Origin: Candidatus Magnetominusculus dajiuhuensis
Lineage (GTDB): Bacteria; Nitrospirota; Thermodesulfovibrionia; Thermodesulfovibrionales; Magnetobacteriaceae
Reading direction: 5' to 3'
Assembly: GCA_015233465.1 (NCBI GenBank)
Contig: JADFXP010000005.1
Location: 1 to 64,000, forward strand
DNA length: 64,000 nt
Part shown: positions 1 through 64,000 of the stretch, one piece after another
Layout of the letters: every line of letters begins with the position of its first letter
How positions within the stretch are numbered: position 1 is the stretch's first letter
Program-made: the position numbers and the translations under genes
The notes under the pieces: model-generated
Databases searched by the model: none
Told to the model about the DNA's origin: nothing
Seen by the model: only the letters and a program-made list of their open reading frames with translations

Positions 1-159
1 TTTATATCAATAGATCAAAGAAAGACTGAGGTAATCGTGTTTTTGAGGTAAAATAATGCGAGGTTTTTTATGCGGAAAAAGAGATCGGCTGAATATTTCG
101 ATTAATAATTTAAAATGATAAATTATATTCGCATAAATCCAGCCGTATATTAATTTGTT

Positions 160-625
160 ATTGTAATGTCATTACATAATCATATCCTTACTCCCATCCA
201 TTTCCACCCCTCTCTATTTCCATTAGATATTAATACTGCCATTGGCTTGCTATTGAAATTGAGGTATCCCGTAAAAAACCATGGAGGTGATCTAAGTTAC
301 TGTCAAAATACTCCCAACTGCAAATACCTCTCTATTTCTTTTTTATCTATTCTCACGACCTGTCCAATAAACTGTTCAAAGAAAAATGGCCTTATATGTC
401 CTGCAGCATCAAATCTAAATCCACTCCAAGGTCATAGAGGTCATATGTACCATACCCTACATCATCTGTAGACCCTCCGCATTTTTGAGGAGGCAGCACC
501 AATATTGCAGTAATTCCTGATTTTGGAAGTTCGCCAGATATGCTTGCTAAATAATTGTAGTGATTTCCATCATTGCTTGTAAACCAATGAAACCCCTATA
601 ATATTACTCCATTAAGTTTGTTCAT
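160..625 (-). pseudogene. Decayed alpha-amylase (GH13) remnant
   Basis: No open frame survives, but reading the minus strand from the ATG at 625 gives a recognisable GH13 N-terminus: MNKLNGVIL, a TAG stop, GFHWFTSNDG, then LASISGELPKSGITAI, LPP and DDVGYGTYDLYDLG. These match the first beta-strands of cytoplasmic alpha-amylases. The first stop sits where Gln is usual (CAG to TAG). Farther down (about 170-215) the frame reads GWE, a stop, then GYDYVM, reminiscent of the later W-E-x-D...YDYLM segment, so the middle appears deleted or scrambled. A plausible Shine-Dalgarno (GAGGG) lies before the ATG. It lies near glgA, so it was probably a glycogen-degrading enzyme. The N-terminal match is seen directly; the 3' extent is uncertain. 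Confidence 0.6.
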
Positions 626-648
626 AGTTCCAACCCTCTTAATAATTA

Positions 649-673
649 ATCGTATGACTAAAAGTCATACGAT
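649..673. repeat. Perfect inverted repeat (hairpin)
   Basis: An 11-bp perfect stem, ATCGTATGACT / AGTCATACGAT, closes an AAA loop. It lies between the amylase remnant and the envelope gene. It could be a terminator arm, but no clear T-tract follows. Confidence 0.5.
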
Positions 674-686
674 ATGTAGAAAATAC

Positions 687-718
687 AGCCTTCAATCTCT
701 ATAGAAAGATTGAAGGCT
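687..718 (-). terminator. Hairpin terminator after the 728-1051 gene
   Basis: A 12-bp perfect stem (AGCCTTCAATCT / AGATTGAAGGCT) with an 8-nt loop lies 10 bp beyond the stop of the minus-strand gene. It is followed on that strand by a short T-rich stretch. The position fits a rho-independent terminator. Confidence 0.7.
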
Positions 719-727
719 AAATTATAT

Positions 728-1051
728 TTACTTACCTATCTCACGACTATTCTGATTTTCCTGCTGATTTAATACTTTCTGCTCTTCTTTTGTAATATGT
801 CCGCCATGTTGTTTAGCCATACTACGCTCTTCCTGCCTGATATTTTTATCTTCCCGACGAAGTTTTTTTGCTTCTCCTTTATTTATCTCGCCTTCTTTTA
901 CCTCTTGATTGATTCGTTTATTCTGATTATTCAAGCGTTTATTGACCTGAGCGCGCCGCGGATGTTCATTTTGCCACTGCCCAGCAAAACTTATCATGCT
1001 TCCTGACATAAAAAGAGTTATTACTAACATTACGAAAAACTTCTTTGACAT
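728..1051 (-). CDS. Secreted basic hypothetical protein
   Basis: A 107-aa protein with a clear signal peptide (residues 1 to about 23, ending SFAG) and a highly charged helical mature part. That part contains NEHPRRAQVNKRL, NQNKRINQEV, a K/R/E-rich heptad stretch, and HGGHITKEE...LNQQEN near the C-terminus. This arrangement (HPRR, NQ..RI, HGGxIT..E...LNQQEN) belongs to a widespread family of small uncharacterised periplasmic proteins in Gram-negative bacteria. No catalytic motif is visible. A Shine-Dalgarno GGAGGG precedes the ATG. It is followed by a strong hairpin terminator, and the next upstream gene on the same strand also encodes a small membrane-type protein. Function unknown. Confidence 0.8.
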   Translation of the reverse strand: MSKKFFVMLVITLFMSGSMISFAGQWQNEHPRRAQVNKRLNNQNKRINQEVKEGEINKGEAKKLRREDKNIRQEERSMAKQHGGHITKEEQKVLNQQENQNSREIGK

Positions 1052-1066
1052 AATTCAACCCTCCTG

Positions 1067-1411
1067 CTAAAAGTTTGAATTTTTAATAGCCTTATATACG
1101 GCAATACCTAAGATACCGCCTATTATAGGGCCTGCTGCAAGTAATGAAAATGATGTTAGTGCAGATACTGACCCGCATCCAACCTTTGTAAGTATTGAAG
1201 CAAGTCCAGCGGAATACGCAGCCAATCCGCTTCCTTCTGCGGCTGTTAGAGCTATTCCTGAAGTAGCAAAACCTCCAGCCACTCCACCTGCGGCTGCCAA
1301 AATTGTTGCTGCTCCTGGATTTCCATCTACATTAGGATTCTTAGAATTATCTACGACTGGAGAATAATTTAATCTCTTTTGAACATCATAATCAAGTCTT
1401 TCGTTTTCCAT
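1067..1411 (-). CDS. Small Gly/Ala-rich membrane protein
   Basis: A 114-aa protein I cannot name. The N-terminal ~30 residues are polar, with an NPNVDGNPGAA segment. The rest is almost entirely Gly/Ala/Ser/Leu with two or three hydrophobic stretches (about residues 35-60, 62-80 and 88-110), resembling glycine-zipper or bacteriocin-like membrane proteins. There is no signal peptide. The start ATG follows a Shine-Dalgarno (GAGAGG) formed by the end of a 7-copy pentanucleotide repeat, so repeat-number change could alter expression. It is co-directional with the secreted protein just downstream (15 bp apart). Confidence 0.65.
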   Translation of the reverse strand: MENERLDYDVQKRLNYSPVVDNSKNPNVDGNPGAATILAAAGGVAGGFATSGIALTAAEGSGLAAYSAGLASILTKVGCGSVSALTSFSLLAAGPIIGGILGIAVYKAIKNSNF

Positions 1412-1420
1412 TTTAATACC

Positions 1421-1455
1421 TCTCTTCTCTTCTCTTCTCTTCTCTTCTCTTCTCT
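1421..1455. repeat. Pentanucleotide microsatellite, 7 x TCTCT
   Basis: Seven perfect copies of TCTCT (AGAGA on the coding strand) lie 9 nt upstream of the ATG at 1411. The last copy plus GG makes the ribosome-binding site GAGAGG. Such tracts change length by polymerase slippage. The unit is not a multiple of 3, but the tract is outside the reading frame, so any effect would be on promoter or RBS spacing. Confidence 0.9.
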
Positions 1456-1514
1456 AATAAAATATAAATATTATTGAAGAAAACAAGGAAAAAAATTAAA
1501 TTAGAGAGAAAAAT

Positions 1515-2987
1515 TTATTTTTCTCTGATATATTCATAGATATTAAGATAGTTTTGTCCCGGATTATTCCAAGAGTAATCGTATCTCATGCCATTAATCA
1601 TTACCTGTCTGAAGGTCTCAGGAAACGAATACCATAAACCTACAGCATGATGCAGCGCTGCCTCAATTCCATGATGATTGTAATCATAAAACACATAACC
1701 ATTTCTCTGCTCAAAGGGAAGATCTGAAGTATTTACGTCAAATACAGTATTAGTTAGTCCTCCTGTCCCTCTTACAATTGGAACCGTGCCGTATTTCATT
1801 GCTATCATCTGCGTAAGCCCGCATGGTTCAAACAAACTTGGAATGATAATCATATCAGCGCCTGCATAGATAAGATGCGCTAATTCTTCATCATAACCTA
1901 TCTCAAGATGACAGTCAGGATGATCATTATACTGCGCCTTTATTGCAAGAAACTCGTCATTTAAACTCTTCTCATTACTATTTCCAAGCAATACAAACTG
2001 CCAGCCATTGTTTATCGCATAATGCAGGGCATGTTTAATCAATGGAACGCCTTTTTGATGATCAAGCCTTCCAACTGCAGCAATTATCGGCTTATATTCC
2101 TGTCTAAGCAGCAAACGGTGTCTTAAAGCCTCTTTATTTTTATATTTATCATTAATTGTTTCTATTGAATAATTATAAGGAATATGCCTGTCAATCACAG
2201 GATTCCATACATCATAATCAATACCGTTTAATATCCCGCCAAATTTATCTGAATGAGTATATAATGTATGTCCAAGCCCGCATCCTTGATCAGAGGTCTT
2301 TATGTCCCAAGCATACTGCTGTGAAACTGTGGTTACAAAATTAGAATATACAATACCTGATTTCATAAGATTTATAGCAAAAGGATTTCCATCATCCTGC
2401 ATACGATCAAGTCGAAAATATTCTGAAGCTGGTTTAAGTCCTGATTCTCTAAGGATAAATTCACCTGTAACACCTTGATGTTTTACATTATGAAGGGTAT
2501 AACACACGCGTGGATGAGTCATGCCGACATTTTTATAAATATCATACAATAAAACTGGCACAAGTCCAGTCTGCCAGTCATGACAATGAATAATATCAGG
2601 ATGTTTATTTGCCTTATACATAAATTCAAGTGCAGCGCGTGAAAAAAATGCAAAACGTTCATCATCGTCATTATGACCATAAAATACACCGCGCGAAAAA
2701 AAACCTCTATCAGAATGAGGTTCAATGAAAAAGCAGCTTCTGCCATGAACCATGCCTGCAAATACCGTGCAATGCACCCAATGATCATAATGAGGCACCC
2801 ATAGATCATGATAATCAACATGCAGGTCGTAAATCTGGTCATAACGCATGCAGTCATATTTAGGAAGGATTATCTCAACAGGATTTCCGCGTATCTCAAG
2901 CTCTCGGCTTAAACCAAATACAACGTCGGCAAGCCCGCCAACTTTTGCAACAGGAGCACATTCTGGAGAGATCATTATAATAAACAT
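1515..2987 (-). CDS. glgA: Glycogen (starch) synthase, GT5
   Basis: A 490-aa glycosyltransferase that extends alpha-1,4-glucan chains from ADP-glucose (or UDP-glucose) in the cytoplasm. The N-terminal domain starts MISPECAPVAKVGGLADVV, with the KxGGL sugar-nucleotide loop at residues 15-19 and the typical HCHDWQTGL segment. The C-terminal Rossmann domain carries AAVGRLDHQKG and the acceptor/donor loop PSLFEPCGLTQMIAMKYG followed by VRGTGGL. Length is normal. The start was chosen because the conserved N-terminus begins within a few residues. It lies beside an amylase remnant, and the GlgM/GlgE genes are 50 kb away, so this organism appears to have two routes to alpha-glucan. Confidence 0.93.
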   Translation of the reverse strand: MFIIMISPECAPVAKVGGLADVVFGLSRELEIRGNPVEIILPKYDCMRYDQIYDLHVDYHDLWVPHYDHWVHCTVFAGMVHGRSCFFIEPHSDRGFFSRGVFYGHNDDDERFAFFSRAALEFMYKANKHPDIIHCHDWQTGLVPVLLYDIYKNVGMTHPRVCYTLHNVKHQGVTGEFILRESGLKPASEYFRLDRMQDDGNPFAINLMKSGIVYSNFVTTVSQQYAWDIKTSDQGCGLGHTLYTHSDKFGGILNGIDYDVWNPVIDRHIPYNYSIETINDKYKNKEALRHRLLLRQEYKPIIAAVGRLDHQKGVPLIKHALHYAINNGWQFVLLGNSNEKSLNDEFLAIKAQYNDHPDCHLEIGYDEELAHLIYAGADMIIIPSLFEPCGLTQMIAMKYGTVPIVRGTGGLTNTVFDVNTSDLPFEQRNGYVFYDYNHHGIEAALHHAVGLWYSFPETFRQVMINGMRYDYSWNNPGQNYLNIYEYIREK

Positions 2988-3133
2988 AATTCGTTAAAAT
3001 ATCCTCTTAAAATAATAAATCTTACAAAATTATTCAATATCTATTCTATAAAGTATTGGCTTTAAAGTCAAACGATTAATTTCAGAAGCGAAAATAATTT
3101 AATAAAATTATCATAAAAAATTTTACAATGACC

Positions 3134-3163
3134 TTGACAATTAAATAAATCTAAAGGTAATAT
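3134..3163 (+). promoter_or_regulatory. Sigma-70-type promoter of atpB
   Basis: A perfect -35 TTGACA (3134-3139) and -10 TAATAT (3158-3163) are separated by 18 bp. A strong AAGGAGG ribosome site lies at 3177-3183, just before the atpB ATG. Confidence 0.65.
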
Positions 3164-3188
3164 AGTCATGTTAATAAGGAGGTAATAT

Positions 3189-3863
3189 ATGGAGCAATCA
3201 CATGCCTTGATTCAACTTCCGGGCATTCCGGCATATGTAACATATTCATGGTTAGCCATGATTATACTTGTTACAGCAGCAGTTATTGTTAGAACGACAA
3301 TGGAATTAATCCCGCGCGGGTTTCAGAATTTCATCGAAACCTTAGTAGAAGCGCTTTATGATCTCTGTGAAGATAATCTTGGAAAGCATTGGGCAGAAAC
3401 GTTATTTCCATTAATTGGAACCCTGGGACTTTATATTTTATTGTGTAATTTAATGGGATTACTCCCAGGCTTTGAGTGTCCTACTGCTAATATTAATACA
3501 ACTGCATCGTGTGCTGTACCAGTATTTTTATTGACTCATTATTATGGTTTAAAGGTTCACAAACTCAGTTATTTTAAACATTTTGTTGGACCAATTAGGT
3601 CAGTGCCTGCGATACCTCTTATGATATTGATGTTTATTGTTGAGGTTATCGGTCATATTGCAAGACCATTAACATTATCTGTCAGGCTTTTTGGCAATAT
3701 GATTTCTAAACATCTAATACTGGGAGTGCTTGCGCTGCTAGCGCCAGCGATTATTCCAACGGCGATATTAGGATTAGGGGTACTTGTAAGCGTTGTACAG
3801 GCATTTGTATTTGTATTATTAACCATTTTGTATCTATCAGGGTCTGTAGCAGAATCTCATTAA
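3189..3863 (+). CDS. atpB: F0F1 ATP synthase subunit a
   Basis: A 224-aa integral membrane protein forming the ion half-channels next to the c-ring. The hallmark helix reads [11 protein letters not shown] with the essential arginine at residue 166; it is preceded by EVIGHIARP and followed by a final helix [23 protein letters not shown]. Five to six hydrophobic segments are visible. It is preceded by a good promoter and AAGGAGG, and 47 bp separates it from atpE. The F1 genes and the b subunits are not in this window, so the F0 a/c pair is a stand-alone operon, as in several delta-proteobacterial and Nitrospirota-type genomes. Confidence 0.95.
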
Positions 3864-3910
3864 CAATTTTTGAGCCAATAAATAAATATTTCACATCAAA
3901 GGAGAACATT

Positions 3911-4300
3911 ATGAGAAAGGTAAACAAAACAGGTTTAATAGTGGTATTATTTTTACTACTTTTGACAGTAATTGCTCCTGCAGTATTTGCAGCAGAAGCA
4001 GGGACTGAAACCCCTGCAACTACTCCTGCAGTCACAGCTGCTGCTCCATCTAATAATATAGGTTATTATTCAATGGCTGCATTAGCTTGCGGACTTGCAA
4101 TCGGTATAGCTGCAATGGGAGCTGGTATTGGACAAGGTCTTGGACTTGGCAAGGCTTGTGAGGGCGTTTCAAGAAACCCGGGGGCATCAGGTAAGATTAC
4201 AACAACACTTATCATAGGGTTAGCGATGATTGAGTCTCTTGCAATCTATGCATTAGTAGTTGTACTTATCATATTATTTATGAATCCATTTCATCTATAA
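3911..4300 (+). CDS. atpE: F0F1 ATP synthase subunit c with N-terminal signal-like extension
   Basis: A 129-aa c-ring subunit, longer than the usual 75-90 aa because residues 1-28 form a cleavable-looking hydrophobic leader ending VFA-AEA. A Thr/Pro/Ala linker follows. The hairpin helices are residues 52-80 and 96-125, with ion-binding glutamate E108 (AMIESLAIY). Gln75, Glu108, Ser109 and Tyr113 align with Q32, E65, S66 and Y70 of the Na+-binding Ilyobacter c-ring at identical spacing, but its T67 is Leu here. Ion specificity is therefore open. SD GGAG precedes the ATG, and a terminator follows directly. Confidence 0.93.
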
Positions 4301-4310
4301 TCGTAAAATA

Positions 4311-4340
4311 GGGAGGTCATTCTATGATCTCCCTTTTCTT
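4311..4340 (+). terminator. Terminator of atpB-atpE
   Basis: A stem GGGAGGTCA / TGATCTCCC (one G-U pair) with a 5-nt loop is followed by TTTTCTTCT, 11 bp after the atpE stop. Confidence 0.75.
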
Positions 4341-4393
4341 CTAACCTTCCTATTTATTCAAATATAAAATCCATCATTGTATAAATCAAAATA

Positions 4394-4449
4394 ATGGGTT
4401 CAAAGGGACGAGTCCCTTTGCAGGAGTTTAAGGGCAGCGCCCTCAAAAC
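4394..4449 (+). repeat. Palindromic repeat family 1, forward half
   Basis: A forward copy of the dispersed double-hairpin repeat. Hairpin A is AAAGGGACGAGTCCCTTT; hairpin B is GGGCAGCGCCC. It lies 18 bp upstream of the metallo-hydrolase start. Confidence 0.9.
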
Positions 4450-4467
4450 AAATATTCGGAGAATTAA

Positions 4468-5088
4468 ATGTTCATAAAAGGATTACCAGTAGGCCAACTT
4501 GGAACAAATTGTTTTATAGCTGCTGCTGATGACTCATTAGATTGCATAATAATAGACCCAGGCGATGAGCCAGAGATGATTTTAGATATAGTAAGGTCTA
4601 ATAATTTTAAAATAATCAAGATAATCTGCACACATACACATTTTGATCACATCGGCGCACTTTCAGAAATAAAAGAATTCTCAAATGCCAAAATTGCCTT
4701 TCATAAAGATGAATTACCTATTTTTGAGGCAGCAAAGGATATGGCTGCATTTTGGGGCTTTGAGGTAGGCGATATTCCACAGCCCGATGAATTTATCACT
4801 GAAGGAAATATTATAAAAGTAGGGAATTTATCCTTCACCGTTATGCACACCCCAGGACACAGTCCAGGCGGAATTTGTCTCTATGGACATGATGTCCTCT
4901 TTTCAGGCGATACACTATTTGCCGATTCAGTTGGCAGAACAGATCTGCCCGGCGGAGATCATTATAAATTAAAAAATTCCTTCAACAGACTAATGAAACT
5001 CCCAGATAATACACAAGTATTACCCGGCCACGGCAGCGAAACCACTATCATCAGAGAAAGACAATATAATTTTTTTGGGAAGATGTGA
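4468..5088 (+). CDS. Metallo-beta-lactamase-fold hydrolase (glyoxalase II-like)
   Basis: A 206-aa cytoplasmic di-metal hydrolase. It shows the family motifs in order: THTHFDHIG (about residues 52-60), HTPGHSPGG, FSGDTLF with the bridging Asp, and the terminal LPGHGSETT. The length matches the short YcbL/glyoxalase-II-like branch that lacks the C-terminal substrate domain of true glyoxalase II, so the substrate (S-lactoylglutathione or another thioester) cannot be assigned. SD GGAG is present. A copy of the palindromic repeat sits just upstream, and the neighbouring phage island is unrelated. Confidence 0.85.
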   Translation: MFIKGLPVGQLGTNCFIAAADDSLDCIIIDPGDEPEMILDIVRSNNFKIIKIICTHTHFDHIGALSEIKEFSNAKIAFHKDELPIFEAAKDMAAFWGFEVGDIPQPDEFITEGNIIKVGNLSFTVMHTPGHSPGGICLYGHDVLFSGDTLFADSVGRTDLPGGDHYKLKNSFNRLMKLPDNTQVLPGHGSETTIIRERQYNFFGKM

Positions 5089-5102
5089 AAAAAAGCATTG
5101 TC

Positions 5103-5130
5103 TTGAAGGCTCTGCCCTTAAAAGGGAACT
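5103..5130 (-). repeat. Palindromic repeat family 1, partial reverse copy
   Basis: Only the hairpin-B portion (AAGGCTCTGCCCTTAAAAGGG) remains. It lies between two convergent genes and abuts the stop codon of the repressor gene at 5132. Confidence 0.6.
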
Positions 5131-5131
5131 T

Positions 5132-5794
5132 TCACAACAAGCTAGTAAACACGCCAAGTACTTTATAAAATGAAACGTGTTCGGCTCTTAGTTCTTTTTT
5201 TGTTTTGATCATAGGTGGAAATAATGGGTTTTCTGGAATGAGATTAAAAGAATCGTTCATTTCATAGATACGCTTTAAGGTTGTTTGGTCACCGACAACC
5301 ATAACTGCAAGATCGCCGTTAATTATTGGAGCGCCGAATTCATTAGCAACTAAAACCCTATCCCCATTTTTAATCTTAGGCATCATACTTTCGCCCTTAG
5401 CAACAATCCAAAAGACATTCAACTGCGGATTCTTTACCCCTTCCACCATCTCCATAGGCACAGACATATACTCTATAACCGTATCATCAATCGTGCTAAA
5501 CCCCCCGCAAGGGACACCTGCAAATACAGGAATTTTTAGTAAACTTTGACCAGCACCTTTCATAATATTCTCATGCACTGAGTCAGGCTGTATCCCAAGG
5601 AAATCAGTAATATTTAACCCAAGCGTCTTAGCAATCCTCTCAAGTATCTCTATCCTTATCCCCCGCCTCCCTGTCTCATAATGAAGTATCGCAGCACCAT
5701 CCAAACCAACCATATCCCCAAGCTGCTCAGCCGTCCACCCATGCCTGTTTCGCTCTGAGCGAATCTTCTTACGTATATCATCTATTAATGACAT
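5132..5794 (-). CDS. CI/LexA-like phage repressor (HTH-XRE + peptidase S24)
   Basis: A 220-aa repressor. The N-terminal XRE helix-turn-helix (about residues 5-65; RHGWTAEQLGDMVGLDGAAI) joins a C-terminal S24 autoprotease. The catalytic pair is visible as the Ser in KGESMMPKIKNGDRVLV and the Lys in TTLKRIY, and an Ala-Gly cleavage candidate lies in FAGVPCGG. By family knowledge, such proteins self-cleave on RecA activation. It is divergent from the phage-type genes at 6108 onward, the classic repressor/early-operon layout, but a composite repeat has inserted between the two. It probably represses the 6097-6102 promoter. All catalytic motifs look intact. Confidence 0.9.
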   Translation of the reverse strand: MSLIDDIRKKIRSERNRHGWTAEQLGDMVGLDGAAILHYETGRRGIRIEILERIAKTLGLNITDFLGIQPDSVHENIMKGAGQSLLKIPVFAGVPCGGFSTIDDTVIEYMSVPMEMVEGVKNPQLNVFWIVAKGESMMPKIKNGDRVLVANEFGAPIINGDLAVMVVGDQTTLKRIYEMNDSFNLIPENPLFPPMIKTKKELRAEHVSFYKVLGVFTSLL

Positions 5795-5810
5795 TATTTA
5801 AACCTCCTTT

Positions 5811-5863
5811 ATGAGGGCGCTGCCCTCAAACTCCCGCAAAGGGACTCGTCCCTTTGAACCCAT
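5811..5863 (-). repeat. Palindromic repeat family 1, reverse half of composite 1
   Basis: A reverse copy with both hairpins (GGGCGCTGCCC; AAAGGGACTCGTCCCTTT). Together with the forward copy at 5957-6013 it forms a ~200-bp inverted pair inserted between repressor and early promoter. Confidence 0.9.
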
Positions 5864-5956
5864 TAACTTTTGGTTATACTAAATATAAGTTTTACAACAG
5901 GTTCAAGGTTATTTAAAATAACAAATTTTTTCAATAAACATATTAAAAAGAGCTCA

Positions 5957-6013
5957 CGGGTTCAAAGGGACGAGTCCCTTTGCGAGATTTTTAAGGGCAG
6001 AGCCCTTAAAGGG
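5957..6013 (+). repeat. Palindromic repeat family 1, forward half of composite 1
   Basis: A forward copy (AAAGGGACGAGTCCCTTT, then AAGGGCAGAGCCCTT) facing the reverse copy at 5811-5863 across a 93-bp AT-rich centre. Between 6014 and the promoter at 6063 nothing else is recognisable. Confidence 0.9.
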
Positions 6014-6062
6014 TACCTTAATAATAATACAATTTGTACCACATAAATGTCTATATTTATTC

Positions 6063-6106
6063 TGTACGATACTTGACATTAACTTAGTACATATTGTATG
6101 ATACTT
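6063..6106 (+). promoter_or_regulatory. Early phage promoter with duplicated operator-like 12-mers
   Basis: -35 TTGACA (6073-6078) and -10 TATGAT (6097-6102) have an 18-bp spacer. A 12-mer, TGTAYGATACTT, occurs twice (6063-6074 and 6095-6106), 32 bp apart on the same helix face. One copy overlaps the -35 and the other the -10; the second contains the perfect 9-bp palindrome GTATGATAC. These are good candidate sites for the divergent repressor. The ATG at 6108 is only 5 nt past the -10, which predicts a leaderless or near-leaderless mRNA. Confidence 0.55.
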
Positions 6107-6107
6107 T

Positions 6108-6989
6108 ATGAGCAGATACAGAAAGATACAGGTTTCGATATGGAATGATGATAAGTTCCCATTTTTAGATTGTGATACGCAGTTGGTATTTTTCCATTTA
6201 TTAACTACGCCGTTGTCTAATTCTATTGGGATTTTTAAAATATCGGACAAGGCATTATCTGAGGAGTTAAGGATGCCGTTTAAGAGATATAAAAAGGCAT
6301 TCAGGAATTTAGAAAAGATTGGGATGGTTAAATATGATGAGACTGCGCAGCTTATATATTTGCCTAGTTTTCTAAAACACAATCCGCCTGACAATCCTAA
6401 TGTATTATCTGCATGGTCATATTTGTTCCATGAGTTGCCAAAGAGCGTTTTGAAGACGAAATATTTTGAAGAACTATATATGTTTGTAGAAAAATTGGGC
6501 ATTGGATTTAGAGAACGATTTAAGGAACGCTTTGGCATACCATCAAACATAAGTCCAATTGTGGATAACAATTTATTTAACTCTACAATATCTTCAACAG
6601 AATGCCCTTATATACAAGGAGTTAATGTAAATGATGACAAATTAAATACGGAGCAAACGTCTAAAAAGCAATTGCATCTTGAATATGTATGGCTGACAAG
6701 TTTAGAATTTCAGAATCTCATTGAAAAAAACGGCTTAGAATTAACTCATTCCATGATTTCAAGATTAAACAGTTACATTGGCTCTAAAGGCGCTAAATAC
6801 AAATCGCATTATTACACGATTTTAAGCTGGATTGATCACGACAAGAAATCAACAAGCACATCTAAATCATTTATAAATAAATCTGAAAACAATGATAGAG
6901 AATTAAAACGATTCCTATCTTATAGCGAGAGCGATAATCCACTAAAGGAGGCGGTGTCTCAAACACCTATTGAAATTACCCATGACTAA
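6108..6989 (+). CDS. Phage replication initiator / helicase-loader-like protein
   Basis: A 293-aa protein. The N-terminus (SRYRKIQVSIWNDDKF, then a winged-helix segment with SIGIFKISDKALSEEL, residues 1-115) matches phage replication proteins of the O/DnaT/replisome-organiser type. The C-terminal part contains KYKSHYYTILSWIDHDKK, the short motif seen at the end of many phage DnaT-like loaders. A polar, low-complexity linker joins them. No nuclease or helicase motif is present. The ATG lies at the expected transcription start of the upstream promoter, and no ribosome site is visible. First gene of a tightly overlapping five-gene run. Confidence 0.7.
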   Translation: MSRYRKIQVSIWNDDKFPFLDCDTQLVFFHLLTTPLSNSIGIFKISDKALSEELRMPFKRYKKAFRNLEKIGMVKYDETAQLIYLPSFLKHNPPDNPNVLSAWSYLFHELPKSVLKTKYFEELYMFVEKLGIGFRERFKERFGIPSNISPIVDNNLFNSTISSTECPYIQGVNVNDDKLNTEQTSKKQLHLEYVWLTSLEFQNLIEKNGLELTHSMISRLNSYIGSKGAKYKSHYYTILSWIDHDKKSTSTSKSFINKSENNDRELKRFLSYSESDNPLKEAVSQTPIEITHD

Positions 6990-7695
6990 GGCTGATGAAA
7001 GAGAATTTGCTATTACTTTGTATAAGTTTGCAAAAGGAATAGGATTTACAATTGTAGCAGAGCAAATATCACTATATTTCAATTTATTGCAAGACATGTC
7101 TTTAGAGCAGGTAAAATCCGCTTGTATTACTTTGGCTCGTACAATGCGGTATAAAACTCTGCCTTTACCTGTTGAGTTTAGAGAGACAATTGGAGATAAC
7201 GAGCGAAGCAATGATTTAGACGGCAGGGCGTTAAGGGCTTTAGATTTAGCGATAAGGATGGTCACACATCACTATTGGGACAGCGTAATATTTGAAGATA
7301 AGATAATTCATTTAGTTATCAGGGCGCTGGGAGGATGGGTTCCGGGCGGATTTTTTGGTCATGACGCGCAAGTATGGACTTGGGTCAAGAAGGATTTCAT
7401 AGCTTATTATAAGGCATTTGCATCTGCCCCGATTCCTCCAGACTGTCCGCAAAGATTAATTGGATTAAATGAAAGCGAGTTAATTAATTGGCGTAGGTTT
7501 GATAAGATTGCGCCCACCATACTTATTAAAAATAATGGCATCAGGTATATATCTAAATCAACCTATGCCTTAGAGTATGATTTAGAGCTTCAACAATTGT
7601 CTTTAGCCGAAGGTGACTGGCTTTTGACACAGGAAGAAATAAAAAATCTAATAAACAATGAAGGAGGACTTTTAAAATGTCTGATACGTGGTTAA
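6982..7695 (+). CDS. Phage protein, DUF6475-like
   Basis: About 237 aa from the ATG at 6982; an in-frame TTG at 6970 is the alternative. Conserved features are an N-terminal helical segment (EREFAITLYKFAKGIGF), DMSLEQVKSACITLART, then LPLPVEFRETIG and HYWDSVIFEDKIIHLVIRALGGW. This resembles phage/prophage proteins encoded between replication and packaging genes and annotated as DUF6475. The biochemical role is not known. It overlaps the 3' end of the previous gene by 8 nt and the next start by 19 nt, indicating translational coupling. Confidence 0.65.
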   Translation: MTKADEREFAITLYKFAKGIGFTIVAEQISLYFNLLQDMSLEQVKSACITLARTMRYKTLPLPVEFRETIGDNERSNDLDGRALRALDLAIRMVTHHYWDSVIFEDKIIHLVIRALGGWVPGGFFGHDAQVWTWVKKDFIAYYKAFASAPIPPDCPQRLIGLNESELINWRRFDKIAPTILIKNNGIRYISKSTYALEYDLELQQLSLAEGDWLLTQEEIKNLINNEGGLLKCLIRG

Positions 7696-7982
7696 GGATT
7701 ATGGAGGTTATAGGTTTTGATCATGCTGAAAAATTACGTTATGAATTCGCAGATGAGGTGATAAGAATCCCAAAGAATCTGCCAAAGGGTTTAATTATCC
7801 CAATGATAAAAAAGGATATTAGACATGGAAATTATGAAGAGATCGCTAAAAAATATAACCTTAGCGCCTCCACTGTGCGCCGTTATGAAAAATGGAAGCT
7901 AATAGATGACAATTTAATATCCCCATCAGGCAGAATATATTCAAAGGCGGTTGATATATTCCCAATAAGGAAGAAACAATGA
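7677..7982 (+). CDS. Mor-like phage transcription regulator
   Basis: A 101-aa DNA-binding protein. It begins with the Mor/Mu-C-type dimerisation segment (MEVIGFDHAEKLRYEFADEVIRIPK) and continues into a helix-turn-helix, NYEEIAKKYNLSASTVRRYEK (about residues 58-78). Mor-family proteins activate middle or late phage operons, so it likely controls this island. The start is set by the conserved N-terminus and an SD (GGAGG) 8-12 nt upstream. It overlaps the preceding gene by 19 nt and shares ATGA with the following gene. Confidence 0.75.
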   Translation: MSDTWLRIMEVIGFDHAEKLRYEFADEVIRIPKNLPKGLIIPMIKKDIRHGNYEEIAKKYNLSASTVRRYEKWKLIDDNLISPSGRIYSKAVDIFPIRKKQ

Positions 7983-8368
7983 ATTGTTCATTATGTCTGA
8001 AGATTAATCCAAATAGCAATTATGTAGATGAGGCTATATTACAAGGAACATCACTGCGAAGTATAGCCTTAAGATTTAAGATCAGCAGAAATACGCTTGC
8101 TCGTCATAAAACGCATATCACCAAGACACTGATTGAGACATCCTTACACACTCAAATAAAAGAGCTTAAGGAAAAAACAATGTCTATTCTTAATCAGGTA
8201 GAACAGGAAAAAGACTACAGGGCAGCCCTTCTAGCCATCAAAGAGGCAAGGGTATGTCTTGAGGCTCTGAGTAAACTGGAAGGCGAGCATAAATCGGATA
8301 ATAAGATATTATCTGACCCCCTGCCCCAATCTGATAAAGGTATACAGATTAATATAATAATGCCATGA
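7979..8368 (+). CDS. Probable terminase small subunit-like HTH protein
   Basis: A 129-aa protein with an HTH-like segment near the N-terminus (GTSLRSIALRFKISRNTLARHKTH, residues ~27-50). A coiled-coil middle follows, then KEARVCLEALSKLEGE, a tail common in small-terminase-like proteins. Its position directly before a terminase large subunit (4-nt overlap) supports the packaging role by context. No direct catalytic evidence exists, since small subunits are DNA-recognition proteins. It could also be a generic phage HTH protein. Confidence 0.6.
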   Translation: MNCSLCLKINPNSNYVDEAILQGTSLRSIALRFKISRNTLARHKTHITKTLIETSLHTQIKELKEKTMSILNQVEQEKDYRAALLAIKEARVCLEALSKLEGEHKSDNKILSDPLPQSDKGIQINIIMP

Positions 8369-9558
8369 TAAATATAGAGATCAAACCTACTGAAATATTT
8401 AAAAAAAATTATTTATCCAATGCCCAAATATTAATCAATCGCGGAGGCGCAGGTAGTTCTAAGTCTTATTCAATAGCTCAATTACTTACAATTATATTTT
8501 TACAAGCAGAGCAGGTTAAAATACTAGCCCTTCGAAAATCCTCTGCATATATTCAGCATTCACTTGACGAGGTCTTTAAAGAGGTCTTTGATCAATTTGG
8601 CATACGGCATTTAATAACAGAAAACAAGACCAAACGGTTTTTTAAATATAATAAAAATATCATCCAGCTTAGCAGCGTAGACGATCCCGAAAAATATAAA
8701 TCCTCAAAATGGAATTACATCTGGTTTGAAGAAACCACAGAATTCTCCTTCCATGAATTCAAGACCATAGCCCTTAGAAACAGGGCGCAGTCACTGCCAA
8801 ACCGCCCAAATCAGATAATCTTTACCTTTAATCCTACAAGCGAACTCTCTTGGATTAAAACCATGATTATTGATTCAAATAAGTATGATTACAAGGAGAT
8901 AAACTCAAGCTACAAAGACAATCCCTATTTAGAGGAATTCTACATAAACTCACTCATCGCCCTTGAGCAGCAAGACATTAATTTCTATCGTATCTACACC
9001 CTCGGAGAGTGGGGAATATTAGAGAATATCGTATACAATAATTGGCAGATTATAGATGATTTACCAAAAGACAATAATTCAGATGTATTTTACGGTCTAG
9101 ATTTTGGCTATAATAACCCCTCATCATTAGTTAAATTATCATCCATTGATAGTAACATCTATGCCTCAGTCTTAATCTATGAATCAAAATTGACTAACAT
9201 AGATCTAATAGAAAAAATGAATCAATTAATCCCTAATAAAAACCACCCAATTTACGCCGATTCCGCAGAACCACAGCGTATAGAAGAAATACACAGAGAC
9301 GGATTTAATATTCATCCAGCAGACAAATCAGTAAAAGACGGCATAGATTTTGTAAAACGCCAAACCCTAAAGATTCACAAGGAAAGCCTCAACCTAATCA
9401 AAGAACTCCAAACCTACTCCTACAGAAAAAATAAACTCGGACAAGTCATTGACGAACCCATCAAATTCAACGACCACGCCCTCGATGCCCTGCGCTACGG
9501 AATATTTAGCCACCTGATTAAAAAATATGAACCTAATATTACGTGGATAACCCTTTAA
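8365..9558 (+). CDS. Phage terminase large subunit (PBSX family)
   Basis: A 397-aa DNA-packaging motor. The ATPase domain shows Walker A NRGGAGSSKSYS (residues ~27-38) and Walker B IWFEETTEF. The nuclease domain shows DFGYNNPSSLVKL, YADSAEPQRIEEI and DHALDALRYGIF, the acidic residues of an RNase-H-like nuclease. Length is normal for the PBSX group, and no frameshift is seen. The stop codon lies in the first bases of a palindromic repeat. No portal, capsid or tail gene follows, so packaging genes are stranded. This is a remnant, a satellite, or a co-opted module. Confidence 0.92.
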   Translation: MINIEIKPTEIFKKNYLSNAQILINRGGAGSSKSYSIAQLLTIIFLQAEQVKILALRKSSAYIQHSLDEVFKEVFDQFGIRHLITENKTKRFFKYNKNIIQLSSVDDPEKYKSSKWNYIWFEETTEFSFHEFKTIALRNRAQSLPNRPNQIIFTFNPTSELSWIKTMIIDSNKYDYKEINSSYKDNPYLEEFYINSLIALEQQDINFYRIYTLGEWGILENIVYNNWQIIDDLPKDNNSDVFYGLDFGYNNPSSLVKLSSIDSNIYASVLIYESKLTNIDLIEKMNQLIPNKNHPIYADSAEPQRIEEIHRDGFNIHPADKSVKDGIDFVKRQTLKIHKESLNLIKELQTYSYRKNKLGQVIDEPIKFNDHALDALRYGIFSHLIKKYEPNITWITL

Positions 9559-9618
9559 GGGTTTTTATAACGGGGTCTTAGACCCCTGCCCTTAAAAATC
9601 CCGCAAAGGGACTCGTCT
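9550..9618 (-). repeat. Palindromic repeat family 1, reverse copy (variant B hairpin)
   Basis: A reverse copy in which hairpin B carries the longer GGGGTCTTAGACCCC palindrome. The copy is cut after GGGACTCGTC. The terminase stop is inside it. Confidence 0.85.
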
Positions 9619-9883
9619 TACTATCTATGGCGAACCCGTGAACTTTTATTTATATGTTTAATGAAAAAATACATTATTATAAATAACCCAAAAAAACGTA
9701 AGGGCGAACCTATGTGTTCGCCCTTTACCCTTGAATAACCCCCATTGCGGAGCAGGTGTCCCTACTTAACATTGCGGGAGCAGGTGTCCCAAAGGGCACC
9801 TGCTCCTAAATATTTGAACATAATACTAAATTTGGATAGTTTATATTTCAATTATTGCAAATTTTTTTTTGACAACTTCTATA

Positions 9884-9972
9884 TTGAAAACCATATTTCG
9901 TAGGGGTAACCCTTGTGATTACCCTAATCATATTTAGATTAAACTCAGAACAGGCTACCCCTACATTTCAAT
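9884..9972 (+). repeat. Repeat family 3, forward copy
   Basis: About 90 bp, with ATTTCGTAGGGGTAAC at one end and GGCTACCCCTACATTT at the other, so the ends are inverted (GTAGGGGTA / TACCCCTAC). Related copies lie at 46581-46700 and 51276-51358. Confidence 0.7.
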
Positions 9973-10002
9973 GTGAATATATACTTTTTGAGCGCAGCTT
10001 AG

Positions 10003-10052
10003 TATCAAAGGGACGAGTCCCTTTGCAGGTCTTGTGGCAGAGCCCTTGAATA
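10003..10052 (+). repeat. Palindromic repeat family 1, forward half
   Basis: A forward copy with an intact A hairpin and a degenerate B hairpin, directly upstream of the phosphomannomutase gene. An open frame runs back into it from the gene start. Confidence 0.8.
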
Positions 10053-10081
10053 AAATAATTTATTTAACTTATAATAGCAAT

Positions 10082-11485
10082 ATGTTTATAAATGAAAAAA
10101 TATTCAGGAAATATGACATCAGGGGCATAGTCGGCACAGACCTGACCCGCGAACTAACCGTTGCCTTAGGCAGGGCCTTTGCCATTTATCTCAAAGAGAT
10201 TAAACCTAATGCTAAAGCCGTAAGCATTGGCCGTGATGTTAGAGAGAGCTCCCCTATGTTTGCCGAAGGGCTTGCGGAAGGTATAACTGGGGAAGGAATT
10301 ACGGTTTATAATCTTGGAGCATGTCCAACCCCTCATCAATATTTCTCAATACATCATCTTAATCTCGACGGCGGGATTATGGTTACTGGAAGTCATAATT
10401 CAACCGAATTTAACGGATTTAAGATTAGCGTTGGCAAAGGTACAATTCACGGTGAGGCTATTCAAAAAATAAAAGAAATTATCTTGAGGGCTCTGCCCTC
10501 AAACTCCCGCAAAGGGACTCGTCCCTTTGAACCCATTATAAAAGATATACTTAGTCCTTATAAAAATTTTATGCTTGAAAAATTTGCTTATCTTAATGAT
10601 AAAAAATATTCACGTTTAAAGATAGTAATTGACGCTGGAAATGGCGTTGGAGGTCTTGCTGCGCCTCAAATACTTGAAAACATCGGATGCGAGGTTATCC
10701 CTCTTTACTGCGAGCCAGACGGCAGATTCCCTAATCATCATCCTGACCCTACAGTTATTGAAAATATCGCAGACCTTATTAAGACCGTCAAAGATACTAA
10801 TGCGGATATCGGCATAGGTTATGACGGTGACGCTGACAGGATTGGGGTTGTAGATAGTGACGGCTCTATTATCTGGGGCGACCAATTAATGATTATTCTT
10901 TCACGAAGCATTTTGAAAAAGAAAAATGGTGCAACAATCATTGGAGATGTCAAGTGTTCGCAGATATTATTTGATGAGATAAAAACACTTGGCGGAACTG
11001 GTATAATGTGGAAGACAGGGCATTCTCTGATAAAAGAAAAAATGAAGGAGACTGGCGCAATATTAGCCGGAGAATTCAGCGGGCATATATTTATTGCTGA
11101 TGAATATTTCGGCTATGATGATGCGATATATACTACTATCAGGTTAATAGAGATAATGAAGACAACGGGGCTAAATATTAAGGAATTATTATCTGGCATT
11201 CCGCAGCTTTTTTATACTCCAGAGATAAGAATAGACTGTCCTGACGATAAGAAATCTGATGTAATAAAAAACATGTCTTCGGCATTTAAAGATTTTCAAA
11301 CTTGCGATATAGACGGCATAAGAGTTATATTTGAAAAAGGCTGGGGATTAATAAGGGCAAGCAACACGCAGCCCGCTATTATTATGAGGGTTGAGGCAAG
11401 TGATGAAGAAAGCCTTAATCAATACAGAGAAATTATTTTGAGGGCTCTGCCCTCAAACACCCGCAAAGGGTCTAAGACCCTTTGA
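10082..11485 (+). CDS. Phosphomannomutase/phosphoglucomutase carrying repeat-encoded insertions
   Basis: About 467 aa from the ATG at 10082, where the conserved IFRKYDIRG start lies. The open frame also runs back to 10034 inside a repeat. It interconverts hexose-6-P and hexose-1-P for sugar-nucleotide synthesis. Seen: the catalytic serine loop VTGSHN (Ser104), the metal loop DGDADR (248-253), the sugar loop GEFSGH and the C-terminal phosphate loop RASNTQPAI. Residues ~135-151 and the last ~15 residues are encoded by palindromic repeat copies, giving near-identical peptides LRALPSNSRKG and LRALPSNTRKG. Both lie outside catalytic loops, so the enzyme may still work. It pairs with ManC downstream (GDP-mannose). 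Confidence 0.92.
   Translation: MFINEKIFRKYDIRGIVGTDLTRELTVALGRAFAIYLKEIKPNAKAVSIGRDVRESSPMFAEGLAEGITGEGITVYNLGACPTPHQYFSIHHLNLDGGIMVTGSHNSTEFNGFKISVGKGTIHGEAIQKIKEIILRALPSNSRKGTRPFEPIIKDILSPYKNFMLEKFAYLNDKKYSRLKIVIDAGNGVGGLAAPQILENIGCEVIPLYCEPDGRFPNHHPDPTVIENIADLIKTVKDTNADIGIGYDGDADRIGVVDSDGSIIWGDQLMIILSRSILKKKNGATIIGDVKCSQILFDEIKTLGGTGIMWKTGHSLIKEKMKETGAILAGEFSGHIFIADEYFGYDDAIYTTIRLIEIMKTTGLNIKELLSGIPQLFYTPEIRIDCPDDKKSDVIKNMSSAFKDFQTCDIDGIRVIFEKGWGLIRASNTQPAIIMRVEASDEESLNQYREIILRALPSNTRKGSKTL
10484..10537 (-). repeat. Palindromic repeat family 1 inside a coding region
   Basis: A complete reverse copy (GAGGGCTCTGCCCTC, then AAAGGGACTCGTCCCTTT) inserted in frame in the phosphomannomutase gene. 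It encodes about 17 residues. Confidence 0.92.
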
Positions 11486-11490
11486 ACCCA
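11437..11490 (-). repeat. Palindromic repeat family 1, reverse half of composite 2, forms gene 3' end
   Basis: A reverse copy whose A hairpin is AAAGGGTCTAAGACCCTTT, different arms but still fully paired. It supplies the last codons and the stop of the phosphomannomutase gene. Confidence 0.92.
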
Positions 11491-11547
11491 TAATTTTAGG
11501 TTATTTAAGATAATAAGTTTTTTATTAAGCAATTAAACAAAAAGTTA

Positions 11548-11630
11548 ATGGGTTCAAAGGGACGAGTCCCTTTGCAGGATTTTTAAGGGCAGGGGTCTAA
11601 GACCCCGTTATAAAAACCTTTAAAGGGTTA
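11548..11630 (+). repeat. Palindromic repeat family 1, forward half of composite 2
   Basis: A forward copy with the GGGGTCTAAGACCCC variant of hairpin B. It is paired with 11437-11490 across a 57-bp AT-rich centre. Its end (AAAGGGTT) lies 7-15 nt upstream of manC and may act as a weak ribosome site. Confidence 0.92.
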
Positions 11631-11636
11631 TTTCAT

Positions 11637-13019
11637 ATGAAAGCGATTCTATTAGCAGGCGGGAGTGGTTCGAGATTATGGCCTCTTTCGCGCAGGAATT
11701 ATCCTAAGCAATTTTTGAGGTTATTTGGTAATCTTTCGCTTTTGCAGCATACTGTAGAGCGGACGCTTATGGTATTTGCGCCTAAGGACATAGTAATAGT
11801 AACTGGCAATGATTATAGATTTCATGTATTAAATGAGATGGCAAGTTATAAAAATCTAAATATAATCCATGAGCCGATGAGTAAAAATACAGCTCCAGCG
11901 ATTCTTTTAGGGATTAAATATTGTATTGAGAAATTAGGGGCTTCTTTGGATGAAGCGGTATTTGTAAGTCCTTGTGATCATATTATAGAGCCTGTTTCGG
12001 AGTTTATAAAATATATTCAGAAGGCTGATGAACTTGCTTTAACTGGCAATTTAGTGACATTTGGGATAACACCAACTGCTCCAGAGACTGGTTATGGATA
12101 TATCAAGGCGGGTATGGCTGATGGTGGGTTTTGTCGTGTAGAGAGGTTTGTAGAAAAACCTGATATTACTACTGCAAAAGGATATATAGAGTCTGGCGGG
12201 TATTATTGGAATTCAGGGATGTTTGCATTTAAAATAGATACGATTATTGATGAATTTAGGCATCATGCGCCAGATATGGATGTCTTAGACTGTACATTTG
12301 AAGATATGCTTAAGGGGTTTTCAGAACTCCCAAGCCGCTCCATCGATTATGCTGTTATGGAAAAATCAAATATTGTTGTAACTATGCCAATGACGCTTAA
12401 GTGGAATGATATAGGCTCGTGGGATTCATTATATGATATTAAGGAAAAAGATGTTAATGGAAATGTCATGATAGGAGATGTTTTATCTATTGACACAAAA
12501 AATTCAATGATTATAGGTGAAAAGCGTCTGATAGCTGCAATTGGTCTTAATGACTCTATAGTAATAGAGACTGGAGATGCCCTGCTTATATCTAAACGCG
12601 GACGTACGCAGCAGGTAAGGGATGTTGCAGCAGAGCTTAAAAACAAACTTAGAAAGGAGGAATCCGCACATCTGACAACGATGCGCCCATGGGGGAGTTA
12701 TACTATACTTGAAGAAGGACACCGCTATAAGATAAAAAGAATTGTAGTGCTGTCCGGTCATAAATTAAGTAAACAATCTCACTACCATCGGTCAGAGCAT
12801 TGGGTAGTAGTAAGCGGTACTGCAAGGGTGACAATAGCAGAGAAAGAAGTTATAATACATGAAAATGAATCTGCATATGTGCCAAAAAACACTGTACACA
12901 GGCTTGAAAATCCTGGTAAAATACCGCTTGAAATGATTGAGGTACAAAATGGCGAATATGTGGGCGAGGATGACATTGTTAGATATGACGACGTATATGG
13001 AAGACAATTAGGGCAATAG
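11637..13019 (+). CDS. manC: Mannose-1-phosphate guanylyltransferase / mannose-6-phosphate isomerase
   Basis: A 460-aa bifunctional enzyme making GDP-mannose from mannose-1-P and GTP. The N-terminal nucleotidyltransferase begins with the signature LLAGGSGSRLWPLSRRNYPKQF and carries FVEKPD. The C-terminal type II isomerase cupin (from ~residue 345) reads RPWGSYTILEEG, then QSHYHRSEHWVVVSGTA with the metal-binding histidines. Length is typical. It is the natural partner of the upstream phosphomannomutase for GDP-mannose supply to polysaccharide or LPS. The two are separated only by an inverted repeat pair. A response regulator follows after 26 bp. Confidence 0.95.
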   Translation: MKAILLAGGSGSRLWPLSRRNYPKQFLRLFGNLSLLQHTVERTLMVFAPKDIVIVTGNDYRFHVLNEMASYKNLNIIHEPMSKNTAPAILLGIKYCIEKLGASLDEAVFVSPCDHIIEPVSEFIKYIQKADELALTGNLVTFGITPTAPETGYGYIKAGMADGGFCRVERFVEKPDITTAKGYIESGGYYWNSGMFAFKIDTIIDEFRHHAPDMDVLDCTFEDMLKGFSELPSRSIDYAVMEKSNIVVTMPMTLKWNDIGSWDSLYDIKEKDVNGNVMIGDVLSIDTKNSMIIGEKRLIAAIGLNDSIVIETGDALLISKRGRTQQVRDVAAELKNKLRKEESAHLTTMRPWGSYTILEEGHRYKIKRIVVLSGHKLSKQSHYHRSEHWVVVSGTARVTIAEKEVIIHENESAYVPKNTVHRLENPGKIPLEMIEVQNGEYVGEDDIVRYDDVYGRQLGQ

Positions 13020-13045
13020 CCACAAACCCAATTAAAATAACTAAA

Positions 13046-13750
13046 ATGAAAAAAATACTAATAGTTGACGATAATATAGAGACCTTAGAAGTACTCAAGA
13101 CATCACTTGAGCGTCATGAATATGCTGTTTTTACTGCTAAGAGCTGTAAAGAGACAAGAGAACTGCTTCTATCAACAAATACAGCGGTTGAACATGATAT
13201 TTATGATATAGTAATCTTAGACCTGACCTTGCCTGATGGAGACGGAATAGAGATTTGTTCGCATCTTAGACTTTCTGGATTTAAGACTCCAATAATAATG
13301 CTGACAGCTAGAGATAATATATCAGATAAGGTAATAGGCTTAGACTGCGGTGCTGATGATTATATAGTTAAACCATTTGAAATCATTGAATTACTTGCAA
13401 GGATAAAGGCTTGCCTGCGAAGATACAGCGAGGCTGCTACTGAGAATATTATATATGGAGATATTATTATCAATCTTAGAAAAAGACATGTCATAGTCAG
13501 GGGAAAGGAAGTAATATTTACACCAAAGGAACTTGACCTTCTGACATTTTTTATATCTCAAAAAGGAATTCCTATATCAAGAAACAAAATAAGAGAAGAA
13601 ATATGGAAAGACACTATATTATATTCATGGAGCAGAACAATAGACGTTCATATTCAGCATATAAGGCAAAAGATTGAGTTAGACCCCTCTGAACCACAAT
13701 ATATCTTGACAGTTTCTGGAATTGGATATGTGCTTAATCCTGAATACTAG
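13046..13750 (+). CDS. OmpR-family response regulator
   Basis: A 234-aa two-component regulator. The receiver domain (residues 1-120) shows the acidic pocket (VDDN), phospho-acceptor Asp59 (VILDLTLPDG), MLTARD and the KPFE lysine. The C-terminal winged helix (about 135-232) has FTPKELDLLTFFISQKG and the recognition helix region SRTIDVHIQHIRQKIE. No histidine kinase is adjacent, so it is an orphan in this window. It follows manC closely and may be cotranscribed, which would link it to polysaccharide control; this is inference. Confidence 0.93.
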   Translation: MKKILIVDDNIETLEVLKTSLERHEYAVFTAKSCKETRELLLSTNTAVEHDIYDIVILDLTLPDGDGIEICSHLRLSGFKTPIIMLTARDNISDKVIGLDCGADDYIVKPFEIIELLARIKACLRRYSEAATENIIYGDIIINLRKRHVIVRGKEVIFTPKELDLLTFFISQKGIPISRNKIREEIWKDTILYSWSRTIDVHIQHIRQKIELDPSEPQYILTVSGIGYVLNPEY

Positions 13751-13780
13751 TGACAAATTTAAAAAGGCATTGTCATAAGT

Positions 13781-13866
13781 GTTTTTATAACGGGTCTACG
13801 ACCCTGCCCTTAAAATCCCGCAAAGGATTTATTCGGGTTTGGGGCTATTGCCCCAATTTGACCCAT
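13781..13866 (-). repeat. Palindromic repeat family 1, divergent reverse copy
   Basis: A degenerate reverse copy (CGGGTCTACGACCCTG, AAAATCCCGCAAAGG). Hairpin A is replaced by a new palindrome, TTGGGGCTATTGCCCCAA. It lies just before larE. Confidence 0.75.
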
Positions 13867-13873
13867 TAATTAT

Positions 13874-14671
13874 ATGATAGATACAAAATATGAACGATTA
13901 ATAGAATTTTTGAAGTCTAAAAAAAACGGTATTTTGGCTTATTCAGGCGGACTGGACAGCACATTTTTATTATATGCAATAAAGGAATCTGGTATATCAG
14001 CCGCGGCAGTTATTGGGAAATCTGTAACTATGCCCAAAAACGACCTTGCCACAGCGCTTCAGATGATAGAAATCATAGGAATACAACACCGTATAATTGA
14101 AACATCTGAATTAACTGACGAAAATTTTATCTCCAATCCCCCAAACAGGTGTTTTTATTGCAAAAATGCCCTATTTGGCGCTCTTACAAAGATTGCGAAT
14201 GTTGAAGGATTTACAAATATCTTTGATGGAAGTACAATTGATGATCTTAATGATTACAGACCAGGACTAAAGGCAAAGGAATTACATAATGTCATCAGCC
14301 CGTTAATTATAGCGGATTTAAATAAGGATGAAATAAGACAACTCTCAAAGGAAAAAGGCTTAAAGACATGGAATAAACCAGCCTCTCCTTGTTTGTCATC
14401 AAGACTTCCATATGGAGAGCGTATCACAACCTCAGCATTAACCATGATAGAATCTGCTGAAGGGGTGCTAAGAGAACTAGGGTTTACGAATAATCTGCGT
14501 GTCAGACATCACGGTAATTTAGCGAGGATTGAGCTTGACAGTATTGATATAATAAAGGCAATAGATAATACGTCACAAATTGTGAAAAAATTCAGAGAAA
14601 TAGGTTTTTTATATGTGACAATAGATATAGAAGGTTATGTAAGCGGCAAGTTAAATCGTGCGATAAAATAA
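13874..14671 (+). CDS. larE: ATP-dependent sulfur transferase LarE
   Basis: A 265-aa PP-loop enzyme. In lactate-racemase cofactor synthesis, LarE inserts sulfur into the pyridinium precursor of the nickel-pincer nucleotide. Seen: the PP-loop AYSGGLDSTFLL (residues 22-33) and three conserved cysteines, Cys93 and Cys96 (NRCFYCK) and Cys173 (SPCLSSRLPYGERI). Three cysteines point to the [4Fe-4S]-type LarE that recycles sulfide, as described for Thermotoga, rather than the single-Cys sacrificial type. larA, larB and larC are not in the window. The next gene is a GlcF/LldE-like Fe-S protein, which fits 2-hydroxyacid metabolism. Confidence 0.88.
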   Translation: MIDTKYERLIEFLKSKKNGILAYSGGLDSTFLLYAIKESGISAAAVIGKSVTMPKNDLATALQMIEIIGIQHRIIETSELTDENFISNPPNRCFYCKNALFGALTKIANVEGFTNIFDGSTIDDLNDYRPGLKAKELHNVISPLIIADLNKDEIRQLSKEKGLKTWNKPASPCLSSRLPYGERITTSALTMIESAEGVLRELGFTNNLRVRHHGNLARIELDSIDIIKAIDNTSQIVKKFREIGFLYVTIDIEGYVSGKLNRAIK

Positions 14672-14788
14672 TGGGTTCAAAGGGAAATAATTCAAACTTT
14701 TTATAAAAAAGTTTACAAAAAGGCCCTTTGCGGGGATTTTTAAGGGGCAGGGGTCTAAGACCCCGTTATAAAACCCCTTAAAGGGTTA
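14670..14788 (+). repeat. Palindromic repeat family 1, forward copy with inserted hairpin
   Basis: A forward copy in which hairpin A is split by ~40 bp carrying AAACTTTTTATAAAAAAGTTT. It overlaps the larE stop and ends 2 nt before the next ATG. Its AAAGGG may serve as that gene's ribosome site. A similar split copy is at 56604-56723. Confidence 0.88.
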
Positions 14789-14790
14789 TA

Positions 14791-15984
14791 ATGAACAAAG
14801 ATCAATATGAAAAATCGTTATTAACATGTGTACGCTGTGGTATATGCAAGGCATCGTGTCCGGTATTTAATAACTCGAATCTTGAGCCTGATTCACCGCG
14901 CGGGCGGATGAGGTTATTATGGGCATTTACTAATGGGCATATCAAATACAGTGAGAGGTTGTATAAAACGATATTTGGGTGTTTATTATGCGGCGAGTGC
15001 ACGAGGAGCTGCAACCCTGGGATTGACTTAAACGAGGTATTTTATTATGCAAGGGCAGAGCTTTCAAAGTACAATAAAAAGACAGATTTATATAATATCT
15101 TTAGTAATTTTGCATTTAATCATACGGATCTTCTTATAAATGCTTATACTCCAATAAGCGTACTTTTAATCAATCCGATTAAAAAATTCTTTATAAATAA
15201 ATTTTATAATAAGGGTTTAATACCGAAAAATATAGACATAAATTCAAAACCATTTCGCAATGTAAAGATATTTCATCCAAAAAATAAAATAGGAAGGGTA
15301 GCGCTTTTTTTAGGGTGCAGTTCAAAACATTTATACCCGCAGCACGTTACAGCTATTTGTTCAATCTTAACTGCGATTAATTATGAGGTGGTAATCAGTC
15401 CTGCTGAGGTCTGCTGCGGCGCTCCATTTCGTACATTAGGTCTTGACTCTCAAGTTGTACATTGCGCAAAACAAAACTACGAGACATTTAAAAATCTAAA
15501 TGTTGACGCAGTATTGTCCTTATGTCCAACATGTGTTGACACGCTAAAAAATTACCCAACGCTTATTGGCGAATCAATTGAAGATGTATATGATGTAAAT
15601 GAATTTATATTTGAAAGATTCCTGCGTGATGATATTGTAAAACAAATTTTACCTTTTAAGGCTGTTTATCATGAGCCTTGCCATATGGTAAATAAGACAT
15701 CTCGCAATCGTAAAATACTCAAAAGGATCGTATCTGAACTTGTAGAACCTGAAAAAAGAAAATGCTGCGGTTTTGGCGGGACGTTCAGTATACTTAATCC
15801 GCAGATCTCAAACAATATCTTAACCGATGCATCAGTAGAACTATATAAAACTGATGCAAACGCCGTAGTCACTGCGTGTCCCGGATGCGTGTTTCAGTTA
15901 AGTAAAAAGATTAATGATATTCCAGTTTATCATATAGTTGAATTGATGTATATGGCAATTAATCATGAGGGCTCTGCCCGTTAA
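14791..15984 (+). CDS. GlcF/LldE-like iron-sulfur oxidoreductase subunit
   Basis: A 397-aa Fe-S protein of the glycolate/lactate oxidase electron-transfer type. Two N-terminal [4Fe-4S] motifs, CVRCGICKASCP (Cys13-Cys23) and CLLCGECTRSCNP, are followed by two CCG domains: EVCCGAPFR, SLCPTC, and KCCGFGGTFS with the final CPGCVFQL. It would accept electrons from a flavin 2-hydroxyacid dehydrogenase, which is not adjacent here. The start follows the repeat directly. The last residues (HEGSAR, stop) are encoded by a repeat copy, so the C-terminus has been rewritten by insertion. The neighbour larE supports lactate or glycolate use. Confidence 0.88.
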   Translation: MNKDQYEKSLLTCVRCGICKASCPVFNNSNLEPDSPRGRMRLLWAFTNGHIKYSERLYKTIFGCLLCGECTRSCNPGIDLNEVFYYARAELSKYNKKTDLYNIFSNFAFNHTDLLINAYTPISVLLINPIKKFFINKFYNKGLIPKNIDINSKPFRNVKIFHPKNKIGRVALFLGCSSKHLYPQHVTAICSILTAINYEVVISPAEVCCGAPFRTLGLDSQVVHCAKQNYETFKNLNVDAVLSLCPTCVDTLKNYPTLIGESIEDVYDVNEFIFERFLRDDIVKQILPFKAVYHEPCHMVNKTSRNRKILKRIVSELVEPEKRKCCGFGGTFSILNPQISNNILTDASVELYKTDANAVVTACPGCVFQLSKKINDIPVYHIVELMYMAINHEGSAR

Positions 15985-16050
15985 TTGTCATGAGGGCTCT
16001 GCCCATGTTATCTACGGGCACCCGCAAAGGAACTTGTCCATTTGAACCCA
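15965..16050 (-). repeat. Palindromic repeat family 1, reverse half of composite 3
   Basis: A reverse copy with a duplicated hairpin-B half (GAGGGCTCTGCCC twice) and a decayed hairpin A (CAAAGGAACTTGTCCATTTG). It supplies the 3' end of the Fe-S gene. Confidence 0.85.
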
Positions 16051-16105
16051 TAATTTTAGGTTATTTATGATAAAAAGTTTTTTATTAAGCAATTAAAAAA
16101 GAGTT

Positions 16106-16160
16106 CATGGGTTCAAAGGGACAAGTCCCTTTGCGGGGTCAAGGGGCAGAGCCCTTGAAT
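16106..16160 (+). repeat. Palindromic repeat family 1, forward half of composite 3
   Basis: A forward copy facing 15965-16050 across a centre shared with the other composites (TTATTTATGATAA, TTTTTTATTAAGCAATTAA). The stop and last codons of comEC (minus strand) lie inside it. Confidence 0.9.
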
Positions 16161-18493
16161 AATTCTTTAATATTATCTATCTCATTCAATCGAGACTTAC
16201 GAAAAGTTCTTGCCATCAAGGCATCTGGGGCTGCAGTAAATGTAATAGCCCCGTCTTCATCAGTTCTATAAATGGTTGAACCTTGTAATCTTTCTAAAAC
16301 TTCCTGTGAAGGATGTCTAAAGGGGCTTTTTTCTCTAACGCTTATAACTGAGACCATTGGTGATACACTTTCAATAAACTGCTCAACGGAAGAGGTCTTA
16401 CTTCCATGATGGGCTACCTTTAATACTGTGGAAGACAGCACCTCTCCAAATCTAAGGAGCTGCGTCTCAGCCTCTGTCTCAATATCCCCTGTAAATAGAA
16501 ATGAACTCTGCCCTAATACAGCCTTTATAACCAAAGAATAATTATTATCTGAAACCCCTTTATAGCTGTCTTTAGAGACAAATGACTTATGTGGATTAAG
16601 TATTGTTAAGGTGGTATCAGCGTCAACTTTTATAACATCACCAGCATGAAGATGTCTTAATTCTATACCTTTTTGTCTAAAATATCTAAGCATATCTTCT
16701 GAATAAAACACATGCCCATTATCTAAGACTGCCTTGACATTAAAATAAGTTAATAATAACCCAAGCCCGCCAAAATGATCTGACTCTGCGTGCGACAGCG
16801 TGATTGCATCAATGGTGTTAATCCCTCTATACATTAGATAGTTTTTGACCTCACGACCGCTCTTGCCTGTATCCATGACAATCGTCCTTCCGCCTTTGGT
16901 CTCAATAACCGCTGCATCACCATCTCCAACAGACAAAAAAGTTACCATTGAATCTCTTTGACTGGTTATAATATAAAATGACGCAAATAACACCAATGTA
17001 ATTAGCATTATTATTATAGAAACCCGTCTACGATGTCTAAAGGTAAATGTCAAAAGCCCTGCATACATTATTACTATAAAAATCATTGGAAACTGCCTTA
17101 AACTAATGGAGGCATAAGGGTTTGAGGCAAAAAATCCTACTAGCTTAATAAATTTATCTGTAAGTATTGTCAAAAGTGAGGCATATGGAAAATAACCAGT
17201 TATCAGATATATCAGACTTCCTCCAAATGCCATAGGCAGGATAATAAAACAAAATATCGGCACTGCTGCAATATTTGAGATAGGGGAAAAAAGAGGTATA
17301 TAATGAAATACATACATGGTAATCGGCAGAGTTCCAATAAGCGCAGCAAATGTAACTAAAAACGTCTCCTTAAAATATGAAATAAATCTAATCAGCACTC
17401 CTTGTCCTTCTATAATCAACTCTTTATCATACGGTTTATTTATAAATAACCCAATAAACAATACTGCAAGGAATGATAGTTGAAATGAAATACTAAGCAG
17501 TGATTTAGGGTCTAACACCAAGATAATAAACGCAGCAAGTAAAATGCTGTTTAACCAAACCCTCCTTCTTCCTAGCAGATAACCCCATAGAGATAAACTT
17601 ATCATTATATATGAACGCATGACTGGAACCGTAAACCCTGACAGCATTAAATATAATAATATCACAGGAATTGTAAGTATGGCAGCAGCCTTTGACGGGG
17701 TTATATGGGCAGTTATCCTATTTAGCAGCTTAAATGGAAGCAAATGAATTAAATATTTAAATATGCCAAATGCCAAAATAGTAATAAGTCCAAGATGCGT
17801 GCCAGAGATACACAACAAATGAGCAAGCCCAGTTTGAGAAAAAATACGCAGTATCTCATCGCTTAATATGCCGTTTTTACCTATAATTATTGCTGAGAGC
17901 ACGGCTGCTGTGTCTGGGGGGAAATTATTATTAAAATAATTATACAATCTATATCTCCATCTTTGCAGAAGCCAAATATTTGAGTTATCTATAGAAAGAG
18001 AATTTATTTTATGAATATTTGCAAGCTGTCTTTGGGGATAAATTGACCCTCCAGGATTATAATAAACAATATCTGGAAGTATCTTGACAGACATTGAAAC
18101 CTCTGTGCCCGGTTCATTTGGAGTCATTGTAAACAAAGAAATAACGTCCTCTATCTGAGCAGTTGAAAAATTAACCTTAAAATCTTGTATATAACCAAGT
18201 GTTACCTTTTGAGGAAGTGATGAGAAAGTCCCATTAATAAACTCATACTTATTGTATGCAGTATCCTTTATCTTATCTGTATGCACATAAGCAACTATTA
18301 AACCTATAAATATCCCTAAAAGAATAACTAAAATAATCCTCCTATAATATATTAAGAAAATAGTTAAGATTATACCTATGGAAATTGGAAAATATGAATA
18401 ACCAAAAAATGTGGCAATCCCGATAATAAATGAGATAAAAAAATATGTGATTTGATATTCATCATTATAAGAGGTCATTTGGTATTTTATCAT
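16139..18493 (-). CDS. comEC: ComEC/Rec2 DNA-uptake channel protein
   Basis: A 784-aa inner-membrane protein that carries single-stranded DNA across the membrane during natural transformation. The order is an N-terminal membrane segment plus DUF4131-type region (1-200), the competence domain with many TM helices (VLSAIIIGKNGIL, LCISGTHLG, SGFTVPVMRS; about 200-500), then a metallo-beta-lactamase domain (LSVGDGDAAVIETKGG, LSHAESDHFGGL, KVAHHGSKTSS). The C-terminus ELFKGSAP is encoded by a repeat copy, so the natural end was probably different by a few residues. It is divergent from radC. Other competence genes are not seen. Confidence 0.93.
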   Translation of the reverse strand: MIKYQMTSYNDEYQITYFFISFIIGIATFFGYSYFPISIGIILTIFLIYYRRIILVILLGIFIGLIVAYVHTDKIKDTAYNKYEFINGTFSSLPQKVTLGYIQDFKVNFSTAQIEDVISLFTMTPNEPGTEVSMSVKILPDIVYYNPGGSIYPQRQLANIHKINSLSIDNSNIWLLQRWRYRLYNYFNNNFPPDTAAVLSAIIIGKNGILSDEILRIFSQTGLAHLLCISGTHLGLITILAFGIFKYLIHLLPFKLLNRITAHITPSKAAAILTIPVILLYLMLSGFTVPVMRSYIMISLSLWGYLLGRRRVWLNSILLAAFIILVLDPKSLLSISFQLSFLAVLFIGLFINKPYDKELIIEGQGVLIRFISYFKETFLVTFAALIGTLPITMYVFHYIPLFSPISNIAAVPIFCFIILPMAFGGSLIYLITGYFPYASLLTILTDKFIKLVGFFASNPYASISLRQFPMIFIVIMYAGLLTFTFRHRRRVSIIIMLITLVLFASFYIITSQRDSMVTFLSVGDGDAAVIETKGGRTIVMDTGKSGREVKNYLMYRGINTIDAITLSHAESDHFGGLGLLLTYFNVKAVLDNGHVFYSEDMLRYFRQKGIELRHLHAGDVIKVDADTTLTILNPHKSFVSKDSYKGVSDNNYSLVIKAVLGQSSFLFTGDIETEAETQLLRFGEVLSSTVLKVAHHGSKTSSVEQFIESVSPMVSVISVREKSPFRHPSQEVLERLQGSTIYRTDEDGAITFTAAPDALMARTFRKSRLNEIDNIKELFKGSAP

Positions 18494-18551
18494 AACGCAA
18501 TTATGAAAACCTGCTTGACCAGATAATTAAAATACTATAAAGTATAATCAT

Positions 18552-19244
18552 ATGGTTACCGAGAAAAAGATAAAACCTCATTATCACGGTCACAGAGAAC
18601 GTCTAAAGGAGAGGTATAAAAAAGGTGGAGTAGATGCCTTGGCAGACTATGAAGCCCTTGAATTATTATTAACATTTGCCATTCCAACAGGAGATGTTAA
18701 ACCCCTTGCAAAGGAACTTTTAAGGAAATTTAACAGTATTCAAGGCGTTCTTGATGCAACCTCAGAAACATTGATGGAAGTCAAGGGAGTAGGCAAACAC
18801 ACTTCCGTACTTCTCAATATTGTCAAAGATATAGGCAGCCTCTACCTTAGACACAAACAAGTTCACAAAAAAACAATAACAAATACTGTAGATATAATAG
18901 ATTACCTTAGATCAATCATTGGAAGCTCTCAAGACGAACAATTCCTGACATTTTTCCTTAATGCCTCAAACGAGGTAACCGCTGAAGAGGTAATAACCAT
19001 AGGCACTATCAACCATGCTACCGTTTATCCAAGAAAGATATTGGAGGCAGCAATCAAATATAAGGCTCTAAGACTCATACTTGTCCACAACCATCCCGGA
19101 GGATCTTTAGACCCATCCTACAGCGATATAACGCTGACATCAAAATTAAAGTCTATGTCTAATCTGTTTGATATAGAGATCTATGACCATATCATTGTTA
19201 CAAGCAGCGGATATATGAGCTTTAGAGAAAAACGGATACTTTAG
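18552..19244 (+). CDS. radC: RadC family JAB-domain protein
   Basis: A 230-aa UPF0758 protein. An N-terminal helix-hairpin-helix part (residues 1-100; GVLDATSETLMEVKGVG) joins a JAB/JAMM metalloprotease-like domain with the zinc ligands His179, His181 and Asp192 in LVHNHPGGSLDPSYSD. Despite its name, a DNA-repair role is not established. It is often encoded near mobile or competence genes, and here it is divergent from comEC. Complete length. A HEAT-repeat gene begins 2 nt after the stop. Confidence 0.93.
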   Translation: MVTEKKIKPHYHGHRERLKERYKKGGVDALADYEALELLLTFAIPTGDVKPLAKELLRKFNSIQGVLDATSETLMEVKGVGKHTSVLLNIVKDIGSLYLRHKQVHKKTITNTVDIIDYLRSIIGSSQDEQFLTFFLNASNEVTAEEVITIGTINHATVYPRKILEAAIKYKALRLILVHNHPGGSLDPSYSDITLTSKLKSMSNLFDIEIYDHIIVTSSGYMSFREKRIL

Positions 19245-19245
19245 G

Positions 19246-19671
19246 ATGGAGAAATCTATGAACCAGCAGTCAAAAGAAGAATTTATTGTAATGATTTCAG
19301 ATTATATGGAAAAGGGTTTTTTAGATAATATCATAGATATGTTTAAATATGATGAGAGTCTATATTATCTGATACCAATATTTATAGCGGATGAGAGACT
19401 TAGGGTAAGGATTGGGGCAATAGCTCTGGTTGAATCGCTTCAAGAGATAGGATTTAAAAAGATTAGAGAGACCGCTGATGCGATTGTACCGCTATTAAAA
19501 AATCCTAATTCATATGTAAGAGGAGACAGCGCATATTGCCTTGGAGTGATTGGGGATAAAGGTCATATTGTATATCTCAAGGAACTCTTTAGTGACCTGC
19601 AGTCTGATATTATTGAATCAGCTAAGGATGCTGTTATAGAGATAAACAATAGACTTGGATTGACAGATTAA
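19246..19671 (+). CDS. HEAT-repeat protein
   Basis: A 141-aa all-helical protein with two or three HEAT-like repeats, most clearly LRVRIGAIALVESLQEIG and NSYVRGDSAYCLGVIGDKG (residues ~60-115). These are PBS-lyase HEAT-type repeats used for protein contacts; no catalytic site is visible. It starts directly after radC (second ATG at 19258 also possible), so the two are probably cotranscribed. The partner is unknown. Confidence 0.8.
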   Translation: MEKSMNQQSKEEFIVMISDYMEKGFLDNIIDMFKYDESLYYLIPIFIADERLRVRIGAIALVESLQEIGFKKIRETADAIVPLLKNPNSYVRGDSAYCLGVIGDKGHIVYLKELFSDLQSDIIESAKDAVIEINNRLGLTD

Positions 19672-19710
19672 ATACTTGCAAAAAAGCTCAAATACTCTAC
19701 ATTATATAAT

Positions 19711-19893
19711 ATGAAAGTTAAATGTCCGACATGCAAAAAATCTGTAGAATGGGAAGGGAATGACTTTAGACCATTTTGTTCAGAGCGGTGCAAGACAAAC
19801 GACCTTGCTCTATGGGCAGAGGAAAAATATGTTGTTTCAGAAGAGATTGACGAGGAACTGGATGTTGATGGGTTGAGTGAGAGGATTAATTAA
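19711..19893 (+). CDS. yacG: DNA gyrase inhibitor / zinc-binding YacG
   Basis: A 60-aa protein with the complete YacG four-cysteine zinc site: [10 protein letters not shown] (Cys5 and Cys8), then [17 protein letters not shown] (Cys24 and Cys28). An acidic tail follows. In E. coli, YacG binds GyrB and inhibits gyrase. No coaE or zapD neighbour is present here. It follows the HEAT gene by 39 bp. Confidence 0.9.
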
Positions 19894-19914
19894 AAAAAGG
19901 AATAATAATTTATC

Positions 19915-21069
19915 GTGTTAATGAACCTTAAATTAAAATCAGTAAAAGTTGAAGATATATTATCTCATAACATTGACTTTAAAATAAACAACCTTGAGAT
20001 TGAACATCCATTTTCTCTTCTTATTGGTGATAATGCTCAAGGGAAAACTAGGTTTATTAGATTTCTCATGTACATAGCTAGTCTTACTGGAAATTCTCCT
20101 AGAATTATTGGAACAAACTGTAAAGCTACTTTTACATTTAAAATAGAAAATGATGATAACAATTTACTTACTTATGAAATAGATATAACAAACGAGAATG
20201 GTAAAAATACTTATAAAGAAAATATCACTAAAAATAATAAACCAATATATTCTTCATCAGATAAGATGTTAATTAATGAAAAAACAGGAAATTTTGTTGG
20301 TCCAATTTTTATATCATCTCATACGCCTGTTATTTCTACAATAGATAATAGCCCAGATTATTCTTCTATTTCTTCAATTAATTCTTTTTTCTCCCGTATA
20401 GTTTGTATATCTTCAGAAAAAAGAAACGAAATACAACTCGAACCAAATCAAATACGTCCTAATGAAAATGGTACAAATATTTCAAATGTCTTATTAACAT
20501 GGAAAAATCAATACCCTCACTTATTTAATGAAACTATATTAGAATTCAAGAGATGTTTTGACTTTATAGATGATATTAATTTTTCACATCTTATTATCAA
20601 TAACTTAAATGCAGAGATTATTTTTGAAAAAGAAAAAGAGATTTCAAAGCAAATTAATCTTAATGAATGGTCTAACGGAATGTATCGTATCTTGCATTTA
20701 TTAATGCTGCCCAATATTCCATTTAAAAATAACGATGAAACTTTAAAACCATCTCTTATCATAGTTGATGAAATTGAGAATGGTCTTGACTATAAAAGAC
20801 TTGAATTTATTATAGAGTTTCTTAAAAACTATTCTGATGATATGCAAATTATAATTGCAAGCCACTCGCCTTTGGTATGTGATTTTATACATCCTAAAAA
20901 TTGGATAGTGATAAAAAGAAAAGGGTCAACGCTGCACTTTAATTCTCCATCTAAAATTGAAGAAAATCTTGAGGAAGACTTAGAATTATTTAAACGTAAC
21001 CATTGGGATTTTTATTCAAGGCATATTAATAATTCAGATGATTATAATGTAGATGAAAATAATGAATAA
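19915..21069 (+). CDS. AAA/ABC-type ATPase of a two-gene defence-like pair
   Basis: A 384-aa ATPase (start GTG 19915 or ATG 19921). Walker A is GDNAQGKT (about residue 40), the signature-like loop is NEWSNGMYR, Walker B is LIIVDEIENGLD and the H-loop is IIASHSP. This is the RecF/OLD-like (AAA_15/AAA_21) class. It overlaps by 8 nt a second gene with TOPRIM-like character, the layout seen in OLD-type and PARIS-type anti-phage systems. Membership in a named system cannot be settled by eye. The ATPase frame is intact although its partner is broken. Confidence 0.8.
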   Translation: MLMNLKLKSVKVEDILSHNIDFKINNLEIEHPFSLLIGDNAQGKTRFIRFLMYIASLTGNSPRIIGTNCKATFTFKIENDDNNLLTYEIDITNENGKNTYKENITKNNKPIYSSSDKMLINEKTGNFVGPIFISSHTPVISTIDNSPDYSSISSINSFFSRIVCISSEKRNEIQLEPNQIRPNENGTNISNVLLTWKNQYPHLFNETILEFKRCFDFIDDINFSHLIINNLNAEIIFEKEKEISKQINLNEWSNGMYRILHLLMLPNIPFKNNDETLKPSLIIVDEIENGLDYKRLEFIIEFLKNYSDDMQIIIASHSPLVCDFIHPKNWIVIKRKGSTLHFNSPSKIEENLEEDLELFKRNHWDFYSRHINNSDDYNVDENNE

Positions 21070-22050
21070 AATATGGTTTTTTGTTGAGGGTTATGCTTAA
21101 GTAGAACTTGTTAAGCGCTTAACATATCAAAGGCAGGATCAATTAAAATTGTTTCCAGATCAATTAGCCTTTATAAAAGCTGACATTAACTTTGAATCAC
21201 ATATTCCTTGTTAAAGACCTCTGCATAACTACAATTTTTTTTAAATTCCCCTTTTTTAAAAGGGGTGGCAGGCTTTAGCCTGACGGGGTATCTTGTTTTT
21301 TTATAAGAAATATTGATGTTAAACAATCTTTTAATGAAGCAATATTACAAATAAAAACATGGCAAAATACCCTTTAATAAACAGAACTTTTAAGAGAATT
21401 GATTCATCTTAAAAACAAGATACCCCGTCTGCTGCGCATCCACCCCTTTTAAAAAAGGGGAATTAACAGAAATGCAATTTATTTTTGATTATAAATCTCT
21501 ATTCTTAAGTTATGCAGATGTCTTTGTTATTGTGAGAACTGCGAAAATGTAGATAATATTGGTCATCGAATTAATAAATTAACCCATCTAATTGAACGCG
21601 ATGAAAAATCAAAACTAATCGTAATTTGTGATTTAGAAAAAATGCCATGTAACTCTTCAAGAATGGATAAAATATCAAATGTTATTACCAATAAAGATAT
21701 TAATTAAGAAAATTAATTCCTCATTTTTCAATCCTTTTATAGAAGATTTTTATTGGGAGAATCAAGATTTAATTAGACATGTAATAAAAAAAGATTTTAA
21801 ATATAATTTCCCAAGAAAAGTTGTACCTTCTATTGATATAGAGACAAATAACACAAGTAAAATATTTCTGATAAAACAATCATTTAAAAAATATAAACTT
21901 AAATATAAAAAACCTAATTTTGCAGAAAATTTCTTTTCACAGTTTGACTATATTCATTCAAGCAATAATGCCATAAAACGAATATTAAAATTTATTGATA
22001 ATAATATGACAACCACGCCGATTATACCCTGTCAAACGAAACAACCGTAA
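21062..22050 (+). pseudogene. TOPRIM/DUF4276-like partner gene, disrupted
   Basis: The frame starts MNKIWFFVEGYA, hits TAA (probably from GAA), and continues VELVKRLTYQRQDQLKLFPDQ...NFESHIPC. It is then interrupted at 21213-21525 by a MITE-like element. Removing the element and one GTT duplication restores the frame as HIPCYCENCENVDNIGHRI, then LIVICDLEKMPC, whose acidic strand resembles a TOPRIM site. A frameshift near 21690-21700 leads to the C-terminal part (SFFNPFIEDFYWENQDLIRHV...KPNFAENFF). Three lesions make it non-functional. It is the former effector or nuclease partner of the upstream ATPase; the exact family is inference. Confidence 0.75.
21213..21525. mobile_element. MITE-like element (repeat family 2), full copy
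   Basis: A 313-bp element with terminal inverted repeats AAAGACCTCTGCATAACT / AAAGACATCTGCATAACT and GTT duplicated at 21210-21212 and 21526-21528. Inside are further inverted arms (AATTCCCC...AAAAGGGGTGG, then GACGGGGTATCTTGTTTTT on each side). It encodes no transposase. The ~110-bp centre reads in one frame as NIDVKQSFNEAILQIKTWQN, possibly captured gene debris. Confidence 0.82.
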
Positions 22051-22480
22051 TAAAATCCTTAGTTTCTTTATCCCACTTAAAACACTTCATATCGCTTATC
22101 TTTCGCTTCTTTACAGAGATTACAATATGCAGGGCATTTGGAAACTCTGGCTCGCCAAAGACTGTCTGTGCTGCCACATCTATATCTGAAAAGTAGGCTT
22201 CATGTTCAATATGTGAATGAAAAAACGCGATTATTTCCTCCTGCTCCACCTTTATAGATGCAAAGATCCTTTCAGCCTCAGACCTGTCTATTTGATAGGC
22301 AGTTTTTGCATCACGCGGATTAGATTCTGGGTCTTCTTGATGTAATTTATTTTGAATATTTACACAAAAATGCACCCTCTGAATATCGCCCTTTCCAGAG
22401 ACTATCCCGCAGCATTCCTCTGGATATTTATCTATTGCATATTGAAACATCTCATCTAAAATATCATTATTTATTCTCAT
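22022..22480 (-). CDS. JAMM/Mov34 (M67) metallopeptidase, Mec-like
   Basis: A 152-aa zinc peptidase. The JAMM motif is complete: Glu22 (EECCG), His88 and His90 (FFHSH), Ser98 and Asp101 (YFSDID). In Mycobacterium, the homologue Mec cleaves cysteine from the sulfur-carrier protein CysO after CysM forms Cys-CysO. Here the gene lies 107 bp downstream of a cysteine synthase on the same strand, matching that mec-cysM pairing. No CysO/ThiS-like gene is visible beside them. Its 3' end overlaps the broken TOPRIM gene by 29 nt. Confidence 0.85.
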   Translation of the reverse strand: MRINNDILDEMFQYAIDKYPEECCGIVSGKGDIQRVHFCVNIQNKLHQEDPESNPRDAKTAYQIDRSEAERIFASIKVEQEEIIAFFHSHIEHEAYFSDIDVAAQTVFGEPEFPNALHIVISVKKRKISDMKCFKWDKETKDFITVVSFDRV

Positions 22481-22495
22481 TTTTATTACCTCTCA

Positions 22496-22586
22496 ATAAA
22501 AGAAAGTTAAAAACTAAAAGTAAAAAGTTAAAAACAGTTAAGAAAATTTTAGTTAACAGCATTTCACTTTTAGTTTTACACTATCA
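22496..22586. repeat. A/T-rich inverted repeat between mec-like gene and cysM
   Basis: AGTTAAAAACTAAAAGT on one side faces ACTTTTAGTTTTAC on the other. Very similar sequence lies at 59059-59184. This looks like a fourth, AT-rich dispersed repeat. Confidence 0.45.
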
Positions 22587-22587
22587 T

Positions 22588-23493
22588 TTATATCATGTGA
22601 CTTAAATATCTATCCCCGCCGTCTGGGAAAATCACTACTATAACTCCATTATCAATGGTTTGAGCAATCTTAAATGCCCCAACGAGTGCAGCCCCTGAGG
22701 AGTATCCTACTGCAAGTCCCTCAACTTGCGCAATCGAACTCGCCATATCATAAGCTGCGTCTGTGTTTACATAAATCGTCTCATCCGCAAACCCTCTATC
22801 GTAAATCTCTGGCACAATAGAGCTGTCCATATGTTTAACACCCTCTATTCCGTGCATTGCATTGTCAGGCTCTACTGCTATCACCTTTATACTTGAATCA
22901 AATTCCTTTAGATATTTTCCAGTACCTGTAATGGTTCCGCCAGTACCTACGGTTGCTACAAAATGAGTAATACAATTCTTTGTCTGAGTCAATATCTCAG
23001 GGCCTGTTGTCAGATAATGCGCCTTCCAATTTGATGGATTTCCATATTGATTAGGCAGATAATATTTATCTGGATTTTCACTATAAATTTTTTTGACAAG
23101 CCTTATTGCCCCATCAGAACCCTCAAGTTCACTTGAATATGTAATCTTTGCCCCAAAACCAGCAATTATCTTTTTTCGCTCAGCGCTTGCATTTGCTGGA
23201 AGCACTATCTCTGCCTTATATCCAAGCACCGCTGAAATCATAGCATAAGCAATGCCAGTATTTCCAGAGGTTGCATCTAATATTATTTTATCATGAGTAA
23301 GTCTGCCTGAGTCAACGGCATCCTTTATCATCTGAAATGCTGCGCGGTCTTTGACAGAGCCGCCAGGATTAAACCTCTCAAGTTTTGCATATATTATAAT
23401 GCCTTTTTTAATGTTTGAGGTTATCCTATTAAGACGCAAAAGAGGCGTTCCGCCAATCTTATCAAGAATACTGTCATAAATTTTATTGGTCAT
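22588..23493 (-). CDS. cysM: Cysteine synthase (CysM/CysK family)
   Basis: A 301-aa PLP enzyme forming cysteine from an activated serine. Seen: the PLP lysine in ERFNPGGSVKDR (Lys48), the Ser/Thr loop DATSGNTGIAYAM, the phosphate loop VGTGGTITGTGKYL and the C-terminal YSSGAALVGA. Length is normal. Pairing with the M67 peptidase suggests a sulfur-carrier-protein route (CysM/CysO/Mec), so O-phosphoserine and a protein thiocarboxylate may be the substrates; this is inference, since sequence alone does not separate CysK from CysM. Confidence 0.88.
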   Translation of the reverse strand: MTNKIYDSILDKIGGTPLLRLNRITSNIKKGIIIYAKLERFNPGGSVKDRAAFQMIKDAVDSGRLTHDKIILDATSGNTGIAYAMISAVLGYKAEIVLPANASAERKKIIAGFGAKITYSSELEGSDGAIRLVKKIYSENPDKYYLPNQYGNPSNWKAHYLTTGPEILTQTKNCITHFVATVGTGGTITGTGKYLKEFDSSIKVIAVEPDNAMHGIEGVKHMDSSIVPEIYDRGFADETIYVNTDAAYDMASSIAQVEGLAVGYSSGAALVGAFKIAQTIDNGVIVVIFPDGGDRYLSHMI

Positions 23494-23645
23494 AGTATTA
23501 GTTATGCAAATAATTTTTCACTGTTCATAATAGCACTTTTTGAATAATTTTTTGTATTGCATATTTTATACATATTTATTTATATTTTTAAAGAGGGATT
23601 TATTCGTACCAATCTTTATTAAAGTTTTACACAAGTACATCCGAT

Positions 23646-23723
23646 ATTAATAGCAGAAGCGTATGAGTTGGCCAAGCTCAAAAATGTCCATGTCAGGACT
23701 TTTCTGCCATGATTGCTATTAAT
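23646..23723 (+). ncRNA. Structured leader RNA candidate upstream of the queH operon
   Basis: A closing helix ATTAATAGCA (23646-23655) / TGCTATTAAT (23714-23723) can extend through GCAGAA/TTCTGC with a bulge. It encloses two hairpins, GAGTT/AGCTC (23665-23679) and GTCC/GGAC (23686-23699). The overall shape is a three-way junction about 24 nt before a strong GGAGGT. It matches no riboswitch I recognise, including preQ1 types. Confidence 0.4.
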
Positions 23724-23747
23724 CTAAATACACGGAGGTACTTAGCC

Positions 23748-23891
23748 ATGCAATATACAATTTGCCTTTATCTGCCAACATCCTTGATTCAGGCAAAAAA
23801 TTACAGAAGATTATTAGATACATTTCAAATCAATGAATGCGACAGTATTGCCAATCCGCACTTGATGTGCGTAAATGTGGACAGCAATTAA
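23748..23891 (+). CDS. Small leader ORF coupled to queH
   Basis: A 47-aa ORF (MQYTICLYLPTSLIQAKNYR...CVNVDSN) beginning 9 nt after GGAGGT. Its stop TAA overlaps the queH ATG (TAATG), so it is positioned for translational coupling. I recognise no domain. It may be a genuine small protein or a leader peptide through which queH translation is controlled, since queH has no SD of its own. An upstream ATG at 23709 lacks an SD. Confidence 0.45.
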   Translation: MQYTICLYLPTSLIQAKNYRRLLDTFQINECDSIANPHLMCVNVDSN

Positions 23892-24427
23892 TGAAAATCT
23901 TACTCCATATATGCTGCGCAAATTGCGCCCTATATCCAATTACCAGATTAAAGGAGCAGGGATATACTCTAAAGGGATTGTGGTTTAATCCAAATATTCA
24001 CCCAGTTACTGAATATAACAAGAGATTAGATACACTGAAACAACTGCAATCCCTGTGGAATCTTGAGATTATGTACCATGATAAATATGGTCTTATTGAT
24101 TTCACGCGTAATGTATGTGGAAATGAGAGTAATAGATGTGTTTATTGCTACACAACAAGGCTGCAAGAGACTGCAAAGACCGCAAAATTAGAGGGAATGG
24201 ACAGTTTTAGCTCGACCCTTTTATACAGTCGTTATCAAAAGCATGACTCTATCATTGAAATTGGAAGGACAATGGAAGAAAAGTATTCAATAAAATTCTA
24301 TATTGAAGACTGGAGAGCAGGCTGGCAAAAGGGTATCGAGATGTCCAAGGAACTTAATCTCTACAGACAAAAATACTGCGGCTGCATCTATTCAGAAATG
24401 GAAAGATATTTAGGCGTTCAAATTTAA
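23891..24427 (+). CDS. queH: Epoxyqueuosine reductase QueH
   Basis: About 178 aa from the ATG at 23891, where the conserved MKILLHICCANC begins; an upstream extension to 23837 is unlikely. QueH replaces QueG and reduces epoxyqueuosine to queuosine in tRNA. Seen: the N-terminal CC..C (Cys8, Cys9, Cys12), NRCVYCYTTRL, FSSTLLYSRYQKH and the C-terminal YCGCIYSE, the cysteines that hold a [4Fe-4S] cluster and adjacent metal. queA, the preceding enzyme of the pathway, lies two genes downstream in the same run, which supports the call. Confidence 0.92.
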   Translation: MKILLHICCANCALYPITRLKEQGYTLKGLWFNPNIHPVTEYNKRLDTLKQLQSLWNLEIMYHDKYGLIDFTRNVCGNESNRCVYCYTTRLQETAKTAKLEGMDSFSSTLLYSRYQKHDSIIEIGRTMEEKYSIKFYIEDWRAGWQKGIEMSKELNLYRQKYCGCIYSEMERYLGVQI

Positions 24428-24448
24428 ATCAATCTATTTGGAGAAACC

Positions 24449-25534
24449 ATGTTAATATATAATACATTAAATAAAAGGCTTAGCATATTTGCAGCCTCAA
24501 TAATATTTATCTTAATCACCTCTATCCCAACACTCGCGATAGAGTTAGAAACAACCTCTGATAGAGAAATAGATGCAAACTTAACACTTGTAAGCAATAA
24601 CTCAATTAACATCAATGAGATAAAGGTTTTAATCACAGATGCAAGGAATTTTCGCATACCTTCTGGCAACTCTATCATTGAAAAGATTGGCAGGATAAAA
24701 GGGATGCTTAATGTAAATGGACTTAAGTACTCTGGCAAGTTAGATATGTATAAAGATATGCAGGGAACATATATTGTAAACAGCATCCCAATAGAAAACT
24801 ATGTAAAGAGCGTTGTGATGTCTGAACTCTCTGATGACTGGAGCTTTGAAGCCCTTAAGACTCAAGCGGTTATTGCAAGAACATATGCGGTAAATCATAT
24901 ATTAACTAAGCCAAACTCCCTTTATCACCTTACATCATCCACTGATAATCAAATGTATAAAGGCGGTCAAGGCAGCGCAATGGTTTCAAGGGCAGTGGAT
25001 ATTACTGCAGGCGAGGTTCTGACCTATGACGGCAAGGTGATTGTCGCATATTATCACTCAACAAGCTCAGGCAAGACTGAGATTCCAGATGAAGTCTTCC
25101 ATAAACACTATCCTTATCTAAAATCCGTAAAATCTGACGATTCGTTATCCCCAATGTCTTCATGGACAAGAGAGATTCCTTATTCAGATTTTGAGGCAGC
25201 AGTCAATATTAAAGATGTTTATCAAGTAACGATCTATTCTCATACATTAACAGGAAGGGTAAGATCACTAAAGATTTCAGGCTCAGATAAAGATGCAATC
25301 ATTGAAACAAAGGATTTGAGAAAACTACTTGGATGGAAGACTCTGCCAAGCACCATGTTTAAGATTGAAGAGACATCTGATAAAGGAATCACACTAAAGG
25401 GAAGCGGTTATGGACATGGTGTTGGATTAAGCCAGTGGGGCGCACTAAAGATGTCAAGAGACGGTGAGAATTACAGAAAAATCCTTTCTCATTATTATCC
25501 TGGGACAACCATAAAACTCTATGATGACCTCTAG
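24449..25534 (+). CDS. SpoIID/LytB-domain protein
   Basis: A 361-aa exported protein with a signal peptide (residues 1-33). The SpoIID domain follows: VNSIPIENYVKSVVMSELSDDWSFEALKTQAVIARTYAVNH, then YYHSTSSGKTE and the C-terminal GSGYGHGVGLSQWGALKMS. SpoIID-type proteins are lytic transglycosylases acting on denuded peptidoglycan. In non-sporulating bacteria they are linked to cell-wall remodelling. The pairing with queA is a common genomic association. It overlaps queA by 14 nt. Confidence 0.9.
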   Translation: MLIYNTLNKRLSIFAASIIFILITSIPTLAIELETTSDREIDANLTLVSNNSININEIKVLITDARNFRIPSGNSIIEKIGRIKGMLNVNGLKYSGKLDMYKDMQGTYIVNSIPIENYVKSVVMSELSDDWSFEALKTQAVIARTYAVNHILTKPNSLYHLTSSTDNQMYKGGQGSAMVSRAVDITAGEVLTYDGKVIVAYYHSTSSGKTEIPDEVFHKHYPYLKSVKSDDSLSPMSSWTREIPYSDFEAAVNIKDVYQVTIYSHTLTGRVRSLKISGSDKDAIIETKDLRKLLGWKTLPSTMFKIEETSDKGITLKGSGYGHGVGLSQWGALKMSRDGENYRKILSHYYPGTTIKLYDDL

Positions 25535-26531
25535 ATTTTCCTTTGAATTGCCAGAAAGCCTTATTGCGCAAACCCCTACTGAAAAACGCGGGGCTTCACG
25601 GCTGATGGTAGTTCATAGAGGCAGCAACATTGAACACAGACAATTTGATGATATTGTACATTATATAAACTCAGGTGATTTACTTATATTAAATGACACA
25701 AAGGTAACCCCTTGCAGACTAATAGGAGTAAATGACTTAGGTAAAGAAATAGACATTTTATTAGTAGAAGATTTAGGAGATAATAGATATTCAATTCTCA
25801 CAAAGGGTAAAAATACATACAATGTAACATTTAACGACAACCTCTGTGCTAAAATAATTAAAGGAAAAGAGGCAGAATTTTTTTGTAAAGGTGATTTTAG
25901 AGAGACACTTTGGCAGATAGGCAATATGCCCCTCCCGCCCTATATTAAACGCAGACCTGATAATTCTGACAAAGAGCGCTATCAAACGGTTTATGCAAAA
26001 AATGAGGGCTCAATAGCAGCTCCAACTGCTGGAATTCACTTCACAGATTCTATAATTAAATCTCTGATTTCTAAGGGCGTTATAATAAAGTCAATCACTC
26101 TTCATGTAGGAATCGGCACGTTTCGACCAATAAAGGTAGACGATATTAATGATCACAAGATGCTGGATGAATATTTTGAGATCAACACCGATGTAATTGC
26201 TGAAATATCAGAGACTAAAAAAAGAAAAAATAAGGTTATCTTAGTTGGCACAACAAGCACGAGGACGCTTGAGGCTTATTTTTCAGGACAATTTAAGATT
26301 ATCAAAGAGACCGATGAAATGATTTCTGCAAAGACAGATATATTTATAAAACCCGGTCATAAATTTATCGTTCCAGATTGTCTGCTCACCAATTTTCACC
26401 TGCCATGTTCAACGCCTCTGCTGCTTGTTAGCGCATTTGCTGGGATAGATACTATATTAAAATCATATAAAGAGGCAATTGATGTTGGGTATAGATTTTT
26501 TTCCTATGGAGATGCTATGATATTAATGTGA
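25521..26531 (+). CDS. queA: tRNA preQ1(34) S-adenosylmethionine ribosyltransferase-isomerase
   Basis: A 336-aa enzyme transferring ribose from SAM to preQ1 at tRNA position 34, making epoxyqueuosine. Seen: the conserved start FSFELPESLIAQTP, the LLVEDLGDNRY segment, and the C-terminal signature FLPHS-like region reading TAGIHFTDSII...LHVGIGTFRP and TNFHLPCSTPLLLVSAF. It overlaps the SpoIID gene and ends TGA inside the start of a small membrane gene. UGA is thus a normal stop here, which matters for the recoding claim elsewhere. Confidence 0.96.
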   Translation: MMTSRFSFELPESLIAQTPTEKRGASRLMVVHRGSNIEHRQFDDIVHYINSGDLLILNDTKVTPCRLIGVNDLGKEIDILLVEDLGDNRYSILTKGKNTYNVTFNDNLCAKIIKGKEAEFFCKGDFRETLWQIGNMPLPPYIKRRPDNSDKERYQTVYAKNEGSIAAPTAGIHFTDSIIKSLISKGVIIKSITLHVGIGTFRPIKVDDINDHKMLDEYFEINTDVIAEISETKKRKNKVILVGTTSTRTLEAYFSGQFKIIKETDEMISAKTDIFIKPGHKFIVPDCLLTNFHLPCSTPLLLVSAFAGIDTILKSYKEAIDVGYRFFSYGDAMILM

Positions 26532-26680
26532 ATAGTAAGATAACTAATAATCTGCATAGCTTTATAAATATTAGCAGGGGGACTGTTTCTGCATATACAA
26601 TATTTCTTATGTTTTCAAGTTTTATTATGTTGATATTCGCCTCTCACTCCAAAAAAATCAACCCGTATAATAAAAAATGA
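26528..26680 (+). CDS. Small single-pass membrane protein
   Basis: A 50-aa ORF starting GTG, with a polar N-terminus (MNSKITNNLHSFINIS), one hydrophobic helix (YTIFLMFSSFIMLIFA) and a basic tail (SHSKKINPYNKK). The start overlaps the queA stop by 4 nt (GTGA) and the stop overlaps the phoH start by 4 nt (ATGA). A 4-nt overlap at both ends is strong evidence for a real, translationally coupled gene. Function unknown. Confidence 0.7.
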   Translation: MNSKITNNLHSFINISRGTVSAYTIFLMFSSFIMLIFASHSKKINPYNKK

Positions 26681-27690
26681 TAAATGAAAAGACAAAAGAC
26701 CTTGTAACCCTTGAGATACTGCTATCTCCGCAAGAAGGCAAAGACCTTTTTAACACAAATTTTCGCAATAATCTTACAATCATTGAAGATACCCTTAATG
26801 TAGTAATTAGCCAAAGGGGAGAAAAACTCTTCATTCAAGGAACAGCTTCTGACATCAATAATACACAAAAGCTCATACAACATATTAGAGAATTTAATAA
26901 AAAAGGACATAATCTTAGACCTGATGATCTGCTGCATATATTAAACTCTACAATCCAAGATAACGGCAAGGATAATGAAGTAAATATTGAAAAGATTATT
27001 GGAAATAACATCCCAGTGCCGTCAAAAAAGAGATATATTCTGCCGCGCTCAGAGGCTCAAAGAAATTATATTCAATCAATAAAAGACTATGACATAGTAA
27101 TTGGCATAGGACCTGCTGGAACTGGTAAGACATATATAGCAATGGCAATGGCAGTCAATGCGTATTTAACCAAGCAAGTAAGCAGGATAATACTTGTCAG
27201 GCCAGCGGTAGAGGCTGGCGAGAAATTGGGATTTTTACCTGGCGATATAAGTGAAAAGGTCAATCCCTATCTTAGACCGCTTTACGATGCCCTGTATGAT
27301 ATGATGGAGGCTCAAAAGGCGTATGAATTATTAGAAAATGGCACTATAGAGGTAGCGCCGCTGGCATTTATGCGGGGAAGAACTCTTAATGACGCATTTA
27401 TCATACTTGATGAGGCGCAAAATACTACATCAGAACAGATGAAGATGTTTTTAACCCGTCTTGGTTTTAATTCAAAGGCAGTAATAACAGGGGATATAAC
27501 ACAAATTGACCTGCCAAAGGATAAACCTTCTGGGCTTATAGAGATACAACGTGTCCTTAAAGACATAGAAGAAATAAAATTTTCATATTTTTCAGAAAAG
27601 GATGTTGTAAGACACAGGCTCGTACAACAGATAATAAAGGCATATGAGAGGCTTAAAAAGAGACATACCAAAACCAAAGATCTCAATTAA
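26677..27690 (+). CDS. ybeZ: PhoH-like ATPase (YbeZ type)
   Basis: A 337-aa protein. An N-terminal KH-like part (1-115) is followed by the PhoH ATPase: Walker A IGIGPAGTGKTYIAMAMAV (about 142-160), RPAVEAGEKLGFLPGD, Walker B AFIILDEAQNTT and VITGDITQIDLP. In E. coli, YbeZ works with YbeY in 16S rRNA maturation and quality control; ybeY is two genes downstream. It overlaps the HDIG gene by 47 nt. Confidence 0.93.
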   Translation: MINEKTKDLVTLEILLSPQEGKDLFNTNFRNNLTIIEDTLNVVISQRGEKLFIQGTASDINNTQKLIQHIREFNKKGHNLRPDDLLHILNSTIQDNGKDNEVNIEKIIGNNIPVPSKKRYILPRSEAQRNYIQSIKDYDIVIGIGPAGTGKTYIAMAMAVNAYLTKQVSRIILVRPAVEAGEKLGFLPGDISEKVNPYLRPLYDALYDMMEAQKAYELLENGTIEVAPLAFMRGRTLNDAFIILDEAQNTTSEQMKMFLTRLGFNSKAVITGDITQIDLPKDKPSGLIEIQRVLKDIEEIKFSYFSEKDVVRHRLVQQIIKAYERLKKRHTKTKDLN

Positions 27691-29200
27691 TTGGAATTCC
27701 GCTTTCTTTATAATAAGTCTATCGCTGTTAATCTCAATAACGATACTTAGGAACTGGACAATAGAACAATTTGCAGGTACATTACTTGTTTGTATCATTT
27801 CTATCTTCATTCCTTATAAAGACATAGAGCGTTATAATCCTCCTTATTTAAAGCATAAAAAGATGCTGTTTTTGCTTGGATTAATATTACTTAGCACCGT
27901 ATTATTTGGAAAGGCAGCGGAGTATCTGCTGCTTAATCTTTCAAGGGGATTAGGATTTATACCTCATGATACGATTTTATTTGGAGTGCCGATTGCCTTT
28001 GGAGCGATGCTGATAGCGCTCCTTTTTGACCCTCATACTGCAATAATATTTTCTTTTACAATAGCCCTCTTATGCGGGATATGGCAAAATGATATTGATT
28101 ATTCGTTTTATATATTTGTAGGAAGCATCCTTGCGTCATTTAGCGTAATCAGATGTAAAAAAAGACATGATATAATAAAGGCTGGATTGAATGTAAGCCT
28201 TGCAAATATGGTAACAGTAGTAATAATAGATCTTTTAAGCGACAGATTTTATCCTGTAGAGTTACTGCCTTCAGTTATATTTGCAGTTGCTTCAGGGTTA
28301 TCAGTATCTGCAATCGTTTCATTATTACTTCCAGTTTTAGAACATGTATTTAAGGTAACTACAGATATAACCTTACTTGAATTTGTAGATTTAGACCATC
28401 CACTGATGAAAAAATTGATGATACACGCCCCAGGCACGTATCATCACAGCATAATAGTTGGAAATCTTGTAGATGCAGCCTCTGAGGAAGTAGGGGTAAA
28501 TCCGCTTCTTGCAAGGGTTTCAGCCTATTATCATGATATTGGCAAGATAAAGATGCCTGAATATTTTGTAGAAAATCAATCATCCCTTGTAAATAAACAC
28601 GATAAATTAATGCCTCATCTAAGCTGTATGGTAATAATCTCGCACGTTAAGGATGGGCTTGAACTAGCAGACGAGTATAATCTACCGATTCCAATAAAGT
28701 CAGCAATAACAGAACATCACGGCACAAATCTAATAAGCTATTTTTATTCAAAGGCAAAAGAAGGACAAACAGATGCCCCTTGTGAAGAAGATTACAGATA
28801 CCCTGGGCCTCGTCCTCAGACCAGAATCACTGGATTATTGATGATAGCAGACGCAGTAGAGGCTGCCTCGCGAGTATTGACAGACCCTACGCCTTCAAGG
28901 GTTAATGGATTAATAGATAAGATTGTCAATCAGATATTTCTTGACGGCCAGCTTGATGAATGTGAATTAACACTAAAAGACATCCATAAAATCCGTAAGA
29001 GATTTTCATATATATTAACAAGCATACTGCATAAAAGAATAGAATACCCGGGATTTGATTTTAATGAAAAGAGAAAAAAAGAAGACACCTCTGCCCCAAA
29101 ATCCAGTGATACTGATAAAAAATCTTCAGCGAAAGATAAAGCCAAACGAGAGTCTAATAAACCTATGGATGAATCAGGCTCTAATGCTTTTAAATCTTAG
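27644..29200 (+). CDS. 7TM-HD (PgpH-like) phosphodiesterase lacking the ectodomain
   Basis: A 518-aa membrane protein. Seven TM helices (about 20-260) are followed by a cytosolic HD domain with HHSIIVGNLVDAASEE and AYYHDIGKIKMP. The PgpH family hydrolyses c-di-AMP. Standard members are ~700-880 aa with a large extracellular domain after TM1; here that domain is missing and TM1 leads straight into the helix bundle. The last ~45 residues are Lys/Ser/Asp-rich low-complexity sequence that overlaps the ybeY coding region by 146 nt in another frame. The start is at 27644, inside phoH. Confidence 0.88.
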   Translation: MRGLKRDIPKPKISINWNSAFFIISLSLLISITILRNWTIEQFAGTLLVCIISIFIPYKDIERYNPPYLKHKKMLFLLGLILLSTVLFGKAAEYLLLNLSRGLGFIPHDTILFGVPIAFGAMLIALLFDPHTAIIFSFTIALLCGIWQNDIDYSFYIFVGSILASFSVIRCKKRHDIIKAGLNVSLANMVTVVIIDLLSDRFYPVELLPSVIFAVASGLSVSAIVSLLLPVLEHVFKVTTDITLLEFVDLDHPLMKKLMIHAPGTYHHSIIVGNLVDAASEEVGVNPLLARVSAYYHDIGKIKMPEYFVENQSSLVNKHDKLMPHLSCMVIISHVKDGLELADEYNLPIPIKSAITEHHGTNLISYFYSKAKEGQTDAPCEEDYRYPGPRPQTRITGLLMIADAVEAASRVLTDPTPSRVNGLIDKIVNQIFLDGQLDECELTLKDIHKIRKRFSYILTSILHKRIEYPGFDFNEKRKKEDTSAPKSSDTDKKSSAKDKAKRESNKPMDESGSNAFKS

Positions 29201-29546
29201 ACATGCAGAACTTAGTATAGTCTTAGTAAATGACTCAAGGATGCAGGAGTTAAACAGCAATTATAGAGGGATAGATAAGACAACGGATGTGCTGTCATTT
29301 CCACTTTTAGAGGCAGACGAGCAGCCGCCTAAGGGGCAGTATTTTCTGCTTGGAGATATTGTTATAAATCTTCATCTTGCAAGCAGGATGGGGAATTTTG
29401 AAGAAATTTTATTAGAATTACTTGTACATGGACTGCTCCATTTAGTAGGATTTGATCATGAAAAAAGCAAAATTGAAGATAAAAAAATGAAAAAAGCTGC
29501 TGAGGATATGATAAATGCCATTAAGAAAATGGATAACGTCTCTTAA
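29055..29546 (+). CDS. ybeY: Endoribonuclease YbeY
   Basis: A 163-aa rRNA maturation factor (ATG 29055 or 29064). The zinc site is intact: ELLVHGLLHLVGFDHE. Other conserved parts are LVNDSRMQELNSNYRGIDKTTDVLSFPLLE and LGDIVINL. The authentic N-terminus (PVILIKNLQRKIK) lies wholly inside the preceding gene's tail, so the overlap is real. It overlaps the following kinase gene by 32 nt. Order phoH-HDIG-ybeY-dgkA is a conserved bacterial cluster. Confidence 0.94.
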   Translation: MILMKREKKKTPLPQNPVILIKNLQRKIKPNESLINLWMNQALMLLNLRHAELSIVLVNDSRMQELNSNYRGIDKTTDVLSFPLLEADEQPPKGQYFLLGDIVINLHLASRMGNFEEILLELLVHGLLHLVGFDHEKSKIEDKKMKKAAEDMINAIKKMDNVS

Positions 29547-30213
29547 TTATGCTATAGAAGGGATTTTAATAGCGGCTAAGACAGAAAAACACATTAGATA
29601 CCACATAGTTGCAGCAAGTGTAGTGGTAATATTTAGTTATGTGGCTGGAATCACTAGGGTTGAGTTCTTAGTAGTGCTTCTTTCAGTGTTAAGCGTAATA
29701 GTAACAGAACTAATCAATACAGCAATTGAAGCTTCCATTGACCTATTATCCCCTGACATACACCCAAAGGCGCGTATAGCCAAAGACACAGCAGCAGGGG
29801 CAGTGCTTATAACAGCAGTTGGGGCAGCAATTGTTGGTTACATAATATTAATTCCATATATAAGATATTACTTTGAAGACGGGCTTTATTTTGTAAAACA
29901 TTCAAGCTCTGATGTAACGATGCTTTCATTAATTATAGTAACGGTTGTGGTAATAATCACAAAGGCGTTGTCAGGAACAGGCCACCCTTTAAGAGGCGGG
30001 ATGCCAAGCGGACACGCTGCGTTATCGTTTTCAATTTGGGCTTCAATTACTGTAATAACAAATAATTTCGTTGCTTCAATGTTATCATTTATATTAGCTT
30101 CAGTAATAGCTCAAAGCAGGGTAGCGACTAAGATACATACCAGATGGGAGGTCATCTTAGGAGGAATTACAGGGGCTACAATAACATTTTGGTTATTTAA
30201 GATATTTAATTAA
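29515..30213 (+). CDS. Diacylglycerol/undecaprenol kinase fused to PAP2 phosphatase
   Basis: A 232-aa membrane protein with two domains. Residues 1-115 are DgkA-like: LNYAIEGILIAAKTEKHIRYH, then VTELINTAIEASIDLLSPDIHPKARIAKD, the kinase signature. Residues 130-232 are PAP2-like: KALSGTGHPLRGGMPSGHAALSF and TKIHTRWEVILGG. One polypeptide could thus phosphorylate undecaprenol and dephosphorylate a related lipid pyrophosphate, recycling the cell-wall carrier. Both catalytic motifs look intact. It is the last gene of the queH-to-dgkA run. Confidence 0.88.
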   Translation: MPLRKWITSLNYAIEGILIAAKTEKHIRYHIVAASVVVIFSYVAGITRVEFLVVLLSVLSVIVTELINTAIEASIDLLSPDIHPKARIAKDTAAGAVLITAVGAAIVGYIILIPYIRYYFEDGLYFVKHSSSDVTMLSLIIVTVVVIITKALSGTGHPLRGGMPSGHAALSFSIWASITVITNNFVASMLSFILASVIAQSRVATKIHTRWEVILGGITGATITFWLFKIFN

Positions 30214-30297
30214 ATTTAGGTCTTTAGATTTCTGATTTTAGATTAAAAAAAATTTAGGTTTTTAAATCATAAATCAGCAATCATAAATCTAAAATTA
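30214..30297. terminator. Convergent AT-rich inverted repeat between genes
   Basis: TTAGATTTCTGATTTTAGATT and later AAATCATAAATCAGCAATCATAAATCTAAAA form an imperfect hairpin between two convergent genes. It may terminate both. Confidence 0.4.
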
Positions 30298-31071
30298 TTA
30301 AGGTTCTTCACCATTTTTCATATCAATCAATTCAGCAACTACAGTTCCAAGACTGACCTTCGTATCCATCCTGACAGGAATTTTTCTTTCATCATCTGTG
30401 AAGTAAATATCCATATTTCCAGTTCTATTAAAGATGCCCTCTGTCTTCATCATAGGACGAACAACAATAGTATTAAATGTGCCTGCAGGGGTTTCGATGG
30501 TTTCCTTTCTCAAATACATAACCTCAACGTCATAGAATTTTCTTGTATCATAGACCTTAACATATTCAGACCTGCCTGCAACAATATTACGGTTTCTAAG
30601 GATATAGATACTTGCAAGCGGGTCTACAAAGGACTGCCCGCTATAGTTATTAGGTTCGAGTTCTGTAGGATAATCAATATATTCCGTAGTCTTAGCTAAA
30701 TAATCCTGACTCATAAGACGGTTAGATTCAAATATTACCTCTCTATCACGTCTATATCCGCCCTCTTTGAGATTAATACGATAGATCATTGGAATATACC
30801 TGCCTTTGTTATCAACGGTCAAAGTGCTCCGAATACGGTCTCTAACGCCAAATATTATAGATATAACATCAGATGAATCTGTTGTAGAGGTAATAATGAC
30901 ATTATCACCTGCCTTAACAATCTTCATAGTTGCTTCCCCAACCTTGACAGATACATATGTAAGGCGATAATGAAGGGTTTCAGGGATGTCAAAGCCAAAT
31001 GAGGATTGGGGGAATAAAAGAACAGCTACGATTATCGCTGAGAAAATATGTTTAAATTTATTTAATTTCAT
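30298..31071 (-). CDS. DUF3108 periplasmic protein
   Basis: A 257-aa exported protein with a signal peptide (residues 1-26, ending SSFG). It matches DUF3108: ETLHYRLTYVSVKVGEATMKI near the N-terminus, RIRSTLTVDNKGRYIPMIYRINLKEGGYRR, and PAGTFNTIVVRPMMKTEGIF...YFTDDERKIPVRMDTKVSLGTVVAEL at the C-terminus. It has a predicted all-beta, lipocalin-like fold, and the function is unknown. It is monocistronic and convergent with the dgkA-PAP2 gene. Confidence 0.85.
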   Translation of the reverse strand: MKLNKFKHIFSAIIVAVLLFPQSSFGFDIPETLHYRLTYVSVKVGEATMKIVKAGDNVIITSTTDSSDVISIIFGVRDRIRSTLTVDNKGRYIPMIYRINLKEGGYRRDREVIFESNRLMSQDYLAKTTEYIDYPTELEPNNYSGQSFVDPLASIYILRNRNIVAGRSEYVKVYDTRKFYDVEVMYLRKETIETPAGTFNTIVVRPMMKTEGIFNRTGNMDIYFTDDERKIPVRMDTKVSLGTVVAELIDMKNGEEP

Positions 31072-31191
31072 GGTGTAATTATATCATAACTTGTTGATAT
31101 AATTACAGAAAAAAATAGTACTCAACAACAGTAAACGCAATTAGTAACAATAACTTTTATTATTATGATTGCAGGTTAGCATATAACTAAA

Positions 31192-31233
31192 AAAGGAAGC
31201 GTCATTCCAAAATTACTTGGAGACGCTTCCTTT
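31192..31233 (-). terminator. Terminator of hppA
   Basis: A 12-bp perfect stem AAAGGAAGCGTC / GACGCTTCCTTT lies 16 bp after the hppA stop, with an 18-nt loop and a following A/T-rich stretch (TTTTTTAG on the minus strand). Confidence 0.75.
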
Positions 31234-31248
31234 CTGATTGATATATTC

Positions 31249-33414
31249 TTATATAAAAAGTGGTGCTAATACTAATGTAATGGTTGAAAGAAGTTTTACT
31301 AAAACGTGTATAGAAGGACCAGCAGTATCTTTAAATGGGTCACCAACTGTATCGCCAACAACCGCAGCTTTATGTGTTGGAGTGCCCTTACCGCCCATAT
31401 AACCTGTTTCAACATATTTCTTAGCGTTATCCCATGCGCCGCCGCTATTGTTAAGGAAGATTGCCATAAGGATACCAGCAATTGTTGCAACCATCAGAAA
31501 TGATGCAACTGATTCAGGGCCTATTGACACTTGACCCAAACCATGATATTTAAATACTAAACCTACGCCAACTGGAGATAATGTTGCAACAAGACCAGGA
31601 AGTATCATTTCCTTTAATGCGCCCTTTGTTACAATATCAACACAGCGGCCATAATCTGGCTTTTCTGTGCCTGCCAAAATACCCGGTTTTTCCTTAAACT
31701 GATTTCTTACATCCAAGATTACATAAAACGCTGCCCTACCAACTGCCTTTACGCAAAGCGCAACAAATAAAAATACCAAGGCTGCTCCAAGCAAAGCTCC
31801 AACAAAAACTGATGGAATTGCTAGATCTACTGCCTGTATATCATGTCCATAATGTTTTACTTCATCAATATATGCGCTAAAGAGTAAAAATGCAGCAAGA
31901 GCAGCAGAGCCTATCGCATAACCCTTAGTAAGTGCCTTTGTCGTATTCCCAGCAGCATCAAGCCTATCAGTTCTCTTACGAACTATCTCAGGATTGTCGC
32001 TCATCTCAACAATACCGCCAGCATTATCTGAAATAGGTCCAAATGTATCCATTGCTAATACATAAGCGCAGGTTCCAAGCATACCCATTGTTGCTACTGC
32101 TGTTCCAAATAATCCAGCATGTTCAAATCCTGATGTCTCGCCCAAACGATATGCTGTTAATATCGCAATAGCTATAACTATAACGCTTGGAGCAGTACTC
32201 TCAAGTCCAACTGCGATACCTGCAATAATGTTAGTGGCAGGACCTGTCTGAGAAGCTTCTGCAATTGATAAAACAGGACGATATTTATAATCTGTATAAT
32301 ATTGCGTAATATAAATAAATGCAACTGACATTAAAACTCCGACTATACCTGCTGCGAAAAAGTGCATCCAAGCCTGAGGTGCTGCTTCAATATAAAAAAG
32401 CCATCTACTAGCAACGCCAAGCCCAATAATAGTAAGCGCTGCAGTAATAAAAAAGCCTCTGTTAAGTCCAGACATTGGCTCTTCATCTTCCTTAATACCT
32501 ACACATAATACGCCTACAATTGAAGCAAGTATTCCAAATGCCCTTGCAAGCAGAGGAAACATCATAACCCCAATTACCCAAGACTGTGTGGAACCAGGTA
32601 CCTTTACAGCCATAACAGCAGCAAGTATCATAGCTCCAATATTTTCTGCTGCGGTTGATTCAAATAAGTCAGCTCCACGACCTGCACAGTCACCAACATT
32701 ATCACCAACGAGGTCAGCTATAACTGCAGGGTTCCTTGGATCATCCTCAGGAATTCCTGCCTCAACCTTACCAACAAGGTCAGCGCCAACGTCAGCAGCC
32801 TTTGTATAAATACCACCGCCAAGCTGTGCAAAAAGGGCTACAAACGATGCCCCAAATCCATAACCAACGATCATAAACGGTATCCTCATTGGGTCAACGC
32901 TAGTAAATGTCTGAACCAGCCAAAATAACCCGCCAACACCTAACAAACTCAAAGATACAACCGTTAGACCAGAAACAGCGCCAGCCCTTAGTGCTACCTG
33001 TAGGGATTCATTAAGACTCCTTACAGCGGCTGCAGCTGTTCTAATATTGCTGCGTATACTTACCCACATACCAATAAAACCTGCTAGAAGCGAACATGCT
33101 GCTCCAAGCACAAATGATAGTGTTATCCAGAAAGCCATCGCCATACTGGAATCCACAGGATCAAATGTTTCGTGCTTTCTTATGACACCATAACCAATCA
33201 ATAATACTGCTGCCAGCGCCAAGGCTAACACAACAATTGTCTTATACTGACGCTTTAAAAATGCGTTAGAACCTTCTTTAATGGCATTTGATATGTAGCG
33301 CATTTGCTCGGTGCCTTCATCTTTCTTAAACACCCATTGCGCCAACAAATATGCCGCCAGCATCCCTATTAAGCTTATGCCTAATATGATAACTAGTAAT
33401 ACTTGTTCAAGCAT
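31249..33414 (-). CDS. hppA: Membrane-bound H+-translocating pyrophosphatase (K+-independent type)
   Basis: About 721 aa from the ATG at 33414, chosen because AAGGAGAG lies just upstream; an in-frame ATG at 33450 gives 733 aa. It couples PPi hydrolysis to ion pumping. Seen: the PPi site GIYTKAADVGADLVGKVEAG, DDPRNPAVIADLVGDNVGD, DTFGPISDNAGGI and GDTVGDPFKDTAGPSIH. The GNTTKALTKG segment carries the K..T signature (Lys about 493) of the K+-independent, proton-pumping subfamily, where the K+-dependent forms have A..A. It has about sixteen TM helices. Monocistronic with a strong terminator. Confidence 0.95.
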   Translation of the reverse strand: MLEQVLLVIILGISLIGMLAAYLLAQWVFKKDEGTEQMRYISNAIKEGSNAFLKRQYKTIVVLALALAAVLLIGYGVIRKHETFDPVDSSMAMAFWITLSFVLGAACSLLAGFIGMWVSIRSNIRTAAAAVRSLNESLQVALRAGAVSGLTVVSLSLLGVGGLFWLVQTFTSVDPMRIPFMIVGYGFGASFVALFAQLGGGIYTKAADVGADLVGKVEAGIPEDDPRNPAVIADLVGDNVGDCAGRGADLFESTAAENIGAMILAAVMAVKVPGSTQSWVIGVMMFPLLARAFGILASIVGVLCVGIKEDEEPMSGLNRGFFITAALTIIGLGVASRWLFYIEAAPQAWMHFFAAGIVGVLMSVAFIYITQYYTDYKYRPVLSIAEASQTGPATNIIAGIAVGLESTAPSVIVIAIAILTAYRLGETSGFEHAGLFGTAVATMGMLGTCAYVLAMDTFGPISDNAGGIVEMSDNPEIVRKRTDRLDAAGNTTKALTKGYAIGSAALAAFLLFSAYIDEVKHYGHDIQAVDLAIPSVFVGALLGAALVFLFVALCVKAVGRAAFYVILDVRNQFKEKPGILAGTEKPDYGRCVDIVTKGALKEMILPGLVATLSPVGVGLVFKYHGLGQVSIGPESVASFLMVATIAGILMAIFLNNSGGAWDNAKKYVETGYMGGKGTPTHKAAVVGDTVGDPFKDTAGPSIHVLVKLLSTITLVLAPLFI

Positions 33415-33623
33415 AACATCTCTCCTTAACTCTGAATTATCGTCACTCAAAGGTATGACTTAATATTGTAAGAATTGTCAGTATTTTTTAATACAATACT
33501 TATCAATCCATAATATTCGTGCGTTAGTATACATTATATAACTTATATATTGTCAGTATACTGTGTTACATATTAAATATAAATAAATATAAATATTTTA
33601 TCACTATAAAATATTTATAGAAC

Positions 33624-34037
33624 TCACTCCTCAGGACTGACAGCCGAAGTTAAATCTATATCTATCCCAAGGGCTGCTGCTGCTTTATTGAGTATTAATT
33701 TTAGATCATTAGGCTTAAATGGTTTTGCAATAAAATCAAATGCGCCAAGATCCATAGCCTTTCTTGCTATCTCCATCATCGCATAACCTGTTATAATAAT
33801 AATCTTTGTACGCTCATTTTTTGCCTTGACCTGTCTTAAAACCTCAAGCCCATCCATCTCTTTCATGCGCAGGTCAGTCACAACTATGTCAAAATCCTTT
33901 TCATTAACTCTCTTAATTACATCAACAGGATTACTAAAAACCTCGACATCACAGCCATGTTTTTGGAGCGTTGGAGCAAGCCTTTTGCCTACTATTACTT
34001 CATCATCCAATATTAAAATCTTTAATTTTTCAGCCAT
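33624..34037 (-). CDS. Single-domain response regulator
   Basis: A 137-aa CheY-like receiver with no output domain: LDDEVIVGKRL (acidic pair), phospho-Asp in DIVVTDLRMKEMDG, IIITGYA and the lysine in FIAKPFKP. It is encoded 14 bp downstream of the SulP transporter, so it probably shares its transcript. The kinase and target are unknown. The RMKEMDGLEVL style is typical of receivers in Nitrospirota/delta-proteobacterial phosphorelays. Confidence 0.9.
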   Translation of the reverse strand: MAEKLKILILDDEVIVGKRLAPTLQKHGCDVEVFSNPVDVIKRVNEKDFDIVVTDLRMKEMDGLEVLRQVKAKNERTKIIIITGYAMMEIARKAMDLGAFDFIAKPFKPNDLKLILNKAAAALGIDIDLTSAVSPEE

Positions 34038-34051
34038 AATATATTCTCCCT

Positions 34052-35812
34052 CTATGCAATACTTTCAGTAGGTTTTGCAGTTATGAGATTATTGCATTCA
34101 AAAAATACCTTATCCTTACACTTTAAACAAGCAGCCTTATCCATTTTTTCATATATAGTACTTATGGCTGCATGTTTTGAATCAAAGAAATGATTATTGC
34201 CAATCTCTTTAATAAAATATATCTTAGAGACAAATTCATAAACATTAGGTTTTAATCTTACAAAATAAAGCCCGCCTCCGTGTTCATTTACCAGACGCTT
34301 ATTCTCTGCAATCAACATTGTTGCCCCGCTTAAATCAATAAAATCAATGCCGTCACACAAAATCATTATATTATATACATGCTCTTTTTCAGAAATCTTA
34401 ATTATCTTATCTTGAATATAATTTAATGAGCCAAAATATATTGGCATGGCAATTCGTATAGTTCTAATTTGTGCGCACTGTGGGTTTGGCTTTATTTCAA
34501 CGTCAATAAAGGTCCCCTTTGGATCCTCAACATCAGGGGCAAGCATCGGAATATCAGGCGTTGATGTCCGAGCTAAAAATAATACTAATGAAAGCAGCAC
34601 ACCAAAATATATTGCAAATTCCAACTCTAGGAATAATGTCGAAAAAAAGGTTATCAAAATAATAGCTGATTCTGGACGACTATGTTTTAAAATATGAACT
34701 ATATGATGAAAATCTATTAACTTATATGCAACTATTAATATAACTCCACCCATTGCAGCTACTGGCAAATAAGCGGTAACAGGGGCTATCAAAATCAAGA
34801 TTAACGCCAAGAAAAACGCTGCAAATATCGCAGATAACGGGGTCTTTGCCCCTGACGTGAAATTGATTCCAGACCTCGTAAATGACCCAGAGCCTGCATA
34901 ACTTGAAAAAAAACTACCAACTATATTAGATAACCCTTGACCAATAAATTCCTGATTGGCATCAATCCTTTGATTTGACAGCGCAGCTACTGAGCGGCTT
35001 ATAGATACTGCCTCTATTAATCCCAATAGCGCAATTGAAAAGGCATCAGAACCAAGCATCCTAATTGTAGAAAACGAAAGACTAGGCATTGAAAGCGGCG
35101 GCAGGTGACCCGGCAATTGACCAACTAATTTTACACCATGTTCATTCCCATGTATTAAAATAGCAACAAAACTACCAAAAATCAGCGCTATCAATAAATC
35201 AGGAATCTTTGGTAAAAAGCGTTTTATTAATATAGCAACTACTAAGGTACTCATAGCAACTGCAAAGACATATAAATTTATACTGTCAAATTGTTTATAT
35301 ACACTTACCCATGTTGATAAAAATGACGAGCCTTTTGGGAGTTCAATGCCAAATATATGCTTTATTTGACTTGTTGCAATAAGTATAGCTGCCCCTGCCG
35401 TAAACCCAATTACCACTGTATGCGAAACAAAATCAACTAATTTTCCAAGCCTCGCTATACCAAAGAATAATTGATAAATGCCTGCAAGAAACGTAAGCGT
35501 TAAGGCAAGTTGAATAAATTCTGGTGAACCGGGATCTGCATGACCGCTTACTGTTGCAAATATGACAATTGATATTGCAGTTGTTGGACCTGATATAAGA
35601 TGCAGAGACGAACCAAATAAAGCCGCTATTATTGGCGTAATCATCGCAGTATACAATCCATACTCTGGAGGCAGCCCTGCTATAGTAGCAAAGGCAACTC
35701 CCTGCGGCAGTACGATAACAGCACCTGTAAAACCTGCTATAAGGTCAGCTTTAATGGTTGCTTTTGTTATAGTTTTACCCCATGTTAGAAATGGGAAAAA
35801 ATTTGTCAACAT
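34052..35812 (-). CDS. SulP-family anion transporter with STAS domain
   Basis: A 586-aa inner-membrane transporter. The N-terminal SulP core (1-420) has DLIAGFTGAVIVLPQGVAFATIAGLPPEYGLY and the central GLSNIVGSFFSSYAGSGSFTRSG. The C-terminal STAS domain (about 440-560) ends near FIDLSGATMLIAENK. Substrates in this family are sulfate or bicarbonate, and which one cannot be told here. An unusual C-terminal tail has a CLKCKDKVFFEC cysteine cluster. It is followed by a receiver protein, suggesting regulated anion uptake. Confidence 0.9.
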   Translation of the reverse strand: MLTNFFPFLTWGKTITKATIKADLIAGFTGAVIVLPQGVAFATIAGLPPEYGLYTAMITPIIAALFGSSLHLISGPTTAISIVIFATVSGHADPGSPEFIQLALTLTFLAGIYQLFFGIARLGKLVDFVSHTVVIGFTAGAAILIATSQIKHIFGIELPKGSSFLSTWVSVYKQFDSINLYVFAVAMSTLVVAILIKRFLPKIPDLLIALIFGSFVAILIHGNEHGVKLVGQLPGHLPPLSMPSLSFSTIRMLGSDAFSIALLGLIEAVSISRSVAALSNQRIDANQEFIGQGLSNIVGSFFSSYAGSGSFTRSGINFTSGAKTPLSAIFAAFFLALILILIAPVTAYLPVAAMGGVILIVAYKLIDFHHIVHILKHSRPESAIILITFFSTLFLELEFAIYFGVLLSLVLFLARTSTPDIPMLAPDVEDPKGTFIDVEIKPNPQCAQIRTIRIAMPIYFGSLNYIQDKIIKISEKEHVYNIMILCDGIDFIDLSGATMLIAENKRLVNEHGGGLYFVRLKPNVYEFVSKIYFIKEIGNNHFFDSKHAAISTIYEKMDKAACLKCKDKVFFECNNLITAKPTESIA

Positions 35813-36205
35813 TTTTCTTCACCTTTTATATTTTTAAATGAATAATTCCAATGTTGCTAAATTATCATACAAGTGTACATGTTGTCAATCATAAATAAAT
35901 AAAATTATAGAATTTAGTATAAATATTGCTTTTAAATAGGACTTTAGAGATGATTTTAGTACTATTTAAAATGCTTCGTATATAAAATTGATAGAAAAAT
36001 ATTGTCTATATTTTTGTAAATAAAAGTTTCATTATAATATATGATGAATAATAGCTATATATACTTCAAAACAACGATAAAGACCTCTGCATAACTATAA
36101 TTTTTTTAAATTCCCCTTTTAAAAAAGGGGAATTTTAGGAACTTTATTTATTTTAAGGGCTGTCTTTAGGGATGGCTCCAGCAAAGGGAATAATCTTAGA
36201 ACCCA
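35813..36205. other. Intergenic region with family 2 half element and decayed family 1 copy
   Basis: No gene is visible. 36079-36132 is a family 2 half (AAAGACCTCTGCATAACT, then AATTCCCC / GGGGAATT). 36150-36208 is a decayed reverse family 1 copy (TTAAGGGCTGTCTTTAGGG...AGAACCCATTATAAAAG) that reaches the lipA stop. The remainder is AT-rich and featureless. Confidence 0.6.
36079..36132 (+). repeat. Repeat family 2, half element
   Basis: It shares the terminal sequence AAAGACCTCTGCATAACT and the CCCCTTTT / AAAAGGGG hairpin with the left arm of the full element at 21213-21525. Confidence 0.75.
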
Positions 36206-37042
36206 TTATAAAAGCATTTCATCTGCATTCATTGAACTTCTGACCAAGGGACCTGATGCTACAAATGAAAAACCAGAAACCTTTGCAATTTCCTTATATT
36301 GCTCAAATACATCTGGATGAATATATTCTACAACCGGCAGATTCTTCTTTGAAGGGCGCATATATTGTCCTATTGTCAATAACTCACATCCAGATTTACG
36401 TAAATCATTTATCACTGTTACTACTTCTTCAAATCTCTCTCCCAATCCAACCATTAATCCAGATTTTACCTTATACTTATCTGAATAATCACGCGCCTCT
36501 CTCAAAATATCCAGAGATCTTTGATAATCTGCCTGCGGACGCACTATATTATATAATGACGGAACGGTTTCAATGTTATGATTAAATACATTCGGCATTG
36601 CCTTTAATACTATTTTAAGATTATCAATATTACCTTTAAAATCAGGTGTTAATACCTCAATCGTTGCCTCTTTTAAGTGGTTTCTTATAGAATAAATAGT
36701 CTTGGCAAATTGTTCAGCCCCGCCGTCTGGAAGATCATCTCTTGTTACTGAGGTGATCACTACATGTCTTAGATTTAATTCCTTTGCAGCCATCGCAACC
36801 CTTTCTGGTTCATCAGTAGATAATGAAATAGGCAGAGAGTGATTAACTGAACAAAAACCGCAGTTTCTTGTACAGTCTTGACCTAATATCATAAATGCTG
36901 CTGTAGGACGATTAAAACAATGCCCCTTGTTTGGACATCTCGCCTCTTCACAGACCGTTGAAAGTCCATATTTACGTAAAAGCCGCTTTGTTGGACGCAG
37001 TCCATGAAAGGTATTTGTTTTAAGCCATGGAGGTAATTTCAT
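36206..37042 (-). CDS. lipA: Lipoyl synthase
   Basis: A 278-aa radical SAM enzyme inserting two sulfurs into protein-bound octanoate. Both [4Fe-4S] motifs are present: the auxiliary CEEARCPNKGHC and the radical SAM CTRNCGFC. The start LPPWLKTNTFHGLRPTKRLLRKYGLSTVCEEA is typical, and the C-terminal RSS (VRSSMNADEM) that ligates the auxiliary cluster is present. The stop lies at the edge of a decayed repeat. A receiver gene lies 3 bp upstream on the same strand, so they are cotranscribed. Confidence 0.95.
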   Translation of the reverse strand: MKLPPWLKTNTFHGLRPTKRLLRKYGLSTVCEEARCPNKGHCFNRPTAAFMILGQDCTRNCGFCSVNHSLPISLSTDEPERVAMAAKELNLRHVVITSVTRDDLPDGGAEQFAKTIYSIRNHLKEATIEVLTPDFKGNIDNLKIVLKAMPNVFNHNIETVPSLYNIVRPQADYQRSLDILREARDYSDKYKVKSGLMVGLGERFEEVVTVINDLRKSGCELLTIGQYMRPSKKNLPVVEYIHPDVFEQYKEIAKVSGFSFVASGPLVRSSMNADEMLL

Positions 37043-37045
37043 AAT

Positions 37046-37447
37046 CTATTCTATGGCTATATGATGTTTATTTATACAATATTCAATTGCATCTATAAGA
37101 ATAGTATAACTTATAGGTTTAATAATAGTTGTACATGCAAGTGGTGAGTGATGGGCTTCATCATTATATGCAGTAGCGACTATAATATGCTGCGAAACAT
37201 CAATGTCTTTAATTCTTTTAACCATTTCAATACCGTTCATTTTAGGCATTTCAATATCTGAGAGCACGATGTCAGGCAGATATTTTTTATAGGCATCAAG
37301 GCCGTCTATACCGTTACCGGCTTGAATTACCTCTTTGAATCTCTTGCCAAGAAATCTAGCTATAGTGGTTCGAGCAAAGACATCATCATCAACAATGAGT
37401 ATGGTTGCTTCCTTAAATAAAATGTTTTTATCTACACTGTAAGTCAA
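37046..37447 (-). CDS. Single-domain response regulator
   Basis: A 133-aa CheY-like receiver: VDDDVFARTTIARFLG, phospho-Asp in DIVLSDIEMPKMNGIEMVKRI, VATAY and the IIKPIS lysine. It has no output domain. It sits 3 bp upstream of lipA on the same strand and 51 bp downstream of a DHH phosphoesterase. It may relay an unknown kinase signal. The alternation of receivers with metabolic genes here (also at 33624) suggests shuffled phosphorelay components. Confidence 0.9.
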   Translation of the reverse strand: MTYSVDKNILFKEATILIVDDDVFARTTIARFLGKRFKEVIQAGNGIDGLDAYKKYLPDIVLSDIEMPKMNGIEMVKRIKDIDVSQHIIVATAYNDEAHHSPLACTTIIKPISYTILIDAIEYCINKHHIAIE

Positions 37448-37498
37448 TTAAAAATTTTACTCCATTTTTTATATAATAAAGGATTACCTAAGATTAGT

Positions 37499-38476
37499 TC
37501 AAATATTAAGCCTATTTCTAAGAAATGCTTCTATCTCTTTATCTGAACGGTCGGTTTTTATATTGTCAATTGGAACCTCAGCGCGGGCTGCGCCTTTATG
37601 CCCTCCTGCGCTGCCAATTGCTGCAAATGACTTTATTGCTAATTTTCCTGCATCTTTTCTCTGACCATCACTTCTAAAGATTATTATCAATGTTTCATTA
37701 TAAAGTCCGGCAGTAATGCTCCATGAAATCTTATGAATACGCATAAAAAAATCCGCAAGCTGAACGCAAATATCAGGCGCATTGATAACCCCAAGATATG
37801 AAAATACCTTATTTCTGGTGATAGTCATATTTTTAATTGCCTTTCTATAAAGTGTGAGGTCTGCAATTCTAAGTTCAGAGCGTTCTATCTTGCTAAGCAG
37901 GGAGCGGTTTGCATAATGAAAGACGTATTGAAATTGTTCAATATCCTTTGCGGTTGCCCCTCTTTCAAAGTTGCTTGTATCGGTTTTTATGGCATAGAGA
38001 ATTGCTGTGGCAAGTGTTTTAGAGGGAACAATCTTAGCTGCTCTGAGGTATTCGGTCATTATCGTAGCAGTTGCGCCGTATTCTGGTCTTATATCAACAT
38101 AAGAGGCCTCAGGCTTATTTCTATGAGGGTGATGGTCAATGATTATATCAAACTTAAAATCCTTAAATAACTCAGAATGATGAGGCTGAGAATCAATGAG
38201 CGCAAAACGAGTAAAATCAGCGCTATTTATCTTCGCCATCTTTATAAGAGGCGCCTTTACTGATTCTACCATGACCTGATTATCAAGTCTTTGAATCTTA
38301 CCAAAATATGCAATAGAGACCTTTGATACAATTCTCCAAAGAATCCTCTTTAAAATCATTGCACTTGCTATTGAGTCAGGATCAGGTTCTATTAATATCA
38401 ATAGACAATCTTCTTTCTTAAAGATTCCAAGGAGTTTGTTTATATGCTGTTTTGTAGTTATTTGGCTTGATTTCAT
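37499..38476 (-). CDS. DHH-family phosphoesterase
   Basis: A 325-aa metal-dependent phosphoesterase of the NrnA/exopolyphosphatase-like group. Motifs: EPDPDSIASAMIL (motif I), FALIDSQPHHSELF, the DHH motif IIDHHPHRNK, and C-terminal DHHA1-like sequence GSAGGHKGAARAEV with the G-G-H substrate loop. Possible substrates are nanoRNA, pAp or a cyclic dinucleotide intermediate; sequence alone does not choose. It is upstream of the receiver and lipA in the same direction. Confidence 0.87.
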   Translation of the reverse strand: MKSSQITTKQHINKLLGIFKKEDCLLILIEPDPDSIASAMILKRILWRIVSKVSIAYFGKIQRLDNQVMVESVKAPLIKMAKINSADFTRFALIDSQPHHSELFKDFKFDIIIDHHPHRNKPEASYVDIRPEYGATATIMTEYLRAAKIVPSKTLATAILYAIKTDTSNFERGATAKDIEQFQYVFHYANRSLLSKIERSELRIADLTLYRKAIKNMTITRNKVFSYLGVINAPDICVQLADFFMRIHKISWSITAGLYNETLIIIFRSDGQRKDAGKLAIKSFAAIGSAGGHKGAARAEVPIDNIKTDRSDKEIEAFLRNRLNI

Positions 38477-38642
38477 ATTATATATTATAGTTTATAGTTT
38501 TATAAGTATAACACACTTTAGAAATTGTATAAAATATTTTTTATTTGTTTTATACTTACATTTATAGTAGTATTAAATAGTCACTTTTGGTGTTAATTTG
38601 GACTAAATATTAATTAAAACACTTTTGCGGAATTAATATATT

Positions 38643-41351
38643 ATGACAATCAAAAAAAAGCTTATAACAATAATGATAATCATAACTATAGGTCTTGTTA
38701 TGATAATTATACCTGTAGTGTGGAATTATCTAAATTGTATTAGAAATTTACATCAAATCAATACTGATACAATTGATCTTAATCATGCAAAACAAATCAA
38801 TACAATAATAAAAAATAAGTTAAGTCAACTGCATAGGCTTTCAATAATTGATATCAACCGTATAACTCCTGATGATAATACCAAAACCGAGATAAATAGA
38901 ATCTTAAATGATTGGACTGAACATGAAAAAAATACCGGAATAGGTTATGAAGAATATGAGTTAGAAAGACACGTAAATAGTATAGAAATGATTGGAACTG
39001 ATTTCTTGTCATACCTTGAGTTATATGGAGAATATGCAAATTTGATTAAGAAAAATAAGAAGGATGAAGCATCAGAATTATTTAGCAAAAAGCTGGAACC
39101 AATATTGAAAGTCTCATTGACTGGTTTTATAGGCAGTATCTATGATTTTGAGAGAAATAAAATTAATTCTTCATTTGACAAAATCAGAAGCAATTCTGGA
39201 ATCATCCTCTTTAATGCTCAACAAATAAGTAATCAAATAACCATATCAAGCAAAATATTTAAATATTTTTCAATTTTAATCAATTTAAATTCAAACATTG
39301 AAAGACAATCGTTAAGAGCAATGCAGTATCTTTATTTGAAAGATGAAACAAATTTGAATTTATACAATATCTTACAGTCAAGATCTCAGGGATATATAAA
39401 AGATGCATTATACCTTGCTGAAAGATTAAATAACTCTCCAGATATTGCTTCCCAAGATGATATTGAATTATTAATGCAATTGGGAAATAATTTAACAGAA
39501 TATAATGGACTTATCCAAAAGTGTTTTAAATTAAGTGAAGCTGGTAAGACTAAAGAGTTAATAAAAATTTTAGATAATGATTCCCCAATTTTAGAGAAAA
39601 ATATTTATACAATATCTACAATCCTTATTACAGATGCTCAAAAAAAGTCTGACTTTGAAAATATAAAATTAAAAGAAATATTATTCAATTCTGGTCTTAT
39701 TTATATCATAATACTGACTTTATTTGCTTTATTTGTATTATTAATATTGAATTTTATCTTAAGAAGCATGATTATTTCATTAGATGATATCACAAATGCA
39801 ATTAAGTTAATAACAAATGATAATCTAGATCATAAAATAACCGTAAGATCAACAGATGAGTTTGCATTACTTGCAGCAGCCTTTAATAAAATGATTGTAG
39901 ATTTAAAGTTATCAAAGCAAAAGTTGATAGAATCAGAGCAGAATCTCAGAAATATCTATGAAATGTCTAATGATGGAATCACTGTTATTGACAAAGAAAA
40001 ATTAACCTTTCTTATGGTAAATGACGGGTTTTGCAAGATACTTGGATATTCAAAAGAAGAATTAGAAGGAAAGCCTGTTTATATTATATATCGAGAAGAA
40101 ACACGTGAAGAAGATAAAAAGAGATTCAAAAGGCACATTGACCGCAAGGAGATTCACAGTTCATTTATTCCATTTCAAAAAAAAGATGGCACTATCATTT
40201 ATGTAGACACATCTTCATCTAATGTTATCATAGGCGGAAAGGATTTTCTATTAGGCATAATCAGAGATGTTACTGAACGTAAAGAAAAAATGGATCAAAT
40301 TGAGCAATTCAAAGACAAGGCTCATGAAGATTTCAAAATACAACAGCTTTTAAATGTGATATTAAAGATATCTATGGAGTCAATAAATTTGAAGAAACAA
40401 CTTGAGATCATATTACTCCTTATTCATTCTGCTGAGTGGTTAGGTCTTAATTCTCATGCTTTAATACATCTTGTTGATGAAACTAATGAAGATAAGCTGG
40501 TATTATTTGCACATGTAGGGATGAGCGAGGAGTTACAAAAAGAATGGGCAAATATAAATATTGATCATTGCGTAATCGGGGATGCAGTTAAAAATATGAA
40601 TATTATATATTCAGACATCAAATATGTTGGACAGTGCGGTAATGAACCATTTCAAGATCGTTATATCTCCCCAATCCTTTCAGGAGAAAAACTCTTAGGC
40701 GTTCTCAACGTTTATCTTGGAAAAGATTTTGACAGGGAAACTAAAACAAATACTGGAAATAATTTAGGTCAAAAGTTAGAGTCATTTCTTTCATCGTTAT
40801 TAACAGTATTAGCGAGTATTATTGAAAAGAAAAAGATTGAACAAAGTCTTAAGCAAATGGCTAATCATGATTTATTGACTAATCTTCCAAATCGCACGTT
40901 TTTTAAATCTATGCTTTCTCAAACTCTTTGGCAGGCTAGCAGATACAATGAAAGTTTCGCAATATTATTTATTGACCTTGATGGATTTAAGGCGGTTAAT
41001 GATAACTTTGGACATAATATCGGAGACCTATTGCTTAAAGAGGTTGCAAGCAGACTTTCAAGCTGTTTACGGCGTATTGATGTCTTATCCAGAATTGGGG
41101 GAGATGAATTTATTGTAATGCTCAGTCGTATCAATTCAAGAGACGATGTCTCAGAGGTTGCAAAAAAAATAATTCAACAGATCAGCCACCCTTTTTTACT
41201 AGACAGTAATACCTGTAAAATAGGTACAAGCGTGGGAATAAGTATATACCCAGATGATGGTGATAACGAGGAAGAGTTGATTAAAAAAGCCGATAATTCA
41301 ATGTATGAAGTAAAAAAACGTGGGAAAAATAATTTTAAGTTTTACTGTTAG
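38643..41351 (+). CDS. Membrane diguanylate cyclase with HAMP-PAS-GAF-GGDEF
   Basis: A 902-aa signalling protein. TM1 is at 5-28, a long periplasmic helical sensor domain spans ~30-340, TM2 is ~350-375, HAMP follows (SLDDITNAIKLITNDNLDHKI...FNKM), then a PAS domain (~430-545, DGITVIDKEKLTFLMVNDGFCKILGYS), a GAF-like domain (~570-725) and GGDEF (~745-902). The active site RIGGDEFIV is intact, and an upstream RRID fits the inhibitory I-site. It should make c-di-GMP in response to an external signal. It is monocistronic, ending at a hairpin (AAAGAACTATT / AATAGTTCTTT, about 41412-41444). Confidence 0.9.
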   Translation: MTIKKKLITIMIIITIGLVMIIIPVVWNYLNCIRNLHQINTDTIDLNHAKQINTIIKNKLSQLHRLSIIDINRITPDDNTKTEINRILNDWTEHEKNTGIGYEEYELERHVNSIEMIGTDFLSYLELYGEYANLIKKNKKDEASELFSKKLEPILKVSLTGFIGSIYDFERNKINSSFDKIRSNSGIILFNAQQISNQITISSKIFKYFSILINLNSNIERQSLRAMQYLYLKDETNLNLYNILQSRSQGYIKDALYLAERLNNSPDIASQDDIELLMQLGNNLTEYNGLIQKCFKLSEAGKTKELIKILDNDSPILEKNIYTISTILITDAQKKSDFENIKLKEILFNSGLIYIIILTLFALFVLLILNFILRSMIISLDDITNAIKLITNDNLDHKITVRSTDEFALLAAAFNKMIVDLKLSKQKLIESEQNLRNIYEMSNDGITVIDKEKLTFLMVNDGFCKILGYSKEELEGKPVYIIYREETREEDKKRFKRHIDRKEIHSSFIPFQKKDGTIIYVDTSSSNVIIGGKDFLLGIIRDVTERKEKMDQIEQFKDKAHEDFKIQQLLNVILKISMESINLKKQLEIILLLIHSAEWLGLNSHALIHLVDETNEDKLVLFAHVGMSEELQKEWANINIDHCVIGDAVKNMNIIYSDIKYVGQCGNEPFQDRYISPILSGEKLLGVLNVYLGKDFDRETKTNTGNNLGQKLESFLSSLLTVLASIIEKKKIEQSLKQMANHDLLTNLPNRTFFKSMLSQTLWQASRYNESFAILFIDLDGFKAVNDNFGHNIGDLLLKEVASRLSSCLRRIDVLSRIGGDEFIVMLSRINSRDDVSEVAKKIIQQISHPFLLDSNTCKIGTSVGISIYPDDGDNEEELIKKADNSMYEVKKRGKNNFKFYC

Positions 41352-41444
41352 CCGTTAAACATCACCACTTCCAATATATCAATCTAACATCCAAAGACCT
41401 CTACTCATCTTATAAAGAACTATTATCATAAAAATAGTTCTTTA

Positions 41445-41532
41445 TAATGGGTTCAAAGGGACGAGTCCATTTGCGAGGATTTTTAAGGTGCAGGGGTCTA
41501 AGACCCCGTTATAAAAACCCCTTAAAGGGTTA
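41445..41532 (+). repeat. Palindromic repeat family 1, forward copy
   Basis: A forward copy with the GGGGTCTAAGACCCC B-hairpin, located between the cyclase terminator and the iscR promoter. Confidence 0.88.
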
Positions 41533-41555
41533 CTTAATATTTTCACTTTAAAAAA

Positions 41556-41588
41556 ATAATTGACAAATTTAGTAGGGTATTATATTAT
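41556..41588 (+). promoter_or_regulatory. iscR promoter with IscR type 1 operator
   Basis: -35 TTGACA (41560-41565) and -10 TATTAT (41583-41588) have a 17-bp spacer. The 25 bp at 41556-41580 (ATAATTGACAAA then TTTAGTAGGGTAT) agree at 22 of 25 positions with the E. coli IscR type 1 consensus (ATA..YGACT......AGTC...TAT) as I remember it. The site covers the -35 and spacer, so bound [2Fe-2S]-IscR-like protein would repress its own operon. Confidence 0.7.
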
Positions 41589-41593
41589 TAATA

Positions 41594-42034
41594 ATGATAA
41601 GATTATCAACAAAGAGTCAATATGGAGTAAGGGCGATGTATGAGATTGCCTGCGGGTATCCTGACAGACCAGTGTCAGCGCCTTTGATCTCTGAGAAACA
41701 GGACGTGCCAGTGCCCTTTTTAGAGCAGATTTTGACTAAATTAAGGAAGGCTGGGATAATAAAGAGCGTAAAAGGGCCTGGAGGCGGATATTTGCTTAAT
41801 GGCAGTCCTGAATCTATTACAATTTGGGATATAGTAGAGCAGCTTGACGGGCCAATGGCAATTACCTCATGTCTTGATCCTCAGAAGGGATGTGTGAGGA
41901 TTGATAATTGTGTCACGCACTTATTATGGAAATCTTTGGGTAATCATCTGAAGGATTTTTTAAGCACTATATCTGTAAATGACCTTGTTAATGGTGTGAT
42001 TTTGGAGAAGATTGGTTTGGAGAAGGCTGGATAG
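41594..42034 (+). CDS. iscR: IscR-type Rrf2 regulator
   Basis: A 146-aa Fe-S sensing repressor. The winged HTH is at the N-terminus (MIRLSTKSQYGVRAMYEIA, FLEQILTKLRKAGIIKSVKGPGGGY). The cluster ligands follow the IscR pattern, C-x6-C-x5-C-x2-H (Cys93, Cys100, Cys106, His109), close to Cys92, Cys98, Cys104 and His107 of E. coli IscR. It is first in an operon of Fe-S assembly genes and sits behind a matching operator, so autoregulation by cluster status is likely. One nucleotide separates it from the next gene. Confidence 0.92.
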   Translation: MIRLSTKSQYGVRAMYEIACGYPDRPVSAPLISEKQDVPVPFLEQILTKLRKAGIIKSVKGPGGGYLLNGSPESITIWDIVEQLDGPMAITSCLDPQKGCVRIDNCVTHLLWKSLGNHLKDFLSTISVNDLVNGVILEKIGLEKAG

Positions 42035-42035
42035 G

Positions 42036-42293
42036 ATGAATTTAAAGTTTGTAGAAAATATTAAACCAGACGTTACAACAGATATAGTTTATATGATGTG
42101 TCCAATGCATCTACTAAAACTACAGGAGATGATTAAGGAGATAGAGGTTGGACAAACGCTTGAGATACTAACAGATTATGATGGCGCACTTGAGGATATT
42201 CCAGCATGGTGCGAAAAGACAGGCAATGAGTTTATTGGAATAGATGAGGCTGAGGATTTTTATAAAATTTATATTAAAAAATTAATTCCATGA
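42036..42293 (+). CDS. TusA/SirA-like sulfur-carrier protein
   Basis: 85 aa from the ATG at 42036. The fold and motif position match TusA: an N-terminal strand (DIVYMMCPMHLLKLQEMIKEIEVGQTLEILTD) with the conserved cysteine in CPMH, where CPxP is usual, then a DIPAWCEKTGNEFIGIDE segment. TusA-type proteins carry persulfide sulfur. Its position between iscR and an IscS homologue lacking the PLP lysine makes it a candidate sulfur source for cluster assembly (inference). Its stop codon lies in the first bases of an inserted repeat pair. Confidence 0.85.
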   Translation: MNLKFVENIKPDVTTDIVYMMCPMHLLKLQEMIKEIEVGQTLEILTDYDGALEDIPAWCEKTGNEFIGIDEAEDFYKIYIKKLIP

Positions 42294-42343
42294 GGGCTCT
42301 GCCCTCAAACACCCGCAAAGGGACTCGTCCCTTTGAACCCATA
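42290..42343 (-). repeat. Palindromic repeat family 1, reverse half of composite 4
   Basis: A reverse copy (GAGGGCTCTGCCCTC; AAAGGGACTCGTCCCTTT) starting at the tusA-like stop. Confidence 0.92.
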
Positions 42344-42397
42344 ATTTTGGGTTATTTATGATAACAAGTTTTTTATTAAGCAATTAATACTATAGTT

Positions 42398-42460
42398 AAT
42401 GGGTTCAAAGGGTCTAAGACCCTTTGCGGGATTTTTAAGGGCGGAGCCCTTAAAGGGTTA
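42398..42460 (+). repeat. Palindromic repeat family 1, forward half of composite 4
   Basis: A forward copy with hairpin A AAAGGGTCTAAGACCCTTT and hairpin B AAGGGCGGAGCCCTT. It faces 42290-42343 across a 54-bp centre shared with composites 2 and 3, and is inserted inside the isc operon. Confidence 0.92.
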
Positions 42461-42480
42461 CTTAAAATAGAGGTGATACT

Positions 42481-43683
42481 ATGAGATATTTTGATCATGT
42501 AGCGACAAACCCTCTTAATCCAGAGGTTTTTAATGCGATGCTTCCGTATTTTAAGGAAGAGTTTGGGAATCCTTTGAGTGTATATGGGCTTGGTCAGAGT
42601 GCAAAGCAGGCAATTGAAGACGCAAGAGTTAAGGTAGCTGCATTAGTAAATTGCAAGGCACAAGAGATAACCTTTACCTCAAGCGGTGCAGAGTCAAATA
42701 ATATGGCAATTAGAGGAATCGCTATGGCAAGGCGCAAGGAAGGCAATCATATAATTGTCTCACGCGTTGAGCATCATTCTGTGCTTAATTCTGCCAGAGC
42801 ACTAGAAAAGGAAGATTTTGTCGTTACATATCTTGTACCAGATAAGTTTGGCATGGTAAGCCCTGCGGACATTAAAAAGGCTATTAATAAAGACACAATT
42901 CTAATTTCTATAACACATGCAAGCAGTGAGATTGGTACGATTGAACCAATTGCTGAGATTGTTAAGACAGCAAAAGAGCATAATGTTGCAGTTCACGCTG
43001 ACGGTGTAGCTACAACTGGAAATATCCCAATAGATGTAATGCAGTTAGGAGTGGATGCTTATAGTCTATCAGCTCATCAGTTTTATGGGCCAAAGGGCGC
43101 TGGAGCGTTATATTTAAAGCGCGGACAGAGGATTTTGCCATTGATATACGGCGGGATTCAGGAAAACGGCAGAAGGGCTGGGACTGAAAATGTGCCCGCT
43201 ATAGTTGGGATGGGTAAGGCAGCAGAGATGGCTAAAGCGGAACTGCCAACACGTATGGCGCATGTAAAAAAGCTAAGAGATAAACTTATAGATGGACTCA
43301 CCAAGATTGAGAAGGTTCATTTAACTGGACATCCAGATAATAGACTTCCAGGACATGCGAGTTTTGTAGTGGAATATATTGAGGGCGAAGGGATGTTATT
43401 AATGCTTGAGGCAAATGATATTTACTCAGCAAGTGGTTCTGCCTGCACCTCAAAGGCATTAAAGGCATCACCAATTTTACTTTCAATGGGCTATTCATCA
43501 TCTGTGACACATGGTTCGATAGTGTTTTCACTTGGAATTGATAATACAGAAGAGGATATTGATCAGGTTTTGGAACATATGCCAAAGATAATTAAAAGAT
43601 TACGAGAGATGTCGCCATTTGCTAAAGAAGGCTGGGGTGCCATTGATGACTTAGAGGAATCAAAGGAGGGTAATCATGTATAG
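42481..43683 (+). CDS. IscS/NifS-like protein lacking the PLP-binding lysine
   Basis: 400 aa, clearly homologous to cysteine desulfurases: TSSGAESNNMAIRG, SRVEHHSVLN, GIQENGRRAGTENVPAIVG and the catalytic-cysteine loop SGSACTSKALKAS. However, the lysine that forms the Schiff base (HK in SGHKIYGPKG of E. coli IscS) is glutamine here (SAHQFYGPKG, codon CAG). The PLP-contacting Gln of the DATQ segment is also lost (HADGVATTG). The sequence resembles Archaeoglobus fulgidus IscS, which also lacks this lysine. It probably scaffolds IscU rather than desulfurating cysteine normally. It overlaps iscU by 8 nt. SD AGAGGTGAT. Confidence 0.9.
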   Translation: MRYFDHVATNPLNPEVFNAMLPYFKEEFGNPLSVYGLGQSAKQAIEDARVKVAALVNCKAQEITFTSSGAESNNMAIRGIAMARRKEGNHIIVSRVEHHSVLNSARALEKEDFVVTYLVPDKFGMVSPADIKKAINKDTILISITHASSEIGTIEPIAEIVKTAKEHNVAVHADGVATTGNIPIDVMQLGVDAYSLSAHQFYGPKGAGALYLKRGQRILPLIYGGIQENGRRAGTENVPAIVGMGKAAEMAKAELPTRMAHVKKLRDKLIDGLTKIEKVHLTGHPDNRLPGHASFVVEYIEGEGMLLMLEANDIYSASGSACTSKALKASPILLSMGYSSSVTHGSIVFSLGIDNTEEDIDQVLEHMPKIIKRLREMSPFAKEGWGAIDDLEESKEGNHV

Positions 43684-44050
43684 CAAAAAACTAATGGATC
43701 ATTTCACAAATCCGCGAAATGTTGGCGAAATAGCAGATGCTGACGGCGTAGGCATGGAAGGCAATCCAACATGCGGCGATACTATGAAGATATTTATAAA
43801 GGTAAAAGACGATATTATCACAGACGCTAAGTTTCAGACATTTGGCTGCGGCGCTGCTATTGCTGTAAGCAGTATGATTACTGAAATGGCAAAGGGCAAG
43901 ACGCTTACAGAGGCTCTCTCAATTACAAAAGAATCGGTTGCCGATGCCCTTGATGGAATGCCTCCACAGAAGATGCACTGCTCAAATCTTGGTTCTGACG
44001 CACTCAGAAAGGCGATTGAGGATTATCACGCTAAAGGCACACAAAAATAG
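43676..44050 (+). CDS. iscU: Fe-S cluster scaffold IscU/NifU
   Basis: A 124-aa scaffold on which [2Fe-2S] clusters form. The three cluster cysteines are present in their usual contexts: GNPTCGDTMK (with the following Asp that governs cluster lability), FQTFGCGAAIAVSSM and PQKMHCSNLG. The C-terminus is short and lacks the LPPVK chaperone-recognition motif of classical IscU, fitting the NifU-type scaffold used without HscA. It overlaps the upstream IscS-like gene, and the next gene starts immediately at its end. Confidence 0.94.
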   Translation: MYSKKLMDHFTNPRNVGEIADADGVGMEGNPTCGDTMKIFIKVKDDIITDAKFQTFGCGAAIAVSSMITEMAKGKTLTEALSITKESVADALDGMPPQKMHCSNLGSDALRKAIEDYHAKGTQK

Positions 44051-45244
44051 ATGCTTATAGTTGATTTAATACAATATGTATATAAATTTATCAGAACACA
44101 GTTAAGAGTAAGTGACAAGGTAAAGATTATTATTAATGATGATCCTGCAATGACTATTAAGGTACCAATAGGAGGCAGGTTATTAAAGACACTTGCTGAT
44201 AATAAGATATACATCCCTTCTGCATGCGGCGGGAATGCTATATGCGGTGAGTGTAGAGTAATTGTCAAAAGCGGGGGCGGAGAAGTCAATGATTCAGAAA
44301 AGATGCCCCTTGATGAGGATGCTATAAAAAATGGTTATCGGCTTTGCTGCCAATTGGAGGTCAAGGAAGATTTAAGTATTGTCATTCCTATAGAGGTGTT
44401 AAAGGTAAGAAAATGGATGTGTACTGTAAGGTCAAATAAGTGTGTGGCATCGTTTATTAAAGAGTTAGTGCTTGAACTTCCAAAGGACGAACATATTGAT
44501 TTTAGAGCAGGAGGATATATTCAAATAGAATCTCCTGCACATACAGTTTTTTATAAGGATTTTAATATTGATTTAAAGTATAAAGAGGATTGGGATAAAC
44601 TTGATTTATGGAAGATAAGTTCGACCGTTAATGAACCTGTTGCAAGGGCATATTCAATGGCTAATTACCCTTTAGAAAGAGACATTGTTATGTTGAATGT
44701 CAGGCTTGCAACCACACCGTATGACCAGCCAAAGCTTCCTACTGGCCAGATGTCTTCATATATCTTTAGTTTAAAGCCTGGTGATAAGGTCAGAATATCC
44801 GGTCCTTATGGAAAGTTTTTTGCAAAAGAAACGGATAATGAGATGATATTTGTTGGCGGAGGCGCTGGGATGGCTCCAATGCGCTCTCATATATATGATC
44901 AGTTAAAAAGAATTAAGACAAATCGAAAGATAAGTTATTGGTATGGCGCTAGGTCTCTTAAAGAACTGTTTTATGTAGAGGAATTTGACGCTCTACAAAA
45001 AGAACATCCAAATTTTCGTTGGAATGTTGCATTATCAGCGCCATTGCCAGAGGATAGATGGAGTGGAGCTGTAGGGTTTGTGCATCAATTTTTATTTGAT
45101 TGTTATCTGAAGAATCATCCAGCGCCTATGGATTGCGAGTATTATTTATGCGGCCCTCCTATGATGACAAACGCAGTTGTAAAGATGCTTTCAGGGCTTG
45201 GAGTAAAGTCAGAAAATATATTTTTCGATGATTTTGGAGGATAA
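44051..45244 (+). CDS. Soluble NqrF-like ferredoxin:NAD(P)H reductase
   Basis: 397 aa matching NqrF throughout: a 2Fe-2S ferredoxin domain ([14 protein letters not shown]...CCQL), a flavin site RAYSMANYP, the NqrF-specific [20 protein letters not shown] and [16 protein letters not shown], an NADH site [21 protein letters not shown] and the FFDDFGG end. True NqrF is anchored by an N-terminal TM helix to NqrA-E. Here the first ~25 residues are amphipathic, not a TM helix, and no nqrA-E genes are nearby. In this isc operon it may feed electrons to cluster assembly or to the selenoproteins (inference). Confidence 0.88.
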
Positions 45245-45246
45245 AG

Positions 45247-45708
45247 TTGAAGACTGCCGAAGAGATAGTTCAAGAAAAAAACAAAGAACTGATCAGCGTT
45301 TCTTTTAATACTCCTATTAAGGATGCTGTTATTGTGATGCTTAATAATAAGATTGGCACAATACTTGTTAAAAAGGATAATAAATATATAGGTTTTTGGA
45401 CAGAACGTGATTTATTACGCAATATAAGTATCAAAGGTTTTGACTTGGAGACTGCAGTTATTGGAGATTTTTTAGAGGCGCATATTGAAACTGTTCCACA
45501 TACGGATAATATATTTCAATTATTTGATAAATTTATTGGCAGGAACATTCGTTATATGCTGGTTCAAAAGGTAGATGAATATATTGGGCTGATTTCAAGA
45601 GGCGATGTAATAAGGGCAAGTCTATACGAAAAAAATGAGACTCTAAGAGAGTTAAATGCAATAGTCAGTTGGGAATATTACGATAATTGGCGTTGGAAAA
45701 AAGAATAA
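45247..45708 (+). CDS. CBS-domain pair protein
   Basis: A 153-aa protein starting TTG, 2 bp after the NqrF-like stop. It has two CBS motifs: ISVSFNTPIKDAVIVMLNNKIGTILVKKDNKYIGFWTERDLLRN and ETVPHTDNIFQLFDKFIGRNIRYMLVQKVDEYIGLISRGDVIRA. CBS pairs bind adenine nucleotides or SAM and act as energy or metabolite sensors. It has no effector domain and ends with an aromatic tail (WEYYDNWRWKKE). In this operon it could modulate the reductase; that is inference. Confidence 0.88.
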   Translation: MKTAEEIVQEKNKELISVSFNTPIKDAVIVMLNNKIGTILVKKDNKYIGFWTERDLLRNISIKGFDLETAVIGDFLEAHIETVPHTDNIFQLFDKFIGRNIRYMLVQKVDEYIGLISRGDVIRASLYEKNETLRELNAIVSWEYYDNWRWKKE

Positions 45709-45725
45709 TAATCAAAGGAGACATT

Positions 45726-46010
45726 ATGAAAAAAAAGCTATCATTGTATGTTTTGGGAGTATTGCTAATCATATTAATGGCTTGTGGTATATCTAATGCA
45801 GGTCAAACTGTTGTAACATTAACGATTCCGGGCATGACATGAGGCGGAACTGCCCATAGCGTAAGTTCTGCGCTAAAAGCTATAGCTGGGGTAATTGATA
45901 TTAAGACGGATACGGATAAACATACTGCAGAAGTTACTTATGATAGTGATAAGGCAAATGTTGATAAAATGAAAAAAGCACTGTTAGATGTAGGGTTTGT
46001 TGTGAAATAA
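45726..46010 (+). CDS. Secreted HMA (MerP-like) selenoprotein candidate 1
   Basis: 94 aa if TGA at 45840-45842 is read as selenocysteine (codon 39). SD AAAGGAG lies 5 nt before the ATG. Residues 1-25 are a signal peptide (a lipobox-like LMAC is also present). The mature part is an HMA ferredoxin-like domain: VTLTIPGMT-U-GGTAHSVSSALKAIAGVIDIKTD, then AEVTYDSDKANVDKMKKALLDVGFVV. The TGA replaces the first Cys of GMTCxxC, and the second Cys is Thr (UxxT). UGA is a normal stop in neighbouring genes such as queA. A SECIS-like stem-loop follows. The paralogue next door has TGA at the same codon. Confidence 0.8.
45857..45875 (+). promoter_or_regulatory. Bacterial SECIS-like stem-loop 1
   Basis: The stem UAGCGU / GCGCUA (including a U-G pair) closes a 7-nt loop AAGUUCU, starting 14-15 nt after the UGA. 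Distance and loop (compare AGGUCU in E. coli fdhF) fit a SelB-binding bacterial SECIS. Confidence 0.6.
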
Positions 46011-46044
46011 TTTTTTAGACTATAAATATTTATTTGAGGCTTTA

Positions 46045-46347
46045 TTGAAAATTAAATTACAAGTCTATATTTTGGCTGCATTGATACTTATAATACTATC
46101 TGCAGGATCATCAATGGCAGAACAGGGATCAATAGATTTGATTGTCTTAGGTATGTCTTGAGGAGATACTGCAAAAAGTGTAAGTTCTGCACTAAAGACG
46201 ATTGATGGAGTGATAGATGTCAAGATTGATGTAGTGAAAAACATTGCTACAGTAATCTATGATAGTGATAAGACTAAAGTTGATCAATTGAGAAAAGACT
46301 TGACTGATGCTGGTTATGTGGAGAAATCATTAAATACTAAACCCTAA
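46045..46347 (+). CDS. Secreted HMA (MerP-like) selenoprotein candidate 2
   Basis: 100 aa if TGA at 46159-46161 is selenocysteine, again codon 39. The start is TTG, with GAGG 5 nt upstream; it lies 34 bp after the first paralogue. A signal peptide (1-25, SMA-E) leads to an HMA domain: IDLIVLGMS-U-GDTAKSVSSALKTIDGVIDVKID, then ATVIYDSDKTKVDQLRKDLTDAGYV. The first metal-site Cys is the TGA and the second is Thr (UxxT). Frame, length and domain are intact on both sides of the TGA, unlike a decaying gene. Likely periplasmic, redox- or metal-related; the role is unknown. Confidence 0.8.
46177..46193 (+). promoter_or_regulatory. Bacterial SECIS-like stem-loop 2
   Basis: The stem AGUGU / GCACU closes the same AAGUUCU loop, at the same distance from the UGA as in paralogue 1. 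The C-G pair of stem 1 is U-A here; both changes are silent (AGC/AGT, GCG/GCA), a compensatory pair. Confidence 0.6.
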
Positions 46348-46580
46348 AAAAGTGTTATAAAGACTGAAGGCTGCCTTAAAGGATGGCTGCTACAATGGGA
46401 TTTTTTAAACAAGTCTGAGATCCACCCATTAACAAACACCTTTCATAATCATTTCTTTTCATAAGCGGCAAACATCTGCCTAATGAGATATATTGTTTAT
46501 CAAAAATATCTACGCTTTATACGAAATCTTATTTTTACTAACCATTAATACCAAGTTGTGTTCATAAAAGTATATATCCA

Positions 46581-46700
46581 TTGAAATATAGGGGCAGCTT
46601 TTTTGTAACAGGTCTTAGACCCTGTGGCTGCCCTGTTTTACGTTTTGCCTGCATGTAACTTGGCTAACCACAAGCGTTACCCCTACGAAATACGATTTCA
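46581..46700 (-). repeat. Repeat family 3, reverse copy
   Basis: It begins AAATATAGGGGCAGC and ends GCGTTACCCCTACGAAATACG, the reverse complement of the copy at 51276-51358. A GGTCTTAGACC palindrome lies inside. Confidence 0.7.
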
Positions 46701-46841
46701 AATAGAATTAACTGAATTACTTCTAAGAAAGCAACTTAATATAAATACCCCGTCTGCTAAGCATCCACACTCTTTTTCTAAAAGGGGTATTTATACATGC
46801 CTTGAACCCGCTTTAAGTATAAATAAGGGCACTAAGCAGCA

Positions 46842-46945
46842 CCTACATTAATATATTTTGGAACAGCTACATGCAGCTTCCCAACGAATACAATATTCAT
46901 CAGATACTTTAGCCTACATTAATATATTTTGGAACAGCTACATGC
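46842..46945 (+). repeat. 33-bp direct repeat, two copies
   Basis: CCTACATTAATATATTTTGG plus AACAGCTACATGC occurs at 46842-46874 and 46913-46945, a period of 71 bp. Only two copies are present. The purpose is unknown. Confidence 0.85.
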
Positions 46946-47040
46946 TGAACCTTCCCTATATGATGGATAATAATATTTTTTTATGTAAATATGGACGTAA
47001 CAATTACAAAAGAGCATCACTTATTCAGATTTGACTAATA

Positions 47041-47078
47041 GAAAAGCCTAATTGATAACTATATCAATTAGGCTTTTC
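47041..47078. terminator. Strong bidirectional hairpin terminator
   Basis: A 17-bp perfect stem GAAAAGCCTAATTGATA / TATCAATTAGGCTTTTC with a 4-nt loop and A/T flanks on both sides. It may end the isc/selenoprotein transcript and the minus-strand cytochrome transcript. Confidence 0.75.
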
Positions 47079-47214
47079 TATTTATATAGTTCGAAGAATG
47101 ATTTGCTCATTCTATCTATTAACACTTACAACTTTAAAATGATTTTAGTGGTACAATCATTTAAATGAAGTTGACCTCAAACATCCATCCATTGTTTATA
47201 CCAGATTAATTTAT

Positions 47215-47571
47215 CTACTTCTTATGACATTTGACGCAATTTTCAGGTTTATCCTTTGATGCAGCAAAAGCCTTTGTTCCATTATGACATGCTCCGCAAT
47301 ACTTACCTGCAAATATATCATCCATCTTAAATTGTGTTAAATGTCCATTATTATCAAATGCCTCTTTTGCTTCATCCATATGCATAAATATCGAAGCATG
47401 ACAATCATTACATTTCATGCCTAGTTCAGAATGCTTACCGCGGTCAAATGTAACCTTGCCTTCATTACCAACTGGCTTAAAATCCATCTTAGCTACTGGA
47501 ATTGCAAAAGCACTTCCTACCAATGTAATCAATACAGTTATGACTAATAATATACTGAACTTCATCTTCAT
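47215..47571 (-). CDS. Periplasmic triheme cytochrome c (c7-type)
   Basis: 118 aa from the ATG at 47571 (SD AGGGGTG); an upstream in-frame start at 47610 has no SD. The signal peptide ends SAFA. Three CxxCH haem motifs (CNDCH, CGACH, CVKCH) plus extra histidines (GKHSELG, HMDEAKEAFDNNGH) fit the c7/c3 triheme domain with bis-His haems. It is a small soluble periplasmic electron carrier. The outer-membrane cytochrome-porin is encoded directly upstream on the same strand, but a strong terminator lies between them. Confidence 0.92.
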   Translation of the reverse strand: MKMKFSILLVITVLITLVGSAFAIPVAKMDFKPVGNEGKVTFDRGKHSELGMKCNDCHASIFMHMDEAKEAFDNNGHLTQFKMDDIFAGKYCGACHNGTKAFAASKDKPENCVKCHKK

Positions 47572-47749
47572 TTTTAACACCCCTGTTTTAAATAAATAAT
47601 TGTAAATCAAATTTTAGCGAATTTAAGTTATAAATTATAACTTATAAAAAAAAATAACCTACACTAAATCCTCATTATTAAGCAAACAGAAGAGTATAGT
47701 TAGATTATTTTTAAAAGGTAGATTATTAAGATTACTGAATATTTTTGAT

Positions 47750-47784
47750 AAAGAAACTGGACTCTTAAAGAGTCCAGTTTCTTT
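47750..47784 (-). terminator. Terminator of the cytochrome-porin gene
   Basis: A 16-bp perfect stem AAAGAAACTGGACTCT / AGAGTCCAGTTTCTTT with a 3-nt loop starts 7 bp past the stop codon. Confidence 0.85.
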
Positions 47785-47790
47785 ATTGAT

Positions 47791-49164
47791 TTAGAATATT
47801 ACGTAAAAAGTTGAACCTAATACAGCATCAGCAAAATATCCGCCAGTAGTGTATTGAGTTGTCTTATAAGTAAAAGTTGTATTTAAATACATCCACTGGT
47901 TAAAGCGGCTGTTTTCACCCAAAGCAACCTGTGTAATTTGTGGAATGTGTGCAAGACCAGTCATACTGGTTGGGTTTGTATTTGAATATGAAAGTGCAAA
48001 TACTGTTAAAGGTGATATGTGATATTCAACATCTCCAAACCAAGTTGTGCTATATGTGGATGAAGAACCATTAAGTACATTTGTCTTAAATGCTGCGTTG
48101 TCGTAAGAATCGTTTCCATACAAAAACCCTGCAATTAAGGTAATCTTAGAAGGCACTACCCAATATTGACCATAGATTGACAATCTGTTTGTAGTGTCAT
48201 TAGCAGTTGAAGCGCCGTTTACATATCTGCCTGCTGCGTTTAGAACTGGTAATCCAAAAGGTACATTGTTAAGAAGACCATTGTACCATACTGCTGTTAT
48301 GCAACCATCGCCAATAAACTGGTTTGCTGTAAGTCCATAGCTAGGACGATTAGGTGTTGTGCCATTTGTGCTGCTGAAAAATCCAGCATATGAACCAAAA
48401 GAATAATCAGATGCTACTCCGCCTGTACCGCTGTACCAAATACCATCAGTTATCTTTGCAAATAAAGATGTTCCTGAAACAACATTATTATAGCCAAGCT
48501 CTATGCCTGATTCTGTTCCGCCTGATGCAACTAACAAAGCAGCTGAACCGCTGTAAGCTGCTGGATTTCCTGATGCCTTTGAAGTAATTGCTAATGATGA
48601 AGGAAAGCCTAAGTTACTTCCTGTTGCTGTTGAGTTAGCAGCAGTCATAGCTTCCATAGTACCAACTCTTGCTGTAAAGAATTGATTCTCGTCGCCAAAT
48701 ACTCCCAAAGCCCAAAGGTTAGCAATTGAAATTGCGCCAGGATCTTCAACGCCTGCCTGCCTGCTGATAGATAACTCTACATGTGTACCAAAATTCTTAC
48801 CCCATGCGCCTGTCATTGGATACAATGTTACGGTTCCAGCCTCAATACCTGCTCTCTGATAATTAGCAGATGCGCCTGTGTTATCAAAGTGATTAGAATA
48901 CTGAGCCTTTACTGAAATCCTGCCTGCCCAATAATCTTCCATTTTAAATGCTCCAGTATCCTTGCCTACTTCATTAGGCATTCTGAAACCAGCAGCCTTA
49001 AAATCAAACCCCACCTTGTTTAACTGTGCTACGTTTGTATGGCACATGGTGCAGTCTGCACCATATTTCCTTGCAAACATCGGCATAGCCTGACTGCTCT
49101 CTGGTATCAACATTAATCCCATAACAAACATCAGGCTAAACAATAATAATAGTTTTCGACCCAT
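47791..49164 (-). CDS. Outer-membrane monohaem cytochrome-porin (Cyc2-like)
   Basis: 457 aa. The signal peptide ends SSQA-M at residue 26. A short haem segment follows at once: MPMFARKYGADCTMCHTNVAQLN (CxxCH at 38-42), then VGFDFKAAGFRMP. The rest (60-457) is beta-rich with alternating aromatic/polar strands and ends in phenylalanine (FYVIF), typical of an outer-membrane barrel. This layout (P.FAR..G..C..CH, F...FK..GY/F, barrel) matches Cyc2, the fused cytochrome-porin that takes electrons from Fe(II). It may do that or another extracellular electron exchange. It ends at a strong terminator. Confidence 0.8.
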   Translation of the reverse strand: MGRKLLLLFSLMFVMGLMLIPESSQAMPMFARKYGADCTMCHTNVAQLNKVGFDFKAAGFRMPNEVGKDTGAFKMEDYWAGRISVKAQYSNHFDNTGASANYQRAGIEAGTVTLYPMTGAWGKNFGTHVELSISRQAGVEDPGAISIANLWALGVFGDENQFFTARVGTMEAMTAANSTATGSNLGFPSSLAITSKASGNPAAYSGSAALLVASGGTESGIELGYNNVVSGTSLFAKITDGIWYSGTGGVASDYSFGSYAGFFSSTNGTTPNRPSYGLTANQFIGDGCITAVWYNGLLNNVPFGLPVLNAAGRYVNGASTANDTTNRLSIYGQYWVVPSKITLIAGFLYGNDSYDNAAFKTNVLNGSSSTYSTTWFGDVEYHISPLTVFALSYSNTNPTSMTGLAHIPQITQVALGENSRFNQWMYLNTTFTYKTTQYTTGGYFADAVLGSTFYVIF

Positions 49165-49798
49165 TTAAAGCCCTCCTTGAATAAAAATAAATAGAACTGA
49201 ATTAATTCTAAATAAAATTTAGAATTTTGACCTAATAAGTCAACCTACATGACCACTTGATTTACAATTTCTGTTAGCTAACTGCCCACTTCTCCAAAAC
49301 TGCCGGCTTCTCCGCTAATCCTCATACCTTTAAGCCTAGTTAATCCATACTATCTTTTTTGAAGCCGTAAATAATATTACCATAATATAACAATTTTACA
49401 TAAAAGTAAAGAAATTTTTACTCTTTTTTAAAAAATTTATTTACTGTGGGAATATTCTTAATAATTCAAAGCCCTGCTTTAATTCCTCATTAATTATTAT
49501 TAGTAGTTTTAGTCATTACCTCCCTTTTATATGTTTCTGAAAGTGTCTTCTAATATAAATCTTTTCAAAAACCAAATTCACTATCATTGTTCATAATAAA
49601 TCAAAGATTACAATAAATGCAAACAATTTTTTTAATTTATTTTGCTCTTCATATCAAAAAAAAATTTACTTGCCAAAATAATTACCCTAATAAAATAATA
49701 CCTTATGGCACAATACTTAACTTTAACAAATTTTACATGAAGATACTGTTGACTTGTCACTTAATATTTAGTAATATTGAACAATATCATAATTTCCT
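49165..49798. other. AT-rich intergenic region
   Basis: No gene or recognisable RNA is seen. It contains the upstream regions of two divergent genes. On the minus strand GGGAGGTAATG at about 49516 opens an 8-codon frame (MTKTTNNN), and a +1 shift would continue NEELKQGFELLRIFPQ; this is too short to call. Confidence 0.5.
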
Positions 49799-51166
49799 TT
49801 GTTGAAACAATACTTCAAAAAAATGACAAACATTAATCTTGCGAATAAAAACTTACAACAGCTCAATAAATCTTCTAAAAAGATTGAGGGCACGGCTATC
49901 GTTATTGATGCCAGAGAGATTTTTTGGGCTCCTGATGTAAATACGGTATTTCAAAAAATGTTAAATGTTACTAACGCTGACAGGGCTCTTAAAAGTTTCT
50001 TTTCAGATCAGCTCAAATACTCTTCTATAATCTCTAACTGGGAACTTGCTGATATTGCCGGCATTGAAGTGCTTGAGACAGTCCGCAATGTTAATAATCC
50101 TAATTTTCTCATCCCTTTTATCCTGCTCATCCCCACAAGCACGTATGATGTGTTGATTAAAGATATTGCATGGGCAAATGAATTAGGTATTAATGACATT
50201 ATATCATGGCCATTTTCTATGGACAAGATAGTAGCAAAGATAAAGAATTTTTCTGATTTTCATGATAAAACTTCAAGTCATAGATCTTTACTTTATTCTG
50301 CATCTACTCAATTACTTGAAGGGGCATTTAGTGAAGCCCTTAAAACCCTTGATTCATATGAAACGCTTTCTCCATCTGTTTTTTATGATCATTATATACC
50401 TTTTTTTAGGGGCAGGGCTGCTGAAGAACAAGGTGATTCAAAAAATGCCGAAGAATATTATCGCAAGAGCATTGAAGTGGCAGGGACTAGACAATTTGCC
50501 CACGGAAAAAATTGTCTTATAGAACTGCTTATTAAATATAGACGTTTTGATGAAGCCATTAAAGAGGCTGAACATGCCTTTATAAAGAGTCCTCTCAATC
50601 CGCATTGGAAACTCCATATTGCCCGTATTCATCTTCTTCACAGGGATTACAAAAAGGCTAATGAAATTTATAATTTTCTTATTACACAAAACCCAAAGTA
50701 TCAATTATATATTAAAAAGATGGTCGAAAAATTCAAGGTTGAACAAAATCTTGATGACAGGCAGATGAATAATCTCACTGACGAGCAAAAGGATCAAATT
50801 AAAGACCTTTCACAAAAGGCTAATGTCTATCTTGAAAACAAGATGTATGATCAGGCTATTCGGAATTATCTTACAATGATGGAGATAGACGAGGCAAATC
50901 CTAAGAAATACATGTCTATACTCGGCTCTCTTAATTATAAATGGTATAGGACGTTAAAATCAGGCGGAATGCTTAAAGATGATTATAAAACCCTTAAGGA
51001 TGCAATTGATTATTCCCTTGATGTTTTAAGGATAGACTGCACGGATGCAAGGGCTAAAAAACTACTGATCAAGATTGTTGAAGGTGAGGATGAAAGATTC
51101 CTTGATAAAATCTTAGAACCACGTATTTCAGTTGAATTAGACAGACATGTTAAGGGTTATATATAG
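49799..51166 (+). CDS. Receiver-like domain plus TPR protein
   Basis: 455 aa (start TTG 49799 uncertain; ATG 49823 is an alternative). The N-terminal ~140 residues have a response-regulator-like alpha/beta pattern (AIVIDAREIFWAPD, PFILLIPTSTYDVLIKDIAWANELGINDIISWPFSMDKIVAKI). The true Asp/Lys phosphorylation residues are not clear, so it may be a pseudo-receiver. The rest is TPR-type helices (AAEEQGDSKNAEEYYRKSIE; RFDEAIKEAEHAFIKSP; KMYDQAIRNYLTMMEID). It is probably an adaptor protein. No partner gene is adjacent. Confidence 0.7.
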   Translation: MLKQYFKKMTNINLANKNLQQLNKSSKKIEGTAIVIDAREIFWAPDVNTVFQKMLNVTNADRALKSFFSDQLKYSSIISNWELADIAGIEVLETVRNVNNPNFLIPFILLIPTSTYDVLIKDIAWANELGINDIISWPFSMDKIVAKIKNFSDFHDKTSSHRSLLYSASTQLLEGAFSEALKTLDSYETLSPSVFYDHYIPFFRGRAAEEQGDSKNAEEYYRKSIEVAGTRQFAHGKNCLIELLIKYRRFDEAIKEAEHAFIKSPLNPHWKLHIARIHLLHRDYKKANEIYNFLITQNPKYQLYIKKMVEKFKVEQNLDDRQMNNLTDEQKDQIKDLSQKANVYLENKMYDQAIRNYLTMMEIDEANPKKYMSILGSLNYKWYRTLKSGGMLKDDYKTLKDAIDYSLDVLRIDCTDARAKKLLIKIVEGEDERFLDKILEPRISVELDRHVKGYI

Positions 51167-51368
51167 TCTCAAATCCGTATTTCGTAGGGGTAGATTATAT
51201 GTAGATTAAACGTTAAGGAGCTTTTTTAGAACGGGTCTAAGACCCTGCCCTTTGGGACACCTGCTCCAACACAGAGTCTCAAACCGTATTTCGTAGGGGT
51301 ACCTTGTGGTTACCCAGTTATCATGTAAGGTTAGACGCAAAACAGGGCTGCCCCTAATTATATTTTTT
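51167..51368 (+). repeat. Repeat family 3, partial plus full copy
   Basis: 51167-51194 starts a first copy (CGTATTTCGTAGGGGTAGA) that is interrupted. 51220-51270 holds GGGTCTAAGACCC and GGGACACCTGCTCC fragments. 51276-51358 is a complete copy (GTATTTCGTAGGGGTACC to GGGCTGCCCCTAA). Confidence 0.7.
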
Positions 51369-51379
51369 CTTTAAACATA

Positions 51380-52309
51380 ATGAAAAAACTATTGAACCTA
51401 AATATATTTATTCTAATTTCATCTCTTCTAATATTAATAATACCTTATTGCGTTTACGCCCTGCCAGAATATGCAGAGATAACAGGGCAGTCCTGCGAAT
51501 ATTGTCACATCAACCCTAACGGCTCCGGAACGCTCACCCTCAAAGGTATCATCTATAAAGAAGAACTTAAGAGTAAAGGACTATATAGAAAGATGTCTAC
51601 AACACAAAAGGTCATTAGGTTTTGCATTGGATTCATTCATACGATTACAGCGATTGTATGGTTTGGCGCGATAGTTTATGTACACATCTTATTAAAACCA
51701 GCATATGTAGCTAAAGGCGGGCTTCCACGCGGCGAGCTAAGACTCGCGTGGGTTTCAATGTTTATACTTGCCATAACTGGCACGCTCCTTACCATAGCGC
51801 GAGTGCCCTCGACGTATGCACTTTTGCATACAAGATTTGGAAATCTACTGCTGATAAAGATTGCTCTCTTTTTTATAATGGTCACCACTGCTACTTTAAT
51901 GACTTTTATCATAGGCCCAAGACTTAAGAAAAGGCGTAATATGGATTTCCAAAAAGACCAAATAAGTTTCACTCCAGAGACACTCTCAAATTTTGACGGC
52001 AAAGAAGGCAGAGGCTCTTATGTTGCATTTAAAGGAACGGTGTATAATTTCTCTGCTAGCAAAAAATGGAAAGACGGCAATCACATGAAACGCCATCTTG
52101 CAGGGAACGATCTTACTGCAGCTTTAGAGGAAGCGCCTCACGGTGAGGAGATGATAACTGCTATGCCGATTGTTGGTGTTATGAACACATCAGAAGTCAA
52201 ACTTAAAAAGCCTCTACATGAGCGAATTTTTTATTTCTTTGCATATTTCAATCTGCTTATAATGTTTCTTATTATCTTCATTATATCAATGTGGCGTTGG
52301 TGGATATAG
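51380..52309 (+). CDS. Membrane protein fusing c-haem, CopD-like and cytochrome b5-like domains
   Basis: 309 aa. The signal peptide ends VYA; then a monohaem segment LPEYAEITGQSCEYCHINPNGSG (CxxCH at 39-43) resembles the haem start of the 49164 gene. A four-helix membrane unit with CopD/DUF2269-like character follows (FIHTITAIVWFGAIVYVHI...LHTRFGNLLLIKIALFF). Next is a cytochrome b5-like domain (FTPETLSNFDGKEG...VYNFSASKKWKDGNHMKRHLAGNDLT...APHGEE) with two candidate haem histidines, then a final TM helix. It could move electrons across the inner membrane. No close named family comes to mind. Confidence 0.75.
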   Translation: MKKLLNLNIFILISSLLILIIPYCVYALPEYAEITGQSCEYCHINPNGSGTLTLKGIIYKEELKSKGLYRKMSTTQKVIRFCIGFIHTITAIVWFGAIVYVHILLKPAYVAKGGLPRGELRLAWVSMFILAITGTLLTIARVPSTYALLHTRFGNLLLIKIALFFIMVTTATLMTFIIGPRLKKRRNMDFQKDQISFTPETLSNFDGKEGRGSYVAFKGTVYNFSASKKWKDGNHMKRHLAGNDLTAALEEAPHGEEMITAMPIVGVMNTSEVKLKKPLHERIFYFFAYFNLLIMFLIIFIISMWRWWI

Positions 52310-52318
52310 GTTTTTTAT

Positions 52319-52391
52319 ATGGGTTCAAAGGGAGGGTCTGAGACCCTCCCTTTGCGGGAGCCCGTATATTAAAAGGGCAGAGCCCTCATTC
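52319..52391 (+). repeat. Palindromic repeat family 1, forward copy with lengthened hairpin A
   Basis: Hairpin A has grown to a fully paired AAAGGGAGGGTCTGAG plus complement. Hairpin B is GGGCAGAGCCC. Confidence 0.88.
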
Positions 52392-52482
52392 TTTTGTCTT
52401 TATTTTTTATCTTTGTTGTGTTTTGTCTTTTTTTATGATATTATAGACAAATTTTATTAATTATCTTTAGATTGGAGATTTA

Positions 52483-53685
52483 ATGAAGGCATTACTATTA
52501 TCAAATGAATATCCGCCATACACATATGGAGGCGCAGGCGTGCATGTCGAATATTTGACCAAGGAGCTTCTCAAACTTATAGATATTGAAGTAAGATGTT
52601 TTGGAGATCAAGATATATGCCGCGAATCATTTAAAATTCAAGGATTCTCTCATGATAAATCGCTCTTAAATAAAGCGGATAAGAAACTTGCCCCTGTATT
52701 TGATGCAATCTATAAAAATCTATTATTTAACATTGAGCCAATCAATGCCTCCTTAGTTCATTGTCATACATGGTACACTCACATGGCAGGGATATTTGCA
52801 AAAAAGGCTTATAATATCCCGCTTGTAATAACCACTCATTCCCTTGAACCCTTACGTCCTTGGAAAAGAGAGCAGCTTGGCCACGGTTATGATCTTACTG
52901 TGTGGATTGAAAAAACTGCCCTTGAAATGGCTGATGCGGTTATTGCTGTTTCTGAAGGCATGAAGCGCGATATTCTTAATTTATTTGATATTGACAGTAA
53001 CCGCATAAAAGTCATATATAATGGTATTGACACAAATGAATTCAAGCAGACTTTTAACGAAGAAATACTTATTAATTATGGTATAAATCCAAAGATTCCT
53101 TATGTACTTTTTGTCGGCAGAATCGCTAGACAAAAAGGCATCATACATCTTGTAAATGCCATTAAATACATAAACCCTGATGTTCAAATAGTCCTTTGCG
53201 CAGGTGCCCCTGATACGAAAGAGATTAAACTTGAAATGGAGCAATGCGTTAATAAGGCTGCACTTAAAAGGCAAAATATCCATTGGATACAAAAAATGAT
53301 CCCCAGACAAGATCTAATCGTATTATATTCACATGCCTCTGTTTTTTGCTGTCCATCTATATACGAGCCATTTGGCATAATCAATCTTGAAGCCCTCGCT
53401 TGTTCAGTTCCAGTAGTTGCCTCTGCTGTCGGAGGAATTGTCGAAATCGTCAGGCACGCTGAAAATGGGTTTTTAGTAGAATTTGAACAACATAAAGAAA
53501 GCCCCTTTGAGGCAGTTAATCCCGAACAATTCAGTAAGGATCTTGCCTCATCAATTAACAAAATTCTGGATAATAATTCTTTGAAAGATAAAATGGGTAA
53601 GGCTGGCCGCATTCTTGCTTCTACCAAATTTAGCTGGGAAAATATCGCTGCACAAGTTGTGCAATTATACAAAAGCATTACATAA
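52483..53685 (+). CDS. glgM: GT4 glycosyltransferase, GlgM-like (maltose-1-phosphate synthase)
   Basis: A 400-aa GT4 enzyme. It starts with NEYPPYTYGGAGVHVEYLTKEL, the motif of actinobacterial-type GlgA/GlgM. It has HCHTWYTHMAG, THSLEPLRPWKREQLGHGY, VGRIARQKG and the donor loop PSIYEPFGIINLEALACSVPVVAS. GlgM makes alpha-maltose-1-phosphate from ADP-glucose and glucose-1-P. The very next gene is glgE, which uses that product, so the GlgM role is favoured over plain glycogen synthase. The stop codon lies at the edge of a repeat copy. Confidence 0.88.
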   Translation: MKALLLSNEYPPYTYGGAGVHVEYLTKELLKLIDIEVRCFGDQDICRESFKIQGFSHDKSLLNKADKKLAPVFDAIYKNLLFNIEPINASLVHCHTWYTHMAGIFAKKAYNIPLVITTHSLEPLRPWKREQLGHGYDLTVWIEKTALEMADAVIAVSEGMKRDILNLFDIDSNRIKVIYNGIDTNEFKQTFNEEILINYGINPKIPYVLFVGRIARQKGIIHLVNAIKYINPDVQIVLCAGAPDTKEIKLEMEQCVNKAALKRQNIHWIQKMIPRQDLIVLYSHASVFCCPSIYEPFGIINLEALACSVPVVASAVGGIVEIVRHAENGFLVEFEQHKESPFEAVNPEQFSKDLASSINKILDNNSLKDKMGKAGRILASTKFSWENIAAQVVQLYKSIT

Positions 53686-53735
53686 GGGCTCTGCCCTTAA
53701 AATCCCGCAAGGGGACGAGTCCCCTTGACCCCTTA
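53682..53735 (-). repeat. Palindromic repeat family 1, reverse copy with compensated hairpin A
   Basis: Hairpin A reads CAAGGGGACGAGTCCCCTTG, an A-T to G-C pair change on both arms relative to the common form. It lies between glgM and glgE. Confidence 0.9.
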
Positions 53736-53750
53736 ATTTAGGAAACTACA

Positions 53751-55751
53751 ATGAAAAACGATGGATTGTTTATTATTGAAAATATAAAACCTTCTGTTGA
53801 TAATGGGAAATACCCTGTTAAAAGTGAAGCAGGGACACTCTTTAAGGTTACTGCTACAGTATTTAGAGACGGCCATGACAAGATAAAGGTTAATCTCAAA
53901 CATAAAAAGAAACACGAAAGCCATGGCTGGGAATCTACAGAAATGATTCAGATTAATCAAGGTCTGGATATTTGGGAAGGCAGTTTTATATTACTTGAAA
54001 ACTGCTTGTATCAATACACAGTTGAAGCCTTTACAGATCACTTTGCCTCGTGGTTGAGCGATACTACAAAAAAATTTAACGCTGGAATCAATATCAACAG
54101 CGAACTGCTTGAAGGTGAAATCTTAATAAAAAACGTCCTTAATAAAAAATCACTTTCTAAATCCGCTGTAAAAATCCTTACACAATATCTAACAACAATT
54201 ACCTCAGCAACAAATCAAACTGAAAAAATGAAGATTTTTTCAGACCATAGACTTGATGAATTAATCTTAATTCATGGACAAAAAGATGATTTAACGGTAC
54301 ATGAACATATATATGAAGTAATGTCAGATAGAATAGAAGCAAGATTTGCAGCTTGGTATGAATTTTTCCCCCGCTCTCAAGGTAACATAAAAGGCAAGGG
54401 TTCTACATTTAAAGATTGTATCAAGAGACTTCCAGACATAAAGGCAATGGGATTTAATGTAATATATCTCCCTCCAATTCATCCAATCGGTAAAACTAAC
54501 CGCAAAGGTCCAAATAATTCATTATTCTCCACTTCAAAAGACTGCGGTTCTCCATATGCCATAGGCAGCGATCTTGGCGGGCATACAGAAGTAGAACCCG
54601 CACTTGGTACAATAGAAGATTTTGAGGATTTCATCAATGCCTGCATTTCTCTTGAAATGGAAGTAGCCCTTGATTTTGCAATTAATTGCTCTCCAGATCA
54701 TCCATACGTCAAAGATCATCCAGATTGGTTTTATAAACGTCCTGACGGCTCAATAAAATATGCCGAAAATCCTCCAAAAAAATATCAGGATATTTATCCA
54801 TTAAACTTCAGGGCAGAAAACAGCGTTTGGAAAGAAGTTTGGACTGAAATGAAAGATGTCCTACTTTTTTGGATTAAAAAAGGCGTACGAATCTTTAGGG
54901 TAGACAATCCACACACTAAACCTGTCAAATTATGGCAATGGATAATCTCAGAATTAACCGCCGTCTATCCAGACGTTATATTTCTTGCCGAGGCTTTTAC
55001 TCGTCCCCCTATGATGAGAGCCCTTGCTAAGGCTGGATTTACACAATCTTATTCCTATTTTACTTGGCGGAATTTTAAAGACGAAATCATAGAATATTTC
55101 ACAGAACTAACCCAAACAAACGTAAGCGACTATATGAGGGCTAATCTATTCGCCAACACCCCAGACATACTTCCAACAATATTACAAACCGGCGGAAGAC
55201 CCGCATTTATGATGAGATTTGCCCTTGCATCAACCCTTTCTTCAGTCTACGGAATATACAGCGGTTATGAATTATGCGAAAACACCGCTATCCCAAACTC
55301 CGAAGAATATCTAAACAGTGAAAAATACGAAATCAAAATCAGAGATTGGAGCGCTAAAGGCAATATCATTGATTATATCACTAAAATTAACTCAATCCGC
55401 CAAACCAATCCAGCACTTCATCTATATAAAAATCTTCGCTTTCACCACTGCGATAATAATAATATCTTATTTTACTCTAAATCTACACCTGATCTTAGCA
55501 ACATTATCCTAATAGCAGTAAATCTCGACCCGCACCATGAACATGAAACCAATCTCCATATACCACTTGAAGAATTCTATATAAAAGAAAAAGACTCCTA
55601 TCTATTGATCAATCTCCTAAATGACGAGAAATCCATAGATAAAGGCCATATAAAACTCATTACCCTTGACCCAGATTCCGAACCAGCCCATATCTACAGG
55701 CTCGAAAGATGGAGCTCCAAAGAAGATAAATTTGATTATTTTAATATGTAA
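53751..55751 (+). CDS. glgE: Alpha-1,4-glucan:maltose-1-phosphate maltosyltransferase
   Basis: A 666-aa GH13_3 enzyme that adds maltose units from maltose-1-phosphate to glucans. The N-terminal domain (1-130) starts DGLFIIENIKPSVDNGKYPVK. The catalytic barrel has ARFAAWYEFFPRSQG, MGFNVIYLPPIHPIG, the nucleophile region RIFRVDNPHTKP (Asp) and the acid/base region IFLAEAFTRPPMM (Glu). These are GlgE-specific variants of the GH13 motifs. It ends with a beta C-domain. It sits 65 bp after glgM with a repeat copy between, and both are co-directional. Confidence 0.94.
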   Translation: MKNDGLFIIENIKPSVDNGKYPVKSEAGTLFKVTATVFRDGHDKIKVNLKHKKKHESHGWESTEMIQINQGLDIWEGSFILLENCLYQYTVEAFTDHFASWLSDTTKKFNAGININSELLEGEILIKNVLNKKSLSKSAVKILTQYLTTITSATNQTEKMKIFSDHRLDELILIHGQKDDLTVHEHIYEVMSDRIEARFAAWYEFFPRSQGNIKGKGSTFKDCIKRLPDIKAMGFNVIYLPPIHPIGKTNRKGPNNSLFSTSKDCGSPYAIGSDLGGHTEVEPALGTIEDFEDFINACISLEMEVALDFAINCSPDHPYVKDHPDWFYKRPDGSIKYAENPPKKYQDIYPLNFRAENSVWKEVWTEMKDVLLFWIKKGVRIFRVDNPHTKPVKLWQWIISELTAVYPDVIFLAEAFTRPPMMRALAKAGFTQSYSYFTWRNFKDEIIEYFTELTQTNVSDYMRANLFANTPDILPTILQTGGRPAFMMRFALASTLSSVYGIYSGYELCENTAIPNSEEYLNSEKYEIKIRDWSAKGNIIDYITKINSIRQTNPALHLYKNLRFHHCDNNNILFYSKSTPDLSNIILIAVNLDPHHEHETNLHIPLEEFYIKEKDSYLLINLLNDEKSIDKGHIKLITLDPDSEPAHIYRLERWSSKEDKFDYFNM

Positions 55752-55756
55752 TAACC

Positions 55757-55814
55757 TCTTTAAGGACTCCGCCCTTAAAAATCCCGCAAAGGGACTCGTC
55801 CCTTTGAACCCATG
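55757..55814 (-). repeat. Palindromic repeat family 1, reverse copy
   Basis: A reverse copy (AAGGACTCCGCCCTT; AAAGGGACTCGTCCCTTT) between glgE and trpC. Confidence 0.9.
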
Positions 55815-55831
55815 AACTCAGGTTTATATTA

Positions 55832-56605
55832 ATGAGCATATTGTCTGAAATAACTAAAAAGAAAAAAGAAAGATTAATAACTTCTAAATCAATTCATCCT
55901 ATTTCTGAATTGAAAGGAAGAATAAATAACGATGAAATTAGAGATTTTAAGGCTGCCTTATTTGACCCGCCGCTTAAACTTATTGCAGAAATTAAAAAAG
56001 CCTCCCCTTCTAAAGGAATTATTCGTCCAGATTTTGACCCCATAACCGTTGCAAAAATTTATAATGATAAAAAAGTTGATGCAATTTCTGTTTTAACAGA
56101 AGAAGATTTTTTTGAAGGAAATATTGATTATATCCTAATGGCAAAAGAAGTTACAAAAGTCCCTATATTAAGAAAAGATTTTTTATTTGAAGAATATCAG
56201 ATTTATGAGTCCCGCGCATTTGGCGCAGATGCCATATTATTGATTGCTGCCATTTTAAGCAAAGAACAGGCTGGGGAATTGCTTCAGTTAAGCCGTGAAC
56301 TTGGTATGAGTGTATTATTTGAAGTACATAATCTAAAAGAGCTTGATATGGCAATGTATCTAAATTGTGAGATAATTGGTATAAATAATAGAAATCTGAA
56401 AACCCTTGAGATTAGTATCAATACAACTCTTGAAATGATTAAAGATATACCTAAAGATAAAATTGTAGTAAGTGAAAGCGGCATAAAATCAAGACAAGAT
56501 GTTAAAACGATTGAGCAATCAGGGGCAAATGCAATACTTGTAGGCACACAATTTATGTCATCTAAAGATATTGGTAGCGCTATAGACAAGTTAATGTCTT
56601 TATAA
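55832..56605 (+). CDS. trpC: Indole-3-glycerol phosphate synthase
   Basis: A 257-aa TIM-barrel enzyme of tryptophan synthesis. Motifs: LIAEIKKASPSKGIIRPDFDP (substrate lysine), ISVLTEEDFFEGN, PILRKDFLFEEYQIYESRAFGADAILLIAAIL, EVHNLKELDMA, IGINNRNLKTLEI and VSESGIKSRQDV, complete and in order. No other trp genes are nearby, so it is a stand-alone trpC. Its stop (TAA) forms the first bases of a repeat copy. Confidence 0.96.
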   Translation: MSILSEITKKKKERLITSKSIHPISELKGRINNDEIRDFKAALFDPPLKLIAEIKKASPSKGIIRPDFDPITVAKIYNDKKVDAISVLTEEDFFEGNIDYILMAKEVTKVPILRKDFLFEEYQIYESRAFGADAILLIAAILSKEQAGELLQLSRELGMSVLFEVHNLKELDMAMYLNCEIIGINNRNLKTLEISINTTLEMIKDIPKDKIVVSESGIKSRQDVKTIEQSGANAILVGTQFMSSKDIGSAIDKLMSL

Positions 56606-56723
56606 TGGGTTCAAATGGCCTTTTTGGAAACTTTTTTATAAAAAGTTTCATAGATTATTCCCTTTGCGGGATTTTTAAGGGCAGGGGTCAAAGACCCCGT
56701 TATAAAAACCCTTAAAGGGTTAC
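56604..56723 (+). repeat. Palindromic repeat family 1, forward copy with inserted hairpin
   Basis: Hairpin A is split by a segment containing GAAACTTTTTTATAAAAAGTTTC, as at 14670. Hairpin B is GGGGTCAAAGACCCC. It lies exactly between the trpC stop and the spoT stop. Confidence 0.88.
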
Positions 56724-58883
56724 TTATTCTTCGATTTGTTCGCTGCCGTGCCTGCTAACGTTAATGACTCCGTCCACTGACATCATTTTATTTTTGAGGG
56801 AGGTTAATTGTGAAATATTTTTGACCTCGAGTATCAAGATAAAGTAGGCGTGTTTATTTTGTGAAGTTGTAGCTTGAAGGTGGTGGAGATTTATTTTGAG
56901 TGAAGAAATTAGGGCGCTGAGGGATGCTAGAATTCCGGGTTTATCTACTGTTTCGACAAATAATTTAGCCTGTGAAGTTGTTTCGTCATCCATATCCCAT
57001 GAGACATCTACCACGCGTTCATCTGAGGTAAATCTTAGAATATTTGGACATTCCTTTCTATGTATTGTAACGCCCTTGCCGCGTGTTACGTATCCTACAA
57101 GGGAATCTCCGGGTATGGGATAGCAGCATTTGGCAGTATTATGGAGCATATTATCGATTCCGGTAATTTTAATCCCTTTATGAGATCCTATATTTTTTAA
57201 AAATTTTGAAATAATTGGAATATCTAAGGCAGTATTTTCATTAAGATTAAACTTTGCAACGACTTGATGCGCAGGAACTCTGCCGTAGCCAATGGCTATT
57301 AAAAGGTCATCAAGAGATTTATAATTAAATAATTTAGCGGTCTCTTCCATCTTGGCAGACTTGCCCTTAGATGGTCGTATGCCTTGTTTTCTAAGTTCAA
57401 CCTCAAGTATTTTGATGCCCAGATCAATCCCTTGTTTTCTCTCTTCAATATTAATCCATTGTCTAATCCTTGTCTTTGCCTTTTGGGTTACAACAAAGTT
57501 CAGCCAGTCTTTACTAGGGCCTGCCCTTTGAGCTGTTATTATCTCAACTGTATCACCATTATGTAGTTCATATCTAAGGGGCACAATACGCCCATTAATT
57601 CTTGCCCCTGCGCATTTGTTGCCAATCTGCGTATGTACTGCATAAGCAAAATCTACTGTAGTTGAACCGCGCGGGAGTTCTTTTATCTGAGCTGTAGGGG
57701 TTAAAACATATACCACATCTGAGAGAACCTCTCCCTTAAATAACTCAAGAAATTCAGTTGCATCCTTTAGATCATTTTGAGATGATACAAGTTCTCTAAG
57801 CCATTTTATATATTTTGTATCTTTGTCTTCAATCTTATTTTTTTCTTTATATAACCAATGAGAGGCAATACCTTCTTCAGCAATACGGTGCATCTCAAGA
57901 GTCCTTATTTGGAACTCTACTCTCTCGCCCTTTGGACCAAGTACAGTAGTATGCAGAGATTGATACATATTAGATTTTGGAAGCGCTATATAATCCTTAA
58001 ACCTGCCTGGGACTGGAATCCATAGAGAATGAATAAGACCTAAAACTGCGTAGCATTGAGTTTTTTCAGTGACTATTACCCTGAGACCAAATATATCATA
58101 GACCTCTTCAAAGGTTATTCGCTGGGACTTCATTTTTTTAAATATCCCATAAAAATGTTTGACCCTTCCGCTTACCTCTGCTGATATTCCGTTTTCCTTG
58201 AGTTTATTTTCAACGGTTATAGTGAAATTTTTTATATAATCTTCTTGCTCTTCTCTTTTTTTGAATAGTTTTTTGGATAGTTCCTCATAGAGTTCTGGAT
58301 GAAGAAACTTAAATCCCATATCTTCAAATTCAAGTTTTAACCATCCGATGCCCAGACGATTAGCAAGCGGGGCATAGACTTCAAGGGTTTCAGTAGCGAT
58401 TCTTTTTTGACTTTCAGGGGCAAGATGTTCAAGGGTGCGCATATTATGAAGACGATCGGCAAATTTAATCATTATAACTCTAATATCTTTTGCCATTGCC
58501 AAAAGCATTTTTCTAAAACTCTCTGCCTGCGCCTCTTCTCTTGATGTAAATTCAATCTTGTCTAATTTTGTTAGGGCATCTACCATAAATGCCACGTCTT
58601 CACCAAATATCCCGCTTATATCTTCAATTGAGGTATCGGTATCTTCAACTGTGTCATGAAGCAGTCCAGCTATTATGGTTGATACGTCAAGATGGAGGTC
58701 TGCAAGGGTTGAGGCTACAAAAATTGGATGTTCAAAATAACGTGTGCCTTCTTTTCTTTTTTGATTACAATGAGCCTCATTTGTAAAAAACCAAGCCTTT
58801 CTTAATAAATCTTTGTCCGCATCCGGAGCATAAGAAGTTACCTTTTCAATTAAATCCTGAAGTGTAATTGATATAGCTGCCAT
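56724..58883 (-). CDS. spoT: Bifunctional (p)ppGpp synthetase/hydrolase (Rel/SpoT)
   Basis: A 719-aa stringent-response enzyme. The HD hydrolase domain (1-190) has HPIFVASTLADL, LLHDTVEDTD and KFADRLHNMRTLE. The synthetase domain (~230-345) has GRVKHFYGIFKKMKSQ, FGLRVIV and the pyrophosphate-transfer loop GRFKDYIALPKSNMYQSLHT. TGS (~385-445) and a C-terminal ACT domain (~650-715) follow. Both active sites look intact, so it should make and degrade (p)ppGpp. It is monocistronic, ending at a repeat copy. Confidence 0.95.
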   Translation of the reverse strand: MAAISITLQDLIEKVTSYAPDADKDLLRKAWFFTNEAHCNQKRKEGTRYFEHPIFVASTLADLHLDVSTIIAGLLHDTVEDTDTSIEDISGIFGEDVAFMVDALTKLDKIEFTSREEAQAESFRKMLLAMAKDIRVIMIKFADRLHNMRTLEHLAPESQKRIATETLEVYAPLANRLGIGWLKLEFEDMGFKFLHPELYEELSKKLFKKREEQEDYIKNFTITVENKLKENGISAEVSGRVKHFYGIFKKMKSQRITFEEVYDIFGLRVIVTEKTQCYAVLGLIHSLWIPVPGRFKDYIALPKSNMYQSLHTTVLGPKGERVEFQIRTLEMHRIAEEGIASHWLYKEKNKIEDKDTKYIKWLRELVSSQNDLKDATEFLELFKGEVLSDVVYVLTPTAQIKELPRGSTTVDFAYAVHTQIGNKCAGARINGRIVPLRYELHNGDTVEIITAQRAGPSKDWLNFVVTQKAKTRIRQWINIEERKQGIDLGIKILEVELRKQGIRPSKGKSAKMEETAKLFNYKSLDDLLIAIGYGRVPAHQVVAKFNLNENTALDIPIISKFLKNIGSHKGIKITGIDNMLHNTAKCCYPIPGDSLVGYVTRGKGVTIHRKECPNILRFTSDERVVDVSWDMDDETTSQAKLFVETVDKPGILASLSALISSLKINLHHLQATTSQNKHAYFILILEVKNISQLTSLKNKMMSVDGVINVSRHGSEQIEE

Positions 58884-58980
58884 AATTGAATTTTATCATG
58901 AGTATCTATTGTTTTTAACTTGCGAGATAACTGCCCTCAAATTTATATCTAATACCTATCAATAATACAATAGTAAATTT

Positions 58981-59056
58981 TGGAGGCGGCGGCCGGATTC
59001 GAACCGGCGCATAAAGGTTTTGCAGACCTCTCCCTTAGCCGCTTGGGTACGCCGCC
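58981..59056 (-). tRNA. tRNA-Cys(GCA) with encoded CCA
   Basis: The minus-strand cloverleaf has acceptor stem GGCGGCG / CGCCGCC, anticodon GCA in the loop of GGTCTGCAAAACC, T-arm GGTTCGAATCC, discriminator U and genomic CCA. GCA plus U73 identifies cysteine. It is a normal tRNA-Cys, not tRNA-Sec. Confidence 0.95.
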
Positions 59057-59058
59057 AA

Positions 59059-59184
59059 TAAAGTTAAAAACTAAAAACTAAAAGTTAAAAACATTTAATG
59101 AAAAGCTAAAATATTATATAACAAAAAGAAATAAAAAAACTTTTTATTTAAATGCCTTTCAATTTTAGTTTTTCACTTTTCACT
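59059..59184. repeat. AT-rich inverted repeat near tRNA-Cys
   Basis: AAAGTTAAAAACTAAAAAC and AAAAGTTAAAAAC on the left face TTTTAGTTTTTCACTTTTCAC on the right. It resembles 22496-22586. Confidence 0.45.
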
Positions 59185-59202
59185 CATAAAAAACATAGTT
59201 TT

Positions 59203-61293
59203 TTATGTCTCTTCTTCGTCTTTCTTTCTTGAATCTATGATTTTTTGAGCAATATGAGACGGCACTTCCTCATAATGCGCCATCTCCATAGAATAAATCC
59301 CTCTTCCAGAGGTCATACTATGGAGTTGATTTGCATATGTCAACATCTCTGACATCGGGACAAAGGCTATAATCTGCTGCGTTCCGCCTGTTTGAGATTC
59401 TACTCCCTGTACCCTGCCTCTTCTTCCATTGAGATCGCCAATCACTATGCCAAGCGTCTCATCTGGAATATAAAATTCCGCTTTAACTATTGGTTCAAGC
59501 AATATTGGAGAGGCATCCATAACTGCCTTCCTTATAGCAAATGATCCAGCCATCTTAAATGCCATCTCTGATGAATCAACCGTATGATAAGACCCGTCAA
59601 ATACCGTTACCTTGACATCAACAAGCGGATACCCTGCCAATATGCCCTGTTTCATCTTATCAACAATTCCCTTTTCAATTGCAGGGATATAATTTTTAGG
59701 GATAGCTCCGCCAACGATTGCATTTATAAACTCAAATCCGCCGCCATGTGGAAGAGGCTCAATCTCTATATGACAATCTCCATATTGCCCGCGCCCGCCG
59801 GATTGTTTTTTATATTTTCCTTGCGCAACGCTTTTTTTCTTAATAGTCTCTTTATATGGAACCTGAGGAGAATGAAGCTCTACTTCTACGCCGAATTTTC
59901 TCTTTAATTTATGGAGAGTAACCTCTAAATGCGCCTGACCCATACCCGAAATAATCAATTCATTAGAATCTGGATCCCTATGAAACCTTAATGTCGGATC
60001 TTCATCCAATATTCTATGCAAACCAGTGCTGACCTTTTCCTCATCACCCTTAGTCTTTGGGGTAATGGCATAAGAAATCATTGGCTCGGCAAATACCATT
60101 GGATCAATACTTATCTGTCTTGATTCATCGCATAATGTATCGCCAGTTACAGTGTCTTTGAGCTTTGCGACAACTCCAATATCCCCAGGGCCTAAAACAC
60201 TTGTCTGAATCTGATTTTTACCAACTAAATATGAAATGCTCCCTACCCTTTCCTTAACTCCCTTTGTAGAATTATACACAAAGGAATCTGCCTTTAGCTG
60301 TCCAGTAAAAACCCTAAAAAGACTTAATTTGCCAGCAAAAGGGTCTGCTATTGTCTTAAATACATATAAAGACATAGGCTCTTTAACAGAAGGATTTAAT
60401 ATAATTTTTTCGCCTGTCTTTAGGTCTTTGGCAGTAACCTTAGAAATCTTAGCCATCTCATCAGGGGAAGGAAGACATTGAACTATAACATCCATTAATT
60501 CAGCAACTCCGACATTTTTAGCCCCAGTACCGCAAAGTACAGGGATAAAACTCTGTGTAACATCGCCCTCATGCAGACCTTTAACAATCTCATCCTGAGT
60601 AAGTTCTTGACCATCAAGATATTTTTCAATAAGTTTATCATCTGATTCAGCAATCTTTTCAACGAGCCTTTTGCGATATTCAGAGATTGTATCAGCCATA
60701 TCAGGAGGAAGAGGGATTTCAATTGGTTTTCCATCAGTTGCCTTATACGCCTTCATGTGGAGAATATCTACGATTCCTTGAAATGTTTCACCAGCGCCAA
60801 TTGGGATATTTAAGGCAACCGCCTCTTTTGCAAATGTATCTTCAATTGCCTTTAGGGCCATCTTGAAATCGGCATTTTCTCTATTCATCTTGTTTACAAA
60901 AATAACCCTTGGGAGATTAAATTCATCTGCATATTCCCAAGCCTTAACGGTCTCAGCCTTGATGCCAGAGATTGCGCTTGAAAGAACTATAGCACTGTCA
61001 GCAACCTTTAGACAGCCGCGCGAATCTTGAAGAAAATTAATAAAACCGGGGGTATCAATGAGATTAATTTTATGTCCAAGCCAATCAAAATGAACAACTG
61101 CAGAGCTTACAGAGATCTTTCTTTCGATTTCTTCAGGTTCAAAATCAGTAACTGTATTGCCATTTTCAACCGCACCAGTTCTGGTAATAACGCCAGCATT
61201 TAAAAGCATAGTCTCAACCAAAGTTGTCTTGCCAGATTTATGATGGCCTATGACAGCTACATTTCTAATCTTTTTAACATCAATGTCAGACAT
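59203..61293 (-). CDS. EF-G paralogue (FusA2-like) with altered G4 motif
   Basis: A 696-aa translational GTPase. G1 is GHHKSGKT, G3 is DTPGFINF, and EF-G domains II-V are present (RFHRDPDSNELIISGMGQAHLEV, GGRGQYGDCHIEI, SGRGIYSMEMAHYEEVP). The GHHKSGKT start marks the divergent EF-G-like paralogue group rather than main EF-G; no rpsL/rpsG/tuf neighbours exist here. The G4 motif NKxD, which selects guanine, reads NKMN (FVNKMNRENADF). That substitution would weaken GTP preference in a classical GTPase. Confidence 0.9.
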   Translation of the reverse strand: MSDIDVKKIRNVAVIGHHKSGKTTLVETMLLNAGVITRTGAVENGNTVTDFEPEEIERKISVSSAVVHFDWLGHKINLIDTPGFINFLQDSRGCLKVADSAIVLSSAISGIKAETVKAWEYADEFNLPRVIFVNKMNRENADFKMALKAIEDTFAKEAVALNIPIGAGETFQGIVDILHMKAYKATDGKPIEIPLPPDMADTISEYRKRLVEKIAESDDKLIEKYLDGQELTQDEIVKGLHEGDVTQSFIPVLCGTGAKNVGVAELMDVIVQCLPSPDEMAKISKVTAKDLKTGEKIILNPSVKEPMSLYVFKTIADPFAGKLSLFRVFTGQLKADSFVYNSTKGVKERVGSISYLVGKNQIQTSVLGPGDIGVVAKLKDTVTGDTLCDESRQISIDPMVFAEPMISYAITPKTKGDEEKVSTGLHRILDEDPTLRFHRDPDSNELIISGMGQAHLEVTLHKLKRKFGVEVELHSPQVPYKETIKKKSVAQGKYKKQSGGRGQYGDCHIEIEPLPHGGGFEFINAIVGGAIPKNYIPAIEKGIVDKMKQGILAGYPLVDVKVTVFDGSYHTVDSSEMAFKMAGSFAIRKAVMDASPILLEPIVKAEFYIPDETLGIVIGDLNGRRGRVQGVESQTGGTQQIIAFVPMSEMLTYANQLHSMTSGRGIYSMEMAHYEEVPSHIAQKIIDSRKKDEEET

Positions 61294-61333
61294 GTTACCC
61301 CCATGATAATATTAGTTTAATATAAAAATATAA

Positions 61334-61732
61334 TTATATATTTTTTACTATATATTTTTCATATTTGTCTACAAAGTTTTGAGCAGCTGGTTTAATTTCA
61401 TCAATATCTTCCTGCGTAATGTCTTTTTGTTCTAGATAATCACCAATTTGTCTCAACTCAAATGCACGATGCAAGGCCTTTGATAGTTCCTTCTCAAAAA
61501 TTCCTGTCTTTATAAATTCTTTATCAAATAATGAAATAATTCCAAAGTGTTTTGAAGAACTTAATCCTTTAAGCGATAGTAAAGCAAGCACAACATAAAA
61601 CATTGAATAATACAGCCTATTCATAACAGAACGAAAACTCATTCCTCCAACGAGTAAAGTCTCAGCCTCTTTCATTGATTCCTTTGACTGTGACAATCTA
61701 TAAGAAATAAGAGTAATCTTTTCATTATTCAA
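61334..61732 (-). CDS. HEPN-domain protein (UPF0332-like)
   Basis: A 132-aa helical protein: SKESMKEAETLLVGGMSFRSVMNRLYYSMFYVVLALL and KALHRAFELRQIGDYLEQKDITQEDID. This is the UPF0332-type HEPN pattern with R..GDY. The R-x4-6-H ribonuclease motif of toxic HEPN proteins is not visible. It overlaps by 4 nt the upstream nucleotidyltransferase gene, forming a HEPN/MNT toxin-antitoxin-type pair. Confidence 0.82.
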   Translation of the reverse strand: MNNEKITLISYRLSQSKESMKEAETLLVGGMSFRSVMNRLYYSMFYVVLALLSLKGLSSSKHFGIISLFDKEFIKTGIFEKELSKALHRAFELRQIGDYLEQKDITQEDIDEIKPAAQNFVDKYEKYIVKNI

Positions 61733-62046
61733 AAATTTATACCCTCTTTATAAATATTTTTAATAAACAAAGATTGCCTTATTGGGCTATTTAATAAATC
61801 AGATTGAGTAATAGTAGTTGGCATAACAATTATATCTTGAGGAAAACCAGCCTCCCATGCGCAATCGCTAATATATTTTTCTAATTCATGATTAAGACTT
61901 TCAACAACCATAAATACGTCAAGGTCTGATTCTAATGTATTGTCGCCTCTTGCGCGTGAACCAAATGCCTTTATCTCTATGATATTAATTTTTTGAGATA
62001 CAAGTTCTTTAAATTGATTGATTACATTAATATCTTGTTTATCCAT
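61729..62046 (-). CDS. Minimal nucleotidyltransferase (MNT)
   Basis: A 105-aa protein with the intact polymerase-beta-like motif GSx10DxD: KAFGSRARGDNTLESDLDVFMVV. In HEPN/MNT pairs, the MNT partner AMPylates and neutralises the HEPN protein. It is translated just before the HEPN gene (4-nt overlap), and it starts directly after the stop of the RseC-like gene, so the three may be on one transcript. Confidence 0.88.
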   Translation of the reverse strand: MDKQDINVINQFKELVSQKINIIEIKAFGSRARGDNTLESDLDVFMVVESLNHELEKYISDCAWEAGFPQDIIVMPTTITQSDLLNSPIRQSLFIKNIYKEGINF

Positions 62047-62481
62047 TTATTCTTCTATAATCTCATCAATAATAGGTTTATATTCAACCTTTTTGTCTAA
62101 TCTGCTGGAAATAATCCTTGCAATAATCAAAGAAATAATCAATGCTGAAAATCCTCCTACTGCTGAAAGCACATCAAGATCAGGATTAACTATAAACATT
62201 GATAAATATTTCTTACCAAGCAGTGCGCCAATGATTAAAGAAAGCGCAGGAAAGGCATATATAAGCAGTGTTCCTTGAAGATAAGTAAGAGGTTTTGCAG
62301 TAACCCTTACCTTTTGCCCGACCTCTGCCTTAACAACATTTAAGGCATCAATAAGCATTTCATTACCCTTAGAAAGACAAGTTCCAGCGCCGTCAGAGCA
62401 ATGATCGCATGACGATTTTTTTGTGACTGCAACAATGGCAGTTACCCCGTTAACCTCTTTTACAATTCCGATTTCATTCAT
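62047..62481 (-). CDS. rseC: RseC/SoxR-reducing system family protein
   Basis: A 144-aa membrane protein. The N-terminal cysteine cluster VTKKSSCDHCSDGAGTCLS and the segment VKAEVGQKVRVTAKPLTYLQGTLLIYAFPAL lead into two TM helices (about 70-90 and 105-125). This is the RseC/MucC pattern, a protein associated with Rnf-type electron transfer and SoxR reduction in other bacteria. No rnf genes are in the window. It is first of a possible rseC-MNT-HEPN transcript. Confidence 0.85.
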   Translation of the reverse strand: MNEIGIVKEVNGVTAIVAVTKKSSCDHCSDGAGTCLSKGNEMLIDALNVVKAEVGQKVRVTAKPLTYLQGTLLIYAFPALSLIIGALLGKKYLSMFIVNPDLDVLSAVGGFSALIISLIIARIISSRLDKKVEYKPIIDEIIEE

Positions 62482-62568
62482 GATGAAAGTGTAACATATA
62501 TAAAATTATCTGTCAAAGTCTGATTTTTATAATTTGACACAAATCCACAAAAACAACTACATTAAACA

Positions 62569-63546
62569 ATGATAATTTCTATATTAAAAAAATCGGCAGA
62601 GTTGTTTGTCACATTGATTGGGATAACCCTATTGAGTTTCTTTATTATTCACCTTGTACCCGGCAAACCAACAGATGTATATACAGAACTAAACCCAAAG
62701 ATTACCCCAGAGGCAATAGAACGCCTCGACAAATACTACGGGCTTGATAAACCGATCTATGTGCAATATGGGAAGTGGATAAAGAGAATCGTAAAATTAG
62801 ACTTTGGAGATTCATTTTCAACAGACCATAGACCTGTATGGGATAAAATAAAAGAACGAATTCCAATCACATTATCAATAAATATTGCAGGAATGATAAT
62901 AATCTTTTTAATAGCGATCCCTACAGGCGTTATCTCAGCCTCTCATCAGAACAGTCTAATGGATAAGGTAATAACAGTCTTTGTGTTTATAGGATTTGCG
63001 ATACCGTCGTTTTGGCTTGCCCTTCTATGTATGATGGTCTTTGGGGTATGGCTTGGGATACTGCCAGTATCAGGGATAAAATCAATGAATTATGAAATGC
63101 TGGGTACTTTTGGAAAGGCATTAGATACGTCTAAACATCTGTTACTGCCAGTAATACTCTCAGCATTTGGCGGTATTGCTGGAATATCAAGATATATGCG
63201 GGGAAGTATGCTTGAGGTAATCAGGCAGGACTACATAATAACAGCAAGGGCTAAGGGGTTAAGTGAATTTGCAGTAATATATAAACATGCCTTGAGAAAT
63301 GCCCTTCTACCGATTATAACGTTACTTGGTCTATCCGTGCCCGGACTTATTGGCGGGAGCGTGATATTTGAGCAGATATTTAGTATACCGGGGATGGGAC
63401 AGTTATTTTATATGTCTGTAATGACAAGGGATTATCCGCTTGTGATGGGGATTTTGACTATTGGAGCGGTGCTTACGCTGCTTGGGAATATCTTAGCAGA
63501 TATTGGTTATGCGATTGCCGATCCGAGGATTAGACATAGAGGGTGA
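62569..63546 (+). CDS. dppB: Peptide/nickel-type ABC transporter permease
   Basis: A 325-aa inner-membrane permease of the DppB/OppB family with six TM helices. N-terminus [21 protein letters not shown], then [15 protein letters not shown]...DFGDSF, the EAA loop [36 protein letters not shown], and the end [17 protein letters not shown]. It pairs with a DppC-type permease and a binding protein; neither lies within the remaining 450 bp. The substrate could be peptides, nickel or others. Confidence 0.93.
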
Positions 63547-63586
63547 AAAATTGTTAAAATATATTTAATAAATAACGGAGAATATT

Positions 63587-63763
63587 ATGGAAATGACACT
63601 AAATGAGATAGAACAATTGATAGAACACAAACTTATAGATTTTTTAGGAGATCCTGATTCAGGGCTAGAGTTAAGGGAAGATTTTAAAGAAAAATTAGAA
63701 AAAAGACTTAATAATCCTACATCTTCAATTTCACATGACGAGGTTATAAAATTATTTGATTAA
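63587..63763 (+). CDS. Small antitoxin candidate
   Basis: A 58-aa acidic helical protein (MEMTLNEIEQLIEHKLIDFLGDPDSGLELREDF...ISHDEVIKLFD) with CGGAG upstream of the ATG. The SHDEV segment near the end is common in small antitoxins encoded before RelE/ParE toxins. Its 3' end overlaps the following toxin gene by 8 nt. Identity rests on the partner. Confidence 0.7.
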   Translation: MEMTLNEIEQLIEHKLIDFLGDPDSGLELREDFKEKLEKRLNNPTSSISHDEVIKLFD

Positions 63764-64000
63764 AATTGAGTGGAATAAAGACGCTTTATCTGATTTGAAA
63801 AATATAGATAAAACCATAGCTCAAAGAATTATAAAAAAGATTTCTTGGATAAGAGATCATTTTGAAAATATAGTGCCTGAGAGCTTATCAAGTACTCTTA
63901 GTGGAACATACAAATATAGAATAGGCGATTGGCGGATCATCTATACTATTGAAAATGATACGGTTAAAATTCAATCTATTGGACATAGACGTGAAGTTTA
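63756..64000 (+). CDS. RelE/ParE-family toxin, cut by window end
   Basis: 81 codons are visible, starting TTG: IKIEWNKDALSDLKNIDKTIAQRIIKKISWI, then LSGTYKYRIGDWRIIYTIENDTVKIQSIGHRREV. The pattern YR.GDWRIIY and the ending GHRREVY are diagnostic of RelE/ParE-type toxins (mRNA interferase or gyrase poison). Only the last Tyr codon and the stop lie beyond the window. It overlaps the antitoxin gene by 8 nt. Confidence 0.88.
   Translation, partial: MIKIEWNKDALSDLKNIDKTIAQRIIKKISWIRDHFENIVPESLSSTLSGTYKYRIGDWRIIYTIENDTVKIQSIGHRREV

Follow-up and report, generated by a model that had tools for sequence, protein, structure and literature searches.

Two adjacent genes in the window, by which is meant the whole stretch of 64,000 nucleotides analyzed here, very probably encode selenoproteins in which UGA is read as selenocysteine (Sec). 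The model put forward here proposes that SelB and tRNA-Sec would read the UGA of codon 39 in each gene as Sec, that insertion would be directed by a short hairpin 15 bases past the UGA with GU in its loop, and that the pair would have arisen by local duplication. Within the proteins, the first Cys of the metal site would have become Sec and the second would have been lost, leaving one selenolate with no thiol nearby. Both products are predicted to be exported, given their signal-peptide-like start.

The gene pair

Gene 1 (45726..46010, + strand) starts with ATG and, when TGA is translated as Sec, specifies a proposed secreted HMA-fold selenoprotein of 94 aa with Sec at residue 39 (GMTUGGT). 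Gene 2 (46045..46347, +), its tandem paralogue, begins with TTG after a gap of 34 bases and specifies 100 aa under the same reading, again with Sec at residue 39 (GMSUGDT). The proposed Sec codons occupy 45840..45842 in gene 1 and 46159..46161 in gene 2 (both +), and both genes close with TAA. A preliminary description of this DNA had claimed a single in-frame TGA at codon 39 in each of two adjacent genes, together with ribosome sites and signal peptides, and these claims hold: the coordinates were confirmed, GGAG lies upstream of the gene 1 start and GAGG upstream of that of gene 2, and both genes open with a signal-peptide-like stretch followed by the HMA domain. Within the signal peptide of gene 1 (window 45726-45800) stands LMAC, which we take to be a weak lipobox-like site, and the gene 1 product might on that account be a lipoprotein rather than a soluble protein. 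When the TGA is read through, the products of gene 1 and gene 2 score 50.4 and 48.5 bits, respectively, against the HMA model (PF00403, cut-off 24.8 bits). Alignment with ten CxxC proteins places the TGA of both genes, including codon 39 of gene 1, on the first metal-site Cys and a Thr on the second, as had been claimed, and where the HMA domain has its CxxC metal site both genes have UxxT. The two genes are 51% identical, and over the 55 codons past the TGA they differ 11, 14, and 27 times at codon positions 1, 2, and 3, respectively. Such a concentration of differences at position 3 is what a translated stretch would show.

Conservation of the in-frame TGA

A profile built from eight members was searched in the 176 genomes of the window's order. 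Among the best 25 matches (E up to 2.1e-20, all eight profile rows included), 24 contain exactly one internal stop, which is TGA (16 of 17 without the profile rows); each of the 24 was checked and has the TGA at the first-Cys motif residue, and 22 of them come from outside the window pair. The second metal-site Cys is kept by none of the 24, its place being taken across the group by S, T, A, N, or K, with the motifs UASS, UASA, UATS, UAST, UATN, UASK, USAS, UAGT, UGGT, and UGDT among strong members and UATK and UPDT in two weaker ones. All 21 proteins of the order that were examined lack Cys in the stretch that begins 12 residues ahead of the Sec and runs up to the C-terminus. The 25th best match, in genome G153, has TGT at the motif residue, and a Cys form therefore exists. 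The preliminary description had suggested asking whether Cys or Sec occupies codon 39 in homologues, and the relatives do carry TGA or Cys there; it had likewise named reads with a Cys codon instead of TGA as a test, and since 19 further genomes of the order and 11 of another phylum have the TGA as well, it is not a read error. A few more of the weaker matches contain TGA (motif position was checked in the 24 strong ones), others (L089-L091, L094, and L095) are CxxC proteins, and many more lie within long frames. Nine of ten relatives tested pass the gathering cut-off of the HMA model (PF00403), L083 falling below it.

Two other proteins were encountered along the way. One (L061, G036:C10:40693-40914) is probably a P-type ATPase; its frame of 708 codons includes an HMA domain with UxxC (GLCUANC), which resembles the UxxC ATPase selenoprotein already known. 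The other (L060, G045:C73:49215-49445) is a small HMA protein with CxxU (GMVCELU), in which the arrangement is reversed.

Relatives beyond the order

The wider searches covered up to 12 candidates in each genome. Of 395 genomes from the window's own phylum, 42 gave matches at E <= 1e-14, those below 1e-25 being confined to the window's order. Of 395 genomes of Thermodesulfobacteriota, the phylum of locus L139, 15 gave a match at that same threshold; 11 of these have one TGA and no other stop, and the TGA of these 11 falls in the same HMA loop. Three of them read PGVVUGST, five CxxU, two CxU, and one SGGU; given the CxxU and CxU motifs, some of these relatives retain a Cys, placed on the opposite side of the Sec. 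The five CxxU relatives (L224, L225, L226, L229, and L231) have PGCAAU, PGCAGU, PGCSAU, PGCFSU, and SGCSAU, respectively, in the HMA loop; their hairpin lies one codon nearer the TGA, and the loop GU is missing in L229 and L231. A scan of named genomes returned 67 loci, the best being that of Ca. Magnetocorallium paracelense, and all ten that were aligned of the other 66 are CxxC proteins. No relative was found in viral contigs.

A constrained hairpin after the TGA

A SECIS-like hairpin follows the TGA in both genes, at 45858..45874 (+) in gene 1 (stem AGCGTA / TGCGCT, loop AGTTC) and at 46177..46193 (+) in gene 2 (stem AGTGTA / TGCACT, loop AGTTC). The third stem pair is C-G in gene 1 and U-A in gene 2, both sides having changed, and A-U in the relative L074. 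A fixed register (6-bp stem, 5-base loop, start 15 bases past the TGA) was read mainly from these three sequences and scored against a null model of 2000 synonymous recodings per member, with local codon use and the protein sequence held fixed. Among 24 members of the order, all of which were visible when the register was fixed, so that this test was not blind, stem pairs number 128 of 144 (100.1 expected, recoding maximum 112), and GU stands at the fixed place of the loop in 23 of 24 (2.6 expected, recoding maximum 9), the 24th having GU one base later. This set includes the weak members L053 and L093 and omits two strong ones, both of which have the GU, with five and four pairs. In a 19-member subset without near-copies, 102 pairs are formed (78.6 expected, maximum 90) and GU is present in 18 members (2.1 expected, maximum 8). 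When gene 1, gene 2, and L074 are removed and two registers are allowed, 110 of 126 pairs remain (90.1 expected, maximum 102). The residue coded over the loop GU varies among Ser, Arg, and Gly, and it is thus the nucleotides, not the residue, that are conserved there. The recodings show this candidate element to be constrained beyond the protein code, its loop GU and its stem both exceeding what synonymous codon choice yields.

The 11 relatives of the second phylum allowed a blind test in the fixed register, in which the stem formed 42 of 66 pairs (expected 34.0, maximum 44) and four of the 11 had the loop GU (expected 1.1, maximum 6), both figures lying above expectation and within the range of the recodings. 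With the register free to move one codon nearer the UGA, the stem forms 56 of 66 pairs (expected 42.5, maximum 51) and nine of the 11 have the GU (expected 2.5, maximum 7); this freedom, needed by the CxxU members, was applied to data and recodings alike and was chosen after the blind result. Two of the 11 members have no loop GU in either register. When 14 of the order's 24 members were aligned without gaps, 91.7% of cells were paired, against 23-61% in slid controls, and both-side changes affected 14 cells, compared with 4.7 in shuffles. Two of the five covariation measures were not above shuffles: three pairs have a both-side change (288 of 500 shuffles as high), and there are nine further pair types (136 of 500 as high), these shuffle counts not being probabilities, as the sequences are related.

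In its geometry the hairpin agrees with the bSECIS model, which has a loop of 3-9 nt, a stem of 4-16 bp, a G within the first two loop bases, and 16-37 nt from UGA to loop, as given in a 2026 review (PMC13188914); the corresponding values, which concern geometric criteria only, are a loop of 5, a stem of 6, G second in the loop and then U, and a spacing of 21. Folding of the 51 bases from the TGA was no better than that of shuffles (z -0.30 and +0.30 for the two genes), and the minimum-energy structure of gene 2 over those 51 bases is a different fold from the proposed hairpin; shorter stretches, of 20 bases around the hairpin, do adopt its structure. The hairpin past the TGA of the genome's own selD is not in the same register, and no SECIS family was listed by an Rfam search of window 44000-48000.

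When a short gene contains an internal stop, decay is the most frequent cause, and with a genome that is a draft of 75 contigs the pair might be read as decaying pseudogenes, or the TGAs as assembly errors. That reading is extremely improbable, as it is opposed by the recurrence of a single TGA at one motif residue in 24 of the order's 25 best matches, by the TGA that 11 relatives of another phylum have in the same loop, by the open frames and ribosome sites, by the codon-position pattern past the TGA, and by the constraint on the hairpin. Chance or decay was ruled out by the conservation of the TGA and the hairpin evidence.

Selenocysteine machinery and UGA as a stop

The preliminary description had proposed a search of the same genome for selA, selB, selC, and selD, and all four were found. 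A tRNA-Sec scores 73.6 bits and is called tRNA-SeC (tca) by ARAGORN, selB scores 374.5, selA 601.2, and selD 349.8 bits, and all of these exceed the curated cut-offs; a second tRNA match, barely above the tRNA-Sec cut-off, is a tRNA-Ser. The selD of this genome itself carries an in-frame TGA, with the motif CGUAAK. The presence of selA has no discriminating value, since 153 of the order's 176 genomes have it. Among 21 further genomes with a member (G153 being one of the 21), tRNA-Sec was detected in 20; it was not found in G168, which does have selA. At E 1e-60 no selA match is listed for the carriers G100 and G171, the latter by its absence from the listings.

TGA also serves as an ordinary stop, terminating 9 of the window's 53 non-overlapping ORFs that are 120 aa or longer, with a run-on of the frame past the TGA of 0-26 codons. 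That UGA is a normal stop in queA and in the tusA-like gene, as stated earlier, stands as far as the stops are concerned, since the tusA-like gene and the ORF at 25521-26531 both end in TGA; the latter reads like QueA, a name judged from the start of the ORF rather than by a family search. Wholesale reassignment of UGA is ruled out by the nine ORFs that TGA ends. More generally, UGA might be read by another route, through a reassigned code (Trp, Gly, or Cys) or by near-cognate leakage, in favor of which nothing specific can be named. The short run-on past the stops, the presence of tRNA-Sec (tca), the position of the TGA in place of a Cys, and the SECIS-like hairpin after it speak against such a route, which is very improbable.

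Fold and origin

An AlphaFold2 model of gene 1, made with a 13-row alignment, has the HMA fold, with a mean pLDDT of 82.4 and 91-95 per block over residues 31-94. The solved structures closest to it are MerP, a copper-binding protein, and CopZ, the best PDB match being MerP 1osd (TM 0.90 by target, rmsd 1.0). A 41-row tree places gene 1 and gene 2 as sisters (support 98/96), which suggests a local duplication; outside this genome the nearest relative is in G006, which belongs to the same family as the genome of the window. With support of 98/93, the Cys form of G153 joins 16 Sec forms, and the six CxxC rows come together at 100/97. The order's Sec forms make up no single clean group, with five changes, at least two of them forced by starred branches. 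As, in addition, 12 of the 38 inner branches are open and the rows are short, the tree does not establish that the Sec forms arose once.

Genomic neighborhoods

Upstream of the pair lies a cluster (41594..45708, +) of genes for an Rrf2 regulator, a TusA-like protein, a NifS-like cysteine desulfurase, an IscU/NifU-like scaffold, an NqrF-like reductase, and a CBS protein. Only 17 bases separate the CBS-domain gene from gene 1 on the same strand, and we infer that the cluster and the pair are co-transcribed. The pair had been described as standing at the end of an isc operon; it does close a same-strand cluster, but the gene order is isc-like and not that of a canonical isc operon. Neither MerT nor MerR is encoded among the seven neighboring genes scanned. 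Downstream of the pair, a direct repeat of ~31 bases (ctacattaatatattttggaacagctacatg) occurs in two copies (window 46843-46945), and at window 47732-47798 microRNA precursor models match both strands with scores well under their cut-offs, which are most likely chance matches on an inverted repeat.

An all-against-all comparison of 370 ORFs from 26 loci, together with the ORFs of 11 further loci, found no general conserved neighbor, close relatives sharing theirs. When nine query proteins were sought in the 37 loci, the only ones found beyond a single genus were selD (3 of 37) and a nifS-like gene (2 of 37, one of the two being the window), and conserved neighbors were dropped as a guide to function. 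As the neighborhoods are mostly not conserved, function is poorly constrained.

Individual loci offer particular arrangements. In G081 (L109:6320-9976) and G082 (L110:3888-7534), an ArsR regulator, a single-Sec HMA gene, a TauE permease, SelD, and a second TauE form a putative operon that is a possible selenium uptake cassette, and the SelD of L109 itself has a TGA (CAGUAAK). In G596 (L242:1257-5403), of the other phylum, SelD, a YbaK-like gene, a NifS-like gene, a gene for a 145-aa protein without an NCBIfam match, and a Sec-HMA gene follow one another on one strand, with selD cut by the contig end and an 85-aa ORF between the YbaK-like and NifS-like genes. According to the 2026 review, a Sec lyase has been placed in a selD-containing operon (PMC13188914), a loose parallel to Sec-HMA genes beside selD.

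Possible functions of a single selenolate

The HMA fold and the position of the Sec may point to the binding of a thiophilic ligand outside the cytoplasm. It is plausible, at somewhat less than an even chance, that the lone selenolate would bind a thiophilic species in the periplasm (reduced selenium, or a soft metal, for example Hg, Cu, Ag, or Cd) and pass it to a partner.

An alternate scenario would make the pair redox selenoproteins, in which the Sec would react with a thiol, a peroxide, or a selenium compound, an outside thiol would then restore it, and no metal would be bound. Most characterized selenoproteins have a thioredoxin-like fold and a redox motif, according to the 2026 review (PMC13188914), and relatives in the second phylum with CxxU (five) or CxU (two) in the same loop have the spacing of a redox pair. 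However, no Cys stands near or after the Sec in any of the 21 members of the order examined, and the fold is of the metal chaperone type rather than that of thioredoxin, so that redox chemistry appears rather unlikely.

The proteins might instead carry or sense selenium or sulfur (selenide, selenite, or persulfide) and feed SelD or a permease, a reading that coincides with the selenium half of the binding proposal. The rows that place a Sec-HMA gene between ArsR and TauE-SelD-TauE in G081 and G082 (one genus) and behind SelD and a NifS-like gene in G596 favor it, as does the position of the window pair downstream of NifS-like and TusA-like genes. Yet selD is nearby in only 3 of 37 loci, a raw count, and two of the three are from one genus; the selD-adjacent loci are a lead towards selenium, not proof, and a selenium or sulfur carrier is on balance unlikely, a little more so than redox chemistry. 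Combining these elements with the proposed binding by a single selenolate, the proteins could be a nearly Sec-only set of periplasmic carriers, in which an HMA fold without its second thiol would use one selenolate to bind and deliver reduced selenium or a soft metal; their partners would be SelD, TauE-type permeases, and cysteine desulfurases. This idea is speculative and the least likely of the functional proposals; were it true, the carriers would form a selenium-dependent arm of selenium homeostasis itself.

Whatever the ligand, the group is unusual in having Sec in 24 of the 25 best matches and a single Cys form among them, with the second HMA-site Cys absent, and it opens the question of what a single selenolate does in a metal-chaperone fold beyond what a Cys pair does. 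Standard gene finders halt at TGA, and genes of this kind are thus easily shortened or missed. A tandem, small, and probably soluble pair with a constrained hairpin should also be convenient for tests of Sec insertion in Nitrospirota.

Comparison with known systems

The window pair and the ten relatives tested score under the cut-off of every NCBIfam model listed for them. One of these is UxxU_metal_bind (NF041115), a metal-binding (seleno)protein that, like the pair, has an HMA-type domain with Sec at the metal site and that appears in selenoprotein tables as 'putative mercuric reductase' UxxU; it has two Sec, whereas in the pair there is one and the second position is neither Sec nor Cys. 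Against its cut-off of 95 bits, gene 1 and gene 2 score 42.7 and 33.5, and the ten relatives at most 41.2, one of these not being listed. MerT_CopZ_Se (NF045683), a MerT/CopZ fusion-like heavy metal transport selenoprotein, shares an HMA/CopZ part with the pair, which matches only its last third and lacks the MerT part (35.7 and 34.3 bits for the pair and at most 39.9 for the ten relatives, cut-off 375). MerP (TIGR02052; PDB 1osd and 1afi), the periplasmic mercury-binding protein, has the same fold, a signal peptide, and one HMA domain, but its metal site is CxxC, as in the ten aligned proteins, and that of the pair is UxxT (51.5 and 51.1 bits for the pair and 42.5-64.7 for the ten relatives, cut-off 92.55).

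The mention in the preliminary description of MerP-type Sec proteins in metagenomic surveys is confirmed by the GOS survey of 2008, where a table row gives 'Mercuric transport protein MerP' as a selenoprotein with no motif and a first number, 2, that is taken as the number of sequences (PMC2398784). That protein resembles the pair in being a MerP-type Sec protein and is known here from the table row. Table 1 of the 2026 review does not contain the GOS protein under that name and has no single-Sec HMA entry of the pair's type, and it does include a cation-transporting ATPase E1-E2 selenoprotein with UxxC (PMC13188914). In the latter, as in the pair, Sec replaces the first Cys of CxxC; unlike the pair, it is a large P-type ATPase that retains the second Cys. 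No description of single-Sec HMA proteins was found in the literature searched, of which relevant papers were partly out of reach, and a prior mention is possible. HMA selenoproteins are thus known as a kind, and what appears to be new in the pair is the combination of one predicted Sec with the absence of the second metal-site Cys.
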